From Rubrivivax sp. (GTDB lineage: Bacteria > Pseudomonadota > Gammaproteobacteria > Burkholderiales > Burkholderiaceae_C): a stretch of DNA of 64,000 nt. The notes under the pieces are model-generated. The model was not told the origin of the DNA. It saw only the letters and a list, made by a program, of their open reading frames with translations, and did no database searches. The stretch covers positions 28,544 through 92,543 of the forward strand of contig JAEUPC010000173.1 in assembly GCA_016789865.1 (NCBI GenBank), read 5' to 3'. Shown piece after piece: positions 1 to 64,000 of this stretch (position 1 is its first letter; each line of letters opens with the position of its first letter). The position numbers and the translations under genes were made by a program.

Positions 1-345
1 GGCGGCCAGCGCCTTGCGCAGTTGCGCCTCGGCTTGCGCGTACTGCGCGTCGTCGTACAGGCGGATGCCGTCGACCAGCGCGCGTTCGGCCGGGCGCTGC
101 ATGAGCTCGGCCAGCGAGGGAGGTACCAGCGTGGCGGCCGAAGTCGGCGCGTTCGAAGGGCTCGCGCAACCGGCCAGCACCACGCCAGCCAGTGCCGCGA
201 TCGACGAGATGCGTCCCGCCGAACGGCCGAGGGCCTGGCGACCTGCATGGCGCCCGCCGCTGGTGCCCGCCGCGCCCGATGACCGCAGCGGGCGCGGCCC
301 GGTGGCGGCCGGCTCAGGGGTGACGGGCGGTTCGGTTCGCGGCAT
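1..345 (-). CDS. Putative lipoprotein, 3' end outside the window
   Basis: Only the first 115 codons lie in the window. The ATG at 345 opens an unusually long basic, Pro/Gly/Arg-rich N-terminus (about 45 residues), followed by a hydrophobic stretch ending in LAGVVLAGCAS, which reads as a lipoprotein signal with the lipobox Cys near residue 53. After it comes a segment like ALVDGIRLYDDAQYAQAEAQ, which resembles the start of a TPR helix pair. It begins 9 bases after the kinase stop, so it is probably co-transcribed with the kinase and may work with it at the membrane. Function is not recognisable, and a start closer to the signal peptide is possible. Confidence 0.6.
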   Translation of the reverse strand, partial: MPRTEPPVTPEPAATGPRPLRSSGAAGTSGGRHAGRQALGRSAGRISSIAALAGVVLAGCASPSNAPTSAATLVPPSLAELMQRPAERALVDGIRLYDDAQYAQAEAQLRKALAA

Positions 346-354
346 GCGGGTCAC

Positions 355-2517
355 TCACTGCCCGAAGCGGTGCCGCACCCACGCCGGCTTGTCGGCTTGC
401 ACCTGGACGGTCACGGTGATGGGCGGGAAGTCGGCGTTGCGCACCGTGATGACCTGGTTGCCCACCGGCAGCGTGAGCTGGGTGAGCGGGGGGGCAGTGC
501 CCGCCGGCTGGCCGTTGACCTCCACCTGCCCCCAAGGGCTGATGGCCAGCTGCAGCGTGCCCGTGCCGCTGGTGGCCGTTGGTCCGGGGGCCGCGTTGGC
601 CGAGCCGGCACCACCTTGGGCGGCGGCGCGCCGGGCCTGCGTGTCGCGGGACGCGCCCGCACCGGCGGCCGGGTTGCGCGCCCCGGCCGCGGCGGCGCGC
701 GGGGCGGCCGGGCGCGGCTCGGCGGGGCCGGTGGCGGTGGCGGTGGCACCCGTGGCGGGCGCCCGGGTGCCGGGCGTTGGTGCCGGGCCGACGTCTGACC
801 CTGTGATGCCCGCTGGCGCCGAGCCCGTGGCGCCGGGCGCGCCGGAGGCGCCGGTCGCGTTGGCCCCAGGCGAGCCGGTCCCGGCGATGGCCGCTGCCGT
901 TGCGGAGGGCGTGGCCCCCACGACGGGCACGCCGCCGCTGAGCACGATGTCGCCCTCGTGGGCTGCGGCCCCGGGCGCGTGGCCCGCCGCGGGAGTGGTG
1001 GACGCGTCGCGGCCCGACGAGAGGCCCGCCACGGCGGCGCCCGACCCGGAGGGCGCTGCGCGCGCCGCCGCGGCTTCCGAGGCGCCGGACGGCGGCCCGG
1101 CGCGCATCACGACCGCCAGGCCGGCCGCTGCGATGGCCAGCAGGGCCGCCGAGGCGCCGGCCACCGCCCAGGGCCAGCGGCGCGCGGCCGGGCGCTGGGT
1201 GGCCTTCTTGAGCCGGCGCGCCTCGGCGCGCTCTTCCTTCGACGGGGCGGCCGCCCGGGGCTGGTCGAACCAGGTGCGGATGTCGGCGGCCATCTCGCTG
1301 GCCGTGGCATAGCGCGCCTCGGCGTCGCGGGCCATGGCGCGCGCGGCGATGGCCGACAGGGCCTCGGGCACGCCGGAGCGGATGAGGTGTGCGGGGGCCG
1401 GGTGGTTGGTGAGCACCGCGGTGGTGATCTGCTCTACCGAATCGCCGCCAAACGCGCGCCGGCCCGACAGCAGCTCGTAGAACACCACGCCCAGCGAGTA
1501 GATATCGGTGCGCGCATCGACCTCCTTGCCCAGCAGCTGCTCGGGCGCCAGGTAGTGCGGCGAGCCGGCCACCGTGCCCTGCAGCGCCGCCGGCACGGCG
1601 CGGCCGTGGGCGACCCGCGCGATGCCGAAGTCGAGCACCTTGGGTTTGTCGCTGCCGGTGATGAAGATGTTGCCCGGCTTGATGTCGCAATGCACGACGC
1701 CGCGGGCGTGCGCGTAGGCCAGGGCGTCGGCCACGCGCCGCACCAGTTGTGCAGCCACCGCCGGCCCCGGGCGCCAGCCCTCCTGCAGGCGCTGGCGCAG
1801 GTCCTTGCCCTGCAGCCGCTCCATGGCCAGGTAGACGCCTTGCGGCGACAGGCCGGCATCGTGCACGGTGACGATGTGCGGGTGCGACAGCCCGGCCACG
1901 GCGCGCGCCTCGTTGAGGAACAGCCGGTCCAGCGCGCTGCGTGTGCGCGGGTCGGACTCGAACTGCAGCGTCTTGATGGCCACCGTGCGCCCCAGCAGCG
2001 GGTCCCAGGCCTCGTGCACCTGACCGAGGCCGCCCAGGCCGAGCGCGCGCTTCAGGGCATAACGGCCGACCTGCGCGATGGTCGGCTGGTCGGCCATCGG
2101 CAGCGATTCGTCATCGGCGGCCGGTTCGGGCGCCGGCTTGGGGGTCGGGCCACCGAGGAAGGGCGGCAGCTCGGCCGCCGGATGCGGCTCGAACGGGCCG
2201 GCCGGGGCGGCGTCGATCTCCGGCGGAACCGAGTCGTCCACCGCCGGCAGCGGGGGCATTGCCACTGCAGAAGGCCGGGGCCGCGAGGGCGGGGTGCGCG
2301 GTGGTTCGGGCAGGTCCGGCGGCAGCGAATCGAATGTCAGCGAATCCGGGGGCAGCGAATCGGGCGGCTGCGAATCCGGTGGCAGCGAGTCGGGCGAGTC
2401 CGACGCCGGCAGCGGCACGGCCGCCTCCACCCCCGGTGGCAGCGAAGCCACGGTGGCGGCGAACTCGGAGTCCGCCCCCTCCTTGCGAGGCAGGCGCTTG
2501 AACAGGGTGAGTGCCAC
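355..2517 (-). CDS. Membrane Ser/Thr protein kinase with C-terminal PEGA domain
   Basis: A 720-residue Hanks-type kinase. Residues 1-150 are Pro/Ser/Asp-rich and likely disordered. The kinase domain (about 151-417) has the P-loop GLGGLGQV, VAIK with Lys182, catalytic HCDIKPGN (276-283), DFG (296-298) and an APE-type site, so it should be active. A single membrane span (about 450-471) is followed by a long Ala/Pro/Gly-rich linker and a C-terminal PEGA-like domain (about the last 70 residues) expected outside the inner membrane. I chose the GTG at 2517 because it lies 11 bases after the aminotransferase stop; no strong ribosome site is visible. Substrates are unknown. The domain order is the PknB-like layout with PEGA in place of PASTA. 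Confidence 0.85.
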   Translation of the reverse strand: MALTLFKRLPRKEGADSEFAATVASLPPGVEAAVPLPASDSPDSLPPDSQPPDSLPPDSLTFDSLPPDLPEPPRTPPSRPRPSAVAMPPLPAVDDSVPPEIDAAPAGPFEPHPAAELPPFLGGPTPKPAPEPAADDESLPMADQPTIAQVGRYALKRALGLGGLGQVHEAWDPLLGRTVAIKTLQFESDPRTRSALDRLFLNEARAVAGLSHPHIVTVHDAGLSPQGVYLAMERLQGKDLRQRLQEGWRPGPAVAAQLVRRVADALAYAHARGVVHCDIKPGNIFITGSDKPKVLDFGIARVAHGRAVPAALQGTVAGSPHYLAPEQLLGKEVDARTDIYSLGVVFYELLSGRRAFGGDSVEQITTAVLTNHPAPAHLIRSGVPEALSAIAARAMARDAEARYATASEMAADIRTWFDQPRAAAPSKEERAEARRLKKATQRPAARRWPWAVAGASAALLAIAAAGLAVVMRAGPPSGASEAAAARAAPSGSGAAVAGLSSGRDASTTPAAGHAPGAAAHEGDIVLSGGVPVVGATPSATAAAIAGTGSPGANATGASGAPGATGSAPAGITGSDVGPAPTPGTRAPATGATATATGPAEPRPAAPRAAAAGARNPAAGAGASRDTQARRAAAQGGAGSANAAPGPTATSGTGTLQLAISPWGQVEVNGQPAGTAPPLTQLTLPVGNQVITVRNADFPPITVTVQVQADKPAWVRHRFGQ
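2308..2400 (-). repeat. Degenerate 15-bp coding repeat (PDSLP units) in the kinase N-terminus
   Basis: Within the kinase N-terminus the DNA repeats a unit of about 15 bases encoding variants of PDSLP/PDSQP: residues 40-70 read as DSPDSLPP, DSQPP, DSLPP, DSLTF, DSLPPD. The repeat is in frame and imperfect. It probably forms a flexible acidic Pro-rich tether or phospho-acceptor stretch ahead of the kinase domain, and it is a likely site of copy-number change between strains. Confidence 0.7.
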
Positions 2518-2528
2518 GGGCGGGCAGC

Positions 2529-3770
2529 TTACGACGTCGGGGCGCGGGCCGGCGCCGAAAAACGCGGGATTGAACTGCCAAGTTCGCGCGCCAGCCGGTC
2601 CACGGCCGTGCGCAGCTCGTCCATCGAGCCGGCGTACGACAGGCGCAGGTAGCGCTCGGCGGCGGCCGGCCCGAAGTCGCGGCCCGGGGTCAGCGCGACA
2701 TGGGCCTGGCGCGTCATGCGGCGGCAGAAGTCCCAGCTGCTGGGGTCGTGGGCGCTGCAGTCGGCCCAGGCGTAGAAGGCGCCGTCGGGTACCACGGGCA
2801 CGCGCAGCCCGAGCGAGTCCAGCGCCGGCACGATGAAGTCGCGCCGGCGCTGCAGCTCGCCGCGGCGCTGCTCGCACTGGGCCAGCGCCGCGGGCTCGAA
2901 GCAGGCCAGCGCCGCCTCCTGCGCCAGCGTGCTGGGGCAGATGTACAGGTTCTGCGCCAGCCGCTCCACCGCCGGCACCAGCGCCTGGGGCAGCACCAGC
3001 CAGCCCAGCCGCCAGCCGGTCATGCTGAAGTACTTGGAGAAGCTGTTGATCGAGAGGAGGTGCTCGCCGGCGGGGTCGTGCGCAAGCGCGCTGGCGCCGA
3101 ACCGCGCGTCGTAGCTCAGGCCGAGGTAGATCTCGTCGACCAGCGTCACGCCGCCGCGGCGGCGGACCTCCTCGACGATGGCGCCCATCACTTGCGGTGC
3201 GATGCTGGTGCCGGTGGGGTTGCCGGGCGAGGCGAGCAGCACGCCGCGGGTGGCCGGGCTCCAGTGGCGCGCCACGTCCTCGGCGCTGAGCTGGAAGCGC
3301 TGCGCAGGCCCGGCCGGGATGAGCCGCGCCGTCGCGTCGGCCGCAGCGACGAAGTGGCGGTTGCACGGGTAGCTGGGGTCGGGCAGCAGCACCTCGTCGC
3401 CGGCCTGGAACAGCGCCAGGCAAGCCAGTTGCAGGCCCGCCGAGGCGCCGGCCGTGACGACGATGCGCTCTGGAGCAACGGCAAGGCCGAAGCGTGTGCC
3501 GTACCAGCGCGCAATGGCCTGCCGCAGCGGCGCGATTCCGGTGGCCTGCGTGTACGGCAGCGTGCGGCCGGCCACCACGCGGGCGGCGGCGGCGAGCGCC
3601 GCGTCGGGGGCGCCGAAGTCGGGCTCGCCGATGTTCAGGAAGACCATCGGCTGGCCGCCGCGCGCCGGGTCGCACTCTGCGCTGGCGGCGATGGCGAAGG
3701 CCTCCTTGGCCAGCTCCATCACGTAGAAGGGCTCGATGCGATCGACGCGGGCGGCAGTGCGCAAGGTCAT
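2529..3770 (-). CDS. PLP-dependent class I/II aminotransferase
   Basis: A 413-residue fold-type I aminotransferase. Visible cofactor residues are SPGNPTG (181-187, Asn184), VDEIYLGLSY (Asp212, Tyr215) and the Schiff-base Lys246 in SFSKYFSMTGWRLGW, followed by the phosphate-binding Arg. The N-terminal NIGEPDFG is typical of aspartate/aromatic aminotransferase-like enzymes. It follows nusB and precedes the kinase, an aminotransferase position common beside ribH-nusB in Burkholderiales. Substrate cannot be read from sequence. The start is the ATG before TLRTAARVDRIEPFYVM, without a clear Shine-Dalgarno. Confidence 0.85.
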   Translation of the reverse strand: MTLRTAARVDRIEPFYVMELAKEAFAIAASAECDPARGGQPMVFLNIGEPDFGAPDAALAAAARVVAGRTLPYTQATGIAPLRQAIARWYGTRFGLAVAPERIVVTAGASAGLQLACLALFQAGDEVLLPDPSYPCNRHFVAAADATARLIPAGPAQRFQLSAEDVARHWSPATRGVLLASPGNPTGTSIAPQVMGAIVEEVRRRGGVTLVDEIYLGLSYDARFGASALAHDPAGEHLLSINSFSKYFSMTGWRLGWLVLPQALVPAVERLAQNLYICPSTLAQEAALACFEPAALAQCEQRRGELQRRRDFIVPALDSLGLRVPVVPDGAFYAWADCSAHDPSSWDFCRRMTRQAHVALTPGRDFGPAAAERYLRLSYAGSMDELRTAVDRLARELGSSIPRFSAPARAPTS

Positions 3771-3856
3771 CGGGAGGAACTCGGGGCGGCGACGACCTTG
3801 GCGCGGGGCGGTCGGCGGGGTGGCTCGCGGGCAGCTGTCGGGAGGCTGGCGGGCCG

Positions 3857-4405
3857 CTAGCGGCCCGCCGGGGCGCGCCGGCGCGCGGCCACCTCGGCCG
3901 CACGCAGATCGGCAGCGGTCTTGTCGAGCACGCCGTTGACGTACTTGTGGCCGTCGGTGCCGCCGAAGGCCTTGGCCAGCTCGACCGCCTCGTTGATGAC
4001 GACGCGGTACGGCACGTCCAGGCAATGGGTGAGCTCGTAGGCGCCGATCAGCAGCACCGCATGCTCCACCGGCGACAGTTGCGCGGTCGGGCGGTCGACG
4101 TGGCGCGCGATGGCCGCGTCGAGTGCGGCCGCTTCGGCGATGCCGCCGTGTACCAGCGCGTCGAGGTGGGCGCGGTCGGCACGTTCGAAGTCCTGCTGTT
4201 CGCGCAGCGTGGCCAGCACGTCCTCGGCGCCGTGGCCGGCGAGCAGCCACTGGTACAGCCCCTGCACGGCGAACTCACGCGCACGGCGTCGCGGGTTGCG
4301 GCCGCTGGGGGGGCGCGCCGGCCGGGGGGGTGGGGCACTCTCGGGCCCGGCGCGGGCATCACCTTCCTCGCAGGGCGCCGCCGTGGCGGCCACCTTGCCG
4401 GTCAC
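3857..4405 (-). CDS. nusB: Transcription antitermination factor NusB
   Basis: A 182-residue NusB. The fold begins after about 40 basic/Pro-rich residues at [17 protein letters not shown]. It carries the conserved [16 protein letters not shown] and the C-terminal signature [19 protein letters not shown] followed by YVNGVLDK. It binds boxA RNA with NusE (S10) for rRNA antitermination. The likely start is a GTG at 4405 overlapping the ribH stop (GTGA), so translation is coupled to ribH, the usual ribH-nusB arrangement. The basic extension is longer than in the E. coli protein (139 residues). Confidence 0.93.
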
Positions 4406-4866
4406 GACAGCTCTTCCAGGAGGTTGGCCATCTCCACTGCCACGCGCGCGGCGTCGCGCCCCTTCTCCTCGGCGCGCGCCCAGGCCTGGGCCTCGGTTTC
4501 GCAGGTGAGGATGGCGTTGGCCACCGGCACGCCATGGTCCAGTGCGACGCGCGCGACGCCGGCGCTGCTCTCGTTGGCGACGAGTTCGAAGTGATACGTC
4601 TCGCCGCGGATCACGCAGCCGATGGCGATGAGCGCGTCGTAGTCGCCCGAGTCGGCCATGACCTTGAGCGCCACCGGGATCTCCAGCGCCCCGGGCACGG
4701 TGACGTGGCGGATGTCGCCCTCTTCGACCTCGAGGCGGTCGAGTTCGGACAGGCAGGCCTTGACGCTGGCGGCAGTGAGCGCTTCGTTGAAGCGGGCGCG
4801 CACGATGCCGATGCTCAGGCCGGCACCGTCGAGCTCGCCGTTTGTGCCTTTGTCGGCGCCTTGCAT
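4402..4866 (-). CDS. ribH: 6,7-dimethyl-8-ribityllumazine synthase
   Basis: A 154-residue lumazine synthase, the normal length. It condenses the ribityl pyrimidinedione with dihydroxybutanone phosphate in the penultimate step of riboflavin synthesis. Diagnostic motifs are IVRARFNE near the N-terminus, the [11 protein letters not shown] helix and [14 protein letters not shown], which holds the catalytic His. It lies between ribBA (45-base gap) and nusB (4-base overlap). Confidence 0.96.
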
Positions 4867-4911
4867 CGCAATTCCTTCGCAGTCTTGGGTGTCGCTGGCG
4901 CGCTTGCCGCG

Positions 4912-6015
4912 TCAGGCGGCGGCCCGGTAACCCGTGATCTCGAGCCCGTAGCCGGCCATGCTGGGCATGCGCCGCGGGCTGCCCAGCAGCTGCATGCGGC
5001 GCACGCCGAGGTCGCGCAGCACCTGCGCACCGATGCCGTAGACGCGCAGGTCCTGCGGCTGCGGCCGGCTGCCGGCGTTGCGCGACCGCTCGGCCGCGGG
5101 CAGCAGCTGCTGCCACAGCGCGGCGGCTTCGTGCCCGCAGTTGAGCAGCACGGCCACACCGCGCGTGCCTTCGCGCAGCGTGGCCAGCGCCTTGGGCAGC
5201 GGCCAGGTGTGGCCGGGGCTCGACGCATCGAGCAGGTCCAGTGCGGTGAACGGTTCGTGCACGCGCACGGGCACCTCGTCGTCGGCACCCCAGCGGCCAT
5301 GCGTGAGAGCGATGTGCACGCCACCGCCCTTGTCGCGGTAGATGCGCCCGGCGAAGCTGCCGTGCGGGGTGTCGAAACGGCGCTCGCCGACGCACTCGAT
5401 CAGCGTCTCGTGGCGCAGGCGGTGGCCGATGAGGTCGGCGATGGTGCCGATCTTCAGGCCGTGCTCGCGCGCGAAGACCTCGAGGTCGGGCAGGCGCGCC
5501 ATCGTGCCGTCGTCCTTCATGATCTCGCAGATCACGGCCGCGGGCGTGAGGCCGGCCAGTGCCGCGAGGTCGCAGCCGGCCTCGGTGTGGCCGGCGCGCA
5601 TCAGCACACCGCCGTCCTGGGCCTGCAGCGGAAAGACGTGGCCGGGTTGCACCAGGTCGCTGGGCCGGGCGTCGCGTGCCACGGCCGCCTGCACGGTGCG
5701 CGCGCGGTCGGCCGCGCTGATGCCGGTGGTGACGCCGCTGGCCGCCTCGATCGACACGGTGAACGCGGTGCCATGCTGGGTGCCGTTGCGCGCCGCCATC
5801 GGCGGCAGCTGCAGCCGCTCGCAGCGCTCGCGTGTCAGCGTCAGGCAGATCAGGCCGCGCGCATGCCGGGCCATGAAGTTGATCGCCTCGGGCGAGACAT
5901 GCTCGGCGGCCAGCACGACATCACCTTCGTTCTCGCGGTCTTCCTCGTCGACAAGGACGACCATGCGGCCGGCGGCGATCTCGGCCACCAACTCGGGAAC
6001 GGGAGCGATCGGCAT
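4912..6015 (-). CDS. ribBA: 3,4-dihydroxy-2-butanone 4-phosphate synthase with degenerate GTP cyclohydrolase II-like domain
   Basis: A 367-residue RibBA-type protein. Residues 1 to about 205 are a complete RibB domain with the acidic [17 protein letters not shown] loop, HARGLICL and GHVFPLQAQ...RAGHTEA, so dihydroxybutanone phosphate synthesis is expected. The C-terminal half aligns in outline with GTP cyclohydrolase II, but where a working enzyme has the zinc ligands Cys-x10-Cys-x-Cys this protein reads [16 protein letters not shown], with no Cys. The second activity is probably lost, and a separate RibA would be needed. The ATG at 6015 starts at [16 protein letters not shown], the usual RibB beginning. 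Confidence 0.9.
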
Positions 6016-6183
6016 GCCTGGGATTGTAGGTGGCGGGCTGCGTGCGCCTCTGGGAGAGGCGCGCCGCGAGACCGTGCTTGGGGTGTCGGGGGCTGCGGCG
6101 ATCGAAACGGCCGCGCTTGGGGCCACTTGCGGCCCCTGACTGGCACCATACGGCCCCTTGCTGCGTTGCCCGAGCCAGCGCGG

Positions 6184-7329
6184 TCAGAACGCCCCGCGCC
6201 CGGGTGGGCGCGCGCGCACGCGCAGGTCGTCTCCGACGAGGCCGATGTCGACGAAGCGGAAGGCCAGCGCCTGGCCGAGTTCGGTGAGCGGCCCGAAGGT
6301 GGCCATCTCGCGGCCCAGGCCGATGAGCCTGGGCGCCAGGTAGACCAGCAGTTCATCAACCAGGCCGGCACGCAGCAGCGAAGCGTTCAGCTTGTGCCCG
6401 GCCTCGACGTGCAGCTCGTTGATGCCGCGTTCGGCCAGGTCGTCCAGCATCGCCGCGAGATCGACCTTGCCCAAGGGGGCGGGCAGCAAGCGCAGGTCGA
6501 CCCCGCCACCGGCTTCAAGCGCGGAACGGCCGGCGCCTGCGCCGTCGGCGGCATAGAGCCACACGCGGCCCGGTGGCTGCAGGATGCGCGCGCCGGGCGG
6601 GGTCTGCAGGCGTGAGTCGACGACCACGCGCTGCGGCTGCACCACGGTGGGAACGTCACGCACGTCCAGGCGCGGGTCGTCTTCCAGCACGGTGCCGATG
6701 CCGGTGAGCACGGCGCCCGCCCGCTTGCGCCAGGCGTGACCATCGGCGCGCGCCGCGGGCCCGGTGATCCACTGGCTGGCGCCGTTTTCGAGCGCGGTGC
6801 GGCCGTCCAGCGACGCCGCGATCTTCATGCGCAGCCACGGCCGCCGGCGCACCATGCGCGACAGGAAGCCGATGTTCAGTTCGCGGGCGGCCATCGCCAA
6901 CCCGCTGGCGGGGTCGAGCAGCGCCACTGCGATGCCCGCGGCACGCAGGCGCTCGATGCCGCGGCCGTCCACCTGTTCGAACGGGTCGCGCAGCGCGATG
7001 ACCACGCGCGCCACGCCGGCGGCGATCAGTGCGTCGCAGCACGGCGGCGTGCGGCCGTGGTGCGCGCAGGGCTCCAGCGTCACCCAGGCCGTGGCCCCGC
7101 GCGGGTCGTGCCCGCGCGATGCAGCATCGCGCAGCGCCACGACTTCCGCATGCGCCTGGCCGGCACGCTGGGTGGCGCCAAGGCCCAGCAGCGTGCCGTC
7201 GGCGCGGCCGAGGATGCAGCCGACGCGCGGGTTCGGCTCCGAGACGCCGATCGCCGACTCGGCCAGCGCGAGCGCCTCGGCGAGCCGCGCTTCGTCCAGC
7301 GGGGACGGGGTGTCGGCCGTCGTCGTCAT
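6184..7329 (-). CDS. ribD: Riboflavin biosynthesis bifunctional deaminase/reductase RibD
   Basis: A 381-residue RibD. The N-terminal cytidine-deaminase-like domain has the zinc motifs HAEVVAL and PCAHHGRTPPC. The C-terminal reductase domain includes RPWLRMKIAASLDGRTA and a late HVEAGHKLNASLL segment. It performs the second and third steps of the pyrimidine branch of riboflavin synthesis. It lies upstream of ribBA across a 168-base gap where many relatives carry riboflavin synthase (ribE); no such gene is present. No FMN riboswitch is visible in that gap or upstream. Confidence 0.94.
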   Translation of the reverse strand: MTTTADTPSPLDEARLAEALALAESAIGVSEPNPRVGCILGRADGTLLGLGATQRAGQAHAEVVALRDAASRGHDPRGATAWVTLEPCAHHGRTPPCCDALIAAGVARVVIALRDPFEQVDGRGIERLRAAGIAVALLDPASGLAMAARELNIGFLSRMVRRRPWLRMKIAASLDGRTALENGASQWITGPAARADGHAWRKRAGAVLTGIGTVLEDDPRLDVRDVPTVVQPQRVVVDSRLQTPPGARILQPPGRVWLYAADGAGAGRSALEAGGGVDLRLLPAPLGKVDLAAMLDDLAERGINELHVEAGHKLNASLLRAGLVDELLVYLAPRLIGLGREMATFGPLTELGQALAFRFVDIGLVGDDLRVRARPPGRGAF

Positions 7330-7425
7330 GCTGCGCAGTCTAGGGGCCGGCCGCAGCGGGGTGCACGGCGGTGTCGTGCCGGGCACGGCCGCCGCGCACC
7401 AGCCGCGGCGGCGCAAGGTGGCCGC

Positions 7426-8586
7426 TCAGGGTGCGGGCTGATGCCCGAAGGTCGTCGGGGCCGGGCAGGTGTGCGGTGTGATGCCGTCGCCGGCGCGGAT
7501 GACGATCATGTTCTGGTTGCCCAGCGGGGTGTTCACGCTCGTGTAGGTGGCTGGGGCGCGGATGCGGCAGACCTTGCGGTTGGCGGTCGCGGCGTCGCTG
7601 AGGTAGGCGCCCGAGGCCGAGAAAGGCGTGGCCACCGGCATGTACGGGGCGCCCCGCATCTGCAGCGTGCCCGACCAGGCGAACTGGGGCGTGCTCAACG
7701 AGTTCACCGGCACCAGGCAGAAGAACACCGCCAGCTTGAATGGCGACACGGGGTTGAGGTTGGCGTCGGCATAGCCGTGCAGGCAGCTGCGGGTGCCCGT
7801 CAGCACGGCCGGTGCGGTCTGCACGACCTCGGCCTCCACGGTGCCGGGCACGTCGCTGTTGGGGTTGTGCACCGAGGCGGTGGTGGGCGGGTTCGTCAGG
7901 TCGAAGCGGATGAACCCCCAGATCAGCTGGTACTGCTGTGTGCCGACGCAGGAAACGAGGTCGGTGAACTGCAGGACGGAGTTGTCCGTCACGGTGGTGG
8001 CACACACGGCGGTCACGACGCCGGTGGTGTTGTTGAACAGCCAGGCCGCGCCGGTGCCGCCCGGGGGCACGAAGCCGGTGGTGCCGTCACCGAAGTTCTT
8101 GGCCTGGGGCGGAATGCCGCGGCTGCGGCCTTCGGGGTTCTGGACGCCGCCCGAGCCCGCCGGCGGCGCCACCAGCGAGGCGGCCAGCTCGGGCGCGATG
8201 CGGGCCATCGAACTGACCAGGCGCACGTTTTGCGGCTCGCCCTTGCGGTCGCTCCAGGCGACATCGATCACCAGGGTCTTGTCGCTGGCCACCCCGGCCG
8301 GTGTGAGGGTGCCGGTCACCGCGTAGGTGGTGTTGGTGGTGTAGCCCACCACGTTGGTGGCCCCGAAGCCGGCCTTGGCGTCAAACGCGGCCAGGTCGCC
8401 GAAGATGCGGAACTTCTCCACTTCCTCCTGGGCGATGCGCGTGGCCTCGCTGCGCTGCTTGGACAGGTCGGCATTGCCACGCAGCGTGCCCTGCAGGCCG
8501 ACGACGCCGAGCATGCCGAAGGCCATCACGGCCATCGCCACCAGGGCCTCGATGAGCGAGACGCCGCGCTTGCGTGTGCACATCAT
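7426..8586 (-). CDS. pilV: Type IV pilus minor pilin PilV-like
   Basis: A 386-residue prepilin-like protein. The short basic leader ends in RG before a VSLIEALVAMAVMAFGMLG hydrophobic helix with the invariant Glu at mature position 5, the class III signal cleaved by PilD. The body is Gly/Thr-rich with scattered Cys. It is longer than a typical PilV (about 170-200 residues), so the C-terminal half may be a lineage-specific surface domain. The ATG overlaps the pilX stop (ATGA), showing coupling within the pilin operon. Confidence 0.75.
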   Translation of the reverse strand: MMCTRKRGVSLIEALVAMAVMAFGMLGVVGLQGTLRGNADLSKQRSEATRIAQEEVEKFRIFGDLAAFDAKAGFGATNVVGYTTNTTYAVTGTLTPAGVASDKTLVIDVAWSDRKGEPQNVRLVSSMARIAPELAASLVAPPAGSGGVQNPEGRSRGIPPQAKNFGDGTTGFVPPGGTGAAWLFNNTTGVVTAVCATTVTDNSVLQFTDLVSCVGTQQYQLIWGFIRFDLTNPPTTASVHNPNSDVPGTVEAEVVQTAPAVLTGTRSCLHGYADANLNPVSPFKLAVFFCLVPVNSLSTPQFAWSGTLQMRGAPYMPVATPFSASGAYLSDAATANRKVCRIRAPATYTSVNTPLGNQNMIVIRAGDGITPHTCPAPTTFGHQPAP

Positions 8587-9965
8587 GGGTTGGGTCCAGG
8601 CTGGTAGTCGCGCCAGGAGCCGGCGACCTTGGCGAATGACCCGGTGCGGTTGCGCAGGCGCAGCAGCACGTTGCGGTCGTAGATGATGGACAGGTCGTTG
8701 TCCTCGAACGTGAAGTTGCGTTCGGCGATGGCCGCACCGCGGATGGTGCCGTCGCCGTCGAGGTCCCAGGTGGCCGCGCGCGAATAGATGGCGCCGTGCA
8801 CGGTGACCGCGGCATCGAAGTCGACCCGCCCCTCGGTGACGATGAGCACCGGATCGGTGGCCGTGCCGATGGCCGCGCCGATGGTCAGGCGGCCGCCGCC
8901 GCTGAGGTAGACAGGCTGGCCCGGTTGGCGCGCGACGGCGGCGTTCACCTCGGTGGCCGTGCAGTCGGCGGCACAGTTGACCACCACCACACCCGGCTGC
9001 GCCGTGTAGGTGGCGGGCCAGTTGCCGAAGAAGGCGTTGAACATCCGGTTGCGGCCGTTGTCCGCCGTGGTGACCGGAGGCGCCACCACGTCGGGGAAGG
9101 CCAGCGCCGCGTCGGAGCGCCACACCGACAGCGACGCTGGCGTGCCGGGAATGCTGTTCAACTGCAGCGAGCCGATGCCAAACGCCTGGCCGCTGTGAAT
9201 GGTGATGCCGGTGGATTCGGCGTCCTCGTTGGTCACCGTCGCCGTCTCGCCCCCATCGGAAAACGTGCCGCGCACGGTGAGAGCCGCGGCGGGCAGCGAC
9301 GGCAGGCCCGAACGCAACGAAACCATGGCCCAGACCGTGGCCAGGCCGTCGCCCGACTCGGCCAGCCGATCGAAGGCCAGGCAGTTCGCGCCCGCGCGGG
9401 TGCAGGCATTGACCTGGATGCGCACGATGTGCGGCCGCGCGGGGGTGCCCAGCAGGTTGTGGCGGAACTTGACCCAGAACGCCGGGAAAGGGCCGTTGCC
9501 CACATACGCGGCCACCACGGGGGCGGGGGGTCCGGAGGCCGGGCAGTGGCAACTCCAGCCCACGCCGTTGAAGATGCATCCGGCGGCGATCTCGGTGTCC
9601 CCGCCGGTGGGCGGCACGGCCGTGATGGCGCCACTGGTCTCGTTGATCGACAGGTAGCGCTCGCGGAACGACGGCTGCGGCGGCGCGGACACGGCCGTTC
9701 CCGGGTCGAGTTCGGTGCAGTCGTCGTTCATGCGGCCTTCGTTCAGGCGCGCGATGGCCCACTCCAGGCCGGCCTCGGCGGCCTCGAAGGCCAGCGTCGA
9801 GCGGAACTGGTTGGCCGAGGTGCGCTGCTCGAACAGCAGGTTGCGGCTCGTGTAGGCGGCCACCAGCGTGATGATGAAGAACAGGATCATCACCACGATC
9901 AGCGTGGCGGCGCCGCGCCGTGGAGCGGCCGGCGGCCCTGGGCGGATGCGATGACGGTTGGCCAT
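8583..9965 (-). CDS. pilX: Type IV pilus assembly protein PilX-like
   Basis: A 460-residue protein with a basic N-terminus, GAATLIVVMILFFIITLVAAYTSRNL as membrane helix (about residues 19-44), and an EQRTSANQFRSTLAFEAAEAGLEWA segment, all typical of the PilX N-terminal domain. The remaining 380 residues are a large extracytoplasmic part with several Cys and beta-rich repeats, not recognised. It sits between pilW and pilV, the usual neighbours. PilX family proteins help initiate pilus assembly and contact PilY1, but no pilY1 is present here. Confidence 0.75.
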   Translation of the reverse strand: MANRHRIRPGPPAAPRRGAATLIVVMILFFIITLVAAYTSRNLLFEQRTSANQFRSTLAFEAAEAGLEWAIARLNEGRMNDDCTELDPGTAVSAPPQPSFRERYLSINETSGAITAVPPTGGDTEIAAGCIFNGVGWSCHCPASGPPAPVVAAYVGNGPFPAFWVKFRHNLLGTPARPHIVRIQVNACTRAGANCLAFDRLAESGDGLATVWAMVSLRSGLPSLPAAALTVRGTFSDGGETATVTNEDAESTGITIHSGQAFGIGSLQLNSIPGTPASLSVWRSDAALAFPDVVAPPVTTADNGRNRMFNAFFGNWPATYTAQPGVVVVNCAADCTATEVNAAVARQPGQPVYLSGGGRLTIGAAIGTATDPVLIVTEGRVDFDAAVTVHGAIYSRAATWDLDGDGTIRGAAIAERNFTFEDNDLSIIYDRNVLLRLRNRTGSFAKVAGSWRDYQPGPNP

Positions 9966-10023
9966 GCGTGGTCTTGACGGAGGGAAGCGAGGCGTCGGGT
10001 CCGGGGGCGTCGGCAGGCTCGGC

Positions 10024-10749
10024 TCAGGCGGGGCAGGCCGCCGGCGGGCTGCCGCCGGTGCGGAACTCCATCAGGTCGTTGCGCGCGCGCACCTGGGCAC
10101 GCACGGTGCGCTGCACCTCGGGTGCGGTGCGAAGGCGCGCGCTGATCTGGACGACGAAATCGCGCACATAGACGGCCGGCCAGCACGCCGTGCCCCCGCC
10201 GGGGCACAGCTTCGGACAGGGCACCTCGACGGCCGGTTGGCCAGCCGGCGGGAACCGGTTGACGGTCACGCTGAACTGAGTGACCTCCATCACCGAGCCA
10301 TCAGTGAGGTCCTGCCAGCCCAGAGAGGCACCGGTGGAGCTGTTGATCACCTGGGTCTTGATGATGCCGTTCTCCAGCTTGAACCCCCACGGGCCCTGCA
10401 GGATGCTGGTGCGCTCGTACTTGAAGCTCACGTCGGCCGGGGAGCTGGGCCCGCTGGAGGGTGTGACAACGGCCTGCGCGTTGTGGGCTGCCGGCGTGCT
10501 GGCCGAGGCCACCAGGACCTGCGCCTGGATGAGGCCACCACTGCGGCGCAGCTCGCGGGTGATGATGTCGGCGGTGGCGCGCAGGTCCTGCTGCAGCTGG
10601 CTCTCCAGCAGCAGCCGGCGGTTTTCACCCAGTTGGCTCGAGACCATCACGGTGGCCGCGGCCACGACGAACAGGCCGACGGCCACGCCGACCATCAGCT
10701 CCACGAGGGACAGGCCGCGGGCGCGCAGGCGGCGCATCGGGGTGGTCAT
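10024..10749 (-). CDS. pilW: Type IV pilus minor pilin PilW-like
   Basis: A 241-residue minor pilin. The leader ends ARG before LSLVELMVGVAVGLFVVAAATVMV, the class III prepilin signal with Glu5. A coiled region rich in Leu/Gln/Arg and an IITRELRRSGG motif follow, typical of PilW. Four Cys near the C-terminus may form disulfides. The ATG overlaps the stop of the upstream FimT-like gene (ATGA). Confidence 0.75.
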   Translation of the reverse strand: MTTPMRRLRARGLSLVELMVGVAVGLFVVAAATVMVSSQLGENRRLLLESQLQQDLRATADIITRELRRSGGLIQAQVLVASASTPAAHNAQAVVTPSSGPSSPADVSFKYERTSILQGPWGFKLENGIIKTQVINSSTGASLGWQDLTDGSVMEVTQFSVTVNRFPPAGQPAVEVPCPKLCPGGGTACWPAVYVRDFVVQISARLRTAPEVQRTVRAQVRARNDLMEFRTGGSPPAACPA

Positions 10750-11435
10750 GGCACCGCCTTGCAGTTGCCGAGGTTCACGTCGTAGGCCGGGCACAGGGCC
10801 ACGCCGGGCACCGAGCCGTCGGGCGAGCACTGCGACACCCGGCCGGCGGCCCCCAGCGTGGTGCGCAGCCGCCCGCGCGGCGTGCGCCGCACCTCGACGC
10901 AGAACTCGACGTCCTGGAACACCGCCGTGTTGGGGTCGGCGATCACGATCTCGCTGGCGATCGGACTCAACACGACGAAGCCGCGCTGGTCGGGATGGAA
11001 GGTGAACTGGATATTGCTGTCGCGCGGCAACTGCACCGTGCGCAGTTCGCGCTGGGTGCCGGTGCACACCGAGCCCACGGCGTTGGTGCAGTTGCACTGG
11101 TCCTTGTCGATGCCGCCGATGTTGGGCAGCGACAGCGTGTTGGAGGTGCCCGAGATGATTGAGTAGCAGGTCATCGGCTCGCCGGCCGTGTTGCGCGCCA
11201 GGAAACCCATGATCTGGTTGCGCGACACCGACTCGCTGCGCAACGCCTGCATGTCGGTGATCAGCTGGTCGTTGATCGAGCGCAGCCGCTGCATGCCGAT
11301 CATCTCGGCCATGTTCGGCGCGACCAGCAAGGCGATGATGCCGATGATCGACACCACGATCATCATCTCGACGAGCGTGAAGGCGCGCCGCAGCGCGCGC
11401 GCCGATCGGGCCGGCCGGAGGGGGGGCGTGTTCAT
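10746..11435 (-). CDS. GspH/FimT-family pseudopilin (second copy in cluster)
   Basis: A 229-residue prepilin with RRAFTLVEMMIVVSIIGIIALLVAPNM near the N-terminus, giving cleavage before the Phe and Glu5. The ALRSESVSRNQIMGF segment is the FimT/GspH hallmark. Two later Cys clusters (CYS...CNC and CSPDG) suggest disulfides. It ends GSVPGVALCPAYD, close to the SPGGSMPGVPAC tail of the other FimT-like protein at 12083-12670, so the two are probably related by duplication. It lies in the pilin operon between pilE and pilW. Confidence 0.75.
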   Translation of the reverse strand: MNTPPLRPARSARALRRAFTLVEMMIVVSIIGIIALLVAPNMAEMIGMQRLRSINDQLITDMQALRSESVSRNQIMGFLARNTAGEPMTCYSIISGTSNTLSLPNIGGIDKDQCNCTNAVGSVCTGTQRELRTVQLPRDSNIQFTFHPDQRGFVVLSPIASEIVIADPNTAVFQDVEFCVEVRRTPRGRLRTTLGAAGRVSQCSPDGSVPGVALCPAYDVNLGNCKAVP

Positions 11436-11450
11436 GGGCGCGGTCGGTGC

Positions 11451-11957
11451 CTAGCGTGCCCAGCAGCGCTGCGGGTCGGTGTTGGCGGCGCTCCAGTCGA
11501 TGACGGCACCGGCGCCGTAGCGAACGTTGCCCCCGGCCATGCGCACCGCCAGCACCGTGCACGGCGCGTCGCCCGCCTGCGAAGTGCCGGCCACCGCGGT
11601 GGCGGTGGCGATGTAGATGGTGGCGGCAGTGCCGCCGTCGACGGTGATGCTCAGGTCGTAGTAGCCGTTGTTGGTACGTGGGCCCGGCTGCCCGAGCCCC
11701 GGAATGGAGGCCGTGGGGGCCGCGGTGAGCAGGTCGGTGTAGGCGGGCCGGGCGCTGCGGTGCCGCTCCTGGGCCTGCTGGATGTTCGACAGCGCGGTCA
11801 TCGCCTCGACCCGCCGGCCCTTGCGCAGCGAACTCTGGTACGACGGGTAGGCAATGGCCGCGATGATGGCCACCACCGCCATCACGATCATCAACTCGGC
11901 GATCGACCAGCCGCGCTGCCTTGACAGGGGCAGCGCGGCAGCGGGGGCGTTCTTCAT
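11451..11957 (-). CDS. pilE: Type IV pilin PilE-like (minor or major pilin)
   Basis: A 168-residue pilin. The leader ends QRG before WSIAELMIVMAVVAIIAAIAYPSYQSSLRKGRR, the class III helix with Glu5 and the conserved AYPSYQ of PilE-type proteins. The fold ends with a Cys pair (APCTV ... QRCW) giving the usual D-region disulfide. Its place in the minor pilin cluster, after fimT and before a second FimT, matches PilE of the pilV-pilW-pilX group. A Trp at mature position 1 is unusual, as Phe or Met is more common. Confidence 0.78.
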   Translation of the reverse strand: MKNAPAAALPLSRQRGWSIAELMIVMAVVAIIAAIAYPSYQSSLRKGRRVEAMTALSNIQQAQERHRSARPAYTDLLTAAPTASIPGLGQPGPRTNNGYYDLSITVDGGTAATIYIATATAVAGTSQAGDAPCTVLAVRMAGGNVRYGAGAVIDWSAANTDPQRCWAR

Positions 11958-12082
11958 GGCAGGGGATTCTGGACGCCGCCCGGCCATGGGCCAAACCGCT
12001 CGTCGGGCTTCGTGTGCCGGCTGTCCTGCTGCGCTGGCGGACTCCCCCACGAACTTGGGGTGCGGCGCCGGGGGGCTGGGGC

Positions 12083-12670
12083 TCAGCAGGCGGGCACCCC
12101 GGGCATCGAGCCGCCCGGGCTGCACGAGCGCACACGGCCCATCAGATTGACCACCTGATGCACGGCAAACGAGCCGCCCGTCACGCGCAGCGTGCCGGTG
12201 GGCGTGACCGTGCCGCGAAGCGGCTCGAACACCATCGAGCGGACGTTGGCTGCGACCGCCACACCCGCGTCGGCCGGGTAGTGGGCAATGCGGTGCGCCT
12301 GCACTCCGGCGGTGCATGTCGCGCCGTGCGGCGCGCAGTCGCAGTCGCCGGCGCTGCCGTCGTGCACTATGTAGCAGCTGCCATGCTCGTTGGCGGCGAT
12401 CTCGAACCGCAGCGTGCGGTTCTGCGCCACGGCCAGGCTGCGCGTGAGCTGCAGGTCGGTCTCCAGCTGCGCGGCGGCGCCTTCCACGCGCCGGCGCTCC
12501 AGCGCGCCACCGAACCCCGGCAGCACCGCACCGAGCGTCACGGCCGCCATGGTCATGCAGATCAGGCTCTCGACGAGGGTGACGCCGCGACGGGGCCGGC
12601 GCGTCGCGCGGCGGCTGGCCGTCGGCAGGTAGGTGGCGGCGAGCGGGGTGGCTCGGGCAGTGCGGCTCAT
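12083..12670 (-). CDS. fimT: GspH/FimT-family pseudopilin, first gene of pilin cluster
   Basis: A 195-residue protein with a long basic leader and the prepilin helix GVTLVESLICMTMAAVTLGAVLPGF (about residues 29-53, Glu at mature position 5). It has the FimT-type SLAVAQNRTLRFEI segment and several Cys (CYIVHD, CDCAPHGATC). A strong GGAGGA lies 5-6 bases before the ATG at 12670, marking it as the likely first gene of the minus-strand pilin operon. The 125 bases between it and pilE hold no gene. Confidence 0.75.
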   Translation of the reverse strand: MSRTARATPLAATYLPTASRRATRRPRRGVTLVESLICMTMAAVTLGAVLPGFGGALERRRVEGAAAQLETDLQLTRSLAVAQNRTLRFEIAANEHGSCYIVHDGSAGDCDCAPHGATCTAGVQAHRIAHYPADAGVAVAANVRSMVFEPLRGTVTPTGTLRVTGGSFAVHQVVNLMGRVRSCSPGGSMPGVPAC

Positions 12671-12868
12671 GGTGTCCTCCGGGTGCGGTGTGGAGGTCAC
12701 TGTAGGAATCGCCGGCGCCGCGCGCGCCCCTCTGCGGCGGGCGGTGCCGGGGGGTTGGTGCGGGCCCACAGCGGCGTCCCCCCTCGTCGTCCCCCTCGCA
12801 GGCCCCCCGGCGGGGGATGGCCGGTCGAGATCGTGCCTGCGCGGCCGGGCCGGCGGGGTCCGGGACCT

Positions 12869-13312
12869 TCAGATCTCGCGGATCAGCTGCCGGAAGGCGT
12901 CGACATCCTCGAATTCGCGGTACACCGACGCGAAGCGCACGTAGGCCACCTTGTCGATGCGCTTGAGCTCGCGCATCACAAGTTCACCCAGCCGCGCACT
13001 GGGCACTTCGCGCGCGCCGCTGGCCAGCAGCTTGTCCTGGATGCGTTCCAGCGCCGCATCGACCTGCTCGGTGCTCACCGGCCGCTTGCGCAGCGCCAGC
13101 AGCATCGAGGCGCGCAGCTTGGGACCCTGGAACTCGACGCGCGAGCCGTCCTTCTTCACCACCGCCGGCAGCGCGATCTCGCTGCGCTCGTAGGTGGTGA
13201 AGCGCTTGTCGCAATGCGAGCAGCGGCGGCGGCGGCGGATGACGTCGCCCTCGTCTGACTCGCGCGTTTCGACCACCGACGTCTCGGTGTGGCTGCAGAA
13301 GGGGCAGCGCAT
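12869..13312 (-). CDS. nrdR: Transcriptional repressor NrdR
   Basis: A 147-residue NrdR, normal length. The N-terminal zinc ribbon is MRCPFC ... [12 protein letters not shown] (Cys pairs near residues 3/6 and 31/34). The ATP-cone follows with [16 protein letters not shown] and the C-terminal [17 protein letters not shown]. It represses ribonucleotide reductase genes in response to ATP/dATP. It starts 43 bases after glyA, the standard glyA-nrdR pair. Confidence 0.96.
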
Positions 13313-13355
13313 GCCGGATGACCTCGTGCGGGTGCCAGCGGCCCTGGCGGGGGCC

Positions 13356-14606
13356 TCAGCGGTAGACCGGGAAGTCGCGCGTCAGCGCCGCGACCTTGGC
13401 GCGCGCGGCGGCAAGGCGATCGGCATCGTGCGGGTGGTCCAGCACGTCGGCGATCAGGTGCGCGGTCTGTCGCGCCTGCTCTTCCTTGAAGCCGCGCGTG
13501 GTCATCGCCGGCGTGCCCAGGCGGATGCCGCTGGTGACCATGGGCTTTTGCGGGTCATTCGGGATGCCGTTCTTGTTGCAGGTCATGTGCGCCTGGCCGA
13601 GCACCGCTTCGGCTTCCTTGCCGGTCAGGCCCTTGGGGCGCAGGTCGACGAGCATCAGGTGGCTTTGCGTGCCGCCGCTGACGATGCGCAGGCCGCGCGC
13701 GATGAGCGTTTCGGCCAGCACTTTCGCATTGGCCGCCACCTGCTGCTGATAGGCCTTGAACTGCGGCTGCAGCGCCTCCTTGAAGGCCACCGCCTTGGCG
13801 GCGATCACGTGCATCAGCGGCCCGCCCTGGATGCCGGGGAAGATGGCGCTGTTGATCTTCTTGGCGATCGCTTCGTCGTTCATCAGCACGATGCCGCCGC
13901 GCGGGCCGCGCAGGCTCTTGTGCGTGGTGCTGGTCACCACGTCGGCGTGCGGCACCGGGTTCGGATAGACGCCGGCGGCGATGAGCCCGGCGTAATGCGC
14001 CATGTCGACCATGAAGATCGCGCCGGCCGCCCGCGCCACGCGCGCGAAGCGCTCGAAGTCGATGTGCAGGCTGTAGGCGCTGGCGCCGGCGATGATGAGC
14101 TTGGGCTTCGTTTCGTGCGCGAGCTTCTCCATGGCGTCGTAGTCGATGCGCTCGGCCGCATCGAGCCCGTAACTCACCACCTTGAACCACTTGCCGCTCA
14201 TGTTCAGCGCCATGCCGTGCGTGAGGTGGCCGCCTTCGGCCAGGCTCATGCCCATGATCGTGTCGCCGGGCGTCAGCAGGCCGAAGAACACCGACTGGTT
14301 GGCCTGCGAGCCCGAGTTGGCCTGCACGTTGGCGAACCGCGCGCCGAACAGCTGCTTCAGCCGCTCGATGGCCAGGGTCTCGACCACGTCGACGTTCTCG
14401 CAGCCGCCGTAGTAGCGCTTGCCGGGGTAGCCCTCGGCGTACTTGTTGGTGAGCTGCGAGCCCTGGGCGGCCATCACCGCGGGCGACGCATAGTTCTCGC
14501 TGGCGATGAGCTCGATGTGCTCTTCCTGCCGGCGGTTCTCGGCCTCGATGGCGGCGAAGACCTCGGGGTCGACGTTGGCGATGGTGGATTGGGTGCGATC
14601 GAACAT
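13356..14606 (-). CDS. glyA: Serine hydroxymethyltransferase
   Basis: A 416-residue GlyA. It interconverts serine and glycine with tetrahydrofolate and PLP. Motifs are [45 protein letters not shown] and the PLP Lys in [16 protein letters not shown]. Length matches the family. No leader similar to a known glycine or tetrahydrofolate riboswitch is visible in the 302 bases upstream. Confidence 0.97.
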
Positions 14607-14908
14607 GGCGGGGCGCCGCTGGGGCAGGAAAGAAGTGGGCCTTCGGCGGCGCCAAGGCGCGGCAGGGCGGGAGTGCCTGCCGCACGGCGATCGAGGGCTG
14701 CCCAGGCGAACGGCGAGGGACTCGACCGTGCGGCGGTTGCCACGCGGCAAAGACCCGTGCGCGCTTCCCGATGGTGCCCCACCTCGGGCCGGGGCGGCTC
14801 GGGCTTCCGAGCCGCCGCGACCCTATCGCCAGTCGCGCGACCTTGGCAGTTTACCGGCAGGGGCCACTTTGCCGGGGCAGCGGACGTGCTGCTCCCCCAG
14901 CCGCGCCT
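14607..14908. other. 302-bp gap between glyA and the transglycosylase
   Basis: I see no gene here. It must carry the glyA promoter (minus strand), but no clear -35/-10 pair stands out. The only distinct structure is the perfect hairpin at 14793-14816, listed separately. Confidence 0.6.
14793..14816 (-). terminator. Perfect 10-bp GC hairpin, possible terminator of the transglycosylase gene
   Basis: The arms GGCGGCTCGG and CCGAGCCGCC pair perfectly around a 4-base loop. It lies about 92 bases beyond the transglycosylase stop on the minus strand, and about 190 bases before glyA. No U-tract follows on either strand, so it may be a factor-dependent end or simply part of the glyA leader. Confidence 0.35.
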
Positions 14909-15757
14909 TCAGCGCGTGGCCGGCGTCTCGCCCATCCAGAGGGTGGCCACCTTCTCGGCCTGGGCGCCCGCCGGCACGTTGGGCGCGGTGGTCGGCACGC
15001 GCTTGCCCTCGGCCACAGCGCGCAGGTGCCCCTGCTCGACGAGCACGCGCGCGGCGTAGCCGCCATCGCTTTCGAGAACCGCTGCGCCGACGTAGTGCCG
15101 CAGACCCTCGGCAACGCTGCCGGTGCGTGCGATGCACTCCCTGAGCACCTGCACGCCCACGCGCAGGTTGGTGATCGGGTCGAACGCGGCGTGCGTGCCG
15201 CCGAAGGGGCCGTACTTGTCGTCGTGCACCCGGGTCATCACCTGCATCAGACCCTGCGCGCCGACGGGGCTCTGCGCAAACGGGTTGAAGCTCGACTCGA
15301 TGGCGATGACAGCCAGGATCAACGTCGGGTCGAGCCCCGCCCGTTGGCCCACGGCCCAGGCCTCCTGCACCAGCGCGGCCACCGGCTCGGTGGCCACGCG
15401 GTAGCGGCGGGCCAGCCACTGCGCCACGGCGGCCTGGTCCTTGCTCAGGCTGCCCGGGTCGGTGGCGGTGGCGCGGGTCACCGCGTCCGGCTCGCCGAGC
15501 CCAGCCAGCACGTTGCCCGCCGCCAGTTCGCGCTGCTCGTGGCGGGTCTGCAGCCATTCGAGCGCGACAAACTCCGCCTGCTGGCGCAGTTCCGGGCGGC
15601 TGAATCCGAACAACGCTGCCGCCACGGCCACCAAGCCAACCAGCGCCAGCGTGTTGTGGCTCACCTCGAGCAGGCCATGGCCGACATCACGCACGAACAC
15701 GCCCACCGAACGGCAGGTGGCGCGCTGTGCGCGTCGCAGCAGGTCAAGCGCTTGCAT
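14909..15757 (-). CDS. Lytic transglycosylase, SLT domain, membrane-anchored
   Basis: A 282-residue protein with a membrane segment near residues 40-58 (TLALVGLVAVAAALFGF) and a C-terminal SLT domain: the catalytic Glu lies in LAVIAIESSFNPFAQS, followed by GAQGLMQVMTRVH and NLRVGVQVLREC. It should cleave peptidoglycan between MurNAc and GlcNAc from the periplasmic side. The ATG at 15757 has AGGAGA about 9 bases upstream. It sits alone between glyA and ubiD, so its role (cell-wall turnover or assembly of an envelope machine such as the pilus) is open. Confidence 0.85.
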   Translation of the reverse strand: MQALDLLRRAQRATCRSVGVFVRDVGHGLLEVSHNTLALVGLVAVAAALFGFSRPELRQQAEFVALEWLQTRHEQRELAAGNVLAGLGEPDAVTRATATDPGSLSKDQAAVAQWLARRYRVATEPVAALVQEAWAVGQRAGLDPTLILAVIAIESSFNPFAQSPVGAQGLMQVMTRVHDDKYGPFGGTHAAFDPITNLRVGVQVLRECIARTGSVAEGLRHYVGAAVLESDGGYAARVLVEQGHLRAVAEGKRVPTTAPNVPAGAQAEKVATLWMGETPATR

Positions 15758-16050
15758 CGATCGACTTCTCCTGTGTGTGCGCCTGTGGCGCGGCCCGCTG
15801 GGCCGGCCGCAAGGCGCCTTGGGATATCGTCCGCCGGCGTGGCCGCATCGAGTGCGGCGCACATCACCTCTGGCGGGCGACCCTGCGCTGTGGATCCGCG
15901 GCCCGGGGAACGTCTAGGCGGGTGCGGCGCTGGTCATCAGGGCGGCGGAGATTATCGGGTAAACCCTAGACGAGCAACCCCGAAGGGCGTCGTGGCAGCC
16001 CCCTAACTCGCGTTGCCGGCCGGAATCGACCCGAAAACGAGAACTCGGCC

Positions 16051-17607
16051 ATGAACTACCGGGACCTGCGCGACTTCATCGGCCAGCTTGAGGCGCTGGG
16101 GGAACTGCGACGGCTGGCCGATCCGGTATCGCCGCATCTGGAGCTCACGGCCCTGGGCGACGGGTTGCTGCGCGCCGGCGGCCCGGCGGTGGTCGTGGAG
16201 CGCCCGTCTGGTGGCCACTTGCCCTGCCTCATCAACCTGTTCGGGACGCCGCGCCGAGTGGCGCTGGGCATGGGCGCGGACTCGGCGGCCGAGCTGCGGC
16301 AGGTGGGTGAACTGCTCGCTGCCTTGAAGGAACCCGACCCGCCGCGCGGCCTGAAGGACGCCGGCCGGCTGCTCGACATGGCGCGCGCCGTCTGGTCTAT
16401 GAAGCCCGAGCGCGTGCGACGTGCCCCCTGCCAGGAGGAAGAGCTCGTCGGCGACGAGGTCGATCTCGGCCGCCTGCCCATCCAGACCTGCTGGCCAGGG
16501 GACGCCGGGCCGCTCATCACCTGGGGGCTGGTGGTCACGCGCGGGCCGCAAGCCGTGGCGCGCCCCCGCCTGCGGCAGAACCTGGGCATCTACCGCCAGC
16601 AGGTGATCGGGCGCCGCGAGGTGATCATGCGGTGGCTGGCGCACCGCGGCGGAGCGCTGGATTTCAGGGAGTTTGCGCTCGCCAACCCGGGGCGCCCCTT
16701 CCCGCTGGCCGTGGCACTGGGCGCGGACCCCGCGACGATGCTCGGCGCGGTGACCCCGGTGCCCGACTCGCTCTCGGAGTACCAGTTCGCCGGCCTGCTG
16801 CGCGGCGGGCGCACCGAGGTGGCCGACAGTTCGGTCGGCGAGGGCGCGCTGAAGCTTCAGGTGCCGGCCGGCGCCGAGATCGTGCTGGAGGGCCACATTC
16901 CGCCGGCCGCGGCCGGCTACACCGGCCGGTCGGAGTTCGGCGTGCCGCTGGCCGAACGCGGCGGCTATCTGCACGCGCTGGAGGGCCCGTTCGGCGACCA
17001 CACCGGCTACTACAACGAGCAGGACTGGTTCCCGGTGTTCCGCATCGAGCGCCTGACGCAGCGCGCGAGCCCGATCTACCACACCACCTACACCGGCAAG
17101 CCGCCCGATGAGCCGGCCGTGCTCGGCGTGGCGCTGAACGAGGTGTTCGTGCCGATCCTGCGCCGGCAGTTCGCCGAGATCACCGACTTCTACCTGCCGC
17201 CCGAGGGCTGCAGCTACCGCCTCGCGGTGGTGTCGATCAAGAAGGCCTACCCGGGGCACGCCAAACGCGTGATGTTCGGGCTGTGGAGCTTCCTGCGCCA
17301 GTTCATGTACACCAAGTTCATCGTCGTCACCGACGACGACGTGGACATCCGCGACTGGAAGGAAGTCATCTGGGCGCTGACCACCCGCATGGACCCGGTG
17401 CGTGACACCACGCTGGTGGAAAGCACGCCGATCGACTACCTCGACTTCGCCTCGCCGACCAGCGGCCTGGGCGGCAAGATGGGGCTCGATGCCACGAACA
17501 AGTGGCCGGGCGAGACCTCGCGCGAGTGGGGCCGGGCGATCACCATGGATGCGGCGGTCAAGGCGCGCATGGCGGAGCTGGTCGGCCGCCTGCTGGCCGA
17601 GGCCTGA
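16051..17607 (+). CDS. ubiD: 4-hydroxy-3-polyprenylbenzoate decarboxylase UbiD
   Basis: A 518-residue UbiD, slightly longer than the E. coli protein (497). It uses prenylated FMN (from UbiX) to decarboxylate the polyprenyl hydroxybenzoate in ubiquinone synthesis. Recognisable parts are [31 protein letters not shown], the mid-protein [10 protein letters not shown] and [11 protein letters not shown], and [23 protein letters not shown] near the C-terminus, which carries the acidic cluster. It stands alone after a 293-base gap. Confidence 0.96.
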
Positions 17608-17744
17608 GTACAACCCGAAACGCCGCGGGGCCGATCGCCACGCCCGCGCGGCGCTGCCCGGTGATCGGTCATGCGGTCGGCGCACCGCGGGGGCATGCCG
17701 CGCGGCCCCTGCAAGGCTCAATCCCGCGGCGCCTGTGCGGCGTC

Positions 17745-17775
17745 ACTTGCACCGGCCGCGCGCAAGTCCTATGCT
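17745..17775 (+). promoter_or_regulatory. Candidate sigma-70 promoter with overlapping inverted repeat
   Basis: A -35-like TTGCAC (17747-17752) and a -10-like TATGCT (17770-17775) are separated by exactly 17 bases, placing the start near 17782, the first base of a hairpin. An inverted repeat ACTTGC-N11-GCAAGT (17745-17767) overlaps the -35 and the spacer, as an operator would. The hexamers match consensus at 3 and 4 of 6 positions, reasonable for a GC-rich genome but not proof. Confidence 0.45.
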
Positions 17776-17781
17776 TCAGGC

Positions 17782-17909
17782 GCCTGCTGATGCAGGCTAC
17801 TTCGACGGCGCAATACCCGCGCGTCAGGGGCCCCGGACCTCTTTCCTCCGGAGCCCCACCCGGCAGCGAGAGCTGCCCGCCCCTCCCCGCTGGCAACGGC
17901 GTGGAGGGG
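17782..17909 (+). ncRNA. Candidate structured RNA (leader or sRNA) with five hairpins, two GNRA loops
   Basis: Reading from the predicted start, five stems follow each other. (1) 17782-17797, GCCTGC/GCAGGC, loop TGAT. (2) 17804-17825, GAC-GCGC stem with one bulge. (3) 17827-17857, 11 pairs with one mismatch and a pyrimidine-rich loop. (4) 17862-17877, GGCAGC/GCTGCC, loop GAGA. (5) 17880-17909, 7+5 pairs around one mismatch, loop GCAA. Two GNRA tetraloops on adjacent stems are unlikely to be chance. It does not match 6S, 4.5S, RNase P, tmRNA or any riboswitch I know. It could be the 5' leader of the ABC gene (about 364 bases) or a separate sRNA; no U-rich terminator follows. Confidence 0.4.
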
Positions 17910-18107
17910 TTGCTGTTTGGCGAGGTTGCTGTGGTTCCCTCTCTCTGACCCACCATCCGCGGCCCTCCGGCCGGCCGATCTGATCGGTCCCTGCCGCTGA
18001 GGCCTGACTTGCCGGCGCGCTGCCCCGGGTCCAGCCTGGATCGGGCGCAGGCCCGGCCCGCGTCCCAAGGCGCAGTGTGGCAGGCCACACCCGCCCTTGC
18101 GAACCAA

Positions 18108-18128
18108 CGCGCCGCCATGCGCGGCGCG
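18108..18128 (+). promoter_or_regulatory. Hairpin directly before the ribosome site of the ABC exporter
   Basis: CGCGCCGC (18108-18115) pairs perfectly with GCGGCGCG (18121-18128) around CATGC. It ends two bases before the Shine-Dalgarno region AGAGGGAGAG (18131-18140). Such a stem could limit or time ribosome access, though GC-rich DNA yields stems by chance. Confidence 0.3.
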
Positions 18129-18145
18129 CCAGAGGGAGAGCCCCT

Positions 18146-20047
<1,902 letters not shown>

Positions 20048-20116
20048 GCCCGGCCGGCAGGCTGGCGGTTGGGCAGGCCGGCCGGTGCGCGGTGTGGCAC
20101 CCGCCCCGGTCGCTGT

Positions 20117-20512
20117 TCAGTCGAGGGTGAGGTCCAGCATCGTGGGGCGTGGCGCGGTGTTGTCGTCGGCCGCCGGCGCGAAGCGCAGCACCATCGGGCG
20201 CGTCTCCGTCCAGCTCAGCTCGCGCCGCGGGGGTTCGGCCGCGACAGCTGCCGGGCCGGTGGCGGGCGAAGCGGTCGCGCCGGGCCCTGGCGGGTCCGCG
20301 GCCGAGGCGGCGCCGGCCGGGCCCTCGGTGAGCGGCCGGCTGCCGACCAGCGGCAGCGGCGACGTGGCGGCGTAGACGGCACGGTCGCGCCGCAGCTGGT
20401 CGAGCAATTCGCGCTGCCGCAGCAGCTCCCAGCCGGCCACGAGCATGGCCAACGCGACCAGCGCGACGAGGCACACGCCCACCGCCAGGGAAAGAGCCGA
20501 GAGCAGGTCCAT
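20117..20512 (-). CDS. Hypothetical protein with one N-terminal membrane helix
   Basis: A 131-residue protein of unknown function. The N-terminus is a clear membrane anchor (about residues 8-28, AVGVCLVALVALAMLVAGWEL) followed by a charged helix LLRQRELLDQLRRDRAVY that could form a short coiled coil. The rest is Pro/Ala-rich. It converges with the ABC exporter (69 bases between stops) and diverges from the histidine kinase. The membrane segment makes it likely to be real, but I recognise no family. Confidence 0.55.
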   Translation of the reverse strand: MDLLSALSLAVGVCLVALVALAMLVAGWELLRQRELLDQLRRDRAVYAATSPLPLVGSRPLTEGPAGAASAADPPGPGATASPATGPAAVAAEPPRRELSWTETRPMVLRFAPAADDNTAPRPTMLDLTLD

Positions 20513-20843
20513 GGCCGGCTTTCGGCCCGCCGGCCGCCGGGTTGAGTCGCCACGACTGCGCCCGGCCGCCGCGGCGGCGAACTATTGCTCGCCGCCGGCG
20601 CCAAGCAGTCGGGCCCGCACGCCGCCCCGGCGCTGACCGGCGCTGACCCGGCGCGGTGGCCTGGGACATCGGCCCGCACCCAGCAGCGGTGCCGCGCGAT
20701 ACTCCAGGTGGACCGCCACGGGGCACCGACACAAGCGGCCGGGCCGAAGCGAGGTGCAGCTGCCGATCGGGTTGCGCCCGACCGGCCCCGCGCCGGCCGG
20801 TATCCCGTGCGCATGCGGCGCACCCGCCAACCCAGCCCGTGCC
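20513..20843. other. 331-bp divergent gap before the histidine kinase
   Basis: No gene that I can support. It should contain the promoters of the small membrane protein (minus) and the histidine kinase (plus). I see only a short direct repeat of CCGGCGCTGA near 20628-20648 and no clear -35/-10 pair. Confidence 0.5.
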
Positions 20844-23090
20844 ATGCCCGACCCGGCTTCGCTTCTCGCCTTCGTGCAATCTGTCAGCGGCGTGGGCCTG
20901 TGCTGGGTCGATGTGGGCACGCGCGCGCTGCACTGCGAGCCTCGGGCCCGGGAGCTCCTGGCCATCGCCGATGCGGCGTCACCGGGCTGGCCGCAGTTGC
21001 TGGAACGCCTCGACGAGCAAGCGGGTGCCGCGCTGGAACGCGCCGTCGAAGCGGCGCAGGGTGGCCACGGTCCCGCGTTCGAACTGCAGGCCCGGCTGCA
21101 CGCCCCGGCAGCGCCCGCACGCATGCTGAAGATCAGTGGTCGATTGACGCGCGACCCACCCGGCCGCGCTGCCGCGGTGCTGCTGGCGATCGAGGAAGAG
21201 GCGCCGGCGGCCGGCCCGCTGGTCGAGTACGCGGTGGCGATGGCCGGCATCGGGATGTGGGAGCTCGACCTGGACAGCGGCCGCGAGCGCTGGTGCCCCA
21301 AGACGCTGGAGCTGTATGGCCTGCCCCCCGAGGGCCCCGCGCCGACGCGCGAGGAATGGCGCGAGCGCTTCCTGCACCCCGACGATGCCGTGCGGCAGGC
21401 GCAGCGCGCCGCCACATTCCTGGCCGGCGGTGGCCAGCCCTACGAGTTGGACTACCGCATCCGGCGCGCCGACGGCGGCCTGCGCTGGCTGCACTCGCGC
21501 GCCGCGTTCCTGCCCGGGCCCGCCCGCCGGGTCGTCGGCCTGACGATGGACATCACCGAGCGCAAGGAGGCCGAACTGGGGGCGGCCGAGGCCTGGCAGC
21601 TGCTGGACATGTCGGCCGCGCAGGTGGGCTTCGGCTTCGGCTACCGCGACCGCAGCCTGGGCATCGGCCACTGGAGCACCCAGCTGAAGCGGATGTACGG
21701 GCTGCCGCCCGCGGCACCCACGCCGTCGCACCAGGAGCTCCTGCAGTGGGTGGTGCCCGAGTCGCGCCCGGTGGTGGCCGGCAACCTGCAGCGCCAGGCC
21801 GCGGTGGGCGAGGTGTTCGAATTCCGCCACGACATCCGGCGTGTGAACGACGGCGCACGCCGAACGCTGCTGACAAGGTCGGTGTGGCTGGCCGATGCCG
21901 CGGGGCAGCCGTGGCGCATCTGCTTTGCCACCGTGGACATCACCGACCAGTTGGCGCGCGAGCGCCAGGTGAGCGAGGCGCTGCAGCGGCTGCAGATGGC
22001 CACGCAGGCGCTGGGCATCGGCACCTGGGAGCGCGACATCGATGCCGAGCGCGGGCGCTGGGACGACACGACGCTGGCGTTGTACGGCCTGCCCCCGGGT
22101 GCCCCAGGGCCGAACCTCGACGAGTACCTGCAGCTCATCCATCCGTTGGACCGTGACTGGATGGTCGAGCGCTTCCATCCCAGCCGCACGGCGAAGGCCG
22201 GGGACCTCGACTTCACCTTCCGCGTGCTGCGGCCCGATGGCACGGTGCGCTGGCTGCACGTGCTGGGCGGGGGCGAGTTCAACGCCGACGGCCGCGTCGT
22301 GCGGCGCGTCGGCATCTGCATGGACGTCACCGAGCGGCGGGCGGCCGAAGAGGCGCTGCACGCCAAGGAGCTGGCCGAGCGCGCCAACCAGGCGAAGACG
22401 CAGTTCCTCTCGCGCATGAGCCACGAGCTGCGCACGCCGCTGAACGCCGTGCTCGGCTTCGCGCAGCTGATGGCGCTGGACGAGAACGCGCCGTTGTCCC
22501 CCGCGCAGCAGCAGCGGCTGCAGCACGTGCAGGGCGCCGGCTGGCACCTGCTGGCGTTGATCGACGATGTGCTGGACCTGACCAGCGTGGAATCGCGCGA
22601 GGCGCCGCTCAAGCCGCAATGGGTTCAGCTGGCCGGGCTCGTCCAGGAGGTGCTGGCGCTCAACGAACCGGCCGCCACGCGTGAGCAGGTCACCCTGCAT
22701 GTCGACGGCACCGCCGGTGATCTGCGCCTGTGGGTCGACCCCCGCCGGGCCAAGCAGGTGCTGGTCAACCTGGTGTCCAACGCGGTCAAGTACAACCGGC
22801 GGGGAGGCCGCGTCGACGTGTCGTGCAGCGCCAACGCCAACGAGCTGACGGTGTGCGTGCGCGACACAGGCGCCGGCATCGCGGCCGAGCGCATGCCCGA
22901 GTTGTTCCAGCCTTTCAACCGCCTGGGGCGTGAGAGCGGCGCCGTCGCCGGCACCGGCATCGGCTTGACGCTGTCGCGCCAGCTGGCCGAACTGATGGGC
23001 GGGCGCCTGGAGGCGCACAGCCAGCCCGGTGTGGGCAGCGAGTTTCGGCTGGTGCTGCCGGTGCTTGCCGGCCCGGCCGGCGAGGGCTGA
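20844..23090 (+). CDS. Soluble multi-PAS sensor histidine kinase
   Basis: A 748-residue hybridless kinase. An N-terminal region (1-120) is followed by three PAS/PAC modules (about 125-240, 260-370, 385-505), each closing with a PAC motif such as GLTMDITERK, FATVDITDQ or GICMDVTERR. HisKA has FLSRMSHELRTPLNAVLGFAQL (phospho-acceptor His). The ATPase has NLVSNAVKYN (N box), DTGAGI (G1) and GTGIGLTLSRQL (G2). There is no membrane span, so it should sense a cytoplasmic signal. No response regulator lies nearby, making it an orphan. The ATG at 20844 lacks a strong ribosome site; a GTG at 20754 is an alternative. Confidence 0.9.
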   Translation: MPDPASLLAFVQSVSGVGLCWVDVGTRALHCEPRARELLAIADAASPGWPQLLERLDEQAGAALERAVEAAQGGHGPAFELQARLHAPAAPARMLKISGRLTRDPPGRAAAVLLAIEEEAPAAGPLVEYAVAMAGIGMWELDLDSGRERWCPKTLELYGLPPEGPAPTREEWRERFLHPDDAVRQAQRAATFLAGGGQPYELDYRIRRADGGLRWLHSRAAFLPGPARRVVGLTMDITERKEAELGAAEAWQLLDMSAAQVGFGFGYRDRSLGIGHWSTQLKRMYGLPPAAPTPSHQELLQWVVPESRPVVAGNLQRQAAVGEVFEFRHDIRRVNDGARRTLLTRSVWLADAAGQPWRICFATVDITDQLARERQVSEALQRLQMATQALGIGTWERDIDAERGRWDDTTLALYGLPPGAPGPNLDEYLQLIHPLDRDWMVERFHPSRTAKAGDLDFTFRVLRPDGTVRWLHVLGGGEFNADGRVVRRVGICMDVTERRAAEEALHAKELAERANQAKTQFLSRMSHELRTPLNAVLGFAQLMALDENAPLSPAQQQRLQHVQGAGWHLLALIDDVLDLTSVESREAPLKPQWVQLAGLVQEVLALNEPAATREQVTLHVDGTAGDLRLWVDPRRAKQVLVNLVSNAVKYNRRGGRVDVSCSANANELTVCVRDTGAGIAAERMPELFQPFNRLGRESGAVAGTGIGLTLSRQLAELMGGRLEAHSQPGVGSEFRLVLPVLAGPAGEG

Positions 23091-23510
23091 TCAGCCCCCG
23101 TCGGCACCCCCGTCGGGCACGAACTTCAGCGCCACGCCGTTGTTGCAGTAGCGCAGCCCGGTGGGGGCCGGGCCGTCCTCGAAGACATGCCCGTGATGGC
23201 CGCCGCAGGTCTTGCAGTGGTACTCGGTGCGCGTCATGAAGAGCTTGCGGTCGGTCTTGGTCTCGAAGGCACCCGGCAGGGTGGCAAAGAAGCTCGGCCA
23301 GCCGGTGCCGCTGTCGAACTTCATGCCGCTGTCGAACAACGGTGTGCCGCAGCCGGCGCAGACGAAGGTGCCCTTGCGGTGCTCTTCATACAGCGGGCTC
23401 GTCCATGCCCGCTCGGTGCCTTCCTTGCGCAGCACGGCGTAGGCCTCGGGGGCAAGGCGCTGCCGCCATTCGGCGTCGCTCACGTTCGTCGGGTGGGTCG
23501 GGTCGCTCAT
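23091..23510 (-). CDS. msrB: Peptide-methionine (R)-S-oxide reductase MsrB
   Basis: A 139-residue MsrB, normal length. It reduces methionine R-sulfoxide in proteins. The four zinc-binding Cys occur as CAGCG and [16 protein letters not shown] and HVFEDGP are family signatures, and the catalytic Cys lies in [11 protein letters not shown]. Its stop abuts the histidine-kinase stop without a spacer, so the two genes converge directly. Confidence 0.95.
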
Positions 23511-23632
23511 CGGGGGCTCCGGTGGGAGAGGCTGTGCGTCAACGTGGCCTTCGTCGCCGAGGGGTCGGCAGGCTTACGTCGGCGCCGGTTCAGGGCGCGG
23601 GGGACAATCCACGCCCTGCCGCGAACTCTGCC

Positions 23633-26038
<2,406 letters not shown>

Positions 26039-26143
26039 GTCGTGCGGCGATTCCGGTGCGTTTGCTAGATCGCGTGGAGCGCGCGCGCCCGGGTTGAGGG
26101 CGAACGAGCCTTGGCGGGCCTTCGGTGGTGTCCGCGACGTGCG

Positions 26144-26264
26144 GCTCGCCAAGGCCACCGGGCGGTCGGCGCCGCTCATGTCCTTTTTCGACTGCCCAGC
26201 TTCGCTGGTCACTCGAATGCATCCTTTACTTCGCTATGCCGACCGCCCGGTGGCCTTGGCGAGC
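26144..26264 (+). repeat. Arm-core-arm element, copy 1
   Basis: A 27-bp arm (26144-26170) is perfectly complementary to 26238-26264. Between them is a 67-base core (26171-26237) containing TCCTTTTTCGA, the small hairpin CCAGC-TTC-GCTGG, and ATGCATCCTTTACTTCG. The core recurs inverted in copy 2, but the arms have a different sequence there. I know no named repeat with this layout. Confidence 0.8.
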
Positions 26265-26307
26265 ACCCGGGTCGGTCAGTGGGCGCGCGTACTCCACGCC
26301 GGCGGCC

Positions 26308-26424
26308 GGATCGGGCCGCCGGGGTGCCCAGCGCAGTGAAGTAAAGGGTGCATTCGCGTGACCAGCGAAGCTGGGCACTCGAAAAAGGACATGAACGGAG
26401 CTGGGCACCCCGCCGGCCCGATCC
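26308..26424 (-). repeat. Arm-core-arm element, copy 2 (inverted)
   Basis: The 25-bp arms (26308-26332 and 26400-26424) pair with a single mismatch. The enclosed core (26333-26399) is also exactly 67 bases and, read on the minus strand, matches the core of copy 1 at about 59 of 67 positions. The arms share no similarity with those of copy 1. It lies 43 bases after copy 1. Confidence 0.8.
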
Positions 26425-26515
26425 CGCGCTGCCCTGCGGACGCCACCCAAGTCCCCATCGCGTTCACGCCAATCGCGCGCATCTGGCGGCGGAGAAGCAA
26501 CTCACTCCGCGGCCC

Positions 26516-27706
26516 TCACACCCCCGCCTCCGCCAACGCATCACGCAACCGCTCGAGATCGGCCCGCGTGTTGTAGGCCTGCACCGACACGCGCACGAAC
26601 ACCCGCCCGGCGTGCTGCGTCAGTGGCACCTCGATGCGGCGTTCATCGAACAGCCAGCGGCGCAACCCCTCGGCATCGGTGGCACGCACGGGAATCGGCA
26701 CCATCTGCGCCAGCGCTTCGTCGGGTGCAATCGGCTCCAGGCCATTGCGCGCCAGCACCTCGCGCTGCAGTTCGAGCGCCATCGTGCGGCACTCGGCGCG
26801 GCGGCGCGGCCAGTCGTGCGCGGCCTGGAAGTCCAAGGCCGCAGGCACGGTGAGAAAGGCCGAGATGTCGCGCGTGCCCTGCCACTGCAGCCGCCGTTCC
26901 AGCGTCGTGCGGCCGGTGTAGGCGTCGAGCCCGGCGTGGCCACTGCGCGCGGCATCGAATTCGCCGTGCTCGGCCTCGGCCTCCTCGGCCACGTAGCCCC
27001 AGCTGATGACCGGCGACTCGACCTGCCGCTGATGCTCGGCGCGCACGTGCAGGAACGCGCTGCCCTTGGGCGCGCACAGCCATTTGTGGCAATTGCCGGT
27101 GTAGAAATCGGCGCCCAGTGCATCGAGATTGAGCTCGATCTGCCCCGGCGCGTGGGCGCCGTCGATCACGGTGACGATGCCGCGTTCGCGCGCTGCGGCG
27201 CACAGCTCGCGCAACGGAAACACCAGCGCGGTGGTCGAGCTGATGTGGCTGACGAACAGCACGCGTGTGCGCTCGGTGAACGCAGCAACCATGCGGCCGG
27301 CGAACGACGCCGGCTCGAACGGCAGCGGCACCGGCACCGTGCGATACGAAGCGCCGGCCGCGGCACAGCGCCGCTGCCAGGTGGCCACGCAGGCGCCGTA
27401 TTCATGGTCGGTGGCCAGCACCTCGTCGCCAGGGTTCAGCGCCAGCGAACGCGCCGCGATGTTCACGCCGGTGGTGGCGTTGGGCACGAACACCAGGTCG
27501 TCGCCCGCCGCGCCCAGCAGCCCGGCCAGCCGCTGCCGGGCCTGGGCGAGCAGCTGCGCCGATGCGCGGCCCAGCATCGCCACGGGGTTGCGTTCCATCT
27601 CGCGCTGCTTGCGCTGCTGCGCCTCGAGCACCACGCGCGGCGTGGCGCCGAACGAACCGTGGTTGAGAAAGGTGATGCCGGGGTCGAGCAGGAAGTGGTC
27701 ACGCAT
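26516..27706 (-). CDS. PLP-dependent class V aminotransferase (isopenicillin-N-epimerase-like)
   Basis: A 396-residue fold-type I enzyme of the class V / cysteine-desulfurase superfamily. The N-terminus DPGITFLNHGSFGATPR and FVPNATTGVNIAARSL are typical of the isopenicillin N epimerase-like branch. VTVIDGAHAPGQIELNL holds the PLP-ring Asp and His, and YTGNCHKWLCAPKGSAFL the Schiff-base Lys. Cys is not in the desulfurase active-site position, so sulfur transfer is unlikely. Substrate unknown. Convergent with the radical SAM gene, head after an HDOD gene. Confidence 0.85.
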   Translation of the reverse strand: MRDHFLLDPGITFLNHGSFGATPRVVLEAQQRKQREMERNPVAMLGRASAQLLAQARQRLAGLLGAAGDDLVFVPNATTGVNIAARSLALNPGDEVLATDHEYGACVATWQRRCAAAGASYRTVPVPLPFEPASFAGRMVAAFTERTRVLFVSHISSTTALVFPLRELCAAARERGIVTVIDGAHAPGQIELNLDALGADFYTGNCHKWLCAPKGSAFLHVRAEHQRQVESPVISWGYVAEEAEAEHGEFDAARSGHAGLDAYTGRTTLERRLQWQGTRDISAFLTVPAALDFQAAHDWPRRRAECRTMALELQREVLARNGLEPIAPDEALAQMVPIPVRATDAEGLRRWLFDERRIEVPLTQHAGRVFVRVSVQAYNTRADLERLRDALAEAGV

Positions 27707-27803
27707 CGCGGCGCGATCATCGCACCGTGCCCGAAGCCGCCGCGGGAGATGCCCCCGGGCGACAGCGGCAATCGAGGCCGTCTTCGCCGGCCGCCTGCTC
27801 GCC

Positions 27804-28721
27804 TCAGATCTCCAGCGCCTGGTCGGCCCACTGCGCCAGCAGGTCGTCGAGCTCGTCGTCGTGCAGGCCCAGCCAGTGCAGGCACCCCGCGCCGTGGGAA
27901 AGCCACTCGGCCTCCGCGCGATGGCCCTGGTGGCGGCGCACCAGGTGCTCGGCCAGCAGGCCGGCCGCCACCAGCGTCTGCACCTCGGGGTCCAGCCGGC
28001 TGTCATCGACGCCGGTGAAGTCGTGGTGCAGCCGGATCGCGCACACCACCGGCGGGGCGAACTCCCACGCCCGGGCGACCATGGCGCCCACCACGCAGTG
28101 GTCGGTGCGATGGTTGGCGTTCTCGGTGGCCACCAGGCCGCGATCGATGCGCGCGGCGGCCTCCACCAGCGTGCCGCCATAGCCGCGCACGCACTGCGCC
28201 AGCACCGGCATGCCCACGTCGCTGAACAGGCCGAAGCTGTAGGCCAGCTCGGGCGAGAAGCCGGCCAGCCGGCCGGCCACGAGGGCCAGCGCCTGCGAGC
28301 GCAGCGCCGCGCGCTCCCAGAAGCCCTGCAGCTGCGGGTGGCGTACCGGCAGTGCATGGCGGGCCAGGAAGCCGGTCATGATGGCCGCCGACGCGTCCAG
28401 GCCGAGCCTTGTCATCGCCTGGCCCACGGTGGTGACCGGCTGTCCGGCGGCGAAGCGTGCGCTGTTGGCGTTGCGCACCAGTGTGGCCGCCATCGCCACA
28501 TCGCGGCCGGCAATGCGCGCGACGGACTGCAGATCGGGCTCGGCGCAGGCCAGGGCCTGCCGCAGTTGCTGCAGCAGTTGCGGGCACGGCGGAATCACGA
28601 TCTCGCGGTGCGATGCGCTCTTGCGGGCGTGATCGAGTTCGCGGATCACGCGCGCGGTGCGTTCGATGCGTTCGCCTCGCTCGGGCGCAGCGGCGGTGGA
28701 GGCCGGGGCAGTCATGGGCAT
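27804..28721 (-). CDS. HDOD domain signalling protein
   Basis: A 305-residue protein with an HDOD domain (about residues 40-245): IPPCPQLLQQLRQALACAEPDLQSVARIAGRDVAMAATLVRNANSA, and later AYSFGLFSDVGMPVLAQ and DHCVVGAMVARAWEFAPPVVCAIRLHHD. HDOD is a degenerate HD-GYP/HD-related fold found in bacterial signalling, without a confirmed enzymatic role. No other domain is attached. Two in-frame ATGs (28721 and 28715) are possible starts. Confidence 0.85.
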   Translation of the reverse strand: MPMTAPASTAAAPERGERIERTARVIRELDHARKSASHREIVIPPCPQLLQQLRQALACAEPDLQSVARIAGRDVAMAATLVRNANSARFAAGQPVTTVGQAMTRLGLDASAAIMTGFLARHALPVRHPQLQGFWERAALRSQALALVAGRLAGFSPELAYSFGLFSDVGMPVLAQCVRGYGGTLVEAAARIDRGLVATENANHRTDHCVVGAMVARAWEFAPPVVCAIRLHHDFTGVDDSRLDPEVQTLVAAGLLAEHLVRRHQGHRAEAEWLSHGAGCLHWLGLHDDELDDLLAQWADQALEI

Positions 28722-28890
28722 TCGTGCGATATCGGCGTCTCGGCCCGCGGCTGGAGGGCGCCGCTGTCAGAGGTTTTCCGACGTGTTTTTCACCGCATCG
28801 CCGACGCCCTTGTCCCCTTGGCTGTCATGGCGCGGCGGCCGATAGCCCTCTACGCTGTCGTCAATCCCTTGCGAGATGGACCCGAGCACC

Positions 28891-29100
28891 ATGAACGCCT
28901 TTGCTGTGCAGGCCTCGCGATTCGTGCTTCGCTTCGAATCGCTGTTCGACTCCGGCCGTGGGCTGGCCTTCCCGTGCGACGAGCGCGGCGAGGTGGCGCT
29001 GGACGCGCTGTCCGAGCGGGCGCGGCGCAACTACTTCTACGCCCGCGTCGTTGTCGGCCACGAGTTCGCCACGCCGGCGGTGGTGCGCACCGACGACTGA
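28891..29100 (+). CDS. Small hypothetical protein (about 69 residues)
   Basis: A short frame beginning NAFAVQASRFVLRFESLF and ending VVVGHEFATPAVVRTDD. Charged and hydrophobic residues alternate as in a folded soluble protein (REVALDALSERARRNYFYARVVV-like), and the frame is uninterrupted between two unrelated genes. A start at 28876 (five residues longer) is possible. I do not recognise the family; no membrane or metal motif is visible. It precedes a DUF808 gene on the same strand by 123 bases. Confidence 0.55.
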   Translation: MNAFAVQASRFVLRFESLFDSGRGLAFPCDERGEVALDALSERARRNYFYARVVVGHEFATPAVVRTDD

Positions 29101-29223
29101 CCCCCGGGCACCGCGCCCGCTCGCGCACGCCCGCCGCGGCAGGACGGGCCGGCGCCGCGCGCCATCCGCAGTCGCGGTGCTGCGTTGCGCAGCGGCGCGG
29201 CGCGGCCGTGGAGAATGCGGGCC

Positions 29224-30144
29224 ATGGCCGCCGGAAGTCTGCTCGCTCTCCTCGACGACATCGCCACGATCCTCGACGACGTGGCCGTTCTCAGCAAGGT
29301 CGCGGTCAAGAAGACCGCCGGCGTGCTGGGCGACGATCTGGCCCTCAACGCGCAGCAGGTGGCCGGCGTGGCCAGCGAGCGCGAGCTGCCGGTGGTGTGG
29401 GCGGTGGCCAAGGGCTCGATGGTGAACAAGGCCATCCTGGTGCCGGCCGCGCTGGCCATCAGCGCCTTCGCGCCCTGGCTGGTGACGCCGCTGTTGATGA
29501 TCGGCGGCGCTTTCCTGTGCTTCGAGGGTGTGGAGAAGCTCGCGCAACGCTTCCTGCACGGCAAGGAGGATGCCGCAGCGCACGCCGCCGAGCTGCACCG
29601 CGCCGTGCAGGACCCGCAGGTCGATCTGATGGCGCTGGAGCGCGACAAGATCAAGGGCGCCATCCGCACCGACTTCGTGCTCTCGGCAGAGATCATCGTG
29701 ATCGCGCTGGGCACGGTCGGAGCGCAGCCGATGGTCACGCGGGTGGGTGTGCTGGTGGGCATCGCGCTGCTGATGACGGTGGGCGTCTACGGGCTGGTCG
29801 CCGGCATCGTCAAGCTCGACGACCTCGGCCTGTGGCTGAGCCGGCAGGCCGGCGCCGCGGCGCGCGCGCTGGGCGCGTGGATCGTGCGTGCGGCGCCGTG
29901 GTTGATGAAGGCGCTGTCGGTGGCCGGCACGCTGGCGATGTTCCTGGTGGGCGGCGGCATCCTCGTGCACGGTGCGCCGCGGGTGCACCATGCCATCGAA
30001 TCCTGGGTTGCCGCGATGGGCGGCGGCGTGGGGCCGTGGCTGGCAGGCACCGTGGCCGAGGGGCTGCTCGGCGTGGCTGCCGGTGCCTTGCTGCTGGCCC
30101 TGTGGATGCTGGTGCAGCGCCTGCGCGGCGCGAGGGCGGCGTAG
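29224..30144 (+). CDS. DUF808 (YedI-type) membrane protein
   Basis: A 306-residue inner-membrane protein. The N-terminus SLLALLDDIATILDDVAVLSKVAVKKTAGVLGDDLALNAQQV and the REL.VVWAVAKGS segment are diagnostic of DUF808. About four to six membrane spans follow (for example LAISAFAPWLVTPLLMIGGAFL and VGVLVGIALLMTVGVYGLVAGI), with the conserved ERDKIKGAIRTDFVLSAEI between. Function of the family is unknown. It converges with the CoA-transferase gene (54 bases between stops). Confidence 0.9.
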   Translation: MAAGSLLALLDDIATILDDVAVLSKVAVKKTAGVLGDDLALNAQQVAGVASERELPVVWAVAKGSMVNKAILVPAALAISAFAPWLVTPLLMIGGAFLCFEGVEKLAQRFLHGKEDAAAHAAELHRAVQDPQVDLMALERDKIKGAIRTDFVLSAEIIVIALGTVGAQPMVTRVGVLVGIALLMTVGVYGLVAGIVKLDDLGLWLSRQAGAAARALGAWIVRAAPWLMKALSVAGTLAMFLVGGGILVHGAPRVHHAIESWVAAMGGGVGPWLAGTVAEGLLGVAAGALLLALWMLVQRLRGARAA

Positions 30145-30198
30145 CGCCGGCCTCGCTCGTTCAACGCCGGGCGGACCGGCCGTCGGCGGCGGTGGCCG

Positions 30199-31626
30199 TC
30201 AACGCGCGGGCCACTGCGCCGCGTGCGTGCCGGGCGGCATCGAGGGTCTGCGCCAGCGGCACCTCGCACCATCGAAGCGGGCCGCATGCGGGGCGGCGCG
30301 CAGTGCGCCGAACCCGCTGGGCTCTTCCTCCAGCGCGCCGTCGAGGTCCGGCTTCGGTGCCAGCGGACCGCCCGCCACGCGGCCCAGGCCTTGCAGCCAG
30401 TGCCCCACGCGCGCCAGCGCCACGCGCACGAGCCAGCTGCCGCCATGCTGCCGCTGGCGCAGCAGCGCGGCCGAGGCGCCGAAGGCGAGCAGGAACGCCG
30501 CGCCGTAGTCGAGCGCCTGCAACGGCAGCGCCCGCGGCTCGGCCTGGCCGAAGGCGGCGGCTTCGAGCACGTTCAGGCCGGTCGCGCTTTGCACCAGCGA
30601 GTCGAAGCCGCGCCGCGCGGACCAGGGCCCTTCGTGCCCGTAGGCCGACAGCGACACGCAGACGATGCCGGGCCGCAGCGCGGCCAGGGCCGCGGGCCCG
30701 AAGCCCAGCGCCTCGAGCGCGCCGGGCCGGTAGCCCTGGAGGAACACGTCGCAGCTGCGGACCAGGTCGCGCAGCGTGTCGCGGCCCGCTGCGCTGCGCA
30801 GATCGATGTGCGCCGAGAGCTTGCCGCGGCTGGTGTCGGCGATGTTCTCGATGTTGGGCAGGCCCGGGCCGTTGACGAGCATCACCTCCGCTCCGTAGGC
30901 GGCCAGCGTGCGGCCCGCCACGGGCCCGGCGAGGACGCGCGTGAGGTCGAGCACGCGCAGCCCCTGCAAGGGCTGCGTGCCGGTGGGTGTGCCCGTGGTT
31001 GCCGGCCAGGGCCGGGCCGGCGCGGCGCCCAGCGGTTGCAGGTCGACCAGCGGCAGTGCAGCCACGGCGGCGGCCTGGGGGTGCGCCTGCCAGGCGGCGG
31101 GGTCGCGCACGGCGGCCACCACGCCGCCGTGCGCCGTGGCGGCGGTCTCGAAGTCTTCGGCCTTCCGGCCGCGCAAGGCGGCGGCCAGCGCCGCCCGTTC
31201 GGTGCCGGGGCCGGCGGGCAGACCCAGCAGGCGCAGCACGGCATCGCGGTGGTGGGCGAAGTTGGCGTGCACGCGCACCCAGCCCGTGTCATCAGCCCCG
31301 CAGCGATAGAGCCCGGACAGCTTGTCCCACGGGTCCGGCACGCGGCCGTCCAGCGCAAAACGGCCGGCGCACTCGGCGATGACGTCGGCCATGGCCACCT
31401 GCACGCGCGGGCCGTGCGAACCGGCCCCAGCGCGCGCTGCGCCGACCTCCGCCCCGGCGCGCGCCGCGCCGACCACTGCTGCACCCAGCGCAGCGGCACC
31501 CACGGCAGCTTGCAGCGCCGTGCCCACCGCGAAGGAGCAGGGCAGGGCCGGCTCGTGGCCCGTGAACTCGACACGCTCCAGTGCCGCGCTCGGCAGGTCG
31601 AGCGCTCGCCAGAGGTCTTCCAGCAC
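30199..31626 (-). CDS. Family III CoA-transferase (CaiB/BaiF type)
   Basis: A 475-residue protein of the CaiB/BaiF family, which moves CoA between carboxylic acids via an Asp-linked intermediate. The fold is recognisable in LQGLRVLDLTRVLAGPVAGRTLAAYGAEVMLVN, HIDLRSAAGRDTLRDLVRSCDVFLQGYRPGALEALG and GIVCVSLSAYGHEGPWSARRGFDSLVQ. A second N-terminal half (HANFAHHRDAVLRLLGLP) resembles this subfamily's longer members. The first ordinary start is a GTG at 31626, but the frame is open upstream to 31683, where a CTG overlaps the FKBP stop (CTGA) and would add STPLEHLPRN; the true start may be there. Confidence 0.8.
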   Translation of the reverse strand: MLEDLWRALDLPSAALERVEFTGHEPALPCSFAVGTALQAAVGAAALGAAVVGAARAGAEVGAARAGAGSHGPRVQVAMADVIAECAGRFALDGRVPDPWDKLSGLYRCGADDTGWVRVHANFAHHRDAVLRLLGLPAGPGTERAALAAALRGRKAEDFETAATAHGGVVAAVRDPAAWQAHPQAAAVAALPLVDLQPLGAAPARPWPATTGTPTGTQPLQGLRVLDLTRVLAGPVAGRTLAAYGAEVMLVNGPGLPNIENIADTSRGKLSAHIDLRSAAGRDTLRDLVRSCDVFLQGYRPGALEALGFGPAALAALRPGIVCVSLSAYGHEGPWSARRGFDSLVQSATGLNVLEAAAFGQAEPRALPLQALDYGAAFLLAFGASAALLRQRQHGGSWLVRVALARVGHWLQGLGRVAGGPLAPKPDLDGALEEEPSGFGALRAAPHAARFDGARCRWRRPSMPPGTHAAQWPAR

Positions 31627-31679
31627 CGCACCGGCCGGCGCCGGTGCGGCGTTGCGCGGCAGGTGTTCGAGCGGCGTGC

Positions 31680-32210
31680 TCAGCCCGGCGCCTTGGTGAT
31701 GCCGAGCAGCTCCACCTCGAACTGCAGCACGGCGTTCGGCGGGATCACGCCGCCGGCACCGCGCTCGCCATAGGCGATGGCCGCCGGGCAGGTGAGCTTG
31801 GCCTTGCCGCCGACCTTCATCCTTTGCACGCCTTCGGTCCAGCAGCGGATGACGCGGTTGAGCGGAAAGCTGGTGGGTTGCCCGCGCGAGTAGGAGCTGT
31901 CGAACTCGCGCCCGTCGGGGAAGCGGCCGCGGTAGTGCACGCGCACCGTGTCGGCCGCCGCGGGGCTTTCGCCCTGGCCGTCCTGCAGCGAGCGGTAGAC
32001 GAGGCCGCTGGCGGTGACCTGGGCACCCTTCTCGGCGGCCGCGGCGGCCAGCGCATCCTGGGCCGACGCCGAGGCGGCGGTAGGCTGGGCGTGCGGCACG
32101 GCCAGCGGCAATGCCAGCGCCAGGCCGATCGCCAAGGTGCGGGCCTTGCGCGTGAAGGCCAAGGCGGGCAGGGGGGAGGGACAGGCAGGTGACTTCTTCA
32201 TGCCGGCCAT
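31680..32210 (-). CDS. Periplasmic FKBP-type peptidyl-prolyl isomerase
   Basis: A 176-residue protein with a signal peptide (basic MAGMKKSP..., hydrophobic LAIGLALALPLAVPHAQ) and a C-terminal FKBP domain: VRVHYRGRFPDGREFDSSYSRGQPTSFPLNRVI, then AIAYGERGAGGVIPPNAVLQFEVELL. It should speed prolyl isomerisation of envelope proteins. The second ATG at 32201 (MKKSP) is an equally good start. It lies just upstream of, and may be co-transcribed with, the CoA-transferase. Confidence 0.9.
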   Translation of the reverse strand: MAGMKKSPACPSPLPALAFTRKARTLAIGLALALPLAVPHAQPTAASASAQDALAAAAAEKGAQVTASGLVYRSLQDGQGESPAAADTVRVHYRGRFPDGREFDSSYSRGQPTSFPLNRVIRCWTEGVQRMKVGGKAKLTCPAAIAYGERGAGGVIPPNAVLQFEVELLGITKAPG

Positions 32211-32307
32211 GCTACCGGGTGGCCGCCGGGTCGGCCCGCAGGGTGGGCGCGCAAGGACGGCCGGCGAGGATGTTCGGCGCGGGCGCCCCGGGGTTGCAGC
32301 CGCCCGC

Positions 32308-32823
32308 TCAGCGCGCGCTTTCGACCTGTTCGCGGAACCACTGCGTGAGCAGGCGCTTCTCGTACGGCAGGTCGCTGTCCAATCCGGAGGCCAGGCCCGG
32401 GCGGCTGGTGAGGTAGCCCAGGTCGCTGAGGTGCTGCTCGCCCTTCTTCACCGGGCTGCCGGCCTGCTCGAGCGACCAGCGCAGCCGCAGTTGCGGCGCG
32501 TCGGCGCTGCCGCGCAGCACGCGCACGTCGTGCCCGCGCCGTGGCCACAGCTCGCCGGCGAGGTCGACGTCGAGCACTTCGACCTTCAAGGTCTGGCCAT
32601 CGGGCAGCTTGCGAGCCAGCTCCTTCACGTGGGCCGCCAGGCTGGCCAGGGCGCGCTCGCGGTCGATGGCGCTGCGGCCGGCGTCGCTGAAGCGGTCGGG
32701 CTCGACGAAGCGCACCTCGGCGCTGCCGGCCGCGTGCGCCGGGCGCGCCAGGGCGACGAGCAAGGCGGCCGACAGCAGCGCCAGGCCGGCGGCCACCAGC
32801 GTGGTGCGAAGGGCATGCGACAT
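32308..32823 (-). CDS. Secreted DUF3016-like protein
   Basis: A 171-residue protein with a clear signal peptide (TTLVAAGLALLSAALLVALARPAHAAG) and a mature part starting AEVRFVEPDRFSDAG. The sequence DGQTLKVEVLDVDLAGELWPRRGHDVRVLRGSADAPQLRLRW resembles DUF3016 proteins of Burkholderiales and Xanthomonadales; function unknown. AGGAGA precedes the ATG at 32823. It lies between glnS and the FKBP gene. Confidence 0.75.
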   Translation of the reverse strand: MSHALRTTLVAAGLALLSAALLVALARPAHAAGSAEVRFVEPDRFSDAGRSAIDRERALASLAAHVKELARKLPDGQTLKVEVLDVDLAGELWPRRGHDVRVLRGSADAPQLRLRWSLEQAGSPVKKGEQHLSDLGYLTSRPGLASGLDSDLPYEKRLLTQWFREQVESAR

Positions 32824-33041
32824 GGCGATTCTCCTCGGCAAGAACCAGCGCAAGGGAGCGCTCCCAGTGGGCCGGTCACTTGCGCGCAACCGGCGTGCGC
32901 CCCGGCTGGGGTGGCGGTGCGCACACTCTACGCCTCGGCCTACGCCCCTGCACGCCACGAGGTCGGCAAAGATGTGTGTCTGCGCCGCTCGCCGGCCAGC
33001 CCGCGCCCGCCGCACCGCCAGGGCGCGCCGGCGCGGCGCGC

Positions 33042-34856
33042 TCAGCCGCCCCAGCTGTCCTTCAGCGTTGTGATGCGGTTGAACACCGGCGCGCCCGCGC
33101 GGTGCAGCACGCGGTCGGTGATGAAGTAGCCGTGGCGCTCGAACTGGAAGCGCTGTTCCGGCAAGGCCGATGCCAGGCCGGGCTCGAGCCAGCCGCGCGC
33201 CGCAACCAGGCTCTTGGGGTTGAGCGCCTCGCGGAAGTCGCGCTCGCCGGCGTCGGGCTGCGCCAGCGCGAACAGGCGGTCGTACAGGCGCAGCTCGGCC
33301 GGCACCGCGTCGTGCCGGCCGACCCAGGTGATGGTGCCCTTGACCTTTACCGCATCGGCGCCCGGCGTGCCGCTCTTCGTGCCGGGCACGACGCGGGCCT
33401 GCACGCCGGTCACGTGGCCCGCGGCGTCCGTCTCGCAGCCGGTGCACTCGACCACCATGCCGTACTTCAGCCGCACCTTGTTGCCCGGGAACAGGCGGAA
33501 GAAGCCCTTGGGCGGCGTCTGGGCGAAGTCGTCGCGCTCGATCCACACCTGGGCGCCCAGACCGAACTGCCGCGTGCCCAGTTCGGGCCGCTGGGGGTGC
33601 GCCGGCGCCTGGCAGGGTTCCACATGCGCGGCACTGCCGAACACCTCGACCCAGTTGGTCAGCGTGAGCGGCAGTGGGTCGAGCACGGCCATCGCGCGCG
33701 GCGCCTGCCCTTCCAGGTCGGCACGCAGGTGCGCTTCGAGCACGGCGTACTCCAGCCAGATGTTGGTCTTGCTGGCGCCGGTGCCGTCGGCCATCGCGCG
33801 GATGCTCTGCGGCGTGAAGCCGCGCCGGCGCATGCCGAACAGGGTGGGCATGCGCGGATCGTCCCAGCCGTCGACGACCTTGTCTTCCACCAGCTGGCGC
33901 AGCTTGCGCTTGCTGGTGACGACGTAGGTCAGGTTCAGCCGGCCGAACTCGTACTGCCGGGGCAACGGGCGCGCCAGCAGGCCGAGATCGGCCAGGTTCT
34001 CCAGCAGCCAGTCGTAAAACGGCCGCTGGTCCTCGAACTCCAGCGTGCAGATGCTGTGCGTGATGCGCTCCAGCGCGTCCTCGATCGGGTGCGCGTAGGT
34101 GTACATCGGGTAGATGCACCAGCGGTCGCCCGTGTTGTGGTGGGTGGCGCGGCGGATGCGGTACAGCGTCGGGTCGCGCAGGTTGATGTTGGGGCTGGCC
34201 AGGTCGATCTTCGCGCGCAGCACCATCGCGCCGTCGGCGTGCCGGCCGTCGCGCATCTCGCGCAGACGAGCCAGGTTCAGCTCGGGCGTGCGGCTGCGGA
34301 AGGGGCTTGGCGTGCCGGGCGTGTTGAAGTCACCGCGGTTGGCGCGCATCTGGTCGGCGCCTTGCTCGTCGACGTAGGCCAGGCCCGCACCGACCAACGC
34401 CTCGGCGGCGCGGTACATGAAGTCGAAGTAGTCGCTGGCGAAGTACAGGTGGCTGACGGAACCCGCCGGGCCATCGACGTTCCAGTCGAAGCCCAGCCAC
34501 TTCACGGCCTCTTCGATGGCATCGACGTACTCCTGCTCCTCCCGCTCGGGGTTGGTGTCGTCGAAGCGCAGGTGGCACACGCCGCCGTAGTCGCGCGCCA
34601 GGCCGAAGTTCAGGCAGATGCTCTTGGCGTGGCCGACGTGCAGGTAGCCGTTGGGCTCGGGCGGAAAGCGCGTGCGGATGCGCGCCGGGTCGGCCGCGCC
34701 CCGCGCGTGGTGCGCCGCGTCGCCGGGGCTGCCGCCGAAAGGCCGGCCGGCGTAGGTGCCCGCCGCGAGGTCGCGTTCGATGATGCCGCGCAGGAAGTTG
34801 GCCGCTCGGTTCTCTGCAGGGGCGGCAGCATCGGAAGAGGAGGCAACAGGCTTCAT
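33042..34856 (-). CDS. glnS: Glutaminyl-tRNA synthetase
   Basis: A 604-residue class I synthetase. The HIGH-type motif is PNGYLHVGHAKS, and the KMSKR equivalent reads VTSKRKLRQL. RFPPEPNGYL, RFDDTNPEREEQEYV and VFSRTRTPEL-like residues are GlnRS signatures, as is the C-terminal anticodon-binding beta-barrel (FFRLFPGNKVRLKYGMVVECTG). About 45 residues longer than E. coli GlnRS, mostly near the N-terminus and in the C-terminal barrel. Confidence 0.96.
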   Translation of the reverse strand: MKPVASSSDAAAPAENRAANFLRGIIERDLAAGTYAGRPFGGSPGDAAHHARGAADPARIRTRFPPEPNGYLHVGHAKSICLNFGLARDYGGVCHLRFDDTNPEREEQEYVDAIEEAVKWLGFDWNVDGPAGSVSHLYFASDYFDFMYRAAEALVGAGLAYVDEQGADQMRANRGDFNTPGTPSPFRSRTPELNLARLREMRDGRHADGAMVLRAKIDLASPNINLRDPTLYRIRRATHHNTGDRWCIYPMYTYAHPIEDALERITHSICTLEFEDQRPFYDWLLENLADLGLLARPLPRQYEFGRLNLTYVVTSKRKLRQLVEDKVVDGWDDPRMPTLFGMRRRGFTPQSIRAMADGTGASKTNIWLEYAVLEAHLRADLEGQAPRAMAVLDPLPLTLTNWVEVFGSAAHVEPCQAPAHPQRPELGTRQFGLGAQVWIERDDFAQTPPKGFFRLFPGNKVRLKYGMVVECTGCETDAAGHVTGVQARVVPGTKSGTPGADAVKVKGTITWVGRHDAVPAELRLYDRLFALAQPDAGERDFREALNPKSLVAARGWLEPGLASALPEQRFQFERHGYFITDRVLHRAGAPVFNRITTLKDSWGG

Positions 34857-34940
34857 GCGCGCAAGGGAGTGGGGCGATTCATTCTATGGACCGGCAAGGG
34901 CCGCCATGGACCGGCCCAAGGGCAGCCGCGGAGGCGACGC

Positions 34941-34946
34941 GATAAT
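34941..34946 (+). promoter_or_regulatory. -10-like GATAAT five bases before the first pigment-operon start codon
   Basis: GATAAT differs from TATAAT at one base and ends 5 bases before the ATG at 34952. If used, transcription would begin at or next to that ATG, giving a leaderless or nearly leaderless mRNA. No good -35 is visible 17 bases upstream, so this is tentative. Confidence 0.3.
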
Positions 34947-34951
34947 CGGCC

Positions 34952-35749
34952 ATGGTCGTCATGCCCGATCGCCTGCCGGCGACGTCTGAATCTTCCGGCG
35001 CCGGGCTGCGCCCGCACACGCCCCTGCCCGAGTACTACGCCGACGAGGCCGAGCATCGGCGCTTCCTGCGTCGCATCTTCGACGAGACGGCCTCCGACTA
35101 CGACCGCATGGACCGCGTGCTGGCCTTCGGCCGCGGCCGCTGGTACCGGCGCCAGGCCCTGCTGCGCGCCGGGCTGGTGCCGGGCATGCACGTGGTCGAT
35201 GTCGGCTGCGGCACCGGGTTGCTCGCCCGCGAGGCGCTGCGCCTCACCGGGCCGGCCGGCTCGCTGGTGGGCGTGGACCCGAGCCCGGGCATGATGGCGC
35301 AGGCGCACCTGGCCGACGCCGGCCATGCCGAGTTGCTGGAGGGGCGCGCCGAGTGCATCCCCCGGCCCGCGGCCTCGGCCGACTTCCTCAGCCTGGGCTA
35401 CGCGCTGCGCCACATCGACGACGTCGACGCGGCCCTGACGGAGTTCAAGCGCGTGCTGCGCCCGGGCGGGCGGCTGCTCATCCTGGAGATCACGCGGCCC
35501 GCCAGCCGCACCGGTCTGGCGCTGCTGAAGGCCTACATGCACACGGTGGTGCCGCTGCTGGCACGCGTGGTGGCGCGCCGGCAGGACACCGCGCTGCTGT
35601 ACCGCTACTACTGGGACACCATCGAGGCGTGCATCGAACCGGCGGTGCTGCTGGCCGCGCTGGAACGCCACGGCTTCGCCGAGGTGCGGCGCCATGTCGA
35701 GCTGGGCATCTTCACGGAGATCACCGCCAGGGTGCCGCTGCCAGGATGA
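34952..35749 (+). CDS. UbiE/COQ5-like SAM methyltransferase, first gene of the plus pigment operon
   Basis: A 265-residue class I methyltransferase. VVDVGCGTGLLAREAL binds SAM, VDPSPGMMAQA is the acidic loop, FLSLGYALRHIDDVDAALTEFKRVLRPGGRLLILEIT is the post-II and III region of the UbiE group, and YRYYWDTIE is typical of that group. Being an extra UbiE-like gene beside a halogenase-like gene, it more likely methylates a pigment aryl head group than demethylmenaquinone, but that is inference. Its stop overlaps the next start (ATGA). Confidence 0.8.
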   Translation: MVVMPDRLPATSESSGAGLRPHTPLPEYYADEAEHRRFLRRIFDETASDYDRMDRVLAFGRGRWYRRQALLRAGLVPGMHVVDVGCGTGLLAREALRLTGPAGSLVGVDPSPGMMAQAHLADAGHAELLEGRAECIPRPAASADFLSLGYALRHIDDVDAALTEFKRVLRPGGRLLILEITRPASRTGLALLKAYMHTVVPLLARVVARRQDTALLYRYYWDTIEACIEPAVLLAALERHGFAEVRRHVELGIFTEITARVPLPG

Positions 35750-37077
35750 GCACAGGCTTCGACTGCGACGTCTTCGTCGCCGGCGGTGGACCGGCCGGCG
35801 CCACCGTGGCCACGCTGCTGGCCCGGCAAGGCCGGCGCGTGGTGATGGTCGAGAAGGACCGGCACCCGCGCTTCCACATCGGCGAGTCGCTGCTGCCGGC
35901 CAACGTCAGGCTGTTCGAGGAGCTCGGCGTGCGTGCCGAGGTCGAACGCATCGGCATGCCCAAGTGGGGCGTGGAATTCGTCTCGCCCCAGCACGAGCAG
36001 GCCAGCCTGCTCGAGTTCGCCGAGGCCTGGGACAAGAGCATGCCCATGGCCTGGCAAGTGCGGCGCTCGGAGCTCGACCTGATCCTGTTCCGCCATGCCG
36101 CGGCCAGCGGCGCCCAGTGCCACGAAGGCATGCGTGTGCGCTCGGCCGCCTTCGATGCCGAGGGCGTGAGCATCACGGCGATCGATGCCGACGGCGCCGA
36201 GCGACGCTGGCGCGCGCGCTACCTGGTCGACGCCAGCGGCCGCGACACGCTGCTGGCCAACCAGCTCGGCATCAAGCGCAAGCACCCGCAGCACAACAGC
36301 GCGGCGCTGTTCGGTCACTTCCGCGGCGCCCGCCGGCTCGAAGGCCGGCTCGAGGGCAACATCTCCGTGTTCTGGTTCGCGCACGGCTGGTTCTGGTTCA
36401 TCCCGCTGGCCGACGGCACCACCAGCGTCGGCGCCGCCTGCTGGCCCTACTACCTGAAGCAGCGCGACAGACCGTTGAAGCAGTACTTCCTCGACACCAT
36501 TGCGCTGGCGCCCCGGCTGGCCGAGCGCCTGGCCGGTGCCGAGCTGGTCGACGACGCGGTCTACGCCACCGGCAACTACTCATACACCAGTGATCGCTGC
36601 GCCGGCCCTCGCTACCAGATGGTGGGCGACGCCTATGCCTTCATCGACCCGGTGTTTTCCTCCGGCGTGTACCTGGCGATGGCCAGTGCCTTCGTCGGCG
36701 CCGATCTGGCCGCCGCCACGCTGGACCGTGGCCCGGCCGCCGCCGCGGCCGAGCGCCGCCGCTTCGAGGCCCACATGAAGAAGGGCCCGCGCGAGTTCAG
36801 CTGGTTCATCTTCCGCATGACCAACCCGGCCATCCGCGAGCTGTTCATGAGCCCCCGCAACGTGCTGCGCGCCAAAGAGGCGGTGCTGGCGGTGCTGGCC
36901 GGCGACATCTTCGGCCGCACGCCATTTCGCGGCTCGCTTCGTTTCTTCAAGGCCGTGTACTACTTCAGCTCGCTGCTGACGCCGCGGCGCACCTGGAACG
37001 CCTGGCGTCGCCGCAGCGCCAGCATCCGCGACACCGGCGAGGTGAAGGGCGAGAACGTGATGGCCGGGGCGCGATGA
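35746..37077 (+). CDS. Flavin-dependent halogenase-like monooxygenase
   Basis: A 443-residue FAD enzyme. The N-terminus has GGGPAG (13-18) and EKDRHPRFHIGESLLP. Two halogenase marks are present: a WxWxIP-type motif WFWFIP (215-220) and Lys73 in GMPKWGVEF, the place of the lysine that forms lysine chloramine in known halogenases. DPVFSSGVYLAM is the second FAD contact. It would act with a separate flavin reductase, probably brominating or chlorinating the aryl end of the pigment as proposed for xanthomonadins. Simple hydroxylation or desaturation cannot be excluded. It overlaps both neighbours by 4 bases. Confidence 0.8.
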   Translation: MSTGFDCDVFVAGGGPAGATVATLLARQGRRVVMVEKDRHPRFHIGESLLPANVRLFEELGVRAEVERIGMPKWGVEFVSPQHEQASLLEFAEAWDKSMPMAWQVRRSELDLILFRHAAASGAQCHEGMRVRSAAFDAEGVSITAIDADGAERRWRARYLVDASGRDTLLANQLGIKRKHPQHNSAALFGHFRGARRLEGRLEGNISVFWFAHGWFWFIPLADGTTSVGAACWPYYLKQRDRPLKQYFLDTIALAPRLAERLAGAELVDDAVYATGNYSYTSDRCAGPRYQMVGDAYAFIDPVFSSGVYLAMASAFVGADLAAATLDRGPAAAAAERRRFEAHMKKGPREFSWFIFRMTNPAIRELFMSPRNVLRAKEAVLAVLAGDIFGRTPFRGSLRFFKAVYYFSSLLTPRRTWNAWRRRSASIRDTGEVKGENVMAGAR

Positions 37078-37937
37078 GCGTGTCGCGCAGCGCCTCCACG
37101 CGGCCCGCCCGGGCCGCGCTCCTGCCCGCGCTCCTGCCCGCGCTGGTGCTCACCCTGGCCGCAGCCGGGCCGGCCGCTGGCGCCGAGCCGCCACCGCCGC
37201 TGTGGGAGCTGGGCGCCGGCGCCACCGTGCTGCGCATGCCGCACTATCGCGGCGCCGAGCAGTCGCGCACCTGGGTGCTGCCCATCCCCTACGCGGTCTA
37301 CCGCGGCGAGATCCTGCGCGCCGACCGCGAAGGCGCGCGCGCGGTGCTGCTGGATCGCGGCCGCGTCGAGCTCGACCTCAGCGTGGCCGCCAGCGCCCCC
37401 ACGCGCGACGGCGAGAACCGCGCCCGTGCCGGCATGCCCGCGCTCGAGCCGACGGTGGAGTTCGGTCCCAACCTGAAGATCGACCTCGCTCGCCACGGCG
37501 ACCTGCGCGTGGTGCTGCACCTGCCGGTGCGCGCGGCCTTCGCGCTGGGCACGACCTGGCGCCATGCCGGCTGGGCGGCCTCGCCCCACTTGGCGCTGGA
37601 CGGCGCCGCCGGCGCCTGGGACTTCGGTCTGCGTGCCGGTGCGCTGTGGGGCGACCGGCGCCTGCACGGCCTGTTCTACGACGTCGACCCGGCCTATGCC
37701 ACGGCCACGCGCCCGGCCTATCAGGCCCGCGGCGGCAGCGCCGGCCATCAGTTCACCGTGGGCGGCTCGCGACGCCTCGGGCCGTTTTGGGTGGGCGCCT
37801 TCTGGCGCCTGGACAGCGTGGCCGGCGCGGCTTTCGAACCCAGCCCGCTCGTGCGGCGCCAGCACAACCGCATGTTCGGCGTCGGTGTCTCGTGGATCTT
37901 CGCCACTTCGTCGCAGCCGGCACCGCACATCGACTGA
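37074..37937 (+). CDS. MipA/OmpV family outer-membrane protein
   Basis: A 287-residue protein with a signal peptide (PALVLTLAAAGPAAGAEP) and a beta-barrel-like body: LWELGAGATVLRMPHYRGAEQSRTWVLPIPYAVYRGEILRADREGARAVLL is the conserved MipA/OmpV start, and it ends with an aromatic strand FGVGVSWIFA. It may provide an outer-membrane route or scaffold for the pigment. Its ATG overlaps the halogenase stop. Confidence 0.85.
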   Translation: MSVSRSASTRPARAALLPALLPALVLTLAAAGPAAGAEPPPPLWELGAGATVLRMPHYRGAEQSRTWVLPIPYAVYRGEILRADREGARAVLLDRGRVELDLSVAASAPTRDGENRARAGMPALEPTVEFGPNLKIDLARHGDLRVVLHLPVRAAFALGTTWRHAGWAASPHLALDGAAGAWDFGLRAGALWGDRRLHGLFYDVDPAYATATRPAYQARGGSAGHQFTVGGSRRLGPFWVGAFWRLDSVAGAAFEPSPLVRRQHNRMFGVGVSWIFATSSQPAPHID

Positions 37938-37978
37938 GCCTTCAGCCCTCGCCCGCAACCGCTGCGAGGACCCGACCT

Positions 37979-38758
37979 GTGCCGAACCACGCCTCCCTCA
38001 CCGCACCCCGCCCCGTGCCGCGCGCGCTGGCGCCGCTGGCGTGGCTGGCGCTGCAGGTCCAGCTGCTGGCGCTGGGGCTCACGTCGCTGGCATGGAACCT
38101 GTGCGCGTTCTTGCTGTACCCGCTGCTGCCGGCGGCACGTGGCCGCACGCTGGGGCGCGCGGCCATCGCGCGCGGCTACCGCGGCTACTGGGCCTTCACG
38201 CGGCCATTCGGCATGCTGCGCCTGCACGGCGAAGCGCTCGACGCACTGGCCGACGAACCCGGCCTGGTGATCGTGGCCAACCACCCGAGCCTGCTGGACG
38301 CGATGATGCTGGTGGCCCACCTGCCGCGCAGCGCGTGCGTGATGAAGGCCAGCCTGCTGCGCAACCCCTTCCTCGCTGCCGGTGCGCTGCTGGCACGCTA
38401 CATCCCCAACGATTCGGCGCACCTGATGATCCGCCGCGCCGTGGCTGATCTGCGCGCCGGCGGCCAGCTCGTGATGTTCCCCGAGGGCACACGCACCACG
38501 CGCGCGCCGCTGAACCCGCTGCAGCCCGGCTTCGCGCTCATCGCCAAGCACGCCGGCGTGCCGATCCAGACCGTGTTCATCGACACCGCCTCGCCCTACC
38601 TGGGCAAGGGCTGGCCGCTGTGGCGGCTGCCGCCGCTGCCCATCCGGTTTGACGTCCGCCTCGGACAGCGCTTCGAGCCGGGGGCCGACCACGAGGCACT
38701 CACGCGTGAGATCGAAGCCTACCTCCACGCCGGCCTGGCCGCAGCGCCGGCGTCATGA
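37979..38758 (+). CDS. PlsC-type 1-acyl-sn-glycerol-3-phosphate acyltransferase family protein
   Basis: A 259-residue membrane acyltransferase. A hydrophobic N-terminus (about residues 18-45) is followed by ANHPSLLDAMML (the HX4D motif as HPSLLD), MKASLLRNPFL, and FPEGTRTT. The family moves acyl chains to glycerol or other hydroxyls; here it likely links the polyene acyl group to a lipid. The GTG at 37979 is preceded by GCGAGGA. Its stop overlaps an ATG (ATGA) that opens a chain of three mini-ORFs leading to the glycosyltransferase. Confidence 0.85.
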   Translation: MPNHASLTAPRPVPRALAPLAWLALQVQLLALGLTSLAWNLCAFLLYPLLPAARGRTLGRAAIARGYRGYWAFTRPFGMLRLHGEALDALADEPGLVIVANHPSLLDAMMLVAHLPRSACVMKASLLRNPFLAAGALLARYIPNDSAHLMIRRAVADLRAGGQLVMFPEGTRTTRAPLNPLQPGFALIAKHAGVPIQTVFIDTASPYLGKGWPLWRLPPLPIRFDVRLGQRFEPGADHEALTREIEAYLHAGLAAAPAS

Positions 38759-38820
38759 GCGCGCCGGGCCGTTCCCAAGCGCTCATCCCGAAGCGCGCAG
38801 CGCGCAGGGTAGTGCAGTGA
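38755..38820 (+). CDS. Mini-ORF 1 (21 residues) in tandem intercistronic repeat
   Basis: An ATG overlapping the acyltransferase stop (ATGA) opens a frame reading SAPGRSQALIPKR then AARRVVQ and a TGA at 38818. That stop overlaps the GTG of mini-ORF 2 (GTGA). The same peptide motif recurs at three other junctions of this cluster. It may act only to hand ribosomes on; whether the peptide is stable is unknown. Confidence 0.5.
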   Translation: MSAPGRSQALIPKRAARRVVQ

Positions 38821-38942
38821 TCGCGCCGGGCCGTTCCCAAGCGCTCATCCCGAAGCGCGCAGCGCGCAGGGTAGTGCAGTGATCGCGCCGGGCCGCTCCC
38901 AAGCGCTCATCCCGAAGCGCGCAGCGCGCAGGGCCGTCCAAT
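38757..38942 (+). repeat. Three tandem 62-bp repeats between acyltransferase and glycosyltransferase
   Basis: Units start at 38757, 38819 and 38881, each 62 bases and almost identical; only the last bases of unit 3 and single positions differ. Because 62 is not a multiple of 3 and equals 66 minus a 4-base overlap, every unit shifts the frame so that each stop overlaps the next start. Each unit contains GCGCCGGGCCG and the near-palindrome GAAGCGCGCAGCGCGC. Confidence 0.9.
38817..38882 (+). CDS. Mini-ORF 2 (21 residues) in tandem intercistronic repeat
   Basis: GTG start overlapping the stop of mini-ORF 1. It encodes IAPGRSQALIPKR, then AARRVVQ. Its TGA overlaps the GTG of mini-ORF 3. The DNA differs from unit 1 at one base (GC to TC after the start). 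Confidence 0.45.
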   Translation: MIAPGRSQALIPKRAARRVVQ

Positions 38943-38944
38943 GA
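38879..38944 (+). CDS. Mini-ORF 3 (21 residues) in tandem intercistronic repeat
   Basis: GTG start overlapping the stop of mini-ORF 2. It encodes the same peptide with AVQ in place of VVQ, and its TGA overlaps the ATG of the glycosyltransferase (ATGA). Ribosomes could pass by termination-reinitiation through all three units. Confidence 0.45.
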   Translation: MIAPGRSQALIPKRAARRAVQ

Positions 38945-39735
38945 GCATGCCACGTCCGCCGGCCGAGGCCTCGCGCAGCCACCTGGTGCTGATCCCGAGC
39001 TACGACACCGGCCCCAAGGTCTACGAAACCGTCGCCGCGGCACGCGCGGCCTGGTGCCCGGTGTGGGTGGTGGTGGACGGCAGCACCGACGGCACGGCCG
39101 AGGGCCTGCAGGCGCTGGCCGCAAGCGACCCCGGCCTGCAGGCAATGGTGCTGCCGCGCAACCAGGGCAAGGGCGCGGCCGTGCTGCACGGCCTGGAACG
39201 TGCCGCCGCGGCCGGTTTCACGCATGTGCTGACGATGGACAGCGACGGCCAGCACCCGGCCGGGCTCATCGGCGAATTCATGCGCCGCTCGGCCGCGCGC
39301 CCCGAGGCGATGATCCTCGGCCGCCCGGTGTTCGACGCCAGCGCACCGCTGCTTCGTGTGCGCGGCCGGCGCATCAGCAACGGCTGGACCGACCTGGAGA
39401 CGCTGTTCGCGGGCATCGGCGACTCGCTGTACGGCTTCCGCGTCTACCCGCTCGCGCCGCTGCTGGCCGTGATGCGCGCCCAGCACTGGATGCGCCGCTT
39501 CGACTTCGACACCGAGGCCGTGGTGCGCCTGGCCTGGCGGGGCGTCAAGCCGATCAACCTGGACGCGCCCGTGAAGTACCTCAGCGCCGCCGAGGGTGGC
39601 GTCTCGCACTTCCGCTACGGCCGCGACAACGTGCTTCTGACGTGGATGCACACGCGGCTGATGCTGGAGTTCCTGCTGCGGCTGCCTCTGCTGCTCGCGC
39701 GCCGGCTGCTGCGGCGTGCGCCGTTCCAGCCCTGA
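38941..39735 (+). CDS. Family 2 glycosyltransferase
   Basis: A 264-residue GT2 enzyme. VLIPSYDTGPKVYETV and VVVDGSTDGTAEGL give the nucleotide-sugar fold, MDSDGQHP the DxD-like metal site, and GDSLYGFRVYP the acceptor loop. A basic hydrophobic C-terminus (LMLEFLLRLPLLLARRLLRR) suggests membrane association. GT2 genes occur in aryl polyene clusters. It is the last gene of the plus operon. Confidence 0.85.
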   Translation: MSMPRPPAEASRSHLVLIPSYDTGPKVYETVAAARAAWCPVWVVVDGSTDGTAEGLQALAASDPGLQAMVLPRNQGKGAAVLHGLERAAAAGFTHVLTMDSDGQHPAGLIGEFMRRSAARPEAMILGRPVFDASAPLLRVRGRRISNGWTDLETLFAGIGDSLYGFRVYPLAPLLAVMRAQHWMRRFDFDTEAVVRLAWRGVKPINLDAPVKYLSAAEGGVSHFRYGRDNVLLTWMHTRLMLEFLLRLPLLLARRLLRRAPFQP

Positions 39736-39863
39736 AGCTTGCAAAGCGAGCGGTCCCGAAGTCGGCCAGGGCGGTGGCCGGACACGCCGCGCGTTGGCTT
39801 CGAGGGCGCCACCGCCAGCGAAGGCGAGGCGGCCATGGCCCCTGCGGCGGCTTGCCGCCGGGT

Positions 39864-39972
39864 TCATACGGCTTCGCATTCAACGCGCCAACCGCGTTGC
39901 TTCACCTCGCCGTGCGTCAGCACTGTCTTCGGATTCGCGCCTTGTTATCGCATTGAATGCCAAGCCGTATCA
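39864..39972. repeat. 24-bp inverted arms around a 61-base core between convergent operons
   Basis: The arm 39864-39887 pairs with 39949-39972 at 21 of 24 positions; the right arm includes the ketoreductase stop codon. The 61-base core has no similarity to the 67-base core at 26 kb, but the layout and the convergent position are the same. The gap also holds a perfect small hairpin CGGCGG-CTTG-CCGCCG (39845-39860), which may end the plus operon. Confidence 0.65.
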
Positions 39973-40737
39973 GGCCAGGCCGCCATTGATCGAGATCACC
40001 TGCCCGGTGATGTAGCCGGCCTCGGGCCCGGCGAGGAAGGCCACCAGCGCCGCCACCTCCTCGGCCGTGCCGGCGCGCCGTGCCGGCACCAGGCGCTTGA
40101 TGGCTTCGGCGTCGAAGGCCGGCGCGTGGCCGCCCTCGGCTTGTTGTGTCGCCATGGGCGAATCGATGATGCCCGGCGCCACGGCGTTGACCGTGACCCC
40201 GCGGCTGGCCAGTTCCAGGGCGAGCGCCTTGGTGGCGCTGTTCAACGCCCCCTTGGCGGCGGCGTAGTTCACCTGGCCGCGGTTGCCGGCCAGCGCGGAC
40301 ACCGAGCTGATGTTGATGATGCGGCCCCAGCGCGTGCGCAGCATCGGCAGCGTCAGCGGCTGGGTGACGCGGAAGAAGCCGTGCAGCGAGACATCGATGA
40401 CGCGGTGCCACTGCTCGGCACGCATGCCGGGGAAGACGGCGTCGTCGTGGATGCCGGCGTTGTTGACGATGATCTGCACCGGCCCGCCCTGCAGCATGGC
40501 GGCGCAGGCGGCAGCGCAGGCGGCGTCGTCGCCGAGGTCGAACGGCACCGGCGCGGCGCGGCCCCCGGCGGCGGTGATCTCGGCGGCCAACGCCTGCAGC
40601 GCCGCGGGGCGCGAGTGGCCGTGCAGCAGCAGGCTCGCGCCCTCGGCCGCCAGGCGCAGTGCGATGGCCCGGCCCAGCGCGCCGCTGGCCCCGGTGACGA
40701 GCGCGCGTTTGCCTTCGAGCGGCCGTGGCGGGTTCAC
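39970..40737 (-). CDS. 3-oxoacyl-ACP reductase, SDR family (ketoreductase of pigment pathway)
   Basis: A 255-residue short-chain dehydrogenase. Cofactor site VTGASGALGRA, NNAG, catalytic Ser in INISSVSALAGNRGQ and VNYAAAKGALNSATK (Tyr-x3-Lys), and PGIIDSPMA all fit FabG/ApeQ. I start at the GTG at 40737, which overlaps the stop of mini-ORF 6 (GTGA); an ATG at 40770 would add MPERFRREGTV, which is repeat-derived sequence. It is the last gene of the minus operon and would reduce the beta-keto group in each polyene extension cycle. Confidence 0.88.
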   Translation of the reverse strand: MNPPRPLEGKRALVTGASGALGRAIALRLAAEGASLLLHGHSRPAALQALAAEITAAGGRAAPVPFDLGDDAACAAACAAMLQGGPVQIIVNNAGIHDDAVFPGMRAEQWHRVIDVSLHGFFRVTQPLTLPMLRTRWGRIINISSVSALAGNRGQVNYAAAKGALNSATKALALELASRGVTVNAVAPGIIDSPMATQQAEGGHAPAFDAEAIKRLVPARRAGTAEEVAALVAFLAGPEAGYITGQVISINGGLA

Positions 40738-40802
40738 CACGGTACCTTCACGCCGGAAGCGCTCCGGCATGGGCGCTTGGAGCAGCGGCCCGGCGCGCTC
40801 AT
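40734..40802 (-). CDS. Mini-ORF 6, degenerate repeat copy between dehydratase and ketoreductase
   Basis: The ATG overlaps the dehydratase stop (ATGA) and starts MSAPGR as in the other copies, but a 2-base insertion shifts the frame, giving a different 22-residue peptide ending VKVPW. Its TGA overlaps the ketoreductase GTG (GTGA), so coupling is kept although the peptide is lost. In the shifted frame the DNA still encodes PERFRREGTVVN, like the second half of the other units. Confidence 0.4.
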   Translation of the reverse strand: MSAPGRCSKRPCRSASGVKVPW

Positions 40803-41272
40803 TCCCGGGGCACCTCCAGCGGCCGGTTCAGCACCACAGCGGCGCGACCCTCCACCAGGCGCCGGCCCTCGCCGTCATCGAGCGTGAAGCGGTACAGCGC
40901 CTGCTCGGCGTCGCCGGCCTGGCGCTGCACGGTCACCAACAGCGGCGCGACAGCGTCGTCCAGCCTCGTCACGTGCAGGCGCACGCCGCGCGCGCTGGCC
41001 AGGAAGCCCGGCAGCGGCCGCGCGCCGGGGTCGGCGGCCTCGGCCCGCAGGCCGCCGTGCAAGGCCATCGCCTGGGCGGCGTACTCGATGGCGGCGGTGG
41101 CCGGAAGGCCGTCGCGGCCGCGCAGCGGGTGGTCGGGGTCGGCGTGGCCGCTGGCGCTGCAGCGCAGCCCGTCGGCGTTCCAGCCGAGCAGGCGGTCGAG
41201 CAGGGCCATGCGCCCGGTGTGCGGGATGCGCGCGGCGATGCCGGCATGGTCAAGTGTGGCGGGCGCGGCCAT
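40799..41272 (-). CDS. Hotdog-fold 3-hydroxyacyl-ACP dehydratase (ApeP-like)
   Basis: A 157-residue protein with IPHTGRMALLDRLLGWN at the start and LPATAAIEYAAQAMALHGGL in the middle, as in the predicted hotdog dehydratases of aryl polyene clusters. The catalytic His of the family lies in IPHTG. It would dehydrate the hydroxyacyl intermediate to give the conjugated double bond. It follows the chain-length-factor gene by 9 bases. Confidence 0.82.
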   Translation of the reverse strand: MAAPATLDHAGIAARIPHTGRMALLDRLLGWNADGLRCSASGHADPDHPLRGRDGLPATAAIEYAAQAMALHGGLRAEAADPGARPLPGFLASARGVRLHVTRLDDAVAPLLVTVQRQAGDAEQALYRFTLDDGEGRRLVEGRAAVVLNRPLEVPRE

Positions 41273-41281
41273 GTGCCAAGC

Positions 41282-42088
41282 CTACAGGGCGTCAAGGTTG
41301 ATTCGTATCGGCCAGCCTTCGGCCGCCTCGATCACCACCTCGGCGGCCCCGGGCCGCGCCAGGGCCGCCAGCAGCGGCAGCGCGCGCGCCGCCGGGATGC
41401 CGCGGCGCACCGCCTCCAGGCCGGCGTGCTCGCACGGCGTGGCCACCGTGCCGGCGCCGGGCTGCAGCGTGATGCACCGGCTCCAGCCCGCAGCCGGTGG
41501 CGCCTGCGGCCACAGCACCAGCGCGGCGGCGAACAGGTCGGGCAGCGGCCGCAGGGCATGCAGCGGCTCGGGATAGGGCTGGTCGCTGGCCACCAGCAGC
41601 AGCGGTGCGGCACGTTGCGTGCACTGCACCGCCGCCTCCAGCAGCCCGGCGCCGAAGCTGGCGTCGAAGGCCGCCAGGCTGGTGCTGGGCTGCATCGACT
41701 GCGTGGCGATGTGCCAGTAGCCCGCCGGCGCGTTGTGCACCGAGTTCGTGAAGCGCGTGGGCGACACCAGCCGCTCGGGCAGGGCCAGTGCCTCGCACAG
41801 GGCGTGGCAGGTGCCGGGGTCGCCGCTGGACGAGGTGAAGACGGTGGCGAGCGCACGCGGGTCAAGCCCGCTGGCCGCCACCGCCTGGTCGGCGACCGCG
41901 ACAGCGGCCTTGACCACCGGGCCGGCGCGCCGGCGCTCGGTGGCAGGCAGGCGCGCCGGCGCGGGCACCAGCGTGGTCCGCGGCGCCCAGGTGGCGGGGT
42001 CGGCCAGCCGGGCGGCGCCGCCGGCCCAGTCGTCCAGGCCGGGGCCGAGCAGGCCGACCCCGGTGACGTGCAGCGTGAGGCGGCTCAA
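41282..42088 (-). CDS. Beta-ketoacyl synthase chain-length-factor-like protein
   Basis: A 268-residue partial ketosynthase fold beginning SRLTLHVTGVGLLGPG. It has VFTSSSGDPGTCHALCEAL, TNSVHNAPAGYWHIATQSM and AFDASFGAGLLEAAVQC, typical of the 'ketosynthase chain length factor' family of aryl polyene clusters. The nucleophilic Cys and the His pair of a true ketosynthase are absent, so it probably partners the next ketosynthase. The start is a TTG at 42088 overlapping the ketosynthase stop (TTGA); no ATG or GTG is in position. Confidence 0.82.
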   Translation of the reverse strand: MSRLTLHVTGVGLLGPGLDDWAGGAARLADPATWAPRTTLVPAPARLPATERRRAGPVVKAAVAVADQAVAASGLDPRALATVFTSSSGDPGTCHALCEALALPERLVSPTRFTNSVHNAPAGYWHIATQSMQPSTSLAAFDASFGAGLLEAAVQCTQRAAPLLLVASDQPYPEPLHALRPLPDLFAAALVLWPQAPPAAGWSRCITLQPGAGTVATPCEHAGLEAVRRGIPAARALPLLAALARPGAAEVVIEAAEGWPIRINLDAL

Positions 42089-43287
42089 ACCGCACCCCCG
42101 AATACCAGGCAGGCGTTGCTGCCGCCGAAGCCGAAGGAGTTGCTGGCGGCCACCCGCACCGCGGCCAGGCGCGGCGCGCGCAGCACCCGCAGTTGCAGTG
42201 CCGGATCGGGCGCGAGCAGGTTGGCGTTGGCCGGCCGCAGGCCATGCTCGATGGCCAAGAGCGTGATCGCCGCCTCCACCCCGCCGGCCGCGCCCAGCGT
42301 GTGGCCGGTGAGGCCCTTGGTGCTGCTGCAGTCCGGCGGCGTGCCGAAGACGCTGCACACCGCGAGGTCCTCGGCACTGTCGTTGTTGGGCGTGGCGGTG
42401 CCATGCAGGTTGAGGTAGTCCACCTGCGCCGGCTCCAAGCCGGCCTGATGCAGCGCCTGGCGCATCGCGGCGGCGGCGCCGGCGCCCTCGGGGTGCGGGG
42501 CGCTCATGTGATGGCCGTCGCTGCTCTCGCCGCAGCCCAGCAGGTGCAGCGCGGCGCCGGCATCGTCGCGCTCCAGCAGCGCGAAGCCCGCGCCCTCGCC
42601 CAGCGACAGGCCGCGGCGCGCCGCATCCCAGGGCCGGCAGATGTCGGGCGAGACCAGCTCGAGCGCGCGAAAGCCGTACAGCGTGGTCATGCACAGGCTG
42701 TCCACGCCGCCCACCACCGCCGCGTCGACGATGCCGGCGGCCAGCATGCGCTGCGCCGTGGCGAAGACCTTGGCACCCGACGAGCAGGCCGTGCTCACCA
42801 CCTGCGCCGGCCCCGCCAGGCCCAGCGCCGCGCGCACATAACGCGCCAACGAGTAGGTGTCGTGCGTGTGCGCGTAGTCCAGCCAGGCCGGCAGCGCGCC
42901 GTTGGCGGGGTCGCGCTGGCGGTAGGCCACCTCGGTGCTCAGGATGCCCGAGGTGCTGGTGCCGAGGAACACGCCGACGCGGGCCGCGCCATGGCGCGCG
43001 GCGGCGGCCCGCACGGCGTCGCCGAAGCCGTCGGCGCGCAGGCCGAGCTCGGCCAGGCGGTTGTTGCGGCAGTCGAAGGCGGAGAGTCCGGGGGGCAGAC
43101 AGGGCGCGTCGGCGGCATCGACCACGCCCAGCCACGTGCCGAGCTCGGCGGTCTCGAAACCACGCTGGCGCAGCCCGCTGGCGTTGGCCTGCAGGGCCCG
43201 CAGCGTGGCGGCTCGGCCCGCGCCCAGCGCCGTCACCAGCGTGTAGGCGCTGACGGCCAGCGGCGCCAGGCGGGGCGTGTTCGTCAT
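42085..43287 (-). CDS. Beta-ketoacyl-ACP synthase (FabF-like)
   Basis: A 400-residue ketosynthase. The catalytic triad is visible: Cys in VVSTACSSGAKVFATA, His in LNLHGTATPNNDSAED, and His in TKGLTGHTLGAAGGVEAAI. ASNSFGFGGSNACLVFG closes the domain. It should elongate the aryl polyene with malonyl-ACP together with the chain-length-factor-like partner. Starts by ATGA overlap with the methyltransferase. Confidence 0.92.
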   Translation of the reverse strand: MTNTPRLAPLAVSAYTLVTALGAGRAATLRALQANASGLRQRGFETAELGTWLGVVDAADAPCLPPGLSAFDCRNNRLAELGLRADGFGDAVRAAAARHGAARVGVFLGTSTSGILSTEVAYRQRDPANGALPAWLDYAHTHDTYSLARYVRAALGLAGPAQVVSTACSSGAKVFATAQRMLAAGIVDAAVVGGVDSLCMTTLYGFRALELVSPDICRPWDAARRGLSLGEGAGFALLERDDAGAALHLLGCGESSDGHHMSAPHPEGAGAAAAMRQALHQAGLEPAQVDYLNLHGTATPNNDSAEDLAVCSVFGTPPDCSSTKGLTGHTLGAAGGVEAAITLLAIEHGLRPANANLLAPDPALQLRVLRAPRLAAVRVAASNSFGFGGSNACLVFGGAV

Positions 43288-44150
43288 CGGCCGCTCTCGA
43301 CAGCCGGGCCGCCCGACGCAGCGCTCGCCAGGTCGGCCACCAGCAGTACGTTGGCAAAGGGCGTGCCCTCGCTCATCGGCAGCGGCTCGACCTCGAACCC
43401 CAGCGAAGCCAGCAGATGCGTCCATTGCGCCACGGTGCGACCCCAGGTGGGCGGCACGCGGTGCCCGCGCAGACCGGTGACGATGCGGTCGACCCACTGG
43501 CTCGCCGCAAAGCCGCGGCGGCTGGCGGCATCACCCACGCGCAGCAGCAGGCGGCGCGGCGACGCGCCCGTGCCGGCGCGCAGCGCATCGCGAACGCGCG
43601 CCAGCAGGGCCTGCTGGGCTTCGTGATCGACGTAGTGCAGCACGTCGAGAATGATCACCAGATCGCAAGGCGGCAGCGCGGCGGCGCGCATGTCCGCACA
43701 GGTGAACTGCGGCATCGGCAGGCCGGGACCCGGCGCGCCGGATGCGGCCGGTGCGGCCGGTGAGGACTGGGCGGCCCGGGCGGTCTGGGCGGCCTGGGCG
43801 CGCGCCACGTCGCGCGCCATCAGTTCGATGCCGTGGTATGCGTGCAGCTGCGGCAGTGCGGGCCAGGCGGCCGGCCAGAGGCCGCGCGCGAACGCAGCGC
43901 CGCAGGCCTGCAGCAGGCTGGCCATCAGGCCCTGGCCGCAGCCGATGTCGACCACCGTGCGCGTGCCCGCGCCGAGCAGGCCGCGCTCGAGCAAGGAGCG
44001 GAACACCGGATCGTGGCTCAGCTTGCCGCGCGCGAAGTGATAGGCGAAGCGGCCGGCGCCGCGATAGGGCGCACTGGCCGCGTCGAGCAGCGCCGACCAG
44101 GCCGCAGCGGCGTCGGCCGCAGGGTCGTGGCCGGCCTGCGCCGCACTCAT
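43284..44150 (-). CDS. SAM-dependent methyltransferase of pigment cluster
   Basis: A 288-residue class I methyltransferase. VVDIGCGQGLMASLLQACG binds SAM, and CDLVIILDVLHYVDHEAQ and RLLLRVGDAASRRGF form later motifs. A low-complexity Ala-rich loop (QAAQTARAAQSSPAAPAASGAPG) interrupts the fold near residue 130. It is a likely ApeB-type aryl methyltransferase. Its ATG overlaps the stop of mini-ORF 5 (ATGA). Confidence 0.82.
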   Translation of the reverse strand: MSAAQAGHDPAADAAAAWSALLDAASAPYRGAGRFAYHFARGKLSHDPVFRSLLERGLLGAGTRTVVDIGCGQGLMASLLQACGAAFARGLWPAAWPALPQLHAYHGIELMARDVARAQAAQTARAAQSSPAAPAASGAPGPGLPMPQFTCADMRAAALPPCDLVIILDVLHYVDHEAQQALLARVRDALRAGTGASPRRLLLRVGDAASRRGFAASQWVDRIVTGLRGHRVPPTWGRTVAQWTHLLASLGFEVEPLPMSEGTPFANVLLVADLASAASGGPAVESGR

Positions 44151-44278
44151 GGGGCGGGCGTGCATGCTGCGCGCTCCGGCATGAGCGCTCGGGAACGCCC
44201 CGGCGCGCTCACTGTTGGAATACCTTCGCGCTTGAAGCGCTGCGGTGTGAGCGCTTGGGAGCGGCCCGGCGCGCTCAT
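44147..44278 (-). CDS. Mini-ORF 5 (43 residues), two repeat units in frame
   Basis: Begins at an ATG overlapping the deacetylase stop (ATGA) and ends with a TGA overlapping the methyltransferase ATG (ATGA). It encodes two successive copies of the motif: SAPGRSQALTPQR...EGIPT and VSAPGRSRALMPER. The first unit is 66 bases, a multiple of 3, so the second is read in the same frame rather than restarted. Coupling function is inferred from the overlaps. Confidence 0.5.
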   Translation of the reverse strand: MSAPGRSQALTPQRFKREGIPTVSAPGRSRALMPERAACTPAP

Positions 44279-45138
44279 GCCCTGCCGCCTTCGGCGGCAT
44301 GGCGCGGCGGCACGGCTTCGGTCAGCGTCACCAGGCGCAGGCCGGCGGCCTTGCAGCGTTGCAGCAGGCGGGGCAGCACGTCCAGCACCACGGCGTGGCC
44401 GGCACCGCCGCCGCTGCGGCCGTGGCCGTCGTGCAGCAGCAGGATGTCGCCGCCGGCCAGGTCGCGCGTCAGCCGCGCCAGCACGCGCGTGGCGTCGCCA
44501 TCGCGGGTGTCGAAGCCGCGGCGCGTCCAGCTCACCAGGTGCAGGTTCAGCCGATGCAGCACGGGGTCCAGCAGCGGGTTGCGCAGGCCGGCCGGGGCGC
44601 GGAAGCAATGCGGCTGGGTGCCGGTCAGGTCGGCCAGCAGAGTCTGTGCGCGGCCGACCTCGCGCTCGAAGCCGGCCGGCCCGAGCAGCGAGAAGTGATG
44701 GCGGTGCGTGGCGCTGTGGTTCTGCACGCTGTGGCCGCGTTCGACCATGCGGCGCACGAGTGCCGGGTGGCGGCGTGCGCGTTCGGCGATGCAGAAGAAG
44801 GTGGCGCGCGCGCCGGCCGCGTCCAGCAGGTCCAGCACCTGTGGCGTGATGGCTGGGTCCGGGCCGTCGTCCAGCGTGAGGGCGACGGCCTGCCGGTGGG
44901 CTTCGGTGGCAGGCAGCCGGTGCAGATTGGGGCCGAGCAGCCCGCTGCGGGGCCACAGGCCGGCGCCGGTGAGCACCGCGTGATTCAGCGCCACCGCGCT
45001 CAGGGCCCAGGCCTCGGCGCCGGGCAAGACCACCGCCGCGGCGCCGGCGGCCGCATGCACGCCCATGCTCGCGTGCACGAAACGCGGGCGCGGCCAGCGG
45101 CTGGGCGGGCGGTACGGTGGCAGGGGGCTGGAGGGCAT
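44275..45138 (-). CDS. Polysaccharide deacetylase family protein (NodB domain)
   Basis: A 287-residue protein. After a hydrophobic N-terminal part (about residues 28-60) the NodB domain has TLDDGPDPAITPQVLDLL (catalytic Asp and metal Asp), HSVQNHSATHRHHF (metal His pair), FRAPAGLRNPLLD and ILLLHDGHG. It would remove an acetyl or similar group from a sugar, perhaps on the glycolipid carrying the pigment. It lies 95 bases after the exporter. Confidence 0.85.
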   Translation of the reverse strand: MPSSPLPPYRPPSRWPRPRFVHASMGVHAAAGAAAVVLPGAEAWALSAVALNHAVLTGAGLWPRSGLLGPNLHRLPATEAHRQAVALTLDDGPDPAITPQVLDLLDAAGARATFFCIAERARRHPALVRRMVERGHSVQNHSATHRHHFSLLGPAGFEREVGRAQTLLADLTGTQPHCFRAPAGLRNPLLDPVLHRLNLHLVSWTRRGFDTRDGDATRVLARLTRDLAGGDILLLHDGHGRSGGGAGHAVVLDVLPRLLQRCKAAGLRLVTLTEAVPPRHAAEGGRA

Positions 45139-45233
45139 CGAGGACGGTCAAAATTCTGTCACACGGTCCTGGGGTCGCCGGCCACTGCGTCCAGAGCGGG
45201 CTGCTGCCGCTGTCGGCGGCCTCGCCTCGGCCG

Positions 45234-47660
45234 CTAGCGGCCGTCGCCTCCACGCCGTTGCGGCGAGGCAAATGCGGCCGCCAGCAGCAGCGCCAGCAGT
45301 GCACCGGGGGCGACCACGAGGCCGATGGCCGAGAGTGCCGGAATGGCCGAGAACGCGAGCAGCCCGAAAGAGAACACGGTCGTCAGGTTGGCCAGCAGCA
45401 GGCTGGCCAGGGTGTCGGGGTCGGCGCTGGCGCCACCAGCGCTGTGGTCGGCGCCGCGATCCGTGCCGCTGCCTCCCACGCGATCGAAGAACAGCGCGTA
45501 GTTCGAGCCCACGGCCACCACCAGCAGCATGCCCACCAGGTGCAGGATGCCCAGGGTTACGCCCAGGGCCGCCAGCGCGCCCAGCACCAGCAGCACGGCC
45601 AGCACCAGCGGCTGCACCACTGCGAGCACGCGCCGGGGCCGCCGCAGCGAGCCGGCGATCAGCGCCAGCACCGCCAGCGCGCCGAGCGCCGATTGCCACA
45701 AGGCCTCGTCGACATAGCGCTGGTACAGCGCGTCGAGCTCGTGCTTGATGTCGAGCAGCTGCGTGCCCGCCAGCCCCGCCAGCACCGCGCGCACGGCGCC
45801 GGTATCGAGGGTCTCGCCCACCGGGTGCAGCGGCAGCAGCGCCGCGTGGCTGCCGTCGCGGCGGGCCAGCAGCAGCGCATCGACCATCGGCGCCAGCGGC
45901 GTGCCGCGCAGCGTGGCCGCGGTGAGGGGCGCGGCGTGGCGCGCGGCCTCGACCTCGGCCACGAAGGGCGCCAGCCGCGCCGGCGACAGCGGCGTGCCGC
46001 GCGTGGCCTCGGCCAGCGCCGACTGCAGCGCCGCGGGCTCGGGCAGGCTGGTGCGGCGGGCCTGCTGCGTGGCCTGGCTGGGCAGCAGGTGCGTGACGCT
46101 GTCGAAGCCGCCCAGGCGACGCTGCTGCACCAACGACTCCAGTCTGGCCGCGGTGGCCTCGGCACGCTGCAGCGTCGTCTCGGCATCGGGGCCTTGCACC
46201 ACCACCAGCGCGCGCGCGTCGCTGGTGCCGAGGCCGGCGCGCAGGTCGCGATCCAGCGCCAGCATCTCCGGTGCCAGCGGGCTCAGCGCCGTGAGGTCGG
46301 CGCGCCACAGCTCGGTGCGCTGCGCCACCAGCAGCGCCGCAGCCAGGCCGGCAGCCAGCAGCGGCCAGCGCAGGCGCGGCAGCAGGCGCACGAGCGCGGC
46401 CGCAAGCGCGCCCAGCCAGCGCCGCGCGCCTTCACCGCTGGCACCGTCGGGCAGCCAGGCTGGCAGCAGGAAGCGCGTGGTCAGCGCCGCCGCCAGCAGC
46501 CCCGCGATCGAGAACACCCCGAGCTGCGCCAGCCCCGGGAAGCCGGAGAACACGAGCGCGCCGAAGCCCGCGATCGAGGTCCACAGGCCCAGGCGCACTG
46601 TGGGCCAGCCGGTGGCCAGCCAGCCACGCCAGCCGGCGCCGGGCTGCACCGCCGCCGCTGCGCGCGCCTGCACGAGGTAGTAGATGGCGTAGTCCACCGC
46701 CTCGCCGATGAGCGTGGCGCCGAATCCCAGCGTCAGGCCGTGCACCTGGCCGAAACCGGCGCCCACGGCCGCGATGCCGGCCAGCACCCCGGTGCCCACC
46801 GGCACCAGTGCCACCGCCAGCGCGCGCGGGCTGGCGAAGGCCAGCAGCAACAACGCGCTCATCGCCAGCGTGCCGGCAACGGCCAGCCACTGCACCTCGC
46901 GCTCGATGCGCTCGCGGCTCGTCACGGCGAACAGCGGCGCCCCACTGAGCTCGAGGTTGAGTTCGCGCGCGCCCAGCGCCGCGAAGGCGCCGCGGAGCTC
47001 AACGATGGCGGCCTGTTGGCCATCGAGATCGGCGCCCGGCGCGCGCGTGGTCGCCAGCAGCAGCGCGCGGCCACCCTCGCGCGCCGCCCACACGCCTTGC
47101 TCCAGGCGTGGCGACCGGGCCGGGATCAGCGCTTCGGCGATGCGCTGCACTTCGCCGCTGGGGTCGCGCTCCAGCAGCGACCTGACGGCGCCGCCGGCCG
47201 GCGTGCCCAGCAGCGACAGCGTCTCGGCCAGCGCTTCGGACAGGCCAGCGGCCGTGAAGCGCGCCGGCTCCACCGCGGGGCTCAACGCATAGCGATGGTC
47301 GGCGATCCAGCGCCCGGCCTCGGCCCACGCCTCGCGCTCGCCGTTGAGCACCTGCTCGAAGCGTGCGCTGGCGCGCAAGGTGCGGGCCAGCGCGCGCGAG
47401 GCCTCGGCACGTGCCTCGGCCGTGCCGCCGCGCACGCCCACCAGCAGCGTGCGCGAAGGGGTGCCGCTTTCCAACTGCTCGATGAGCATGCGCTGCTGCG
47501 CGTCGGGGCTGCGCGGCAGGAAGGCTGACATGTCCGCGCTGAAGGGCGTGCGCACCACCAGCAGCAGCGCCAGCGCGCAGCCGGCCAGCCAGGCCAGCGT
47601 GATGCCCAGGCGGCGCGGCGCGGCGGCCCGCGGCGGCGCGGTCATCGGACGGCGACCCAT
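45234..47660 (-). CDS. MMPL-family exporter (RND superfamily)
   Basis: An 808-residue polytopic protein with two repeats of one plus five membrane spans. The first large loop follows LGITLAWLAGCALALLLVVRTPFSADMSAFLP. GFGATLIGEAVDYAIYYLVQARA and VAVGSNYALFFDRVG are the duplicated MMPL motifs in the middle spans. Such exporters accompany LolA in aryl polyene clusters and probably move the lipid-linked pigment out of the inner membrane. An alternative start is the ATG at 47645. Confidence 0.9.
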   Translation of the reverse strand: MGRRPMTAPPRAAAPRRLGITLAWLAGCALALLLVVRTPFSADMSAFLPRSPDAQQRMLIEQLESGTPSRTLLVGVRGGTAEARAEASRALARTLRASARFEQVLNGEREAWAEAGRWIADHRYALSPAVEPARFTAAGLSEALAETLSLLGTPAGGAVRSLLERDPSGEVQRIAEALIPARSPRLEQGVWAAREGGRALLLATTRAPGADLDGQQAAIVELRGAFAALGARELNLELSGAPLFAVTSRERIEREVQWLAVAGTLAMSALLLLAFASPRALAVALVPVGTGVLAGIAAVGAGFGQVHGLTLGFGATLIGEAVDYAIYYLVQARAAAAVQPGAGWRGWLATGWPTVRLGLWTSIAGFGALVFSGFPGLAQLGVFSIAGLLAAALTTRFLLPAWLPDGASGEGARRWLGALAAALVRLLPRLRWPLLAAGLAAALLVAQRTELWRADLTALSPLAPEMLALDRDLRAGLGTSDARALVVVQGPDAETTLQRAEATAARLESLVQQRRLGGFDSVTHLLPSQATQQARRTSLPEPAALQSALAEATRGTPLSPARLAPFVAEVEAARHAAPLTAATLRGTPLAPMVDALLLARRDGSHAALLPLHPVGETLDTGAVRAVLAGLAGTQLLDIKHELDALYQRYVDEALWQSALGALAVLALIAGSLRRPRRVLAVVQPLVLAVLLVLGALAALGVTLGILHLVGMLLVVAVGSNYALFFDRVGGSGTDRGADHSAGGASADPDTLASLLLANLTTVFSFGLLAFSAIPALSAIGLVVAPGALLALLLAAAFASPQRRGGDGR

Positions 47661-47668
47661 GCTGCGCG

Positions 47669-47770
47669 CTACGGGATGAGCGCTTGGGAGCGGCCCGGCG
47701 CGTTCACTGGAGTACCTTCGCGCCTGAAGCGCTTCGGAATGAGCGCTTGGGAGCGGCCCGGCGCGCTCAT
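47669..47770 (-). CDS. Mini-ORF 4 (33 residues) between LolA and exporter
   Basis: Opens at an ATG overlapping the lolA stop (ATGA) and encodes SAPGRSQALIPKR, FRREGTP and VNAPGRSQALIP before a TAG. The stop falls 8 bases before the exporter ATG instead of overlapping it. One full unit of 63 bases and a truncated second unit are present, so the second motif is read in the same frame. Confidence 0.5.
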   Translation of the reverse strand: MSAPGRSQALIPKRFRREGTPVNAPGRSQALIP

Positions 47771-48402
47771 GGCCGCACGCGGCCGGCTGACGGCGCGGTG
47801 AGGGGCTCGATCTGCATCAGCGAGCGGTCGCCGCCCGCCATCTGCAGTTCCACGCTGCGCAGATCGGCCCCGGCGCCGGCGATGTGAATCTGTGCCACCT
47901 GCCGCGCCAGCGCAGCGTCGCGCGGCGTGAGCGAGAGCGTCCAGCGCGCGGCGTTGCCCGCGATACGTGCCTCGAAGTGGCGCCGCAGCAGCACGCCGTT
48001 GCCGCCCAGCGTGCCGCGCACCGCCTCGACCAGCACGCCAAGTTCGGGCACGGCATCCAGTGCCATCTGGCGCGTGCGGCCGCCACGCTTGAGCAGCACC
48101 TGGTTGCCGTCGACCTCCATCGATTCCGGCCGCGGCTCCAGCGTGTGGCGCGCGAAGCGGTCGGGTGCCTGGAAGCTCAGCGTGCCGCTGGAACGCAGCG
48201 GGCTGTCGAAGCCGGCGACCTGGCGCTCCTCGGTGAAGCGGGCCTCGCCGGCGCGGCGCGTGGCCAGCAGGGTCATCAGGGCGTCGAGGTCGAAGCCGGC
48301 TGAGAGCGCCGGCGCGGCCGCCCAGGCCAGGGCCGCGCCCAGCAGCAACTGCCGGCGCGCGTGCAGGCCCTCAGTGCGCGGCGTCCTCGTGCCAGAAGTC
48401 AT
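47767..48402 (-). CDS. LolA-like outer-membrane lipoprotein carrier protein
   Basis: A 211-residue secreted protein. A Tat-like or Sec signal (RRQLLLGAALAWAAAPALSAG) is followed by DLDALMTLLATRRAGEARFTEERQVAGFDSPLRSSGTLSFQAPDRFARHT, the LolA-type start, and LLKRGGRTRQMALDAVPELGVLVEAVRG. The aryl polyene version is thought to carry the lipid across the periplasm with the MMPL exporter. Its start overlaps the upstream acyltransferase gene by 32 bases. Confidence 0.85.
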   Translation of the reverse strand: MTSGTRTPRTEGLHARRQLLLGAALAWAAAPALSAGFDLDALMTLLATRRAGEARFTEERQVAGFDSPLRSSGTLSFQAPDRFARHTLEPRPESMEVDGNQVLLKRGGRTRQMALDAVPELGVLVEAVRGTLGGNGVLLRRHFEARIAGNAARWTLSLTPRDAALARQVAQIHIAGAGADLRSVELQMAGGDRSLMQIEPLTAPSAGRVRP

Positions 48403-49369
48403 GGAAGTTGAACCAGTTGTACGGCGCCTCGCGCACCAGCGCCTCCAGCCGCGCGACGTAGGCGTGCAGCGCTTCGTGCAGGCGGCGTTCGCGCTCGGCC
48501 GCGTCGGCGATGGGCTCGCGGAAGTCCGCGAGCTCCTCGAAGCGCAGGTCGTAGCGGCGGCCGCCCAGGTACAGGCCGACCATGAAGATCACGCGCCGGC
48601 GCAGCAGCATGGCCAGGCGCAACGGACCATCGGTGAACGGCGCCGGCTTGCCTAGGAAGGGGATGTCCACCGTGCCGTGGCGGGCTGCGGCGGCCCGGCC
48701 GGCATCGGCCACGGCCACGGCCACGAATCGGTCACCCAGCAGGCCGGCCAGGCCGCCGGCGTCGAGCCAGTCACGGATCGCCAGCGTCGAGCCGGGTCGG
48801 CCGATGGCGATGACGCGCAGCGGGAAGTCAGGGGCCACCTGCGCCAGAACGTCGTGGATCATGCGCGCGTTGTCCGGGTACATGACCATCGCCACGCGCA
48901 GCGCCGGGCGGCTGGCGCCCACCGCGTGCAGGGCCTCGAAGCTGCCCACGTGGGCACCGAGCAGGAAGGCGCCGCGGCCCTCGGCCAGCGTGGTGTCCAC
49001 CACCTCGTCGCCGCGCATCGCCAGCTCGAACGCCTGCATCTGGCCGCGCACGAAAAACAGACGATCCAGCACGACGGAGGCGAAGGCGTGGAAGTGGCGG
49101 TAGCGCTCGGCCAGCGTCGGGCGGTGGCCGAGGGCGCGTTCGAGATAACGCGCGGAGTGACGGCGCGCCGCCGGGGAGAAAGCCAGGAAGTACAGCGTGA
49201 TCGGGCGCAGCACCCAGCGCGCCACTCGGCGCCCGAGCGTGAGGGCGATCCACACCATCAAGCGCATCGTCGCGAGGTTGCTGCGCTCGCGTTGCGAGCT
49301 CCAGCCGGGTGTGTCGTCGGCCGCTGCGCCGGCGCTCTCGCTCATCGCCTTGCTCACTCCAGGGCTCAT
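48371..49369 (-). CDS. LpxL/HtrB-like acyltransferase
   Basis: A 332-residue lysophospholipid/lipid A acyltransferase-family protein. After a hydrophobic start, RRHSARYLERALGHRPTLAERYRHFHAFASVVLDRLFF, GRGAFLLGAHVGSFEALHAVG (HxxxxE/D-like catalytic His with following acid) and DIPFLGKPAPFTDGPLRLAML are family features. YNWFNFHDFW is typical of the C-terminus. In aryl polyene clusters this type is proposed to attach an acyl group to the carrier lipid. Starts by ATGA overlap with the ligase. Confidence 0.87.
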   Translation of the reverse strand: MSPGVSKAMSESAGAAADDTPGWSSQRERSNLATMRLMVWIALTLGRRVARWVLRPITLYFLAFSPAARRHSARYLERALGHRPTLAERYRHFHAFASVVLDRLFFVRGQMQAFELAMRGDEVVDTTLAEGRGAFLLGAHVGSFEALHAVGASRPALRVAMVMYPDNARMIHDVLAQVAPDFPLRVIAIGRPGSTLAIRDWLDAGGLAGLLGDRFVAVAVADAGRAAAARHGTVDIPFLGKPAPFTDGPLRLAMLLRRRVIFMVGLYLGGRRYDLRFEELADFREPIADAAERERRLHEALHAYVARLEALVREAPYNWFNFHDFWHEDAAH

Positions 49370-51159
49370 GGCGACGAGTCCGTGCCGCCTCGAACGACCA
49401 GCCCGCGTGCCACCTCGCGCGCAGACTCGCACGCACCCGTGCTGGCGACAAACTCGACCCCCCGTGTGGCCGCCTGCAGGCGCAGCTGCACCGCCTGCCC
49501 CGGGCCCACGGGAGCGACGAACTTGACCTGCTCCAGCGTGGGTGTGGGGCCCGCGCGCGCCGCGAGCCCCGGCGTGTCGTGCAGCAGCTCCAGCACCCAG
49601 CCCAGCAGCACCACGCCGGGCAGCACCGGCCGGCCCGGAAAGTGCCCGTCGAAGGCCGGGTGATCGGCCGCGACCTCGAGGCTTCGCGTGGCCGTGGTCG
49701 CCAGCCACCGCGCGGCGAAGTCGCGCAGCGTCGCGGTGGTGAGCTTGCCCGTGGCCTCGCGCGGCAGCGCCGGCACATGCACCACGCGCCGCGGCACGAA
49801 GGCGGCCTCCAGGCGAGCGCGCAGCTCTTCGATCACTGCCGCGGCCGAGAGCCCGGGCGCCACCACGAAGGCCACGGGCCGCACCACGGCCTCGGTGTCG
49901 GTGCCGGGCTCGGGCAGCCAGAAGGCGCCGTCGTCGACGCCGGGGATGCGGTTGAGGTGGTAGTTCAGGTGCGCCAGCGAGCTGCGCTTGCCGGCCACGT
50001 GGATGAGGTCATTGGCGCGCCCCAGCAGCTGGAAGCGCCGCTCGTCGTGCAGCACCAGCACGTCGGCCAGCGGCGTCGGTTGGGCCACATGGCCGCCGTG
50101 CACGACGAAGCGCCCGGCGGCTTCGCCCTGCGCACCTGCGCTCGCCTCCTGGTGGATGCGCAGCTCGCCGAGCGTGGTCCAGGTCTCCCCGGCCGTGGTG
50201 CGCCGCGCCGCCACCTGGCCGGCCTCGGTGCAGCCGTAGATCTCCACCAGGCGTGCTCCCAGGTCGGCCTCGGCCTGCGCCGCCAGCTGCGGCGAGAGCG
50301 GAGCCGTGGCCGACAGCACCAGGTCCACCGGCGGCAGCGGCACGCCGGCACCCAGCAGCGCCTTCAGGTGGAAGGGCGTGGTCACCAGTGCCCGCGGCCG
50401 CGGCACGGTGGCCAGGGCCGCGGCGATATCGGCCGGGTAGAACGGGCGGCCGGCGTCGAAGGCGGCGCCGCCCAGCAGCGCCAGCAGCACGCTGGATTCC
50501 AGCCCGTAGCTGTGCTGCGCCGGCACCGTGGCCACCAGGGTCAGGCCGGCGAGGTCGGGGCGGTCGATCAATTCGGCCAGCCGCGCGGCCTCGGCCGCGA
50601 TGTTCAGCACCAGTGCGCCCCAGCGCTTGCCGTGGGGCTGCGGAGCGCCGGTGGAGCCCGAAGTCAGCAGGCACACGGCCTGAAGGCCCGCAGGGATCGC
50701 CGGCACAAGGGCTTGCCCTGGTGGGCCGGGTTCCAGGTCGACCGCGATGGCCGGCAGGCCGGCGGCGGCGCCCTCCGGGTCCGCGTGGCCACGGGGGTCA
50801 GCATGATCGCCGGGGACGTCGACCAGCGTGTACAGCCCGCCTGCGTCTGCCGGCAGTTGCGCCAGCGTGTCCGGCAGCGTGTTGGGCGGCATGAGGCTCG
50901 TGTGGCCGCGCAACAGTGCCGCGGCCAGGCCGAGCGCGAAGTGCAGGCGGTCCTGGCACAGGTTGATCGCGCTTCCCTTGGCCGGCAGGCGCTCGGCCAG
51001 GCGCACAGCGGCAGTCACGAAGCGTGCTGCGGTGACCGGTTGGCCGCGGCGCCAGGCCAGCACCGACTCGGGTGGCCGCGGGGCCAGCAGCGGCAGGCCG
51101 ATGGCCGGTTCGACGCCTGCCGACGCAGGCGGCGAGGCGACGGGGCGCTCAGCGGCCAT
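49366..51159 (-). CDS. AMP-ligase fused to hotdog dehydratase-like domain (ApeH-ApeI type)
   Basis: A 597-residue fusion. The N-terminal 480 residues are an acyl-adenylating enzyme: LLTSGSTGAPQPHGKRW (P-loop), VEIYGCTEAGQVAARRT, LGRANDLIHVAGKRSS and REATGKLTTATLRDF (the A10 Lys). The last 110 residues are a FabA/FabZ-like hotdog domain with DHPAFDGHFPGRPVLPGVVLLGW. In many aryl polyene clusters these are two genes, so one protein could both load the aryl starter and dehydrate intermediates. It overlaps the membrane protein gene by 11 bases. Confidence 0.88.
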   Translation of the reverse strand: MAAERPVASPPASAGVEPAIGLPLLAPRPPESVLAWRRGQPVTAARFVTAAVRLAERLPAKGSAINLCQDRLHFALGLAAALLRGHTSLMPPNTLPDTLAQLPADAGGLYTLVDVPGDHADPRGHADPEGAAAGLPAIAVDLEPGPPGQALVPAIPAGLQAVCLLTSGSTGAPQPHGKRWGALVLNIAAEAARLAELIDRPDLAGLTLVATVPAQHSYGLESSVLLALLGGAAFDAGRPFYPADIAAALATVPRPRALVTTPFHLKALLGAGVPLPPVDLVLSATAPLSPQLAAQAEADLGARLVEIYGCTEAGQVAARRTTAGETWTTLGELRIHQEASAGAQGEAAGRFVVHGGHVAQPTPLADVLVLHDERRFQLLGRANDLIHVAGKRSSLAHLNYHLNRIPGVDDGAFWLPEPGTDTEAVVRPVAFVVAPGLSAAAVIEELRARLEAAFVPRRVVHVPALPREATGKLTTATLRDFAARWLATTATRSLEVAADHPAFDGHFPGRPVLPGVVLLGWVLELLHDTPGLAARAGPTPTLEQVKFVAPVGPGQAVQLRLQAATRGVEFVASTGACESAREVARGLVVRGGTDSSP

Positions 51160-51820
51160 GGCGTCGCTCGCGCCAGGCCTGCGCCACGCGTGCCAGCGTG
51201 ACGCGTTCGAACTCGGGGTGGCGCCAGCGCCGCCACAGGTGCTCGCCGGCGAACAGCGTCAGCGCCGCCAGCGGTGTGAGCAGGTTGCCGAACATCGACC
51301 ACCAGCCCCAGGGTGCCAGCCCGTACAACAGCCACGACAAGGCGATCATGGCCAGGAAGTAGGCGGCCCACAGCCGCGTGAGCGCGCCGGTGTATTCGCG
51401 CAACGCCGGCGTGAACACGTGGTGCACGCGCTGGGCCATGGTGGTGATCAGCGGTGTGCCGCCCTCACGCAGCGTGGAGGCGAAGGCCCAGGCCAGCGCC
51501 GCGTGGATGGCGCTGTGCTGCAAGACGTAGAGCAGCTGGATGTCGCCGATGCCGCCGCGTGCGACCACCGCCGCCGTGGCCGCGGCGGCCCCGGCCATCG
51601 CGACCAGCAGGCCATGCTGGCGCCGGCGCCACGCGCCCGCCGTCGCCACGGCCCACAGCGGGCCAAGCAGCACCGCCACGGCCCAAGGCTGGCCGGGCGC
51701 ATGCAGCATCAGCGCGTGCGACAGCAAAGCGTAGACGGCCACGCCGGCCACGGCCAGCAGGGCCCAGGGCACGGCCGTGCCCGAGGCCAGGGGTGCCGCG
51801 GCCGGACGACTCGACGGCAT
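51149..51820 (-). CDS. COG4648-like inner-membrane protein (ApeG type)
   Basis: A 223-residue protein with six or so hydrophobic spans (WALLAVAGVAVYALLSHALML, WAVAVLLGPLWAVAT, LLVAMAGAAAATAAVVAR, LWAAYFLAMIALSWLLYGL). QLLYVLQHSAIHAALAWAFASTLREGGTPLITTMAQRVH is the conserved core of the COG4648 family, found in aryl polyene clusters next to ACP and ligase. Function unknown. It starts 16 bases after the ACP stop. Confidence 0.8.
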   Translation of the reverse strand: MPSSRPAAAPLASGTAVPWALLAVAGVAVYALLSHALMLHAPGQPWAVAVLLGPLWAVATAGAWRRRQHGLLVAMAGAAAATAAVVARGGIGDIQLLYVLQHSAIHAALAWAFASTLREGGTPLITTMAQRVHHVFTPALREYTGALTRLWAAYFLAMIALSWLLYGLAPWGWWSMFGNLLTPLAALTLFAGEHLWRRWRHPEFERVTLARVAQAWRERRHGR

Positions 51821-51836
51821 CGGCAGGGGCGGCGCT

Positions 51837-52124
51837 TCAGCGCGTGCGCTGTTGCGCCACGTGGGCGGCCAGGCTGCGCAGGTTCTGGAAGATCCTGTGG
51901 TTGTTCTCGTCGTCGGAGCGCAGCTGGAAGCCGTAGCGCTGCGAGATCTCGAGCGCAACCTCGAGGATGTCGATCGAGTCCAGGCCCAGGCCGTCGCCGA
52001 ACAGCGGCGCCGTGGGGTCGATGGCCTCGGGCGTGGTCTCCAGATTGAGGGCCTCCACGAACAGAGCCGCCAGCTCGCGTTCGAGCGCGGCGGGGTCGGC
52101 GGCGGTCGTGGTAGGCGTCGTCAC
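51837..52124 (-). CDS. Acyl carrier protein of pigment pathway
   Basis: A 95-residue ACP. Ser50 in FGDGLGLDSIDILEVAL is the phosphopantetheine site, preceded by LFVEALNLE and followed by ISQRYGFQL. It begins at a GTG and is the first gene of the minus pigment operon. Many aryl polyene clusters have two ACPs (ApeE and ApeF); only one is seen here. Confidence 0.9.
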   Translation of the reverse strand: MTTPTTTAADPAALERELAALFVEALNLETTPEAIDPTAPLFGDGLGLDSIDILEVALEISQRYGFQLRSDDENNHRIFQNLRSLAAHVAQQRTR

Positions 52125-52236
52125 GTCAGCATCCTCGTGCCAATGCGCAAGGCGAGGGGGCGCCTCAGCGCCCGGAACCGCGCATTGTAGGTCGCCAGGT
52201 GAAGACGGCGGCCTGGCGCCGGTCGCGGTTTGCCGC

Positions 52237-52737
52237 CTACAGCACCGCGGCCGCCTCGGGCACCGCGCCGCGCAGGAAGATCAGCGCGCCGCCCGGGCTC
52301 GTCAGGCGGTCGTGCAGCACCCCCTTGCGGCCCAGGTGGTAGCCGCCGGCCGGAATGGCGAGTTCGCCGATGCGCATCTCGCCTTCGAGCACGAGGCACT
52401 CCTCGTCCTGCGGATGGCGGTGCGCCGGCAGCGCGGCGCCCGGCGCCAGGCGAAGCAGGTAGGACAGGGTGTCGCCGTCGCGGTGCAGCACCTTCATCGT
52501 GATGCCGGCCCCGAACGGCAGCCAGGGTCCCTCGGCGGGTGCCAACGTCGCATGGCGCGGCGTGCTGTCGGCGGCGATGCGTCTGAGCAGCCGCTTTTTC
52601 ACGCGGGCGGCCGCCGCGGCGTCGGGCGGCTCGGGCGAGACGGCTTGGTCGAGCCAGGCCAGCACGTCGGCGTCGAGCTCGGACTCGCGGGTGGCGCGGC
52701 CGTCGCTGGCGGGGTCGGGGTCGAAAGGGGTGTTCAT
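52237..52737 (-). CDS. ChrR-like cupin anti-sigma or sensor protein
   Basis: A 166-residue protein. The C-terminal half is a cupin (about residues 85-160) with ALPAHRHPQDEECLVLEGEMRIGELAI, the metal-type His-His-Glu set of ChrR cupin-7 domains. The N-terminal half is a short helical stretch (DADVLAWLDQAV ... ARVKKRLLRRI) and lacks the zinc-binding HxxxCxxC of a full ChrR anti-sigma domain. It lies 22 bases after the ECF sigma gene and probably controls it, perhaps in response to oxidants. Confidence 0.8.
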   Translation of the reverse strand: MNTPFDPDPASDGRATRESELDADVLAWLDQAVSPEPPDAAAAARVKKRLLRRIAADSTPRHATLAPAEGPWLPFGAGITMKVLHRDGDTLSYLLRLAPGAALPAHRHPQDEECLVLEGEMRIGELAIPAGGYHLGRKGVLHDRLTSPGGALIFLRGAVPEAAAVL

Positions 52738-52759
52738 CGTGGATGCCTTGGTGTGCGCC

Positions 52760-53461
52760 TCATGCCGCGGCCGGGCCTGCGAGGACACTGCCGAGCACCG
52801 TGCGCAGCTTGTTCTGGGCCCGCAGGGCGTGCGACTTCACAGTGCCCAGCGGCAAGCCGGTGCAGCGGGCGATCTCGCCATGCGACAGCTCGCGCAGGTA
52901 GGCCAGCCCCAGCACCCAGCGCTCGGCCGGCGTGAGGGTGGCCAGCGCCGCATGCAGCTCGGCGCCGGCCTGCTGGCGCCACAGCCGCTCGGCGGGGTCG
53001 GCCAGGTCGGTGCCTGCGGCCGGGTCAGCGAGTTCGGCGCCGGCGTCATCTTCCGCGGCGGCCCCGCCGGGCGCATGCCCGGGCCGCGCGGCGGCGGCAC
53101 GCAACGCATCCAGCCCGCGGCTGCGCACCAGCGTCAGCAACCAGGTCACGGGGCTGCCGCGCAGGGGGTCGAAGCGGCCGGCCTTCCGCCAGGCTTCGAA
53201 GTAGCAGTCGGCCAGCAGGTCTTCGACCTCGGCGCTGTCGCGCAACAGCCGGCGCGCCACCGTGCGGGCGTGGCCGAAGGTCGCTTCGTAGAACGACTCG
53301 AAGGCCGCGGCATCGCCGGCGGCGGCGCCGGCCAGCCAAGCGGCGAGCTGGCGGTCGCGCGCCTCGCGTCGATCGTCGGAACCGGGCAGCCCCGCGGCCA
53401 AGCTGCCCGCTGCGCCAACAGGGGCAGGCGGCTCGCGTGGCGTCTGGGCGGCACCGGGCAT
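52760..53461 (-). CDS. RNA polymerase ECF sigma factor
   Basis: A 233-residue sigma factor. Region 2 reads AAFESFYEATFGHARTVARRLLRDSAEVEDLLADCYFEAWRKAGRF, an Ala/Gly/Asp-rich linker follows, and region 4 is LTPAERWVLGLAYLRELSHGEIARCTGLPLGTVKSHALRAQNKLR. It is paired with a ChrR-like cupin gene, as in ECF11-type pairs. The ATG at 53461 is chosen; the frame stays open upstream to 53647 but that stretch looks non-coding. No other sigma-controlled gene is obvious, apart from the nearby SRPBCC gene. Confidence 0.9.
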   Translation of the reverse strand: MPGAAQTPREPPAPVGAAGSLAAGLPGSDDRREARDRQLAAWLAGAAAGDAAAFESFYEATFGHARTVARRLLRDSAEVEDLLADCYFEAWRKAGRFDPLRGSPVTWLLTLVRSRGLDALRAAAARPGHAPGGAAAEDDAGAELADPAAGTDLADPAERLWRQQAGAELHAALATLTPAERWVLGLAYLRELSHGEIARCTGLPLGTVKSHALRAQNKLRTVLGSVLAGPAAA

Positions 53462-53805
53462 GCGGCGTACGTGGGCGGTCTGGTGGCCGATTCGGTGGCC
53501 GATTATCTGCAGCCATCGGCGGCTACGCGGTGCCCGTGGCCTGCCCCAGCTGCCAGCGCCCAACGCGGGCAGCGGGCCGGCCGTGGCAGGGCCGGCATCA
53601 GGCGGCCGCGGGGCGGACCATGGGGTGGGCAGGACAAGGGTGCTCATGGCGACGGGCGCAATCCCAGTGCTTCGGGTCTACGGGGCGAACCCACACCCGG
53701 ATGCACTGAAGTCGCACCGGGTCCTTGCCGGTAGCGGCCGTTGCATCCAGACCGGAGCGGCCCACGTAGAGGTGCCACCGACCCTTCGACCCCCGGGAGA
53801 CACCC
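53462..53805. other. 344-bp divergent gap between ECF sigma gene and SRPBCC gene
   Basis: No gene that I can support. It should hold the sigma operon promoter (minus) and the SRPBCC promoter (plus). No clear motif matching a known ECF promoter stands out. Confidence 0.5.
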
Positions 53806-54336
53806 ATGCCCCAATTTGCCGAAGTCAGCCACGACGAGTGGATCGCCGCGCCCGAGGCCACGGTGCGCAGCCAGTTCGCCGACCTGGAGCATCACATCGC
53901 GGCCAAGGTGCACCCCAAGCTCTCGTTCAGGATCCTGGCGCAGGGGCCGCAGGGCGCCCGCTACGAGCAGCGCGTGAAGCTGCTGGGCATCACCCAGCGC
54001 GACGTCTTCGAGCGCCGCTTCACGGCCGACGGGCGCATGGTGGACACCTCGGTCGAGGGGTTCAACCGCGGCGGCTCGCTGAGCTTCGAGTTCAAGCCGC
54101 AGCCCCGGCACGGCGTCGAAGGCACGCTGGTGCGCATCACCATCGGGCTGCCGCTGCCGCCGCTGGTGGGGCCGCTCATCCGCCCGCTGCTGCAGGCCCA
54201 GGTGCGCAAGGAGCTGGCCGCCGCTGCGGCCGAGGACAAGCGCGACCTGGAGTCCGGCGGCTACCGGCCTGGGCAGGCCGGCCGCAGCGACCTGGCCGCC
54301 GCCGTGGCGCCGCGGCCATTCGCGGCCGCAGCCTGA
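53806..54336 (+). CDS. DUF2505-like / SRPBCC-fold protein
   Basis: A 176-residue protein with a start-domain-like fold: MPQFAEVSHDEWIAAPEATVRSQFADLEHHIAAKVHPKLSFRI, GARYEQRVKLLGITQRDVFERR, and a final LIRPLLQAQVRKELAAAAAEDKRDLESGGY helix. Such folds bind small hydrophobic ligands. GGGAGA precedes the ATG. It is divergent from the sigma gene, with which it could share regulation. Function unknown. Confidence 0.7.
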   Translation: MPQFAEVSHDEWIAAPEATVRSQFADLEHHIAAKVHPKLSFRILAQGPQGARYEQRVKLLGITQRDVFERRFTADGRMVDTSVEGFNRGGSLSFEFKPQPRHGVEGTLVRITIGLPLPPLVGPLIRPLLQAQVRKELAAAAAEDKRDLESGGYRPGQAGRSDLAAAVAPRPFAAAA

Positions 54337-54358
54337 CAGCCAGGAAACGCGCCCGCCT

Positions 54359-54853
54359 TCAGCCGGCGCCGGCCGCCGGCGGCGCAGCCAGGCGAGTGCG
54401 CAACGCCTCGACGCGTGCGCGGTTCATGCCGAAGTCCTTGCGCCCGACGCGCGATGACGAGCGCACCTGGATCACGGCGCCGCCGCGGTCGAGCCAGAAC
54501 TCGGCGTCGTCGGCGAAGCCCATCCAGCGCGTCGTGAACTGCGCGTAGAGGTAGTCGCCTTCCACCCGCACGATGCGGGCGCCGGGCGTCGCGGCGATCA
54601 CCTGCTGCAGCCGCGCCCAGGCGGCGCCCGCATCGCCCGAGAAGGCCAGCGGCGCGATGCGCGCGTACTCGCGTTGCGGGTGATCAGGCCACAGGTCGGC
54701 CTGGCTGCTGACGCTGTTGGGTGTCTTGGAGGGCGGCTTGAACTTGCCTTCGGTGAACCCCAGCCGGGACGGCGGGCGCCCGCTGAAGGCCCCCAGCCGC
54801 CCGGCCACCAGCACGGCGGCGAGCACGATGCCGATCATCAGCAGCCAGCGCAT
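54359..54853 (-). CDS. DUF1499 family protein
   Basis: A 164-residue protein with an N-terminal membrane anchor or signal (LLMIGIVLAAVLVAGRLG) and the DUF1499 body: FKPPSKTPNSVSSQADLWPDHPQREYARIAPLAF and VEGDYLYAQFTTRWMGFADDAEFWLDRGGAVIQVRSSSRVGRKDFGMNRARVEALR. Function unknown. GAGGAGA lies 5-6 bases before the ATG at 54853. It converges with the SRPBCC gene (22 bases between stops). Confidence 0.9.
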   Translation of the reverse strand: MRWLLMIGIVLAAVLVAGRLGAFSGRPPSRLGFTEGKFKPPSKTPNSVSSQADLWPDHPQREYARIAPLAFSGDAGAAWARLQQVIAATPGARIVRVEGDYLYAQFTTRWMGFADDAEFWLDRGGAVIQVRSSSRVGRKDFGMNRARVEALRTRLAAPPAAGAG

Positions 54854-54943
54854 GGCCCTTCTCCTCATCGTCGTGTTGTGGTGTCGAGGCCGGCCACCGT
54901 GCCGGGCGGCAGACGCCGGCCGCCGCCCTGCCGCCGCCGGCCT

Positions 54944-56515
54944 CTATCGCCGCCGGCCGCCGCCGAGGATCGAGCCGAGCACGCCGCGGATGATCTCGCG
55001 GCCCACCGCCGAGCCGATGCTGCGCACGGCCGACGAGGCGGCCTTCTCCATCAGGCCCGGGTGGCGCCCGCCACGCGGGCCGGTGGTGCCGAGCACCGCG
55101 TCCTTGAGCATGCCGCCCAGGCCCCCGCCGGCCGGAGCTGGGGCCGGCCCGCCGGGCATCGGCAGGCCCTCCATGCCGGGGGCGGAGCGTGCGGCGCCCC
55201 CGTTGCCGGCCGGGCCGGGGGGCGCATCGGCACTGGCCGCGGCACGCCCCTTGAGCTTCTCGTAGGCCGACTCGCGGTCGACCATCTTCTCGTAGGTGCC
55301 GGCGACCAGCGAATTGGCGATCAAGGCCTTGCGCTGCTCGGGCGTGATGGGGCCGATCTGGCTGCCGGGCGGGTGCACGTAGACGCGCTCGGTGACGCTC
55401 GGGCGGCCCTTCTCGTCGAGGAAGCTGATGAGCGCTTCGCCCACCGCGAGCTCGGTGATGGCGGTGGCCATGTCGCCGATCTTCGGGTTGGCGCGCATCG
55501 TCTCGGCGGCGCTCTTCACCGCCTTCTGGTCGCGCGGGGTGAAGGCGCGCAGCGCGTGCTGCACCCGGTTGCCCAGCTGGGCGAGCACGGTGTCGGGCAC
55601 GTCCAGCGGGTTCTGCGTCACGAAGTACACGCCCACGCCCTTGCTGCGCACCAGGCGCACGACGAGTTCGATGCGCTCCACCAGCGCCTTGGGCGCGTCG
55701 TTGAACAGCAGGTGCGCCTCGTCGAAGAAGAACACGAGCTTGGGCTTGTCGAGGTCGCCCACCTCGGGCAACGTCTCGAACAGCTCGCTGAGCATCCACA
55801 GCAGGAACGTCGCGTACAGCCGCGGCGCATTCATCAGCTTGTCGGCGGTGAGGATGTTGACCACCCCTTTGCCGTCGATGGTCTGCATGAAGTCGCCGAT
55901 GTCGAGCATCGGCTCGCCGAAGAACCTGTCGCCGCCTTGCTCTTCGATCTGCAGCAGGCCGCGCTGGATGGCGCCGACGCTGGCCGCGCTGATGTTGCCG
56001 TACTCGGTGGTGAAGTCCTTCGCGTTGTCGCCCGTGAACTGCAGCATCGCGCGCAGGTCCTTCATGTCCAGCAGCGCCAGGCCGTTGTCGTCGGCGATCT
56101 TGAACACGAGGTTGAGCACGCCTTGCTGCGTCTCGTTCAGCGCCAGCATGCGGGCCAGGAGCAGCGGGCCCATGTCGCTGACGGTGGCGCGCACGGGATG
56201 ACCGTGTTCACCGAACACGTCCCACAGCGTCGCAGGGCAGGCCACCGAGGCCGGCTCGGGCAGGCCGCGGTCTTTCAGGATGCCGGCCAGCTTGGCGCTC
56301 ACCGCGCCCTTGTGCGCGATGCCGGTGAGGTCGCCCTTCACGTCGGCCAGGAACACGGGCACACCGATGGCGCTGAAGCTCTCGGCCAGCTTCTGCAGCG
56401 TGATCGTCTTGCCGGTGCCGGTGGCACCGGTGACCAGGCCGTGTCGGTTGGCCAGCGCGGGCAGCAGGTGGCACGTCACATCGCCGTGTTGGGCGACGAG
56501 GATGGGCTCGGGCAT
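54944..56515 (-). CDS. DUF853 / HerA-like ATPase
   Basis: A 523-residue P-loop protein. Walker A is [16 protein letters not shown], Walker [16 protein letters not shown], and [30 protein letters not shown]-type sequence follows, as in HerA-like DUF853 proteins. A Gly/Pro/Ala-rich linker (about residues 430-480) precedes a short basic tail. The family resembles DNA-translocating ATPases but its role is not established. It diverges from the subtilase gene. Confidence 0.88.
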
Positions 56516-56759
56516 GGAGGTGCTCCGCGGTGGGTGAGGCGAGTGGCCGCGCAGTCTAGAGCAGGCTTCGAAGGGACCTGCCCGACCTCGGCAGCGGCAT
56601 GTCGATCCCGCGCCTGAGGGGTAGGGTATGGGGTAACCCCGAGAGCCTGGGTCGACTTCGGCCCTTAGCGTGCAACCTCTCGTAACGGTTCCGTGACGTT
56701 GCTGCAATCCAGCCCCGTCTTCGCGAACCGTCGTTCAACCCCATTCGGAGAGAAACCAC

Positions 56760-58145
56760 ATGGCGATTCGTCGATTCACGCATGGTGCCGTGGCGGCCGC
56801 TGCCCTGTTGGGCATGGGCTGTGCCCTGGCCAAGGACTTCGTCCTGTCTGCCAACTCGTGGGGCGCGGCGCAGAACGCGGCCGTGGCCGCCGCCGGCGGC
56901 ACCGTGCGCTACAGCCACGCCACGGGCCTGGCGCTGGTCTCATCGGACCGCGCCACCTTCCTGGCCGACGTGCTGGCTGGAGGCGCAGTCCAGCGCGGAG
57001 CGGCGGACATCGCCGTGCAGCAGGCGCCGGTGCGCACGCTGGACATGGCCCCCGAACTGCAGGCGGTGCCGGCCACCCCGAATGACAGCTTCTTCCAGTT
57101 CATCCAGTGGGCGCCACAGTCGATCGGTGCGCCGGCCGCCTGGGCCGCCGGCTACACGGGCAAAGGCGTGCGCGTGGCGGTGATCGACGGCGGGGTCTAC
57201 GGCGCCCATGCCGATCTCGCCGGCGCGCTCGACACCGCCGCGGCGCGATCGTTCGTGCCTGGGGCTGCCGGCAGCTGCCAGGTGAGGTGGGACTGCGACA
57301 CCGGCACCTTCTGGCACGGCACGCATGTCACCGGCATCGTCGCGGCGCGGGCCAACAACGGCCTGGGCGTGGCCGGCATCGCACCCGAGGCCACGGTGGT
57401 GCCGGTGAAGGCGCTGCACGCCGGCACGGGCAGCTTCGGCTCGGTGATCGCGGCCATCCTGTACGCCGCCACCGAGGGCAAGGCCCACATCATCAACATG
57501 AGTCTGGGGGCGGCCTTCACCCGCGGCGGAGGCCAGGCCAATGACGCCCAGGGCGCCGCTGAACTGGTGTCTGCGATGAACCGCGCAGTGAACTTCGCCG
57601 GCTCGAAGGGGGTGCTGGTGATCTCTTCGGCGGGCAACGACGCCACCGACTTCGACCATACCGGCAGCCTGATCGACACCCCGGCGCAAAGCGGCAACGG
57701 CCTGGCCGTCTCGGCCACCGGGCCAATGGGCTTTGCGCTCGGAGCGACCAACTTCGCGCGCTTCTCGAGCTACTCGAACTACGGCCAGTCGATCGTCTCG
57801 CTGGCCGCGCCGGGTGGTGACTTCGCGCTGCCGGGCGAAGCGCCCTGCACCCTGGCGCGCAACCCCAGCGGAAGCGTGACCCTCCCTTGCTGGGCCTTCG
57901 ACATGGTGCTGTCGACGTCTCGCGGCACGGCTGCCGCCGGCGGCTACACCTGGGCTGCCGGCACCTCGATGGCCGCGCCGGCCGCTGCCGCCGTGGCCGC
58001 CCTCATCAAGCAGAAGAACCCGAACATCTCGGTCGGCGCCCTGAAGAACAAGCTGATGAACTCGGCCGATGATCTGGGCAAGCCGGGCAGCGACCCCTTC
58101 TACGGCCGCGGCTACCTGAACGCCGCGCGCGCCGTGGCCAACTGA
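56760..58145 (+). CDS. Secreted subtilisin-like serine protease (S8 family)
   Basis: A 461-residue protease. A signal peptide (HGAVAAAALLGMGCALA) and a short propeptide (to about residue 118) precede the catalytic domain. Triad: Asp in RVAVIDGGVYGAH, His in FWHGTHVTGIVAA and Ser in AAGTSMAAPAAAA; the oxyanion Asn is in SSAGND. Four Cys (SCQVRWDC, PC...PC) could form disulfides. GGAGAG precedes the ATG. It probably acts outside the cell. Confidence 0.93.
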   Translation: MAIRRFTHGAVAAAALLGMGCALAKDFVLSANSWGAAQNAAVAAAGGTVRYSHATGLALVSSDRATFLADVLAGGAVQRGAADIAVQQAPVRTLDMAPELQAVPATPNDSFFQFIQWAPQSIGAPAAWAAGYTGKGVRVAVIDGGVYGAHADLAGALDTAAARSFVPGAAGSCQVRWDCDTGTFWHGTHVTGIVAARANNGLGVAGIAPEATVVPVKALHAGTGSFGSVIAAILYAATEGKAHIINMSLGAAFTRGGGQANDAQGAAELVSAMNRAVNFAGSKGVLVISSAGNDATDFDHTGSLIDTPAQSGNGLAVSATGPMGFALGATNFARFSSYSNYGQSIVSLAAPGGDFALPGEAPCTLARNPSGSVTLPCWAFDMVLSTSRGTAAAGGYTWAAGTSMAAPAAAAVAALIKQKNPNISVGALKNKLMNSADDLGKPGSDPFYGRGYLNAARAVAN

Positions 58146-58153
58146 CCCCATCA

Positions 58154-58191
58154 CCCCTCCGGCGGGCCGCACCCTGAGGCCCGCCGGTGGG
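58154..58191 (+). terminator. Hairpin downstream of the subtilase gene
   Basis: CCCC-T-CCGGCGGGCC pairs with GGCCCGCCGG-T-GGGG, a 14-pair stem with one T-T mismatch and a 9-base loop (58169-58177), starting 8 bases after the stop. No U-tract follows, so it may block RNase or act as a factor-dependent end rather than a classic terminator. Confidence 0.55.
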
Positions 58192-58267
58192 GGCCACTGC
58201 CGCAGCGGCACGGGCCCGCGCCAGTGCCCGCGCCAGTGCCCGCGTCCAGCGGCCCGGCGCTCAGCGC

Positions 58268-59158
58268 TCAGCGCTCGCCGAGGGTGGGCGCCAGTCGGCT
58301 CAGCCGTTCCAGGCTCGGCCGGCACCACGCCTGGTCGGCCTGCTCCAGGCGGTCGAACGCCGACTTCATGTCCTGGATCGCGCGCAGGGCCGCGGGCCCG
58401 TTGTTCAAACCCCGTTCGACCAACGCCAGCGCCTCGAACCCGAAGAACCACTCCAGCGCCGGCGCGTCGTGCTCGCGCACGACGTCCAGGCACTTGCGCG
58501 CGTGTCGGCGTGCGGCGCTCAGGTCGGGCGCCTTGAGCCAGCTGATCGCCAGGCGGTACTCGGCGCGCTCCACCTCGAGCCAGGTGCCGGCGCGCGCCCA
58601 GAAGTCGCGCGCCAGGCGCGCGGCCAGCAGCATCAGGTCGCGCTCGGCGTCGGTGCGCACCAGCTTCTCGCCCAGCGTGGCGGCGATGTCGTTGCCGTTG
58701 ATCGCGATGGCACGGCAGGCCGGGTCCTTGTGCGGCAGTTCCTGCGTGTCGACCTCCAGCGCCGCCTCGCGCAGCAGCGAGGCCGAGCGCGGTGGGTCGC
58801 GTTCGGCCAGCGCGCCGGCGGCGTGCGCGCCGACGCGCACGCGGTCCGAGGCGGTCATCGGGCCGCGCAGGTCTTCCATGCCACCGGCCAATGCCAGGCT
58901 GGCGTCGAAGATGCGCATCGCCGCGCCAGTGGCCGGGCCTGCGGGGTCGCTGGTGCCGATGTGGAACAGCAGTTGCCGCCCTTCGGTCCAGCGGCCGAGG
59001 TGGTCGCCCATCAGGTGGTGCGCCAGGCGCGCCAGCGCCGCGGCCTGCGCGTCTGTTCGCGCCAGCGAAAGCCCCTCGGTGCCGATGCGCGCGGCCACGG
59101 CGGCCGCTTGCCCTGCGTGGTCTTGCCAGGCCTGGTTCAGCCAAGCGTCGAATGGCAT
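58268..59158 (-). CDS. Hypothetical soluble protein, helical (TPR-like)
   Basis: A 296-residue protein of unknown function. It begins MPFDAWLNQAWQDHAGQ and is dominated by amphipathic helices with a repeat-like spacing (RLAISWLKAPDLSAARRHARKCLDVVREHDAPALEWFFGFEALALVERG), which suggests a TPR or similar helical-repeat fold. No signal or membrane segment. It diverges from yebC. The frame extends beyond the ATG at 59158, but that stretch looks non-coding. Confidence 0.65.
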   Translation of the reverse strand: MPFDAWLNQAWQDHAGQAAAVAARIGTEGLSLARTDAQAAALARLAHHLMGDHLGRWTEGRQLLFHIGTSDPAGPATGAAMRIFDASLALAGGMEDLRGPMTASDRVRVGAHAAGALAERDPPRSASLLREAALEVDTQELPHKDPACRAIAINGNDIAATLGEKLVRTDAERDLMLLAARLARDFWARAGTWLEVERAEYRLAISWLKAPDLSAARRHARKCLDVVREHDAPALEWFFGFEALALVERGLNNGPAALRAIQDMKSAFDRLEQADQAWCRPSLERLSRLAPTLGER

Positions 59159-59308
59159 CGACTCGATCTCCCCTGGTGCGGCGACTGCCGCAACCTTAGC
59201 GCCCGGCCGCGGGCGTGCCAAGACGGAACCTCGCGTGATTTGGTGACAGCCCCATACAGAGGTTGAGCAGCGATGGGTGCAGCCAAGGGTGTCGAGTGGG
59301 GCGCCGAA

Positions 59309-59334
59309 TAGAATTGCACGCTGCAATTGCAGCG
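59309..59334 (+). promoter_or_regulatory. Overlapping palindromes over a -10-like box before yebC
   Basis: TAGAAT (59309-59314) is a 5-of-6 match to a -10 box. Overlapping it, AATTGCACGCTGCAATT (59312-59328) is an inverted repeat with a 3-base centre, and CGCTGCAATTGCAGCG (59319-59334) is a perfect 16-base palindrome sharing the middle. The site would cover the -10 box and the start point, a typical repressor position. No good -35 is visible. Confidence 0.5.
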
Positions 59335-59349
59335 AGGGAACCACGATCC

Positions 59350-60069
59350 ATGGCCGGTCATTCCAAGTGGGCCAATATCCAGCACCGCAAAGGCCGCCAG
59401 GACGAAAAGCGCGGCAAGGCCTGGACACGCGTCATTCGCGAGATCATGGTCGCCGCGCGCCAGGGCGGCGGTGATCCGGCGGCCAACCCGCGCCTGCGGC
59501 TGGCCGTGGACAAGGCCAAGGCGGTGAACCTGCCGGCCGACACCGTCAAGCGCAACATCGACAAGGCCACCGGCAACCTCGAAGGCGTGCACTACGAGGA
59601 GATTCGCTACGAAGGCTACGGCATCGGCGGCGCGGCGATCATCGTCGACTGCATGACCGACAACCGCGTGCGCACCGTGGCCGAGGTGCGCCACGCCTTC
59701 AGCAAGTTCGGCGGCAACCTCGGCACCGAAGGTTCGGTGGCCTTCCAGTTCAAGCACTGCGCGCAGTTCGTCTTCGCGCCCGGTGCCAGCGAGGACAAGG
59801 TGATGGAGGTGGCGCTGGAGGCCGGCGCCGACGATGTCGTCACCGGCGACGACGGCTCGATCGAGGTCCTGAGCGCCCCGGCGCAGTTCGAGGCCGTGAA
59901 GGCCGCGCTCGAAGCGGCGGGGCTGAAGCCCGAGATCGCCGAAGTGACGATGCGCCCCGAAAACACGGTGGCGCTGGCCGGCGACGACGCCGAACGCATG
60001 CAGAAGCTGCTGGACGTGATCGAGGACCTCGACGACGTCCAGGACGTCTATCACAACGGGGAACTGTGA
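59350..60069 (+). CDS. yebC: YebC/PmpR family translation/transcription regulator
   Basis: A 239-residue YebC. It opens with the hallmark [37 protein letters not shown] and carries [37 protein letters not shown] and the C-terminal [15 protein letters not shown]. Members are described as DNA-binding regulators and, in some bacteria, as factors that relieve ribosome stalling at proline-rich runs. GAGGG lies 9 bases upstream. Confidence 0.96.
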
Positions 60070-60109
60070 GCCCCGGGATCGTGAGCCCCCACGCTCCCTG
60101 CCGGTCGCT

Positions 60110-60135
60110 GCCTCGCGGCATGCAGGCCGCGAGGC
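60110..60135 (+). terminator. Perfect 10-bp hairpin after yebC
   Basis: GCCTCGCGGC pairs with GCCGCGAGGC around ATGCAG, starting 41 bases after the yebC stop. No U-tract follows. A second short hairpin (CCCCC-GCA-GGGGG, 60185-60197) lies further on, still before purD. Confidence 0.45.
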
Positions 60136-60271
60136 GTTCGCCAGCCGCTCGCCAGCGCGCCGGCGCTTGCTCGGCGCGGGCTCACCCCCGCAGGGGGGCT
60201 CTTGCAGCGCAGCGGCGAAGCCGCATCCGCGCAAGGCGCCTGGCTGTGTGCCGCAGCGGGTGCCCCAGACC

Positions 60272-61555
60272 GTGAGGGTTCTTGTGGTTGGTGGTGGTGG
60301 GCGCGAGCACGCGCTGGCCTGGCGCCTGTCGCAAAGCGCGCGGGTGCAGACGGTGTTCGTGGCGCCGGGCAATGGCGGCACGGCGCTCGATGCTTGCGGG
60401 TTGAAGAACCTGCCGGTCACACAGCCCGAGGCGCTGGCGGACTTCGCCGCGGCCGAGAAGATCGCGCTCACCGTCGTCGGGCCCGAGGCGCCGCTGGCCG
60501 CGGGTCTGGTGGACCTGTTCCGTGCGCGCGGGTTGCCGGTGTTCGGGCCGACGAAGGCGGCCGCCCAGCTGGAAAGCTCCAAGGCCTTCGCCAAGGCGTT
60601 CATGCAGCGCCACCGCATTCCCACTGCGCGCCACGCCACATTCGCCGATGCGGCCGAGGCGCACGCGCACGTGCAGGCCCACGGCGCGCCGATCGTCATC
60701 AAGGCCGACGGTCTGGCCGCCGGCAAGGGCGTGGTGGTGGCGATGACGGCCGCCGAGGCCCATGCGGCGATCGACGACATGCTCGGCTCGAACTCGCTGG
60801 GCGTGGTGCACAACGACGAAGGCGCGCGCGTCGTCATCGAGGAGTTCATGGCCGGCGAGGAGGCCAGCTTCATCGTCATCGCCGACGGCCAGAGCGTGGT
60901 GCCGCTGGCCACCAGCCAGGATCACAAGCGCATCGGCACCGGTGACACCGGCCCGAACACCGGCGGCATGGGCGCCTACAGCCCGGCGCCGGTGGTCACG
61001 CCCAACGTGCACGCGCGCGTGATGCACGAAATCATCCAGCCCACGCTGGCCGGCATGGCCGCCGAGGGCCTGCCGTTCACCGGCTTCCTCTATGCCGGCC
61101 TGATGATCGACGCCGAGGGCCGCCCGCGCACGGTGGAGTTCAACTGCCGGCTTGGCGACCCCGAGGCGCAGCCGATCCTCATGCGGCTGAAGAGCGACCT
61201 GTTCGAGGTGCTGCTGCACGCCGCCGAGGGCACGCTCGGGCGAGTGGAGCTGCAGTGGGACCGGCGGTGTGCGCTGGGCGTGGTGATGGCCAGCGCCGGC
61301 TACCCGGCCCGGCCGCGCACCGGCGACGTGATCACCGGGCTGCCGGCCGACGAGGCCGACCTCAAGGTCTTCCACGCCGGCACGCGCCTGGAAGATGGCC
61401 GGCTCGTCACCAGCGGCGGCCGGGTGCTGTGCGCCACGGCGCTCGGCGAGTCGGTGCGCATGGCGCAGACGCGCGCGCTGGCCGCCGTGCGCGCCATTCA
61501 CTTCGAGGGCGCGCAGTGGCGGCCCGACATCGGCCACCGTGCCCTCAAGCACTGA
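60272..61555 (+). CDS. purD: Phosphoribosylamine-glycine ligase
   Basis: A 427-residue PurD (GAR synthetase), second step of purine synthesis. RVLVVGGGGREHALAWRLSQS starts the family fold. IVIKADGLAAGKGVVVA and GPNTGGMGAYSPAP lie in the ATP-grasp domain, and VEFNCRLGDPEAQPILMRLKSDL follows. The GTG at 60272 gives the standard start; upstream GTGs would add a few residues. The usual YebC-PurD-acyltransferase-HemF-NadD order of Burkholderiales follows. Confidence 0.96.
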   Translation: MRVLVVGGGGREHALAWRLSQSARVQTVFVAPGNGGTALDACGLKNLPVTQPEALADFAAAEKIALTVVGPEAPLAAGLVDLFRARGLPVFGPTKAAAQLESSKAFAKAFMQRHRIPTARHATFADAAEAHAHVQAHGAPIVIKADGLAAGKGVVVAMTAAEAHAAIDDMLGSNSLGVVHNDEGARVVIEEFMAGEEASFIVIADGQSVVPLATSQDHKRIGTGDTGPNTGGMGAYSPAPVVTPNVHARVMHEIIQPTLAGMAAEGLPFTGFLYAGLMIDAEGRPRTVEFNCRLGDPEAQPILMRLKSDLFEVLLHAAEGTLGRVELQWDRRCALGVVMASAGYPARPRTGDVITGLPADEADLKVFHAGTRLEDGRLVTSGGRVLCATALGESVRMAQTRALAAVRAIHFEGAQWRPDIGHRALKH

Positions 61556-61586
61556 AGGCGCGGTGGGCCCACCGGCCGTCCCGCTG

Positions 61587-62183
61587 ATGCTGCGCGAGCG
61601 CCCGATCCAGCTGCGCGGCAGCCGCCTGGCGCGCGCGGTGCTGCGGCTGCTCGGGTGGCGGCTGCAGTTCGACGGCCTGGCGGCGCCGCAGGGCGTGATC
61701 GTGGCCTACCCGCACACCTCGAACTGGGACTTCCCGCTGGCGATGCTGGCCAAGTGGGGCATCGGCATCCCGGTCACCTTCTGGGGCAAGGACGCGCTGT
61801 TCCGCGTGCCGGGGTTCGGCCGCTGGCTGCGCTGGCTGGGCGGCCGGCCGGTGGCGCGGCACACGCCGCAGGGTGCGGTGGGGCAGATGATCGAGGCGAT
61901 GCGCGCGGCGCGCGCCGAGGGCCGCTTCATGTGGCTGGCGCTGGCCCCCGAAGGCACGCGTTCGCGCGGCGAGGGTTGGCGCATGGGCTTCTACCGCGTC
62001 GCGCGCGAGGCCGAAGTGCCGGTGGCGCTGATGTTCATGGACTTCGGCCGGCGGGCGATCGGCGTGGACAGCTTCTGGCGGCTGTCGGGCGACATCACGT
62101 CGGACTTCGCGGTGTTCGCCGAGCGGCTGAAGGATGTCCGCGGCATGCGGCCGGGCCTGGCGGCGCCGGTGCGGCCGCTGTGA
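61587..62183 (+). CDS. 1-acyl-sn-glycerol-3-phosphate acyltransferase family protein
   Basis: A 198-residue protein with [14 protein letters not shown] (HX4D as HTSNWD), [24 protein letters not shown] and [11 protein letters not shown] (EGTR). A hydrophobic N-terminus (about residues 13-25) suggests membrane contact. It belongs to a short acyltransferase group common next to purD in Burkholderiales. The ATG at 61587 is used; a GTG at 61563 with a GAAGG upstream is an alternative. Confidence 0.85.
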
Positions 62184-62223
62184 GGGGCAGCACGCCCTGC
62201 CCGCGCGACGAGGAGAACCAGGC

Positions 62224-63153
62224 ATGAGCGAAGTGGCTGCGGTGCGCGCCTACCTGCTGGACCTGCAGGAGAGCATCGTCGAGGCCTTCGAGCTGCTCGA
62301 GGTCGAAACCGGCGGGCCGCGCTTTCTGCGCGACGCCTGGCAGCGCCCGGCCGGCGGTGCCCTCGAAGGCGACGGATGCAGCCAGCTCGTCGAGCAGGGC
62401 GCGGTGCTCGAACGTGGCGGCTGCAACTTCAGCCACGTGCGCGGCCAGGCCCTGCCGCCGTCGGCCACGCAGCACCGGCCAGAGCTGGCCGGCGCACCGT
62501 TCGAAGCCCTGGGCGTGTCGCTGGTGATGCACCCGCTCAACCCCTACGTGCCCACGGTGCACATGAACGTGCGCATGCTCAGCGCGCGCGCGTCAGGCGC
62601 CGAGCCGGTGAGCTGGTTCGGCGGCGGCATGGACCTCACGCCGTACTACGGCTTCGAGGACGACGCGCGCCACTTCCACCGCACCTGCGCCGACGCGCTG
62701 GCAGAGTTCCCGGGGGACCTTCACGCGCGCTTCAAGCCCTGGTGCGACGAGTACTTCTTCCTCAAGCACCGCAACGAGCCGCGCGGCGTGGGCGGCATCT
62801 TCTTCGACGACTTCGCCGAGGGCGGTTTCGAGCGCGGCTTTGCGCTCATGCGCGCCACCGGCGACGCCTTCCTGCGCGCCTACCTGCCGATCGTGCAGCG
62901 CCGGCGCGGCACGCCGTACGGCGAGCGCGAGCGCGACTTCCAGGCCTACCGGCGCGGCCGGTACGTCGAGTTCAACCTCGTGTGGGACCGCGGCACGCAC
63001 TTCGGGCTGCACGGTGGCGGGCGCACCGAAAGCATCCTGATGAGCATGCCGCCGGTGGTGAAGTGGCGCTACGACTGGAAGCCCGAGCCCGGCACCCCCG
63101 AAGCGCGGCTGGCCAGCGACTTCCTGCGCCCGCGCGACTGGCTGCGTGAATGA
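62224..63153 (+). CDS. hemF: Oxygen-dependent coproporphyrinogen III oxidase
   Basis: A 309-residue HemF. It decarboxylates coproporphyrinogen III to protoporphyrinogen IX. Motifs are [67 protein letters not shown] and [37 protein letters not shown] precedes the ATG. The stop overlaps the nadD start (ATGA). Confidence 0.97.
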
Positions 63154-63821
63154 CGGCCGACGGCACGCCCGCCGCCGCGCCGCCCGCCGCCGGCGCCCTG
63201 CCCGGACCTGGGGCGCCGCGCAGCGCCATCTTCGGCGGCACCTTCGACCCGCCGCACAACGCCCACCTCGCGCTGGCGCATGCGGCGCTGGCCACGCTGG
63301 CGCTGGACGACGTGCGCTGGGTGCCGGCGGGCCGGCCGTGGCAGAAGGTGGGAGCCGGCGATGCGCACGCGGTCACTGCCGTAGCGCACCGCGTGGCGAT
63401 GGTCGAGCAGGTGATCGCCGGCGAGCCGCGCTTTCGCCTCGAGCGCCTCGAGGTCGAGCGCAGCGGCCCGAGCTACATGATCGATACGGTCGAGGCGCTG
63501 GCCGCGCGCGAGCCCGGGCGTGCGTGGGTGCTGCTCGTCGGCCAGGACCAGTATGCCCGCCTGCATACCTGGCACCGCTGGCGCGAGCTGCTGGCGCGCG
63601 TGACGCTGGCGGTGGCCAACCGCCCCGGCGCGCCCGCGGCGCCGGCGCCCGAGGTGGCCGCGGTGCTGGCCGCCGCGCCGCAGTGTGCCGTGCCGCTGCC
63701 GATGCTCGACATCTGCGCCACCGACATCCGTGCACGCATCGCCGCCGGCCGCGACGTGGCCGCGCTGGTGCCTGCCGAAGTGGCCGGCTATATTGCCCGC
63801 CACGGGCTGTATCGCGGCTGA
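63150..63821 (+). CDS. nadD: Nicotinate-nucleotide adenylyltransferase
   Basis: A 223-residue NadD, making NaAD from NaMN and ATP. The nucleotidyltransferase signature [13 protein letters not shown] is at about residues 28-40 after an unusual Ala/Pro-rich N-terminal extension. [19 protein letters not shown] and [16 protein letters not shown] (the ISSTxIR equivalent) complete the fold. Starts at an ATG overlapping the hemF stop. Confidence 0.94.
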
Positions 63822-63885
63822 GCGCCTTGGACGCCGGCCGCGCGCATCAAGCCATCAACCCCCGAGGTCACCGAGGAGCCGCACC

Positions 63886-64000
63886 CTGGACATCCGCAAG
63901 CTGCAACGCGCCATCGTCGATGGGCTGGAAGACGTCAAGGCCCACGACATCGTGGTCTTCAACACCGAGGCGCTGTCGCCGCTGTTCGAGCGGGTGATCA
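63886..64000 (+). CDS. rsfS: Ribosomal silencing factor RsfS, 5' part
   Basis: The frame reads LDIRKLQRAIVDGLEDVKAHDIVVFNTEALSPLFERVI up to the window edge, matching the usual RsfS start MDIRKLQ. There is no ATG, GTG or TTG at that position: the codon aligned with the initiator Met is CTG at 63886, with a GAGGAG at 63873-63878 and a 7-base spacer. The next ordinary start in frame (a GTG near 63949) would cut into the domain. I therefore read it as a CTG start; a sequencing error is the alternative. RsfS binds L14 and blocks subunit joining in stationary phase. Confidence 0.8.
   Translation, partial: MDIRKLQRAIVDGLEDVKAHDIVVFNTEALSPLFERVI

Follow-up and report, generated by a model that had tools for sequence, protein, structure and literature searches.

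The presence of small repeats inside operons raises the question of how they persist there without shutting down the genes that follow, and one answer has been found in mycobacteria, with the mycobacterial interspersed repetitive units (MIRUs). These elements were reportedly described by Supply et al. in 1997, and their target follows a DTGA rule. The same question is raised by the junction between an acyltransferase gene and a glycosyltransferase gene in a 64,000-nucleotide stretch of Rubrivivax sp. DNA (referred to as the window), where three short open reading frames (ORFs) are chained by overlapping stop and start codons. In the initial annotation this chain was interpreted as a modular linker in which the copy number could tune the number of ribosomes that reach the downstream gene. 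The data discussed here indicate that the array is part of a real, widespread and probably mobile repeat with a MIRU-like logic in Burkholderiales. This repeat occurs in numerous copies between different pairs of genes, with sites that are empty in a close relative and with two unit-length classes in nature, and it makes re-initiation accessible to study in environmental bacteria such as Rubrivivax and Piscinibacter (Ideonella) sakaiensis.

The array at the window junction and other copies in the same genome

The array at 38755-38944 is composed of three 62-bp units, each harboring a 21-codon ORF, with ATGA, GTGA, GTGA and ATGA at the consecutive junctions. The units and the flanking genes are:

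37979..38758, plus strand, upstream gene, acyltransferase (PF01553, E 5.3e-17, Pfam)
38755..38820, plus strand, unit 1, mini-ORF ATG...TGA, 21 codons
38817..38882, plus strand, unit 2, mini-ORF GTG...TGA, 21 codons
38879..38944, plus strand, unit 3, mini-ORF GTG...TGA, 21 codons; its terminal ATGA is the start of the downstream gene
38941..39735, plus strand, downstream gene, family 2 glycosyltransferase with its ATG at 38941 (PF00535, E 2.7e-17, Pfam)

This arrangement, i.e., three units with 21-residue ORFs and four overlaps, had been described in the initial annotation and is confirmed by the ORF coordinates and by TRF, which identifies a tandem repeat at 38756-38933 (period 62, 2.9 copies, 98% matches). 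The stop codon of the acyltransferase gene (TGA, 38756-38758) is at the same time the first TGA of the repeat. The mini-ORFs of units 1, 2 and 3 encode the peptides MSAPGRSQALIPKRAARRVVQ, VIAPGRSQALIPKRAARRVVQ and VIAPGRSQALIPKRAARRAVQ, respectively, where the initial Val of the GTG units becomes fMet if GTG serves as a start codon. Units 1 and 2 differ at one position, units 2 and 3 at five and units 1 and 3 at six. The tail GTAGTGCAG is common to units 1 and 2, and the start TGATC is common to units 2 and 3, a pattern that would be expected from an unequal exchange by which a two-unit array was enlarged. No Rfam family reaches its gathering score in the segment 36000-42000 of the window, and a known Rfam family was therefore ruled out; between 38700 and 39000 just two weak matches, far under the cut-off, are found.

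In general, a unit begins with TGAGC and stops ahead of the next (A/G)TGA. The 5′ half is formed by an imperfect inverted repeat (TGAGCGC...GCGCTCA), and the 3′ half contains a potential small GC-rich hairpin together with an AGGG/GGAGG stretch. Units of 62 bp and of 63 bp predominate, and their tails differ. A 62-bp unit puts the next TGA in frame, where it becomes a stop codon; with a 63-bp unit the ORF runs on through the next unit.

When the window was searched with the 19-base core GCGCCGGGCCGYTCCCAAG (at most 3 mismatches), seven matches were found, compared to 0.49 expected from shuffles (largest shuffle 2), so that these matches are not due to chance. Four of the seven lie outside the array at 38755-38944, in two arrays on the other strand:

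44147..44278, minus strand, second array, two units, spacing 66, between a polysaccharide deacetylase gene and the next gene
47642..47770, minus strand, third array, two units, spacing 63, between LolA-like and MMPL genes

The second array contains a 43-codon ORF that ends in the ATGA which starts the next gene, and in the third array the ORF path is interrupted by an in-frame TAG in the last unit. The segment 37000-48500 of the window, which holds all three arrays, groups genes for an acyltransferase, a glycosyltransferase, a short-chain dehydrogenase, an MMPL protein, a LolA-like protein and a polysaccharide deacetylase. This gene group presumably resembles an aryl polyene-type cluster.

The genome to which the window belongs (own genome) harbors 41 core matches (at most 2 mismatches), as compared to one for the reversed pattern. 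A start codon overlaps the first TGA in 20 of its 22 arrays. By hand count, 15 of these 22 are stop-start coupled into the next gene, two are fused to it in frame and five are neither.

Gene junctions, reading frames and insertion sites

The positions of the repeat were analyzed in two sets of arrays. For the named set, selected with a pattern containing the first TGA, 68 arrays were analyzed and 19 near ends (short flanks) were excluded; 64 of the 68 are co-directional, and these are divided into 51 coupled, 5 fused and 8 other arrays. The pooled non-redundant set, which contains arrays of the own genome and of the named set, is composed of 183 arrays, of which 162 start with TGA. Among the latter, 148 of 162 sit between co-directional coding sequences (operon placement is by gene orientation), while co-directional flanks are found for 7 of the 21 arrays that lack the initial TGA.

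In 131 of the 148 co-directional arrays the first TGA of the repeat is precisely the stop codon of the upstream coding frame. The base that precedes this TGA is A in 126 arrays, G in 18, T in 2 and C in 2, i.e., A, G or T in 146 of 148. Along the ORF path to the downstream start, 122 arrays are coupled, 10 are fused and 16 show neither. The overlaps are −4 throughout in 121 of the 122 coupled arrays and −1 in the remaining one, and 111 of the 121 have the downstream overlap exactly 62 bases after the start of the last unit. When the frame of the downstream gene is determined from codon usage alone, which gave a confident assignment in 146 arrays, 125 fall in the coupled class, 13 in the fused class and 8 in neither; at least four of these eight have, as judged by eye, another divergent unit after them. 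Of 112 coupled arrays, 90 have a Shine-Dalgarno (SD)-like match of at least four bases ahead of the downstream start; ahead of the first, native-side start the figure is 72 of 122. From these data it becomes apparent that the translational-coupling architecture noted at the window junction is kept and recurs in many arrays and several genera, but also that it is not private to this junction.

The absence of stop codons in the ORF frame is no evidence by itself in GC-rich DNA; across the array, 137 of 148 cases have no stop codon in the frame of the downstream gene, and 120 of 148 have none in the ORF frame. In a control, frames shifted by 1 and by 2 also reached the downstream gene, in 132 and 126 of the 148 arrays, respectively. 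A shift of 1 hits the first TGA immediately, which leads back into the ORF frame, and with 62-bp units a shift of 2 coincides with the frame of the downstream gene itself, which is open in GC-rich DNA. Because the shifted frames reach the downstream gene as well, success of the path alone proves little, and the argument for coupling is carried by the exact −4 overlap and by the codon-usage frames. This agreement of frames largely follows from the insertion site and does not in itself prove later selection.

The internal spacings in the 148 pooled co-directional arrays are 62 (25 cases), 63 (22), 60 (6), 59 (4), 66 (3), 64 (1) and 69 (1), which yields 29, 32 and 1 spacings in the classes 2, 0 and 1 (modulo 3; n = 62), where the counts are partly dependent in that derived lengths are few and some units within one array share one event. 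A unit length of 62 bp, which had been noted to keep the overlap in every copy, is not general, as the fusing 63-bp spacings are nearly as common and five other lengths occur. Frame-disrupting lengths, on the other hand, are not found at a frequency equal to that of the other classes (not all of these spacings are independent events), and the near absence of class 1 is suggestive of a purging of such lengths. In other genera, 20-codon ORFs are chained in a four-unit array with a spacing of 59, and arrays with a spacing of 60, of four and of three units, each form a single ORF that ends at the downstream start. One array of Piscinibacter (Ideonella) sakaiensis 201-F6 likewise shows spacings of 60 and 60.

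At the loci L083, L085, L097, L123, L125, L041 and L047 the repeat ORF is continuous with the frame of the downstream gene, and the predicted N-termini may hence include repeat-encoded residues. The 63-bp class is relevant to annotation, as it can add N-terminal residues of this origin to predicted downstream proteins.

Eight junctions of the own genome were compared with those of the closest relative found, G009. Three of the eight, i.e., the window junction, L049 and L038, are empty in G009 and hold a single ATGAGC. At two of these empty sites the alignment halves overlap, by 5 bases (L049) and 4 bases (L038), consistent with a duplicated ATGA(G). The murE-murF junction of G009 harbors a 24-base remnant-like stretch of the repeat end, which still reads ATG...GTGA in frame. 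Two of the eight junctions are occupied by different or decayed units, and two are not judgeable (contig end or no flanking match); the clean empty sites are all from G009. The three filled/empty pairs, with this one relative, show what appears to be entry of the repeat precisely at the ATGA overlap.

In a wider set of relatives, the glycosyltransferase is present in 26 of 60 genus genomes, and all 26 loci were judged; the own genome is the only one of these in which the repeat is located within 450 bases upstream. MurF matches are found in 58 of the 60 genomes; 30 loci were fetched and 29 judged (not L268), and here too the repeat is found in the own genome only. In G029 (L208) a core match precedes the glycosyltransferase, but since it has 5 mismatches and is contained in a coding sequence, it was discarded as a chance match.

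A proposed mechanism of insertion and alternative readings

We consider it likely that the array represents a chromosomal interspersed repeat, presumably mobile, of about 62-63 bp per unit, which prefers DTGA stop-start overlaps and is near-transparent to translational coupling. The preferred target would be the 4-base overlap ATGA (more generally DTGA) formed by the upstream stop codon and the downstream start codon in an operon. Insertion, presumably by transposition, would leave DTGA(GC) on both sides, so that the upstream gene retains its stop and the downstream gene its start. With 62- or 59-bp units a mini-ORF extends from the left ATGA to the right DTGA and, if it is translated, a terminating ribosome could restart at every junction. 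A 63- or 60-bp unit instead reads into the next unit to form one longer ORF, usually still ending at the downstream start, and an SD-like GGAGG or AGGG is usually present ahead of the right DTGA. In this way the insert would interfere very little with translational coupling in the host operon and may also cause little Rho polarity there. Arrays would enlarge or contract by tandem duplication, and the peptide would be a by-product. An argument against this reading is that 16 of 148 ORF paths are broken, including that of one array within the window. The inner arm GCTCAT, which is complementary to the target ATGAGC, might guide insertion, but a TGAGC/GCGAA subfamily that also sits at ATGAGC argues against such a role.

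An alternative, which we regard as unlikely, is that the repeat acts as a hairpin at the DNA or RNA level, e.g., as a REP-like mRNA stabilizer, a binding site or a transposition hairpin, in which case nothing but the DTGA ends would count and the mini-ORF would be incidental. Such a role would account for the inverted repeat TGAGCGC...GCGCTCA, in which 1091 of 1175 arm cells are paired in 235 TGA-type units (several of the search patterns favored pairing), and for the existence of a sister family that has the same core, with arms such as GGCCA/GGCCT, and lacks TGA ends and coupling. Furthermore, in 37 units without a TGA-start 5′ arm (the sister family and variants of the coupled family), 111 of 185 arm cells pair, compared to a shuffle maximum of 104 (n = 1000). 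However, folding is not above that of shuffles (z-scores of −0.57, 0.54, −1.16 and 0.01 for units and −0.13 for the array), and the TGAGC/GCGAA subfamily (27 units) has a broken arm yet retains the coupled ORF. Moreover, just 1 of 62 spacings belongs to length class 1, although this class would be harmless were the ORF incidental. A special RNA fold was ruled out as a candidate on the basis of the z-scores for the units (−1.16 to 0.54).

The reading from which the analysis started, i.e., a modular coupling linker that is selected at the acyltransferase-glycosyltransferase junction and tunes the ribosome supply to the glycosyltransferase by its copy number, is in our view very unlikely. The chain is intact across all three units and the units differ little, which favors this reading, but the same repeat is found between many different genes, it is located at this junction in one of the 26 genus genomes that have the glycosyltransferase, and single-unit arrays prevail (53 of 68 in the named sample and 102 of 148 in the pooled set). 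A linker private to one junction was ruled out by the finding that the repeat is a dispersed family, and copy-number tuning is not borne out. The best reading is that of a mobile hitchhiker transparent to translation, which appears to fit the data better than tuning by copy number. Least probable is that the encoded peptide (MSAPGRSQALIPKR...) is functional in its own right: its reading frame recurs in several genera, but in the part of the unit not used for searching the codon positions 1, 2 and 3 vary about alike (entropy 0.59, 0.75 and 0.74 for 62-bp units; 0.96, 0.87 and 0.87 for 63-bp units), such that this candidate was rejected for the absence of a third-position excess of variation, and the 63-bp units alter the tail of the peptide and fuse it.

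Related repeats and taxonomic distribution

The closest known parallel is found with the MIRUs. According to a 2025 review on translational coupling, these short repeats are apparently mobile and enter at start codons, where an internal ORF is coupled at −4 to the gene, such that insertion is likely to be nearly neutral (PMC12548453). The statement of the initial annotation that no repeat with such a property had been described is therefore to be corrected. A contrast between filled and empty sites is reported at one mycobacterial MIRU-VNTR junction (PMC2734929), and MIRUs are also covered in PMC3635867. Like these elements, the Burkholderiales repeat is short, interspersed, often tandem and located between co-directional genes, the ends of its ORF overlap the flanking stop and start at −4 (121 of 148 arrays), and it sits at DTGA sites with three clean empty counterparts and one remnant-like site in one relative. 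It differs in that the hosts are Burkholderiales rather than mycobacteria, in its unit spacings of 59-69 bp as compared to MIRU units of 40-100 bp, and, as far as a comparison by description allows, in having a second class of lengths (63, 60), by which mini-ORFs are fused. The repeat would thus appear to work like a MIRU but is not classed as one, because the host group differs and the comparison covers architecture.

A broader proposal, on which we are evenly balanced, is that the repeat represents a second, independently evolved MIRU-type system across dozens of Burkholderiales genera, where the target is the stop-start overlap and the unit length obeys a reading-frame grammar in which class 2 relays, class 0 fuses and class 1 is purged, such that the arrays that remain would hand ribosomes on from the upstream stop to the downstream start. 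If true, MIRUs would be just the first example of a general type of mobile DNA in bacteria, namely elements transparent to translation.

The repeat also resembles REP/BIME elements with their RAYT (Y1) transposases in being short, dispersed, extragenic, an imperfect palindrome and partly tandem. It differs from these in that the printed arrays are head-to-tail and located at stop-start overlaps. A REP driven by Y1/RAYT was ruled out: no match to the Y1 transposase (PF01797) was found at E 1e-5 in the own genome (G000, 77% complete), and although 24 of 60 genus genomes have such a match, the copies are fewer, not more, in Y1-positive members (median 2 in 16 Y1-positive vs 9 in 21 Y1-negative genomes, among 37). 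With the Rickettsia palindromic elements the repeat shares the tolerance, in frame, of a small mobile element; those elements insert inside genes and are not known to target stop-start overlaps. The enterobacterial RU-1, RU-2 and RU-3 are likewise small mobile repeats with open frames able to fuse to genes, but they are 103-168 bp long and MITE-like, and the abstract of the report does not mention stop-start coupling (PMC2759123). For a Bordetella repeated element, which was compared by description, start/stop coupling is unmentioned in the passages of PMC3110155 considered. In the open-access literature, as judged from titles and the beginnings of abstracts, no description of the present repeat in Burkholderiales was recognized.

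With a 25-base pattern (at most 3 mismatches), 31 of 61 genomes match, i.e., 31 of 37 genus members (own genome included) and none of 24 others of the order. A family-wide sample gave matches in 73 of 299 genomes, from 46 of the 141 genera sampled; subfamilies that are related but have different arms are counted here as well. Of the 116 matching stretches in the named collection, 80 are listed; the genus name that appears most often among these is Rubrivivax (24 of 80), and the next are Leptothrix, Ideonella, Thiomonas, Methylibium and Piscinibacter sakaiensis, while many records are named just Burkholderiales, Burkholderiaceae, Proteobacteria, Pseudomonadota or beta proteobacterium. The same 80 include no mycobacteria, i.e., they carry names of Burkholderiales genera, higher-rank names and that of one Rhodanobacter MAG. 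The match in this last record (L145, Rhodanobacter sp., a gammaproteobacterium) is exact and may reflect transfer, misbinning or misnaming. Plasmids searched with the 189-base array and viral contigs searched with an exact 30-base pattern gave no match, and carriage by plasmid or phage was ruled out on this basis. The contigs C8, C51 and C141 of G009 start or end in or beside repeat arrays; since contigs end at arrays, draft genomes may understate the copy number.

Genus members such as G004, G009 and G012 harbor a further subfamily, GCGC(A/G)TGGCCGCTCCAAAGCGCTCA, which in places is tandem at 62-63 bases. The sister repeat (L308-L316, L330, L333 and L334; genomes G265 and G292) has the same core, GCGCCGGGCCGCTCCCAAGC, with arms such as GGCCA/GGCCT, and neither TGA ends nor a coupled mini-ORF; two of its arrays are spaced 85 and 86, and it looks like an ordinary intergenic hairpin repeat.
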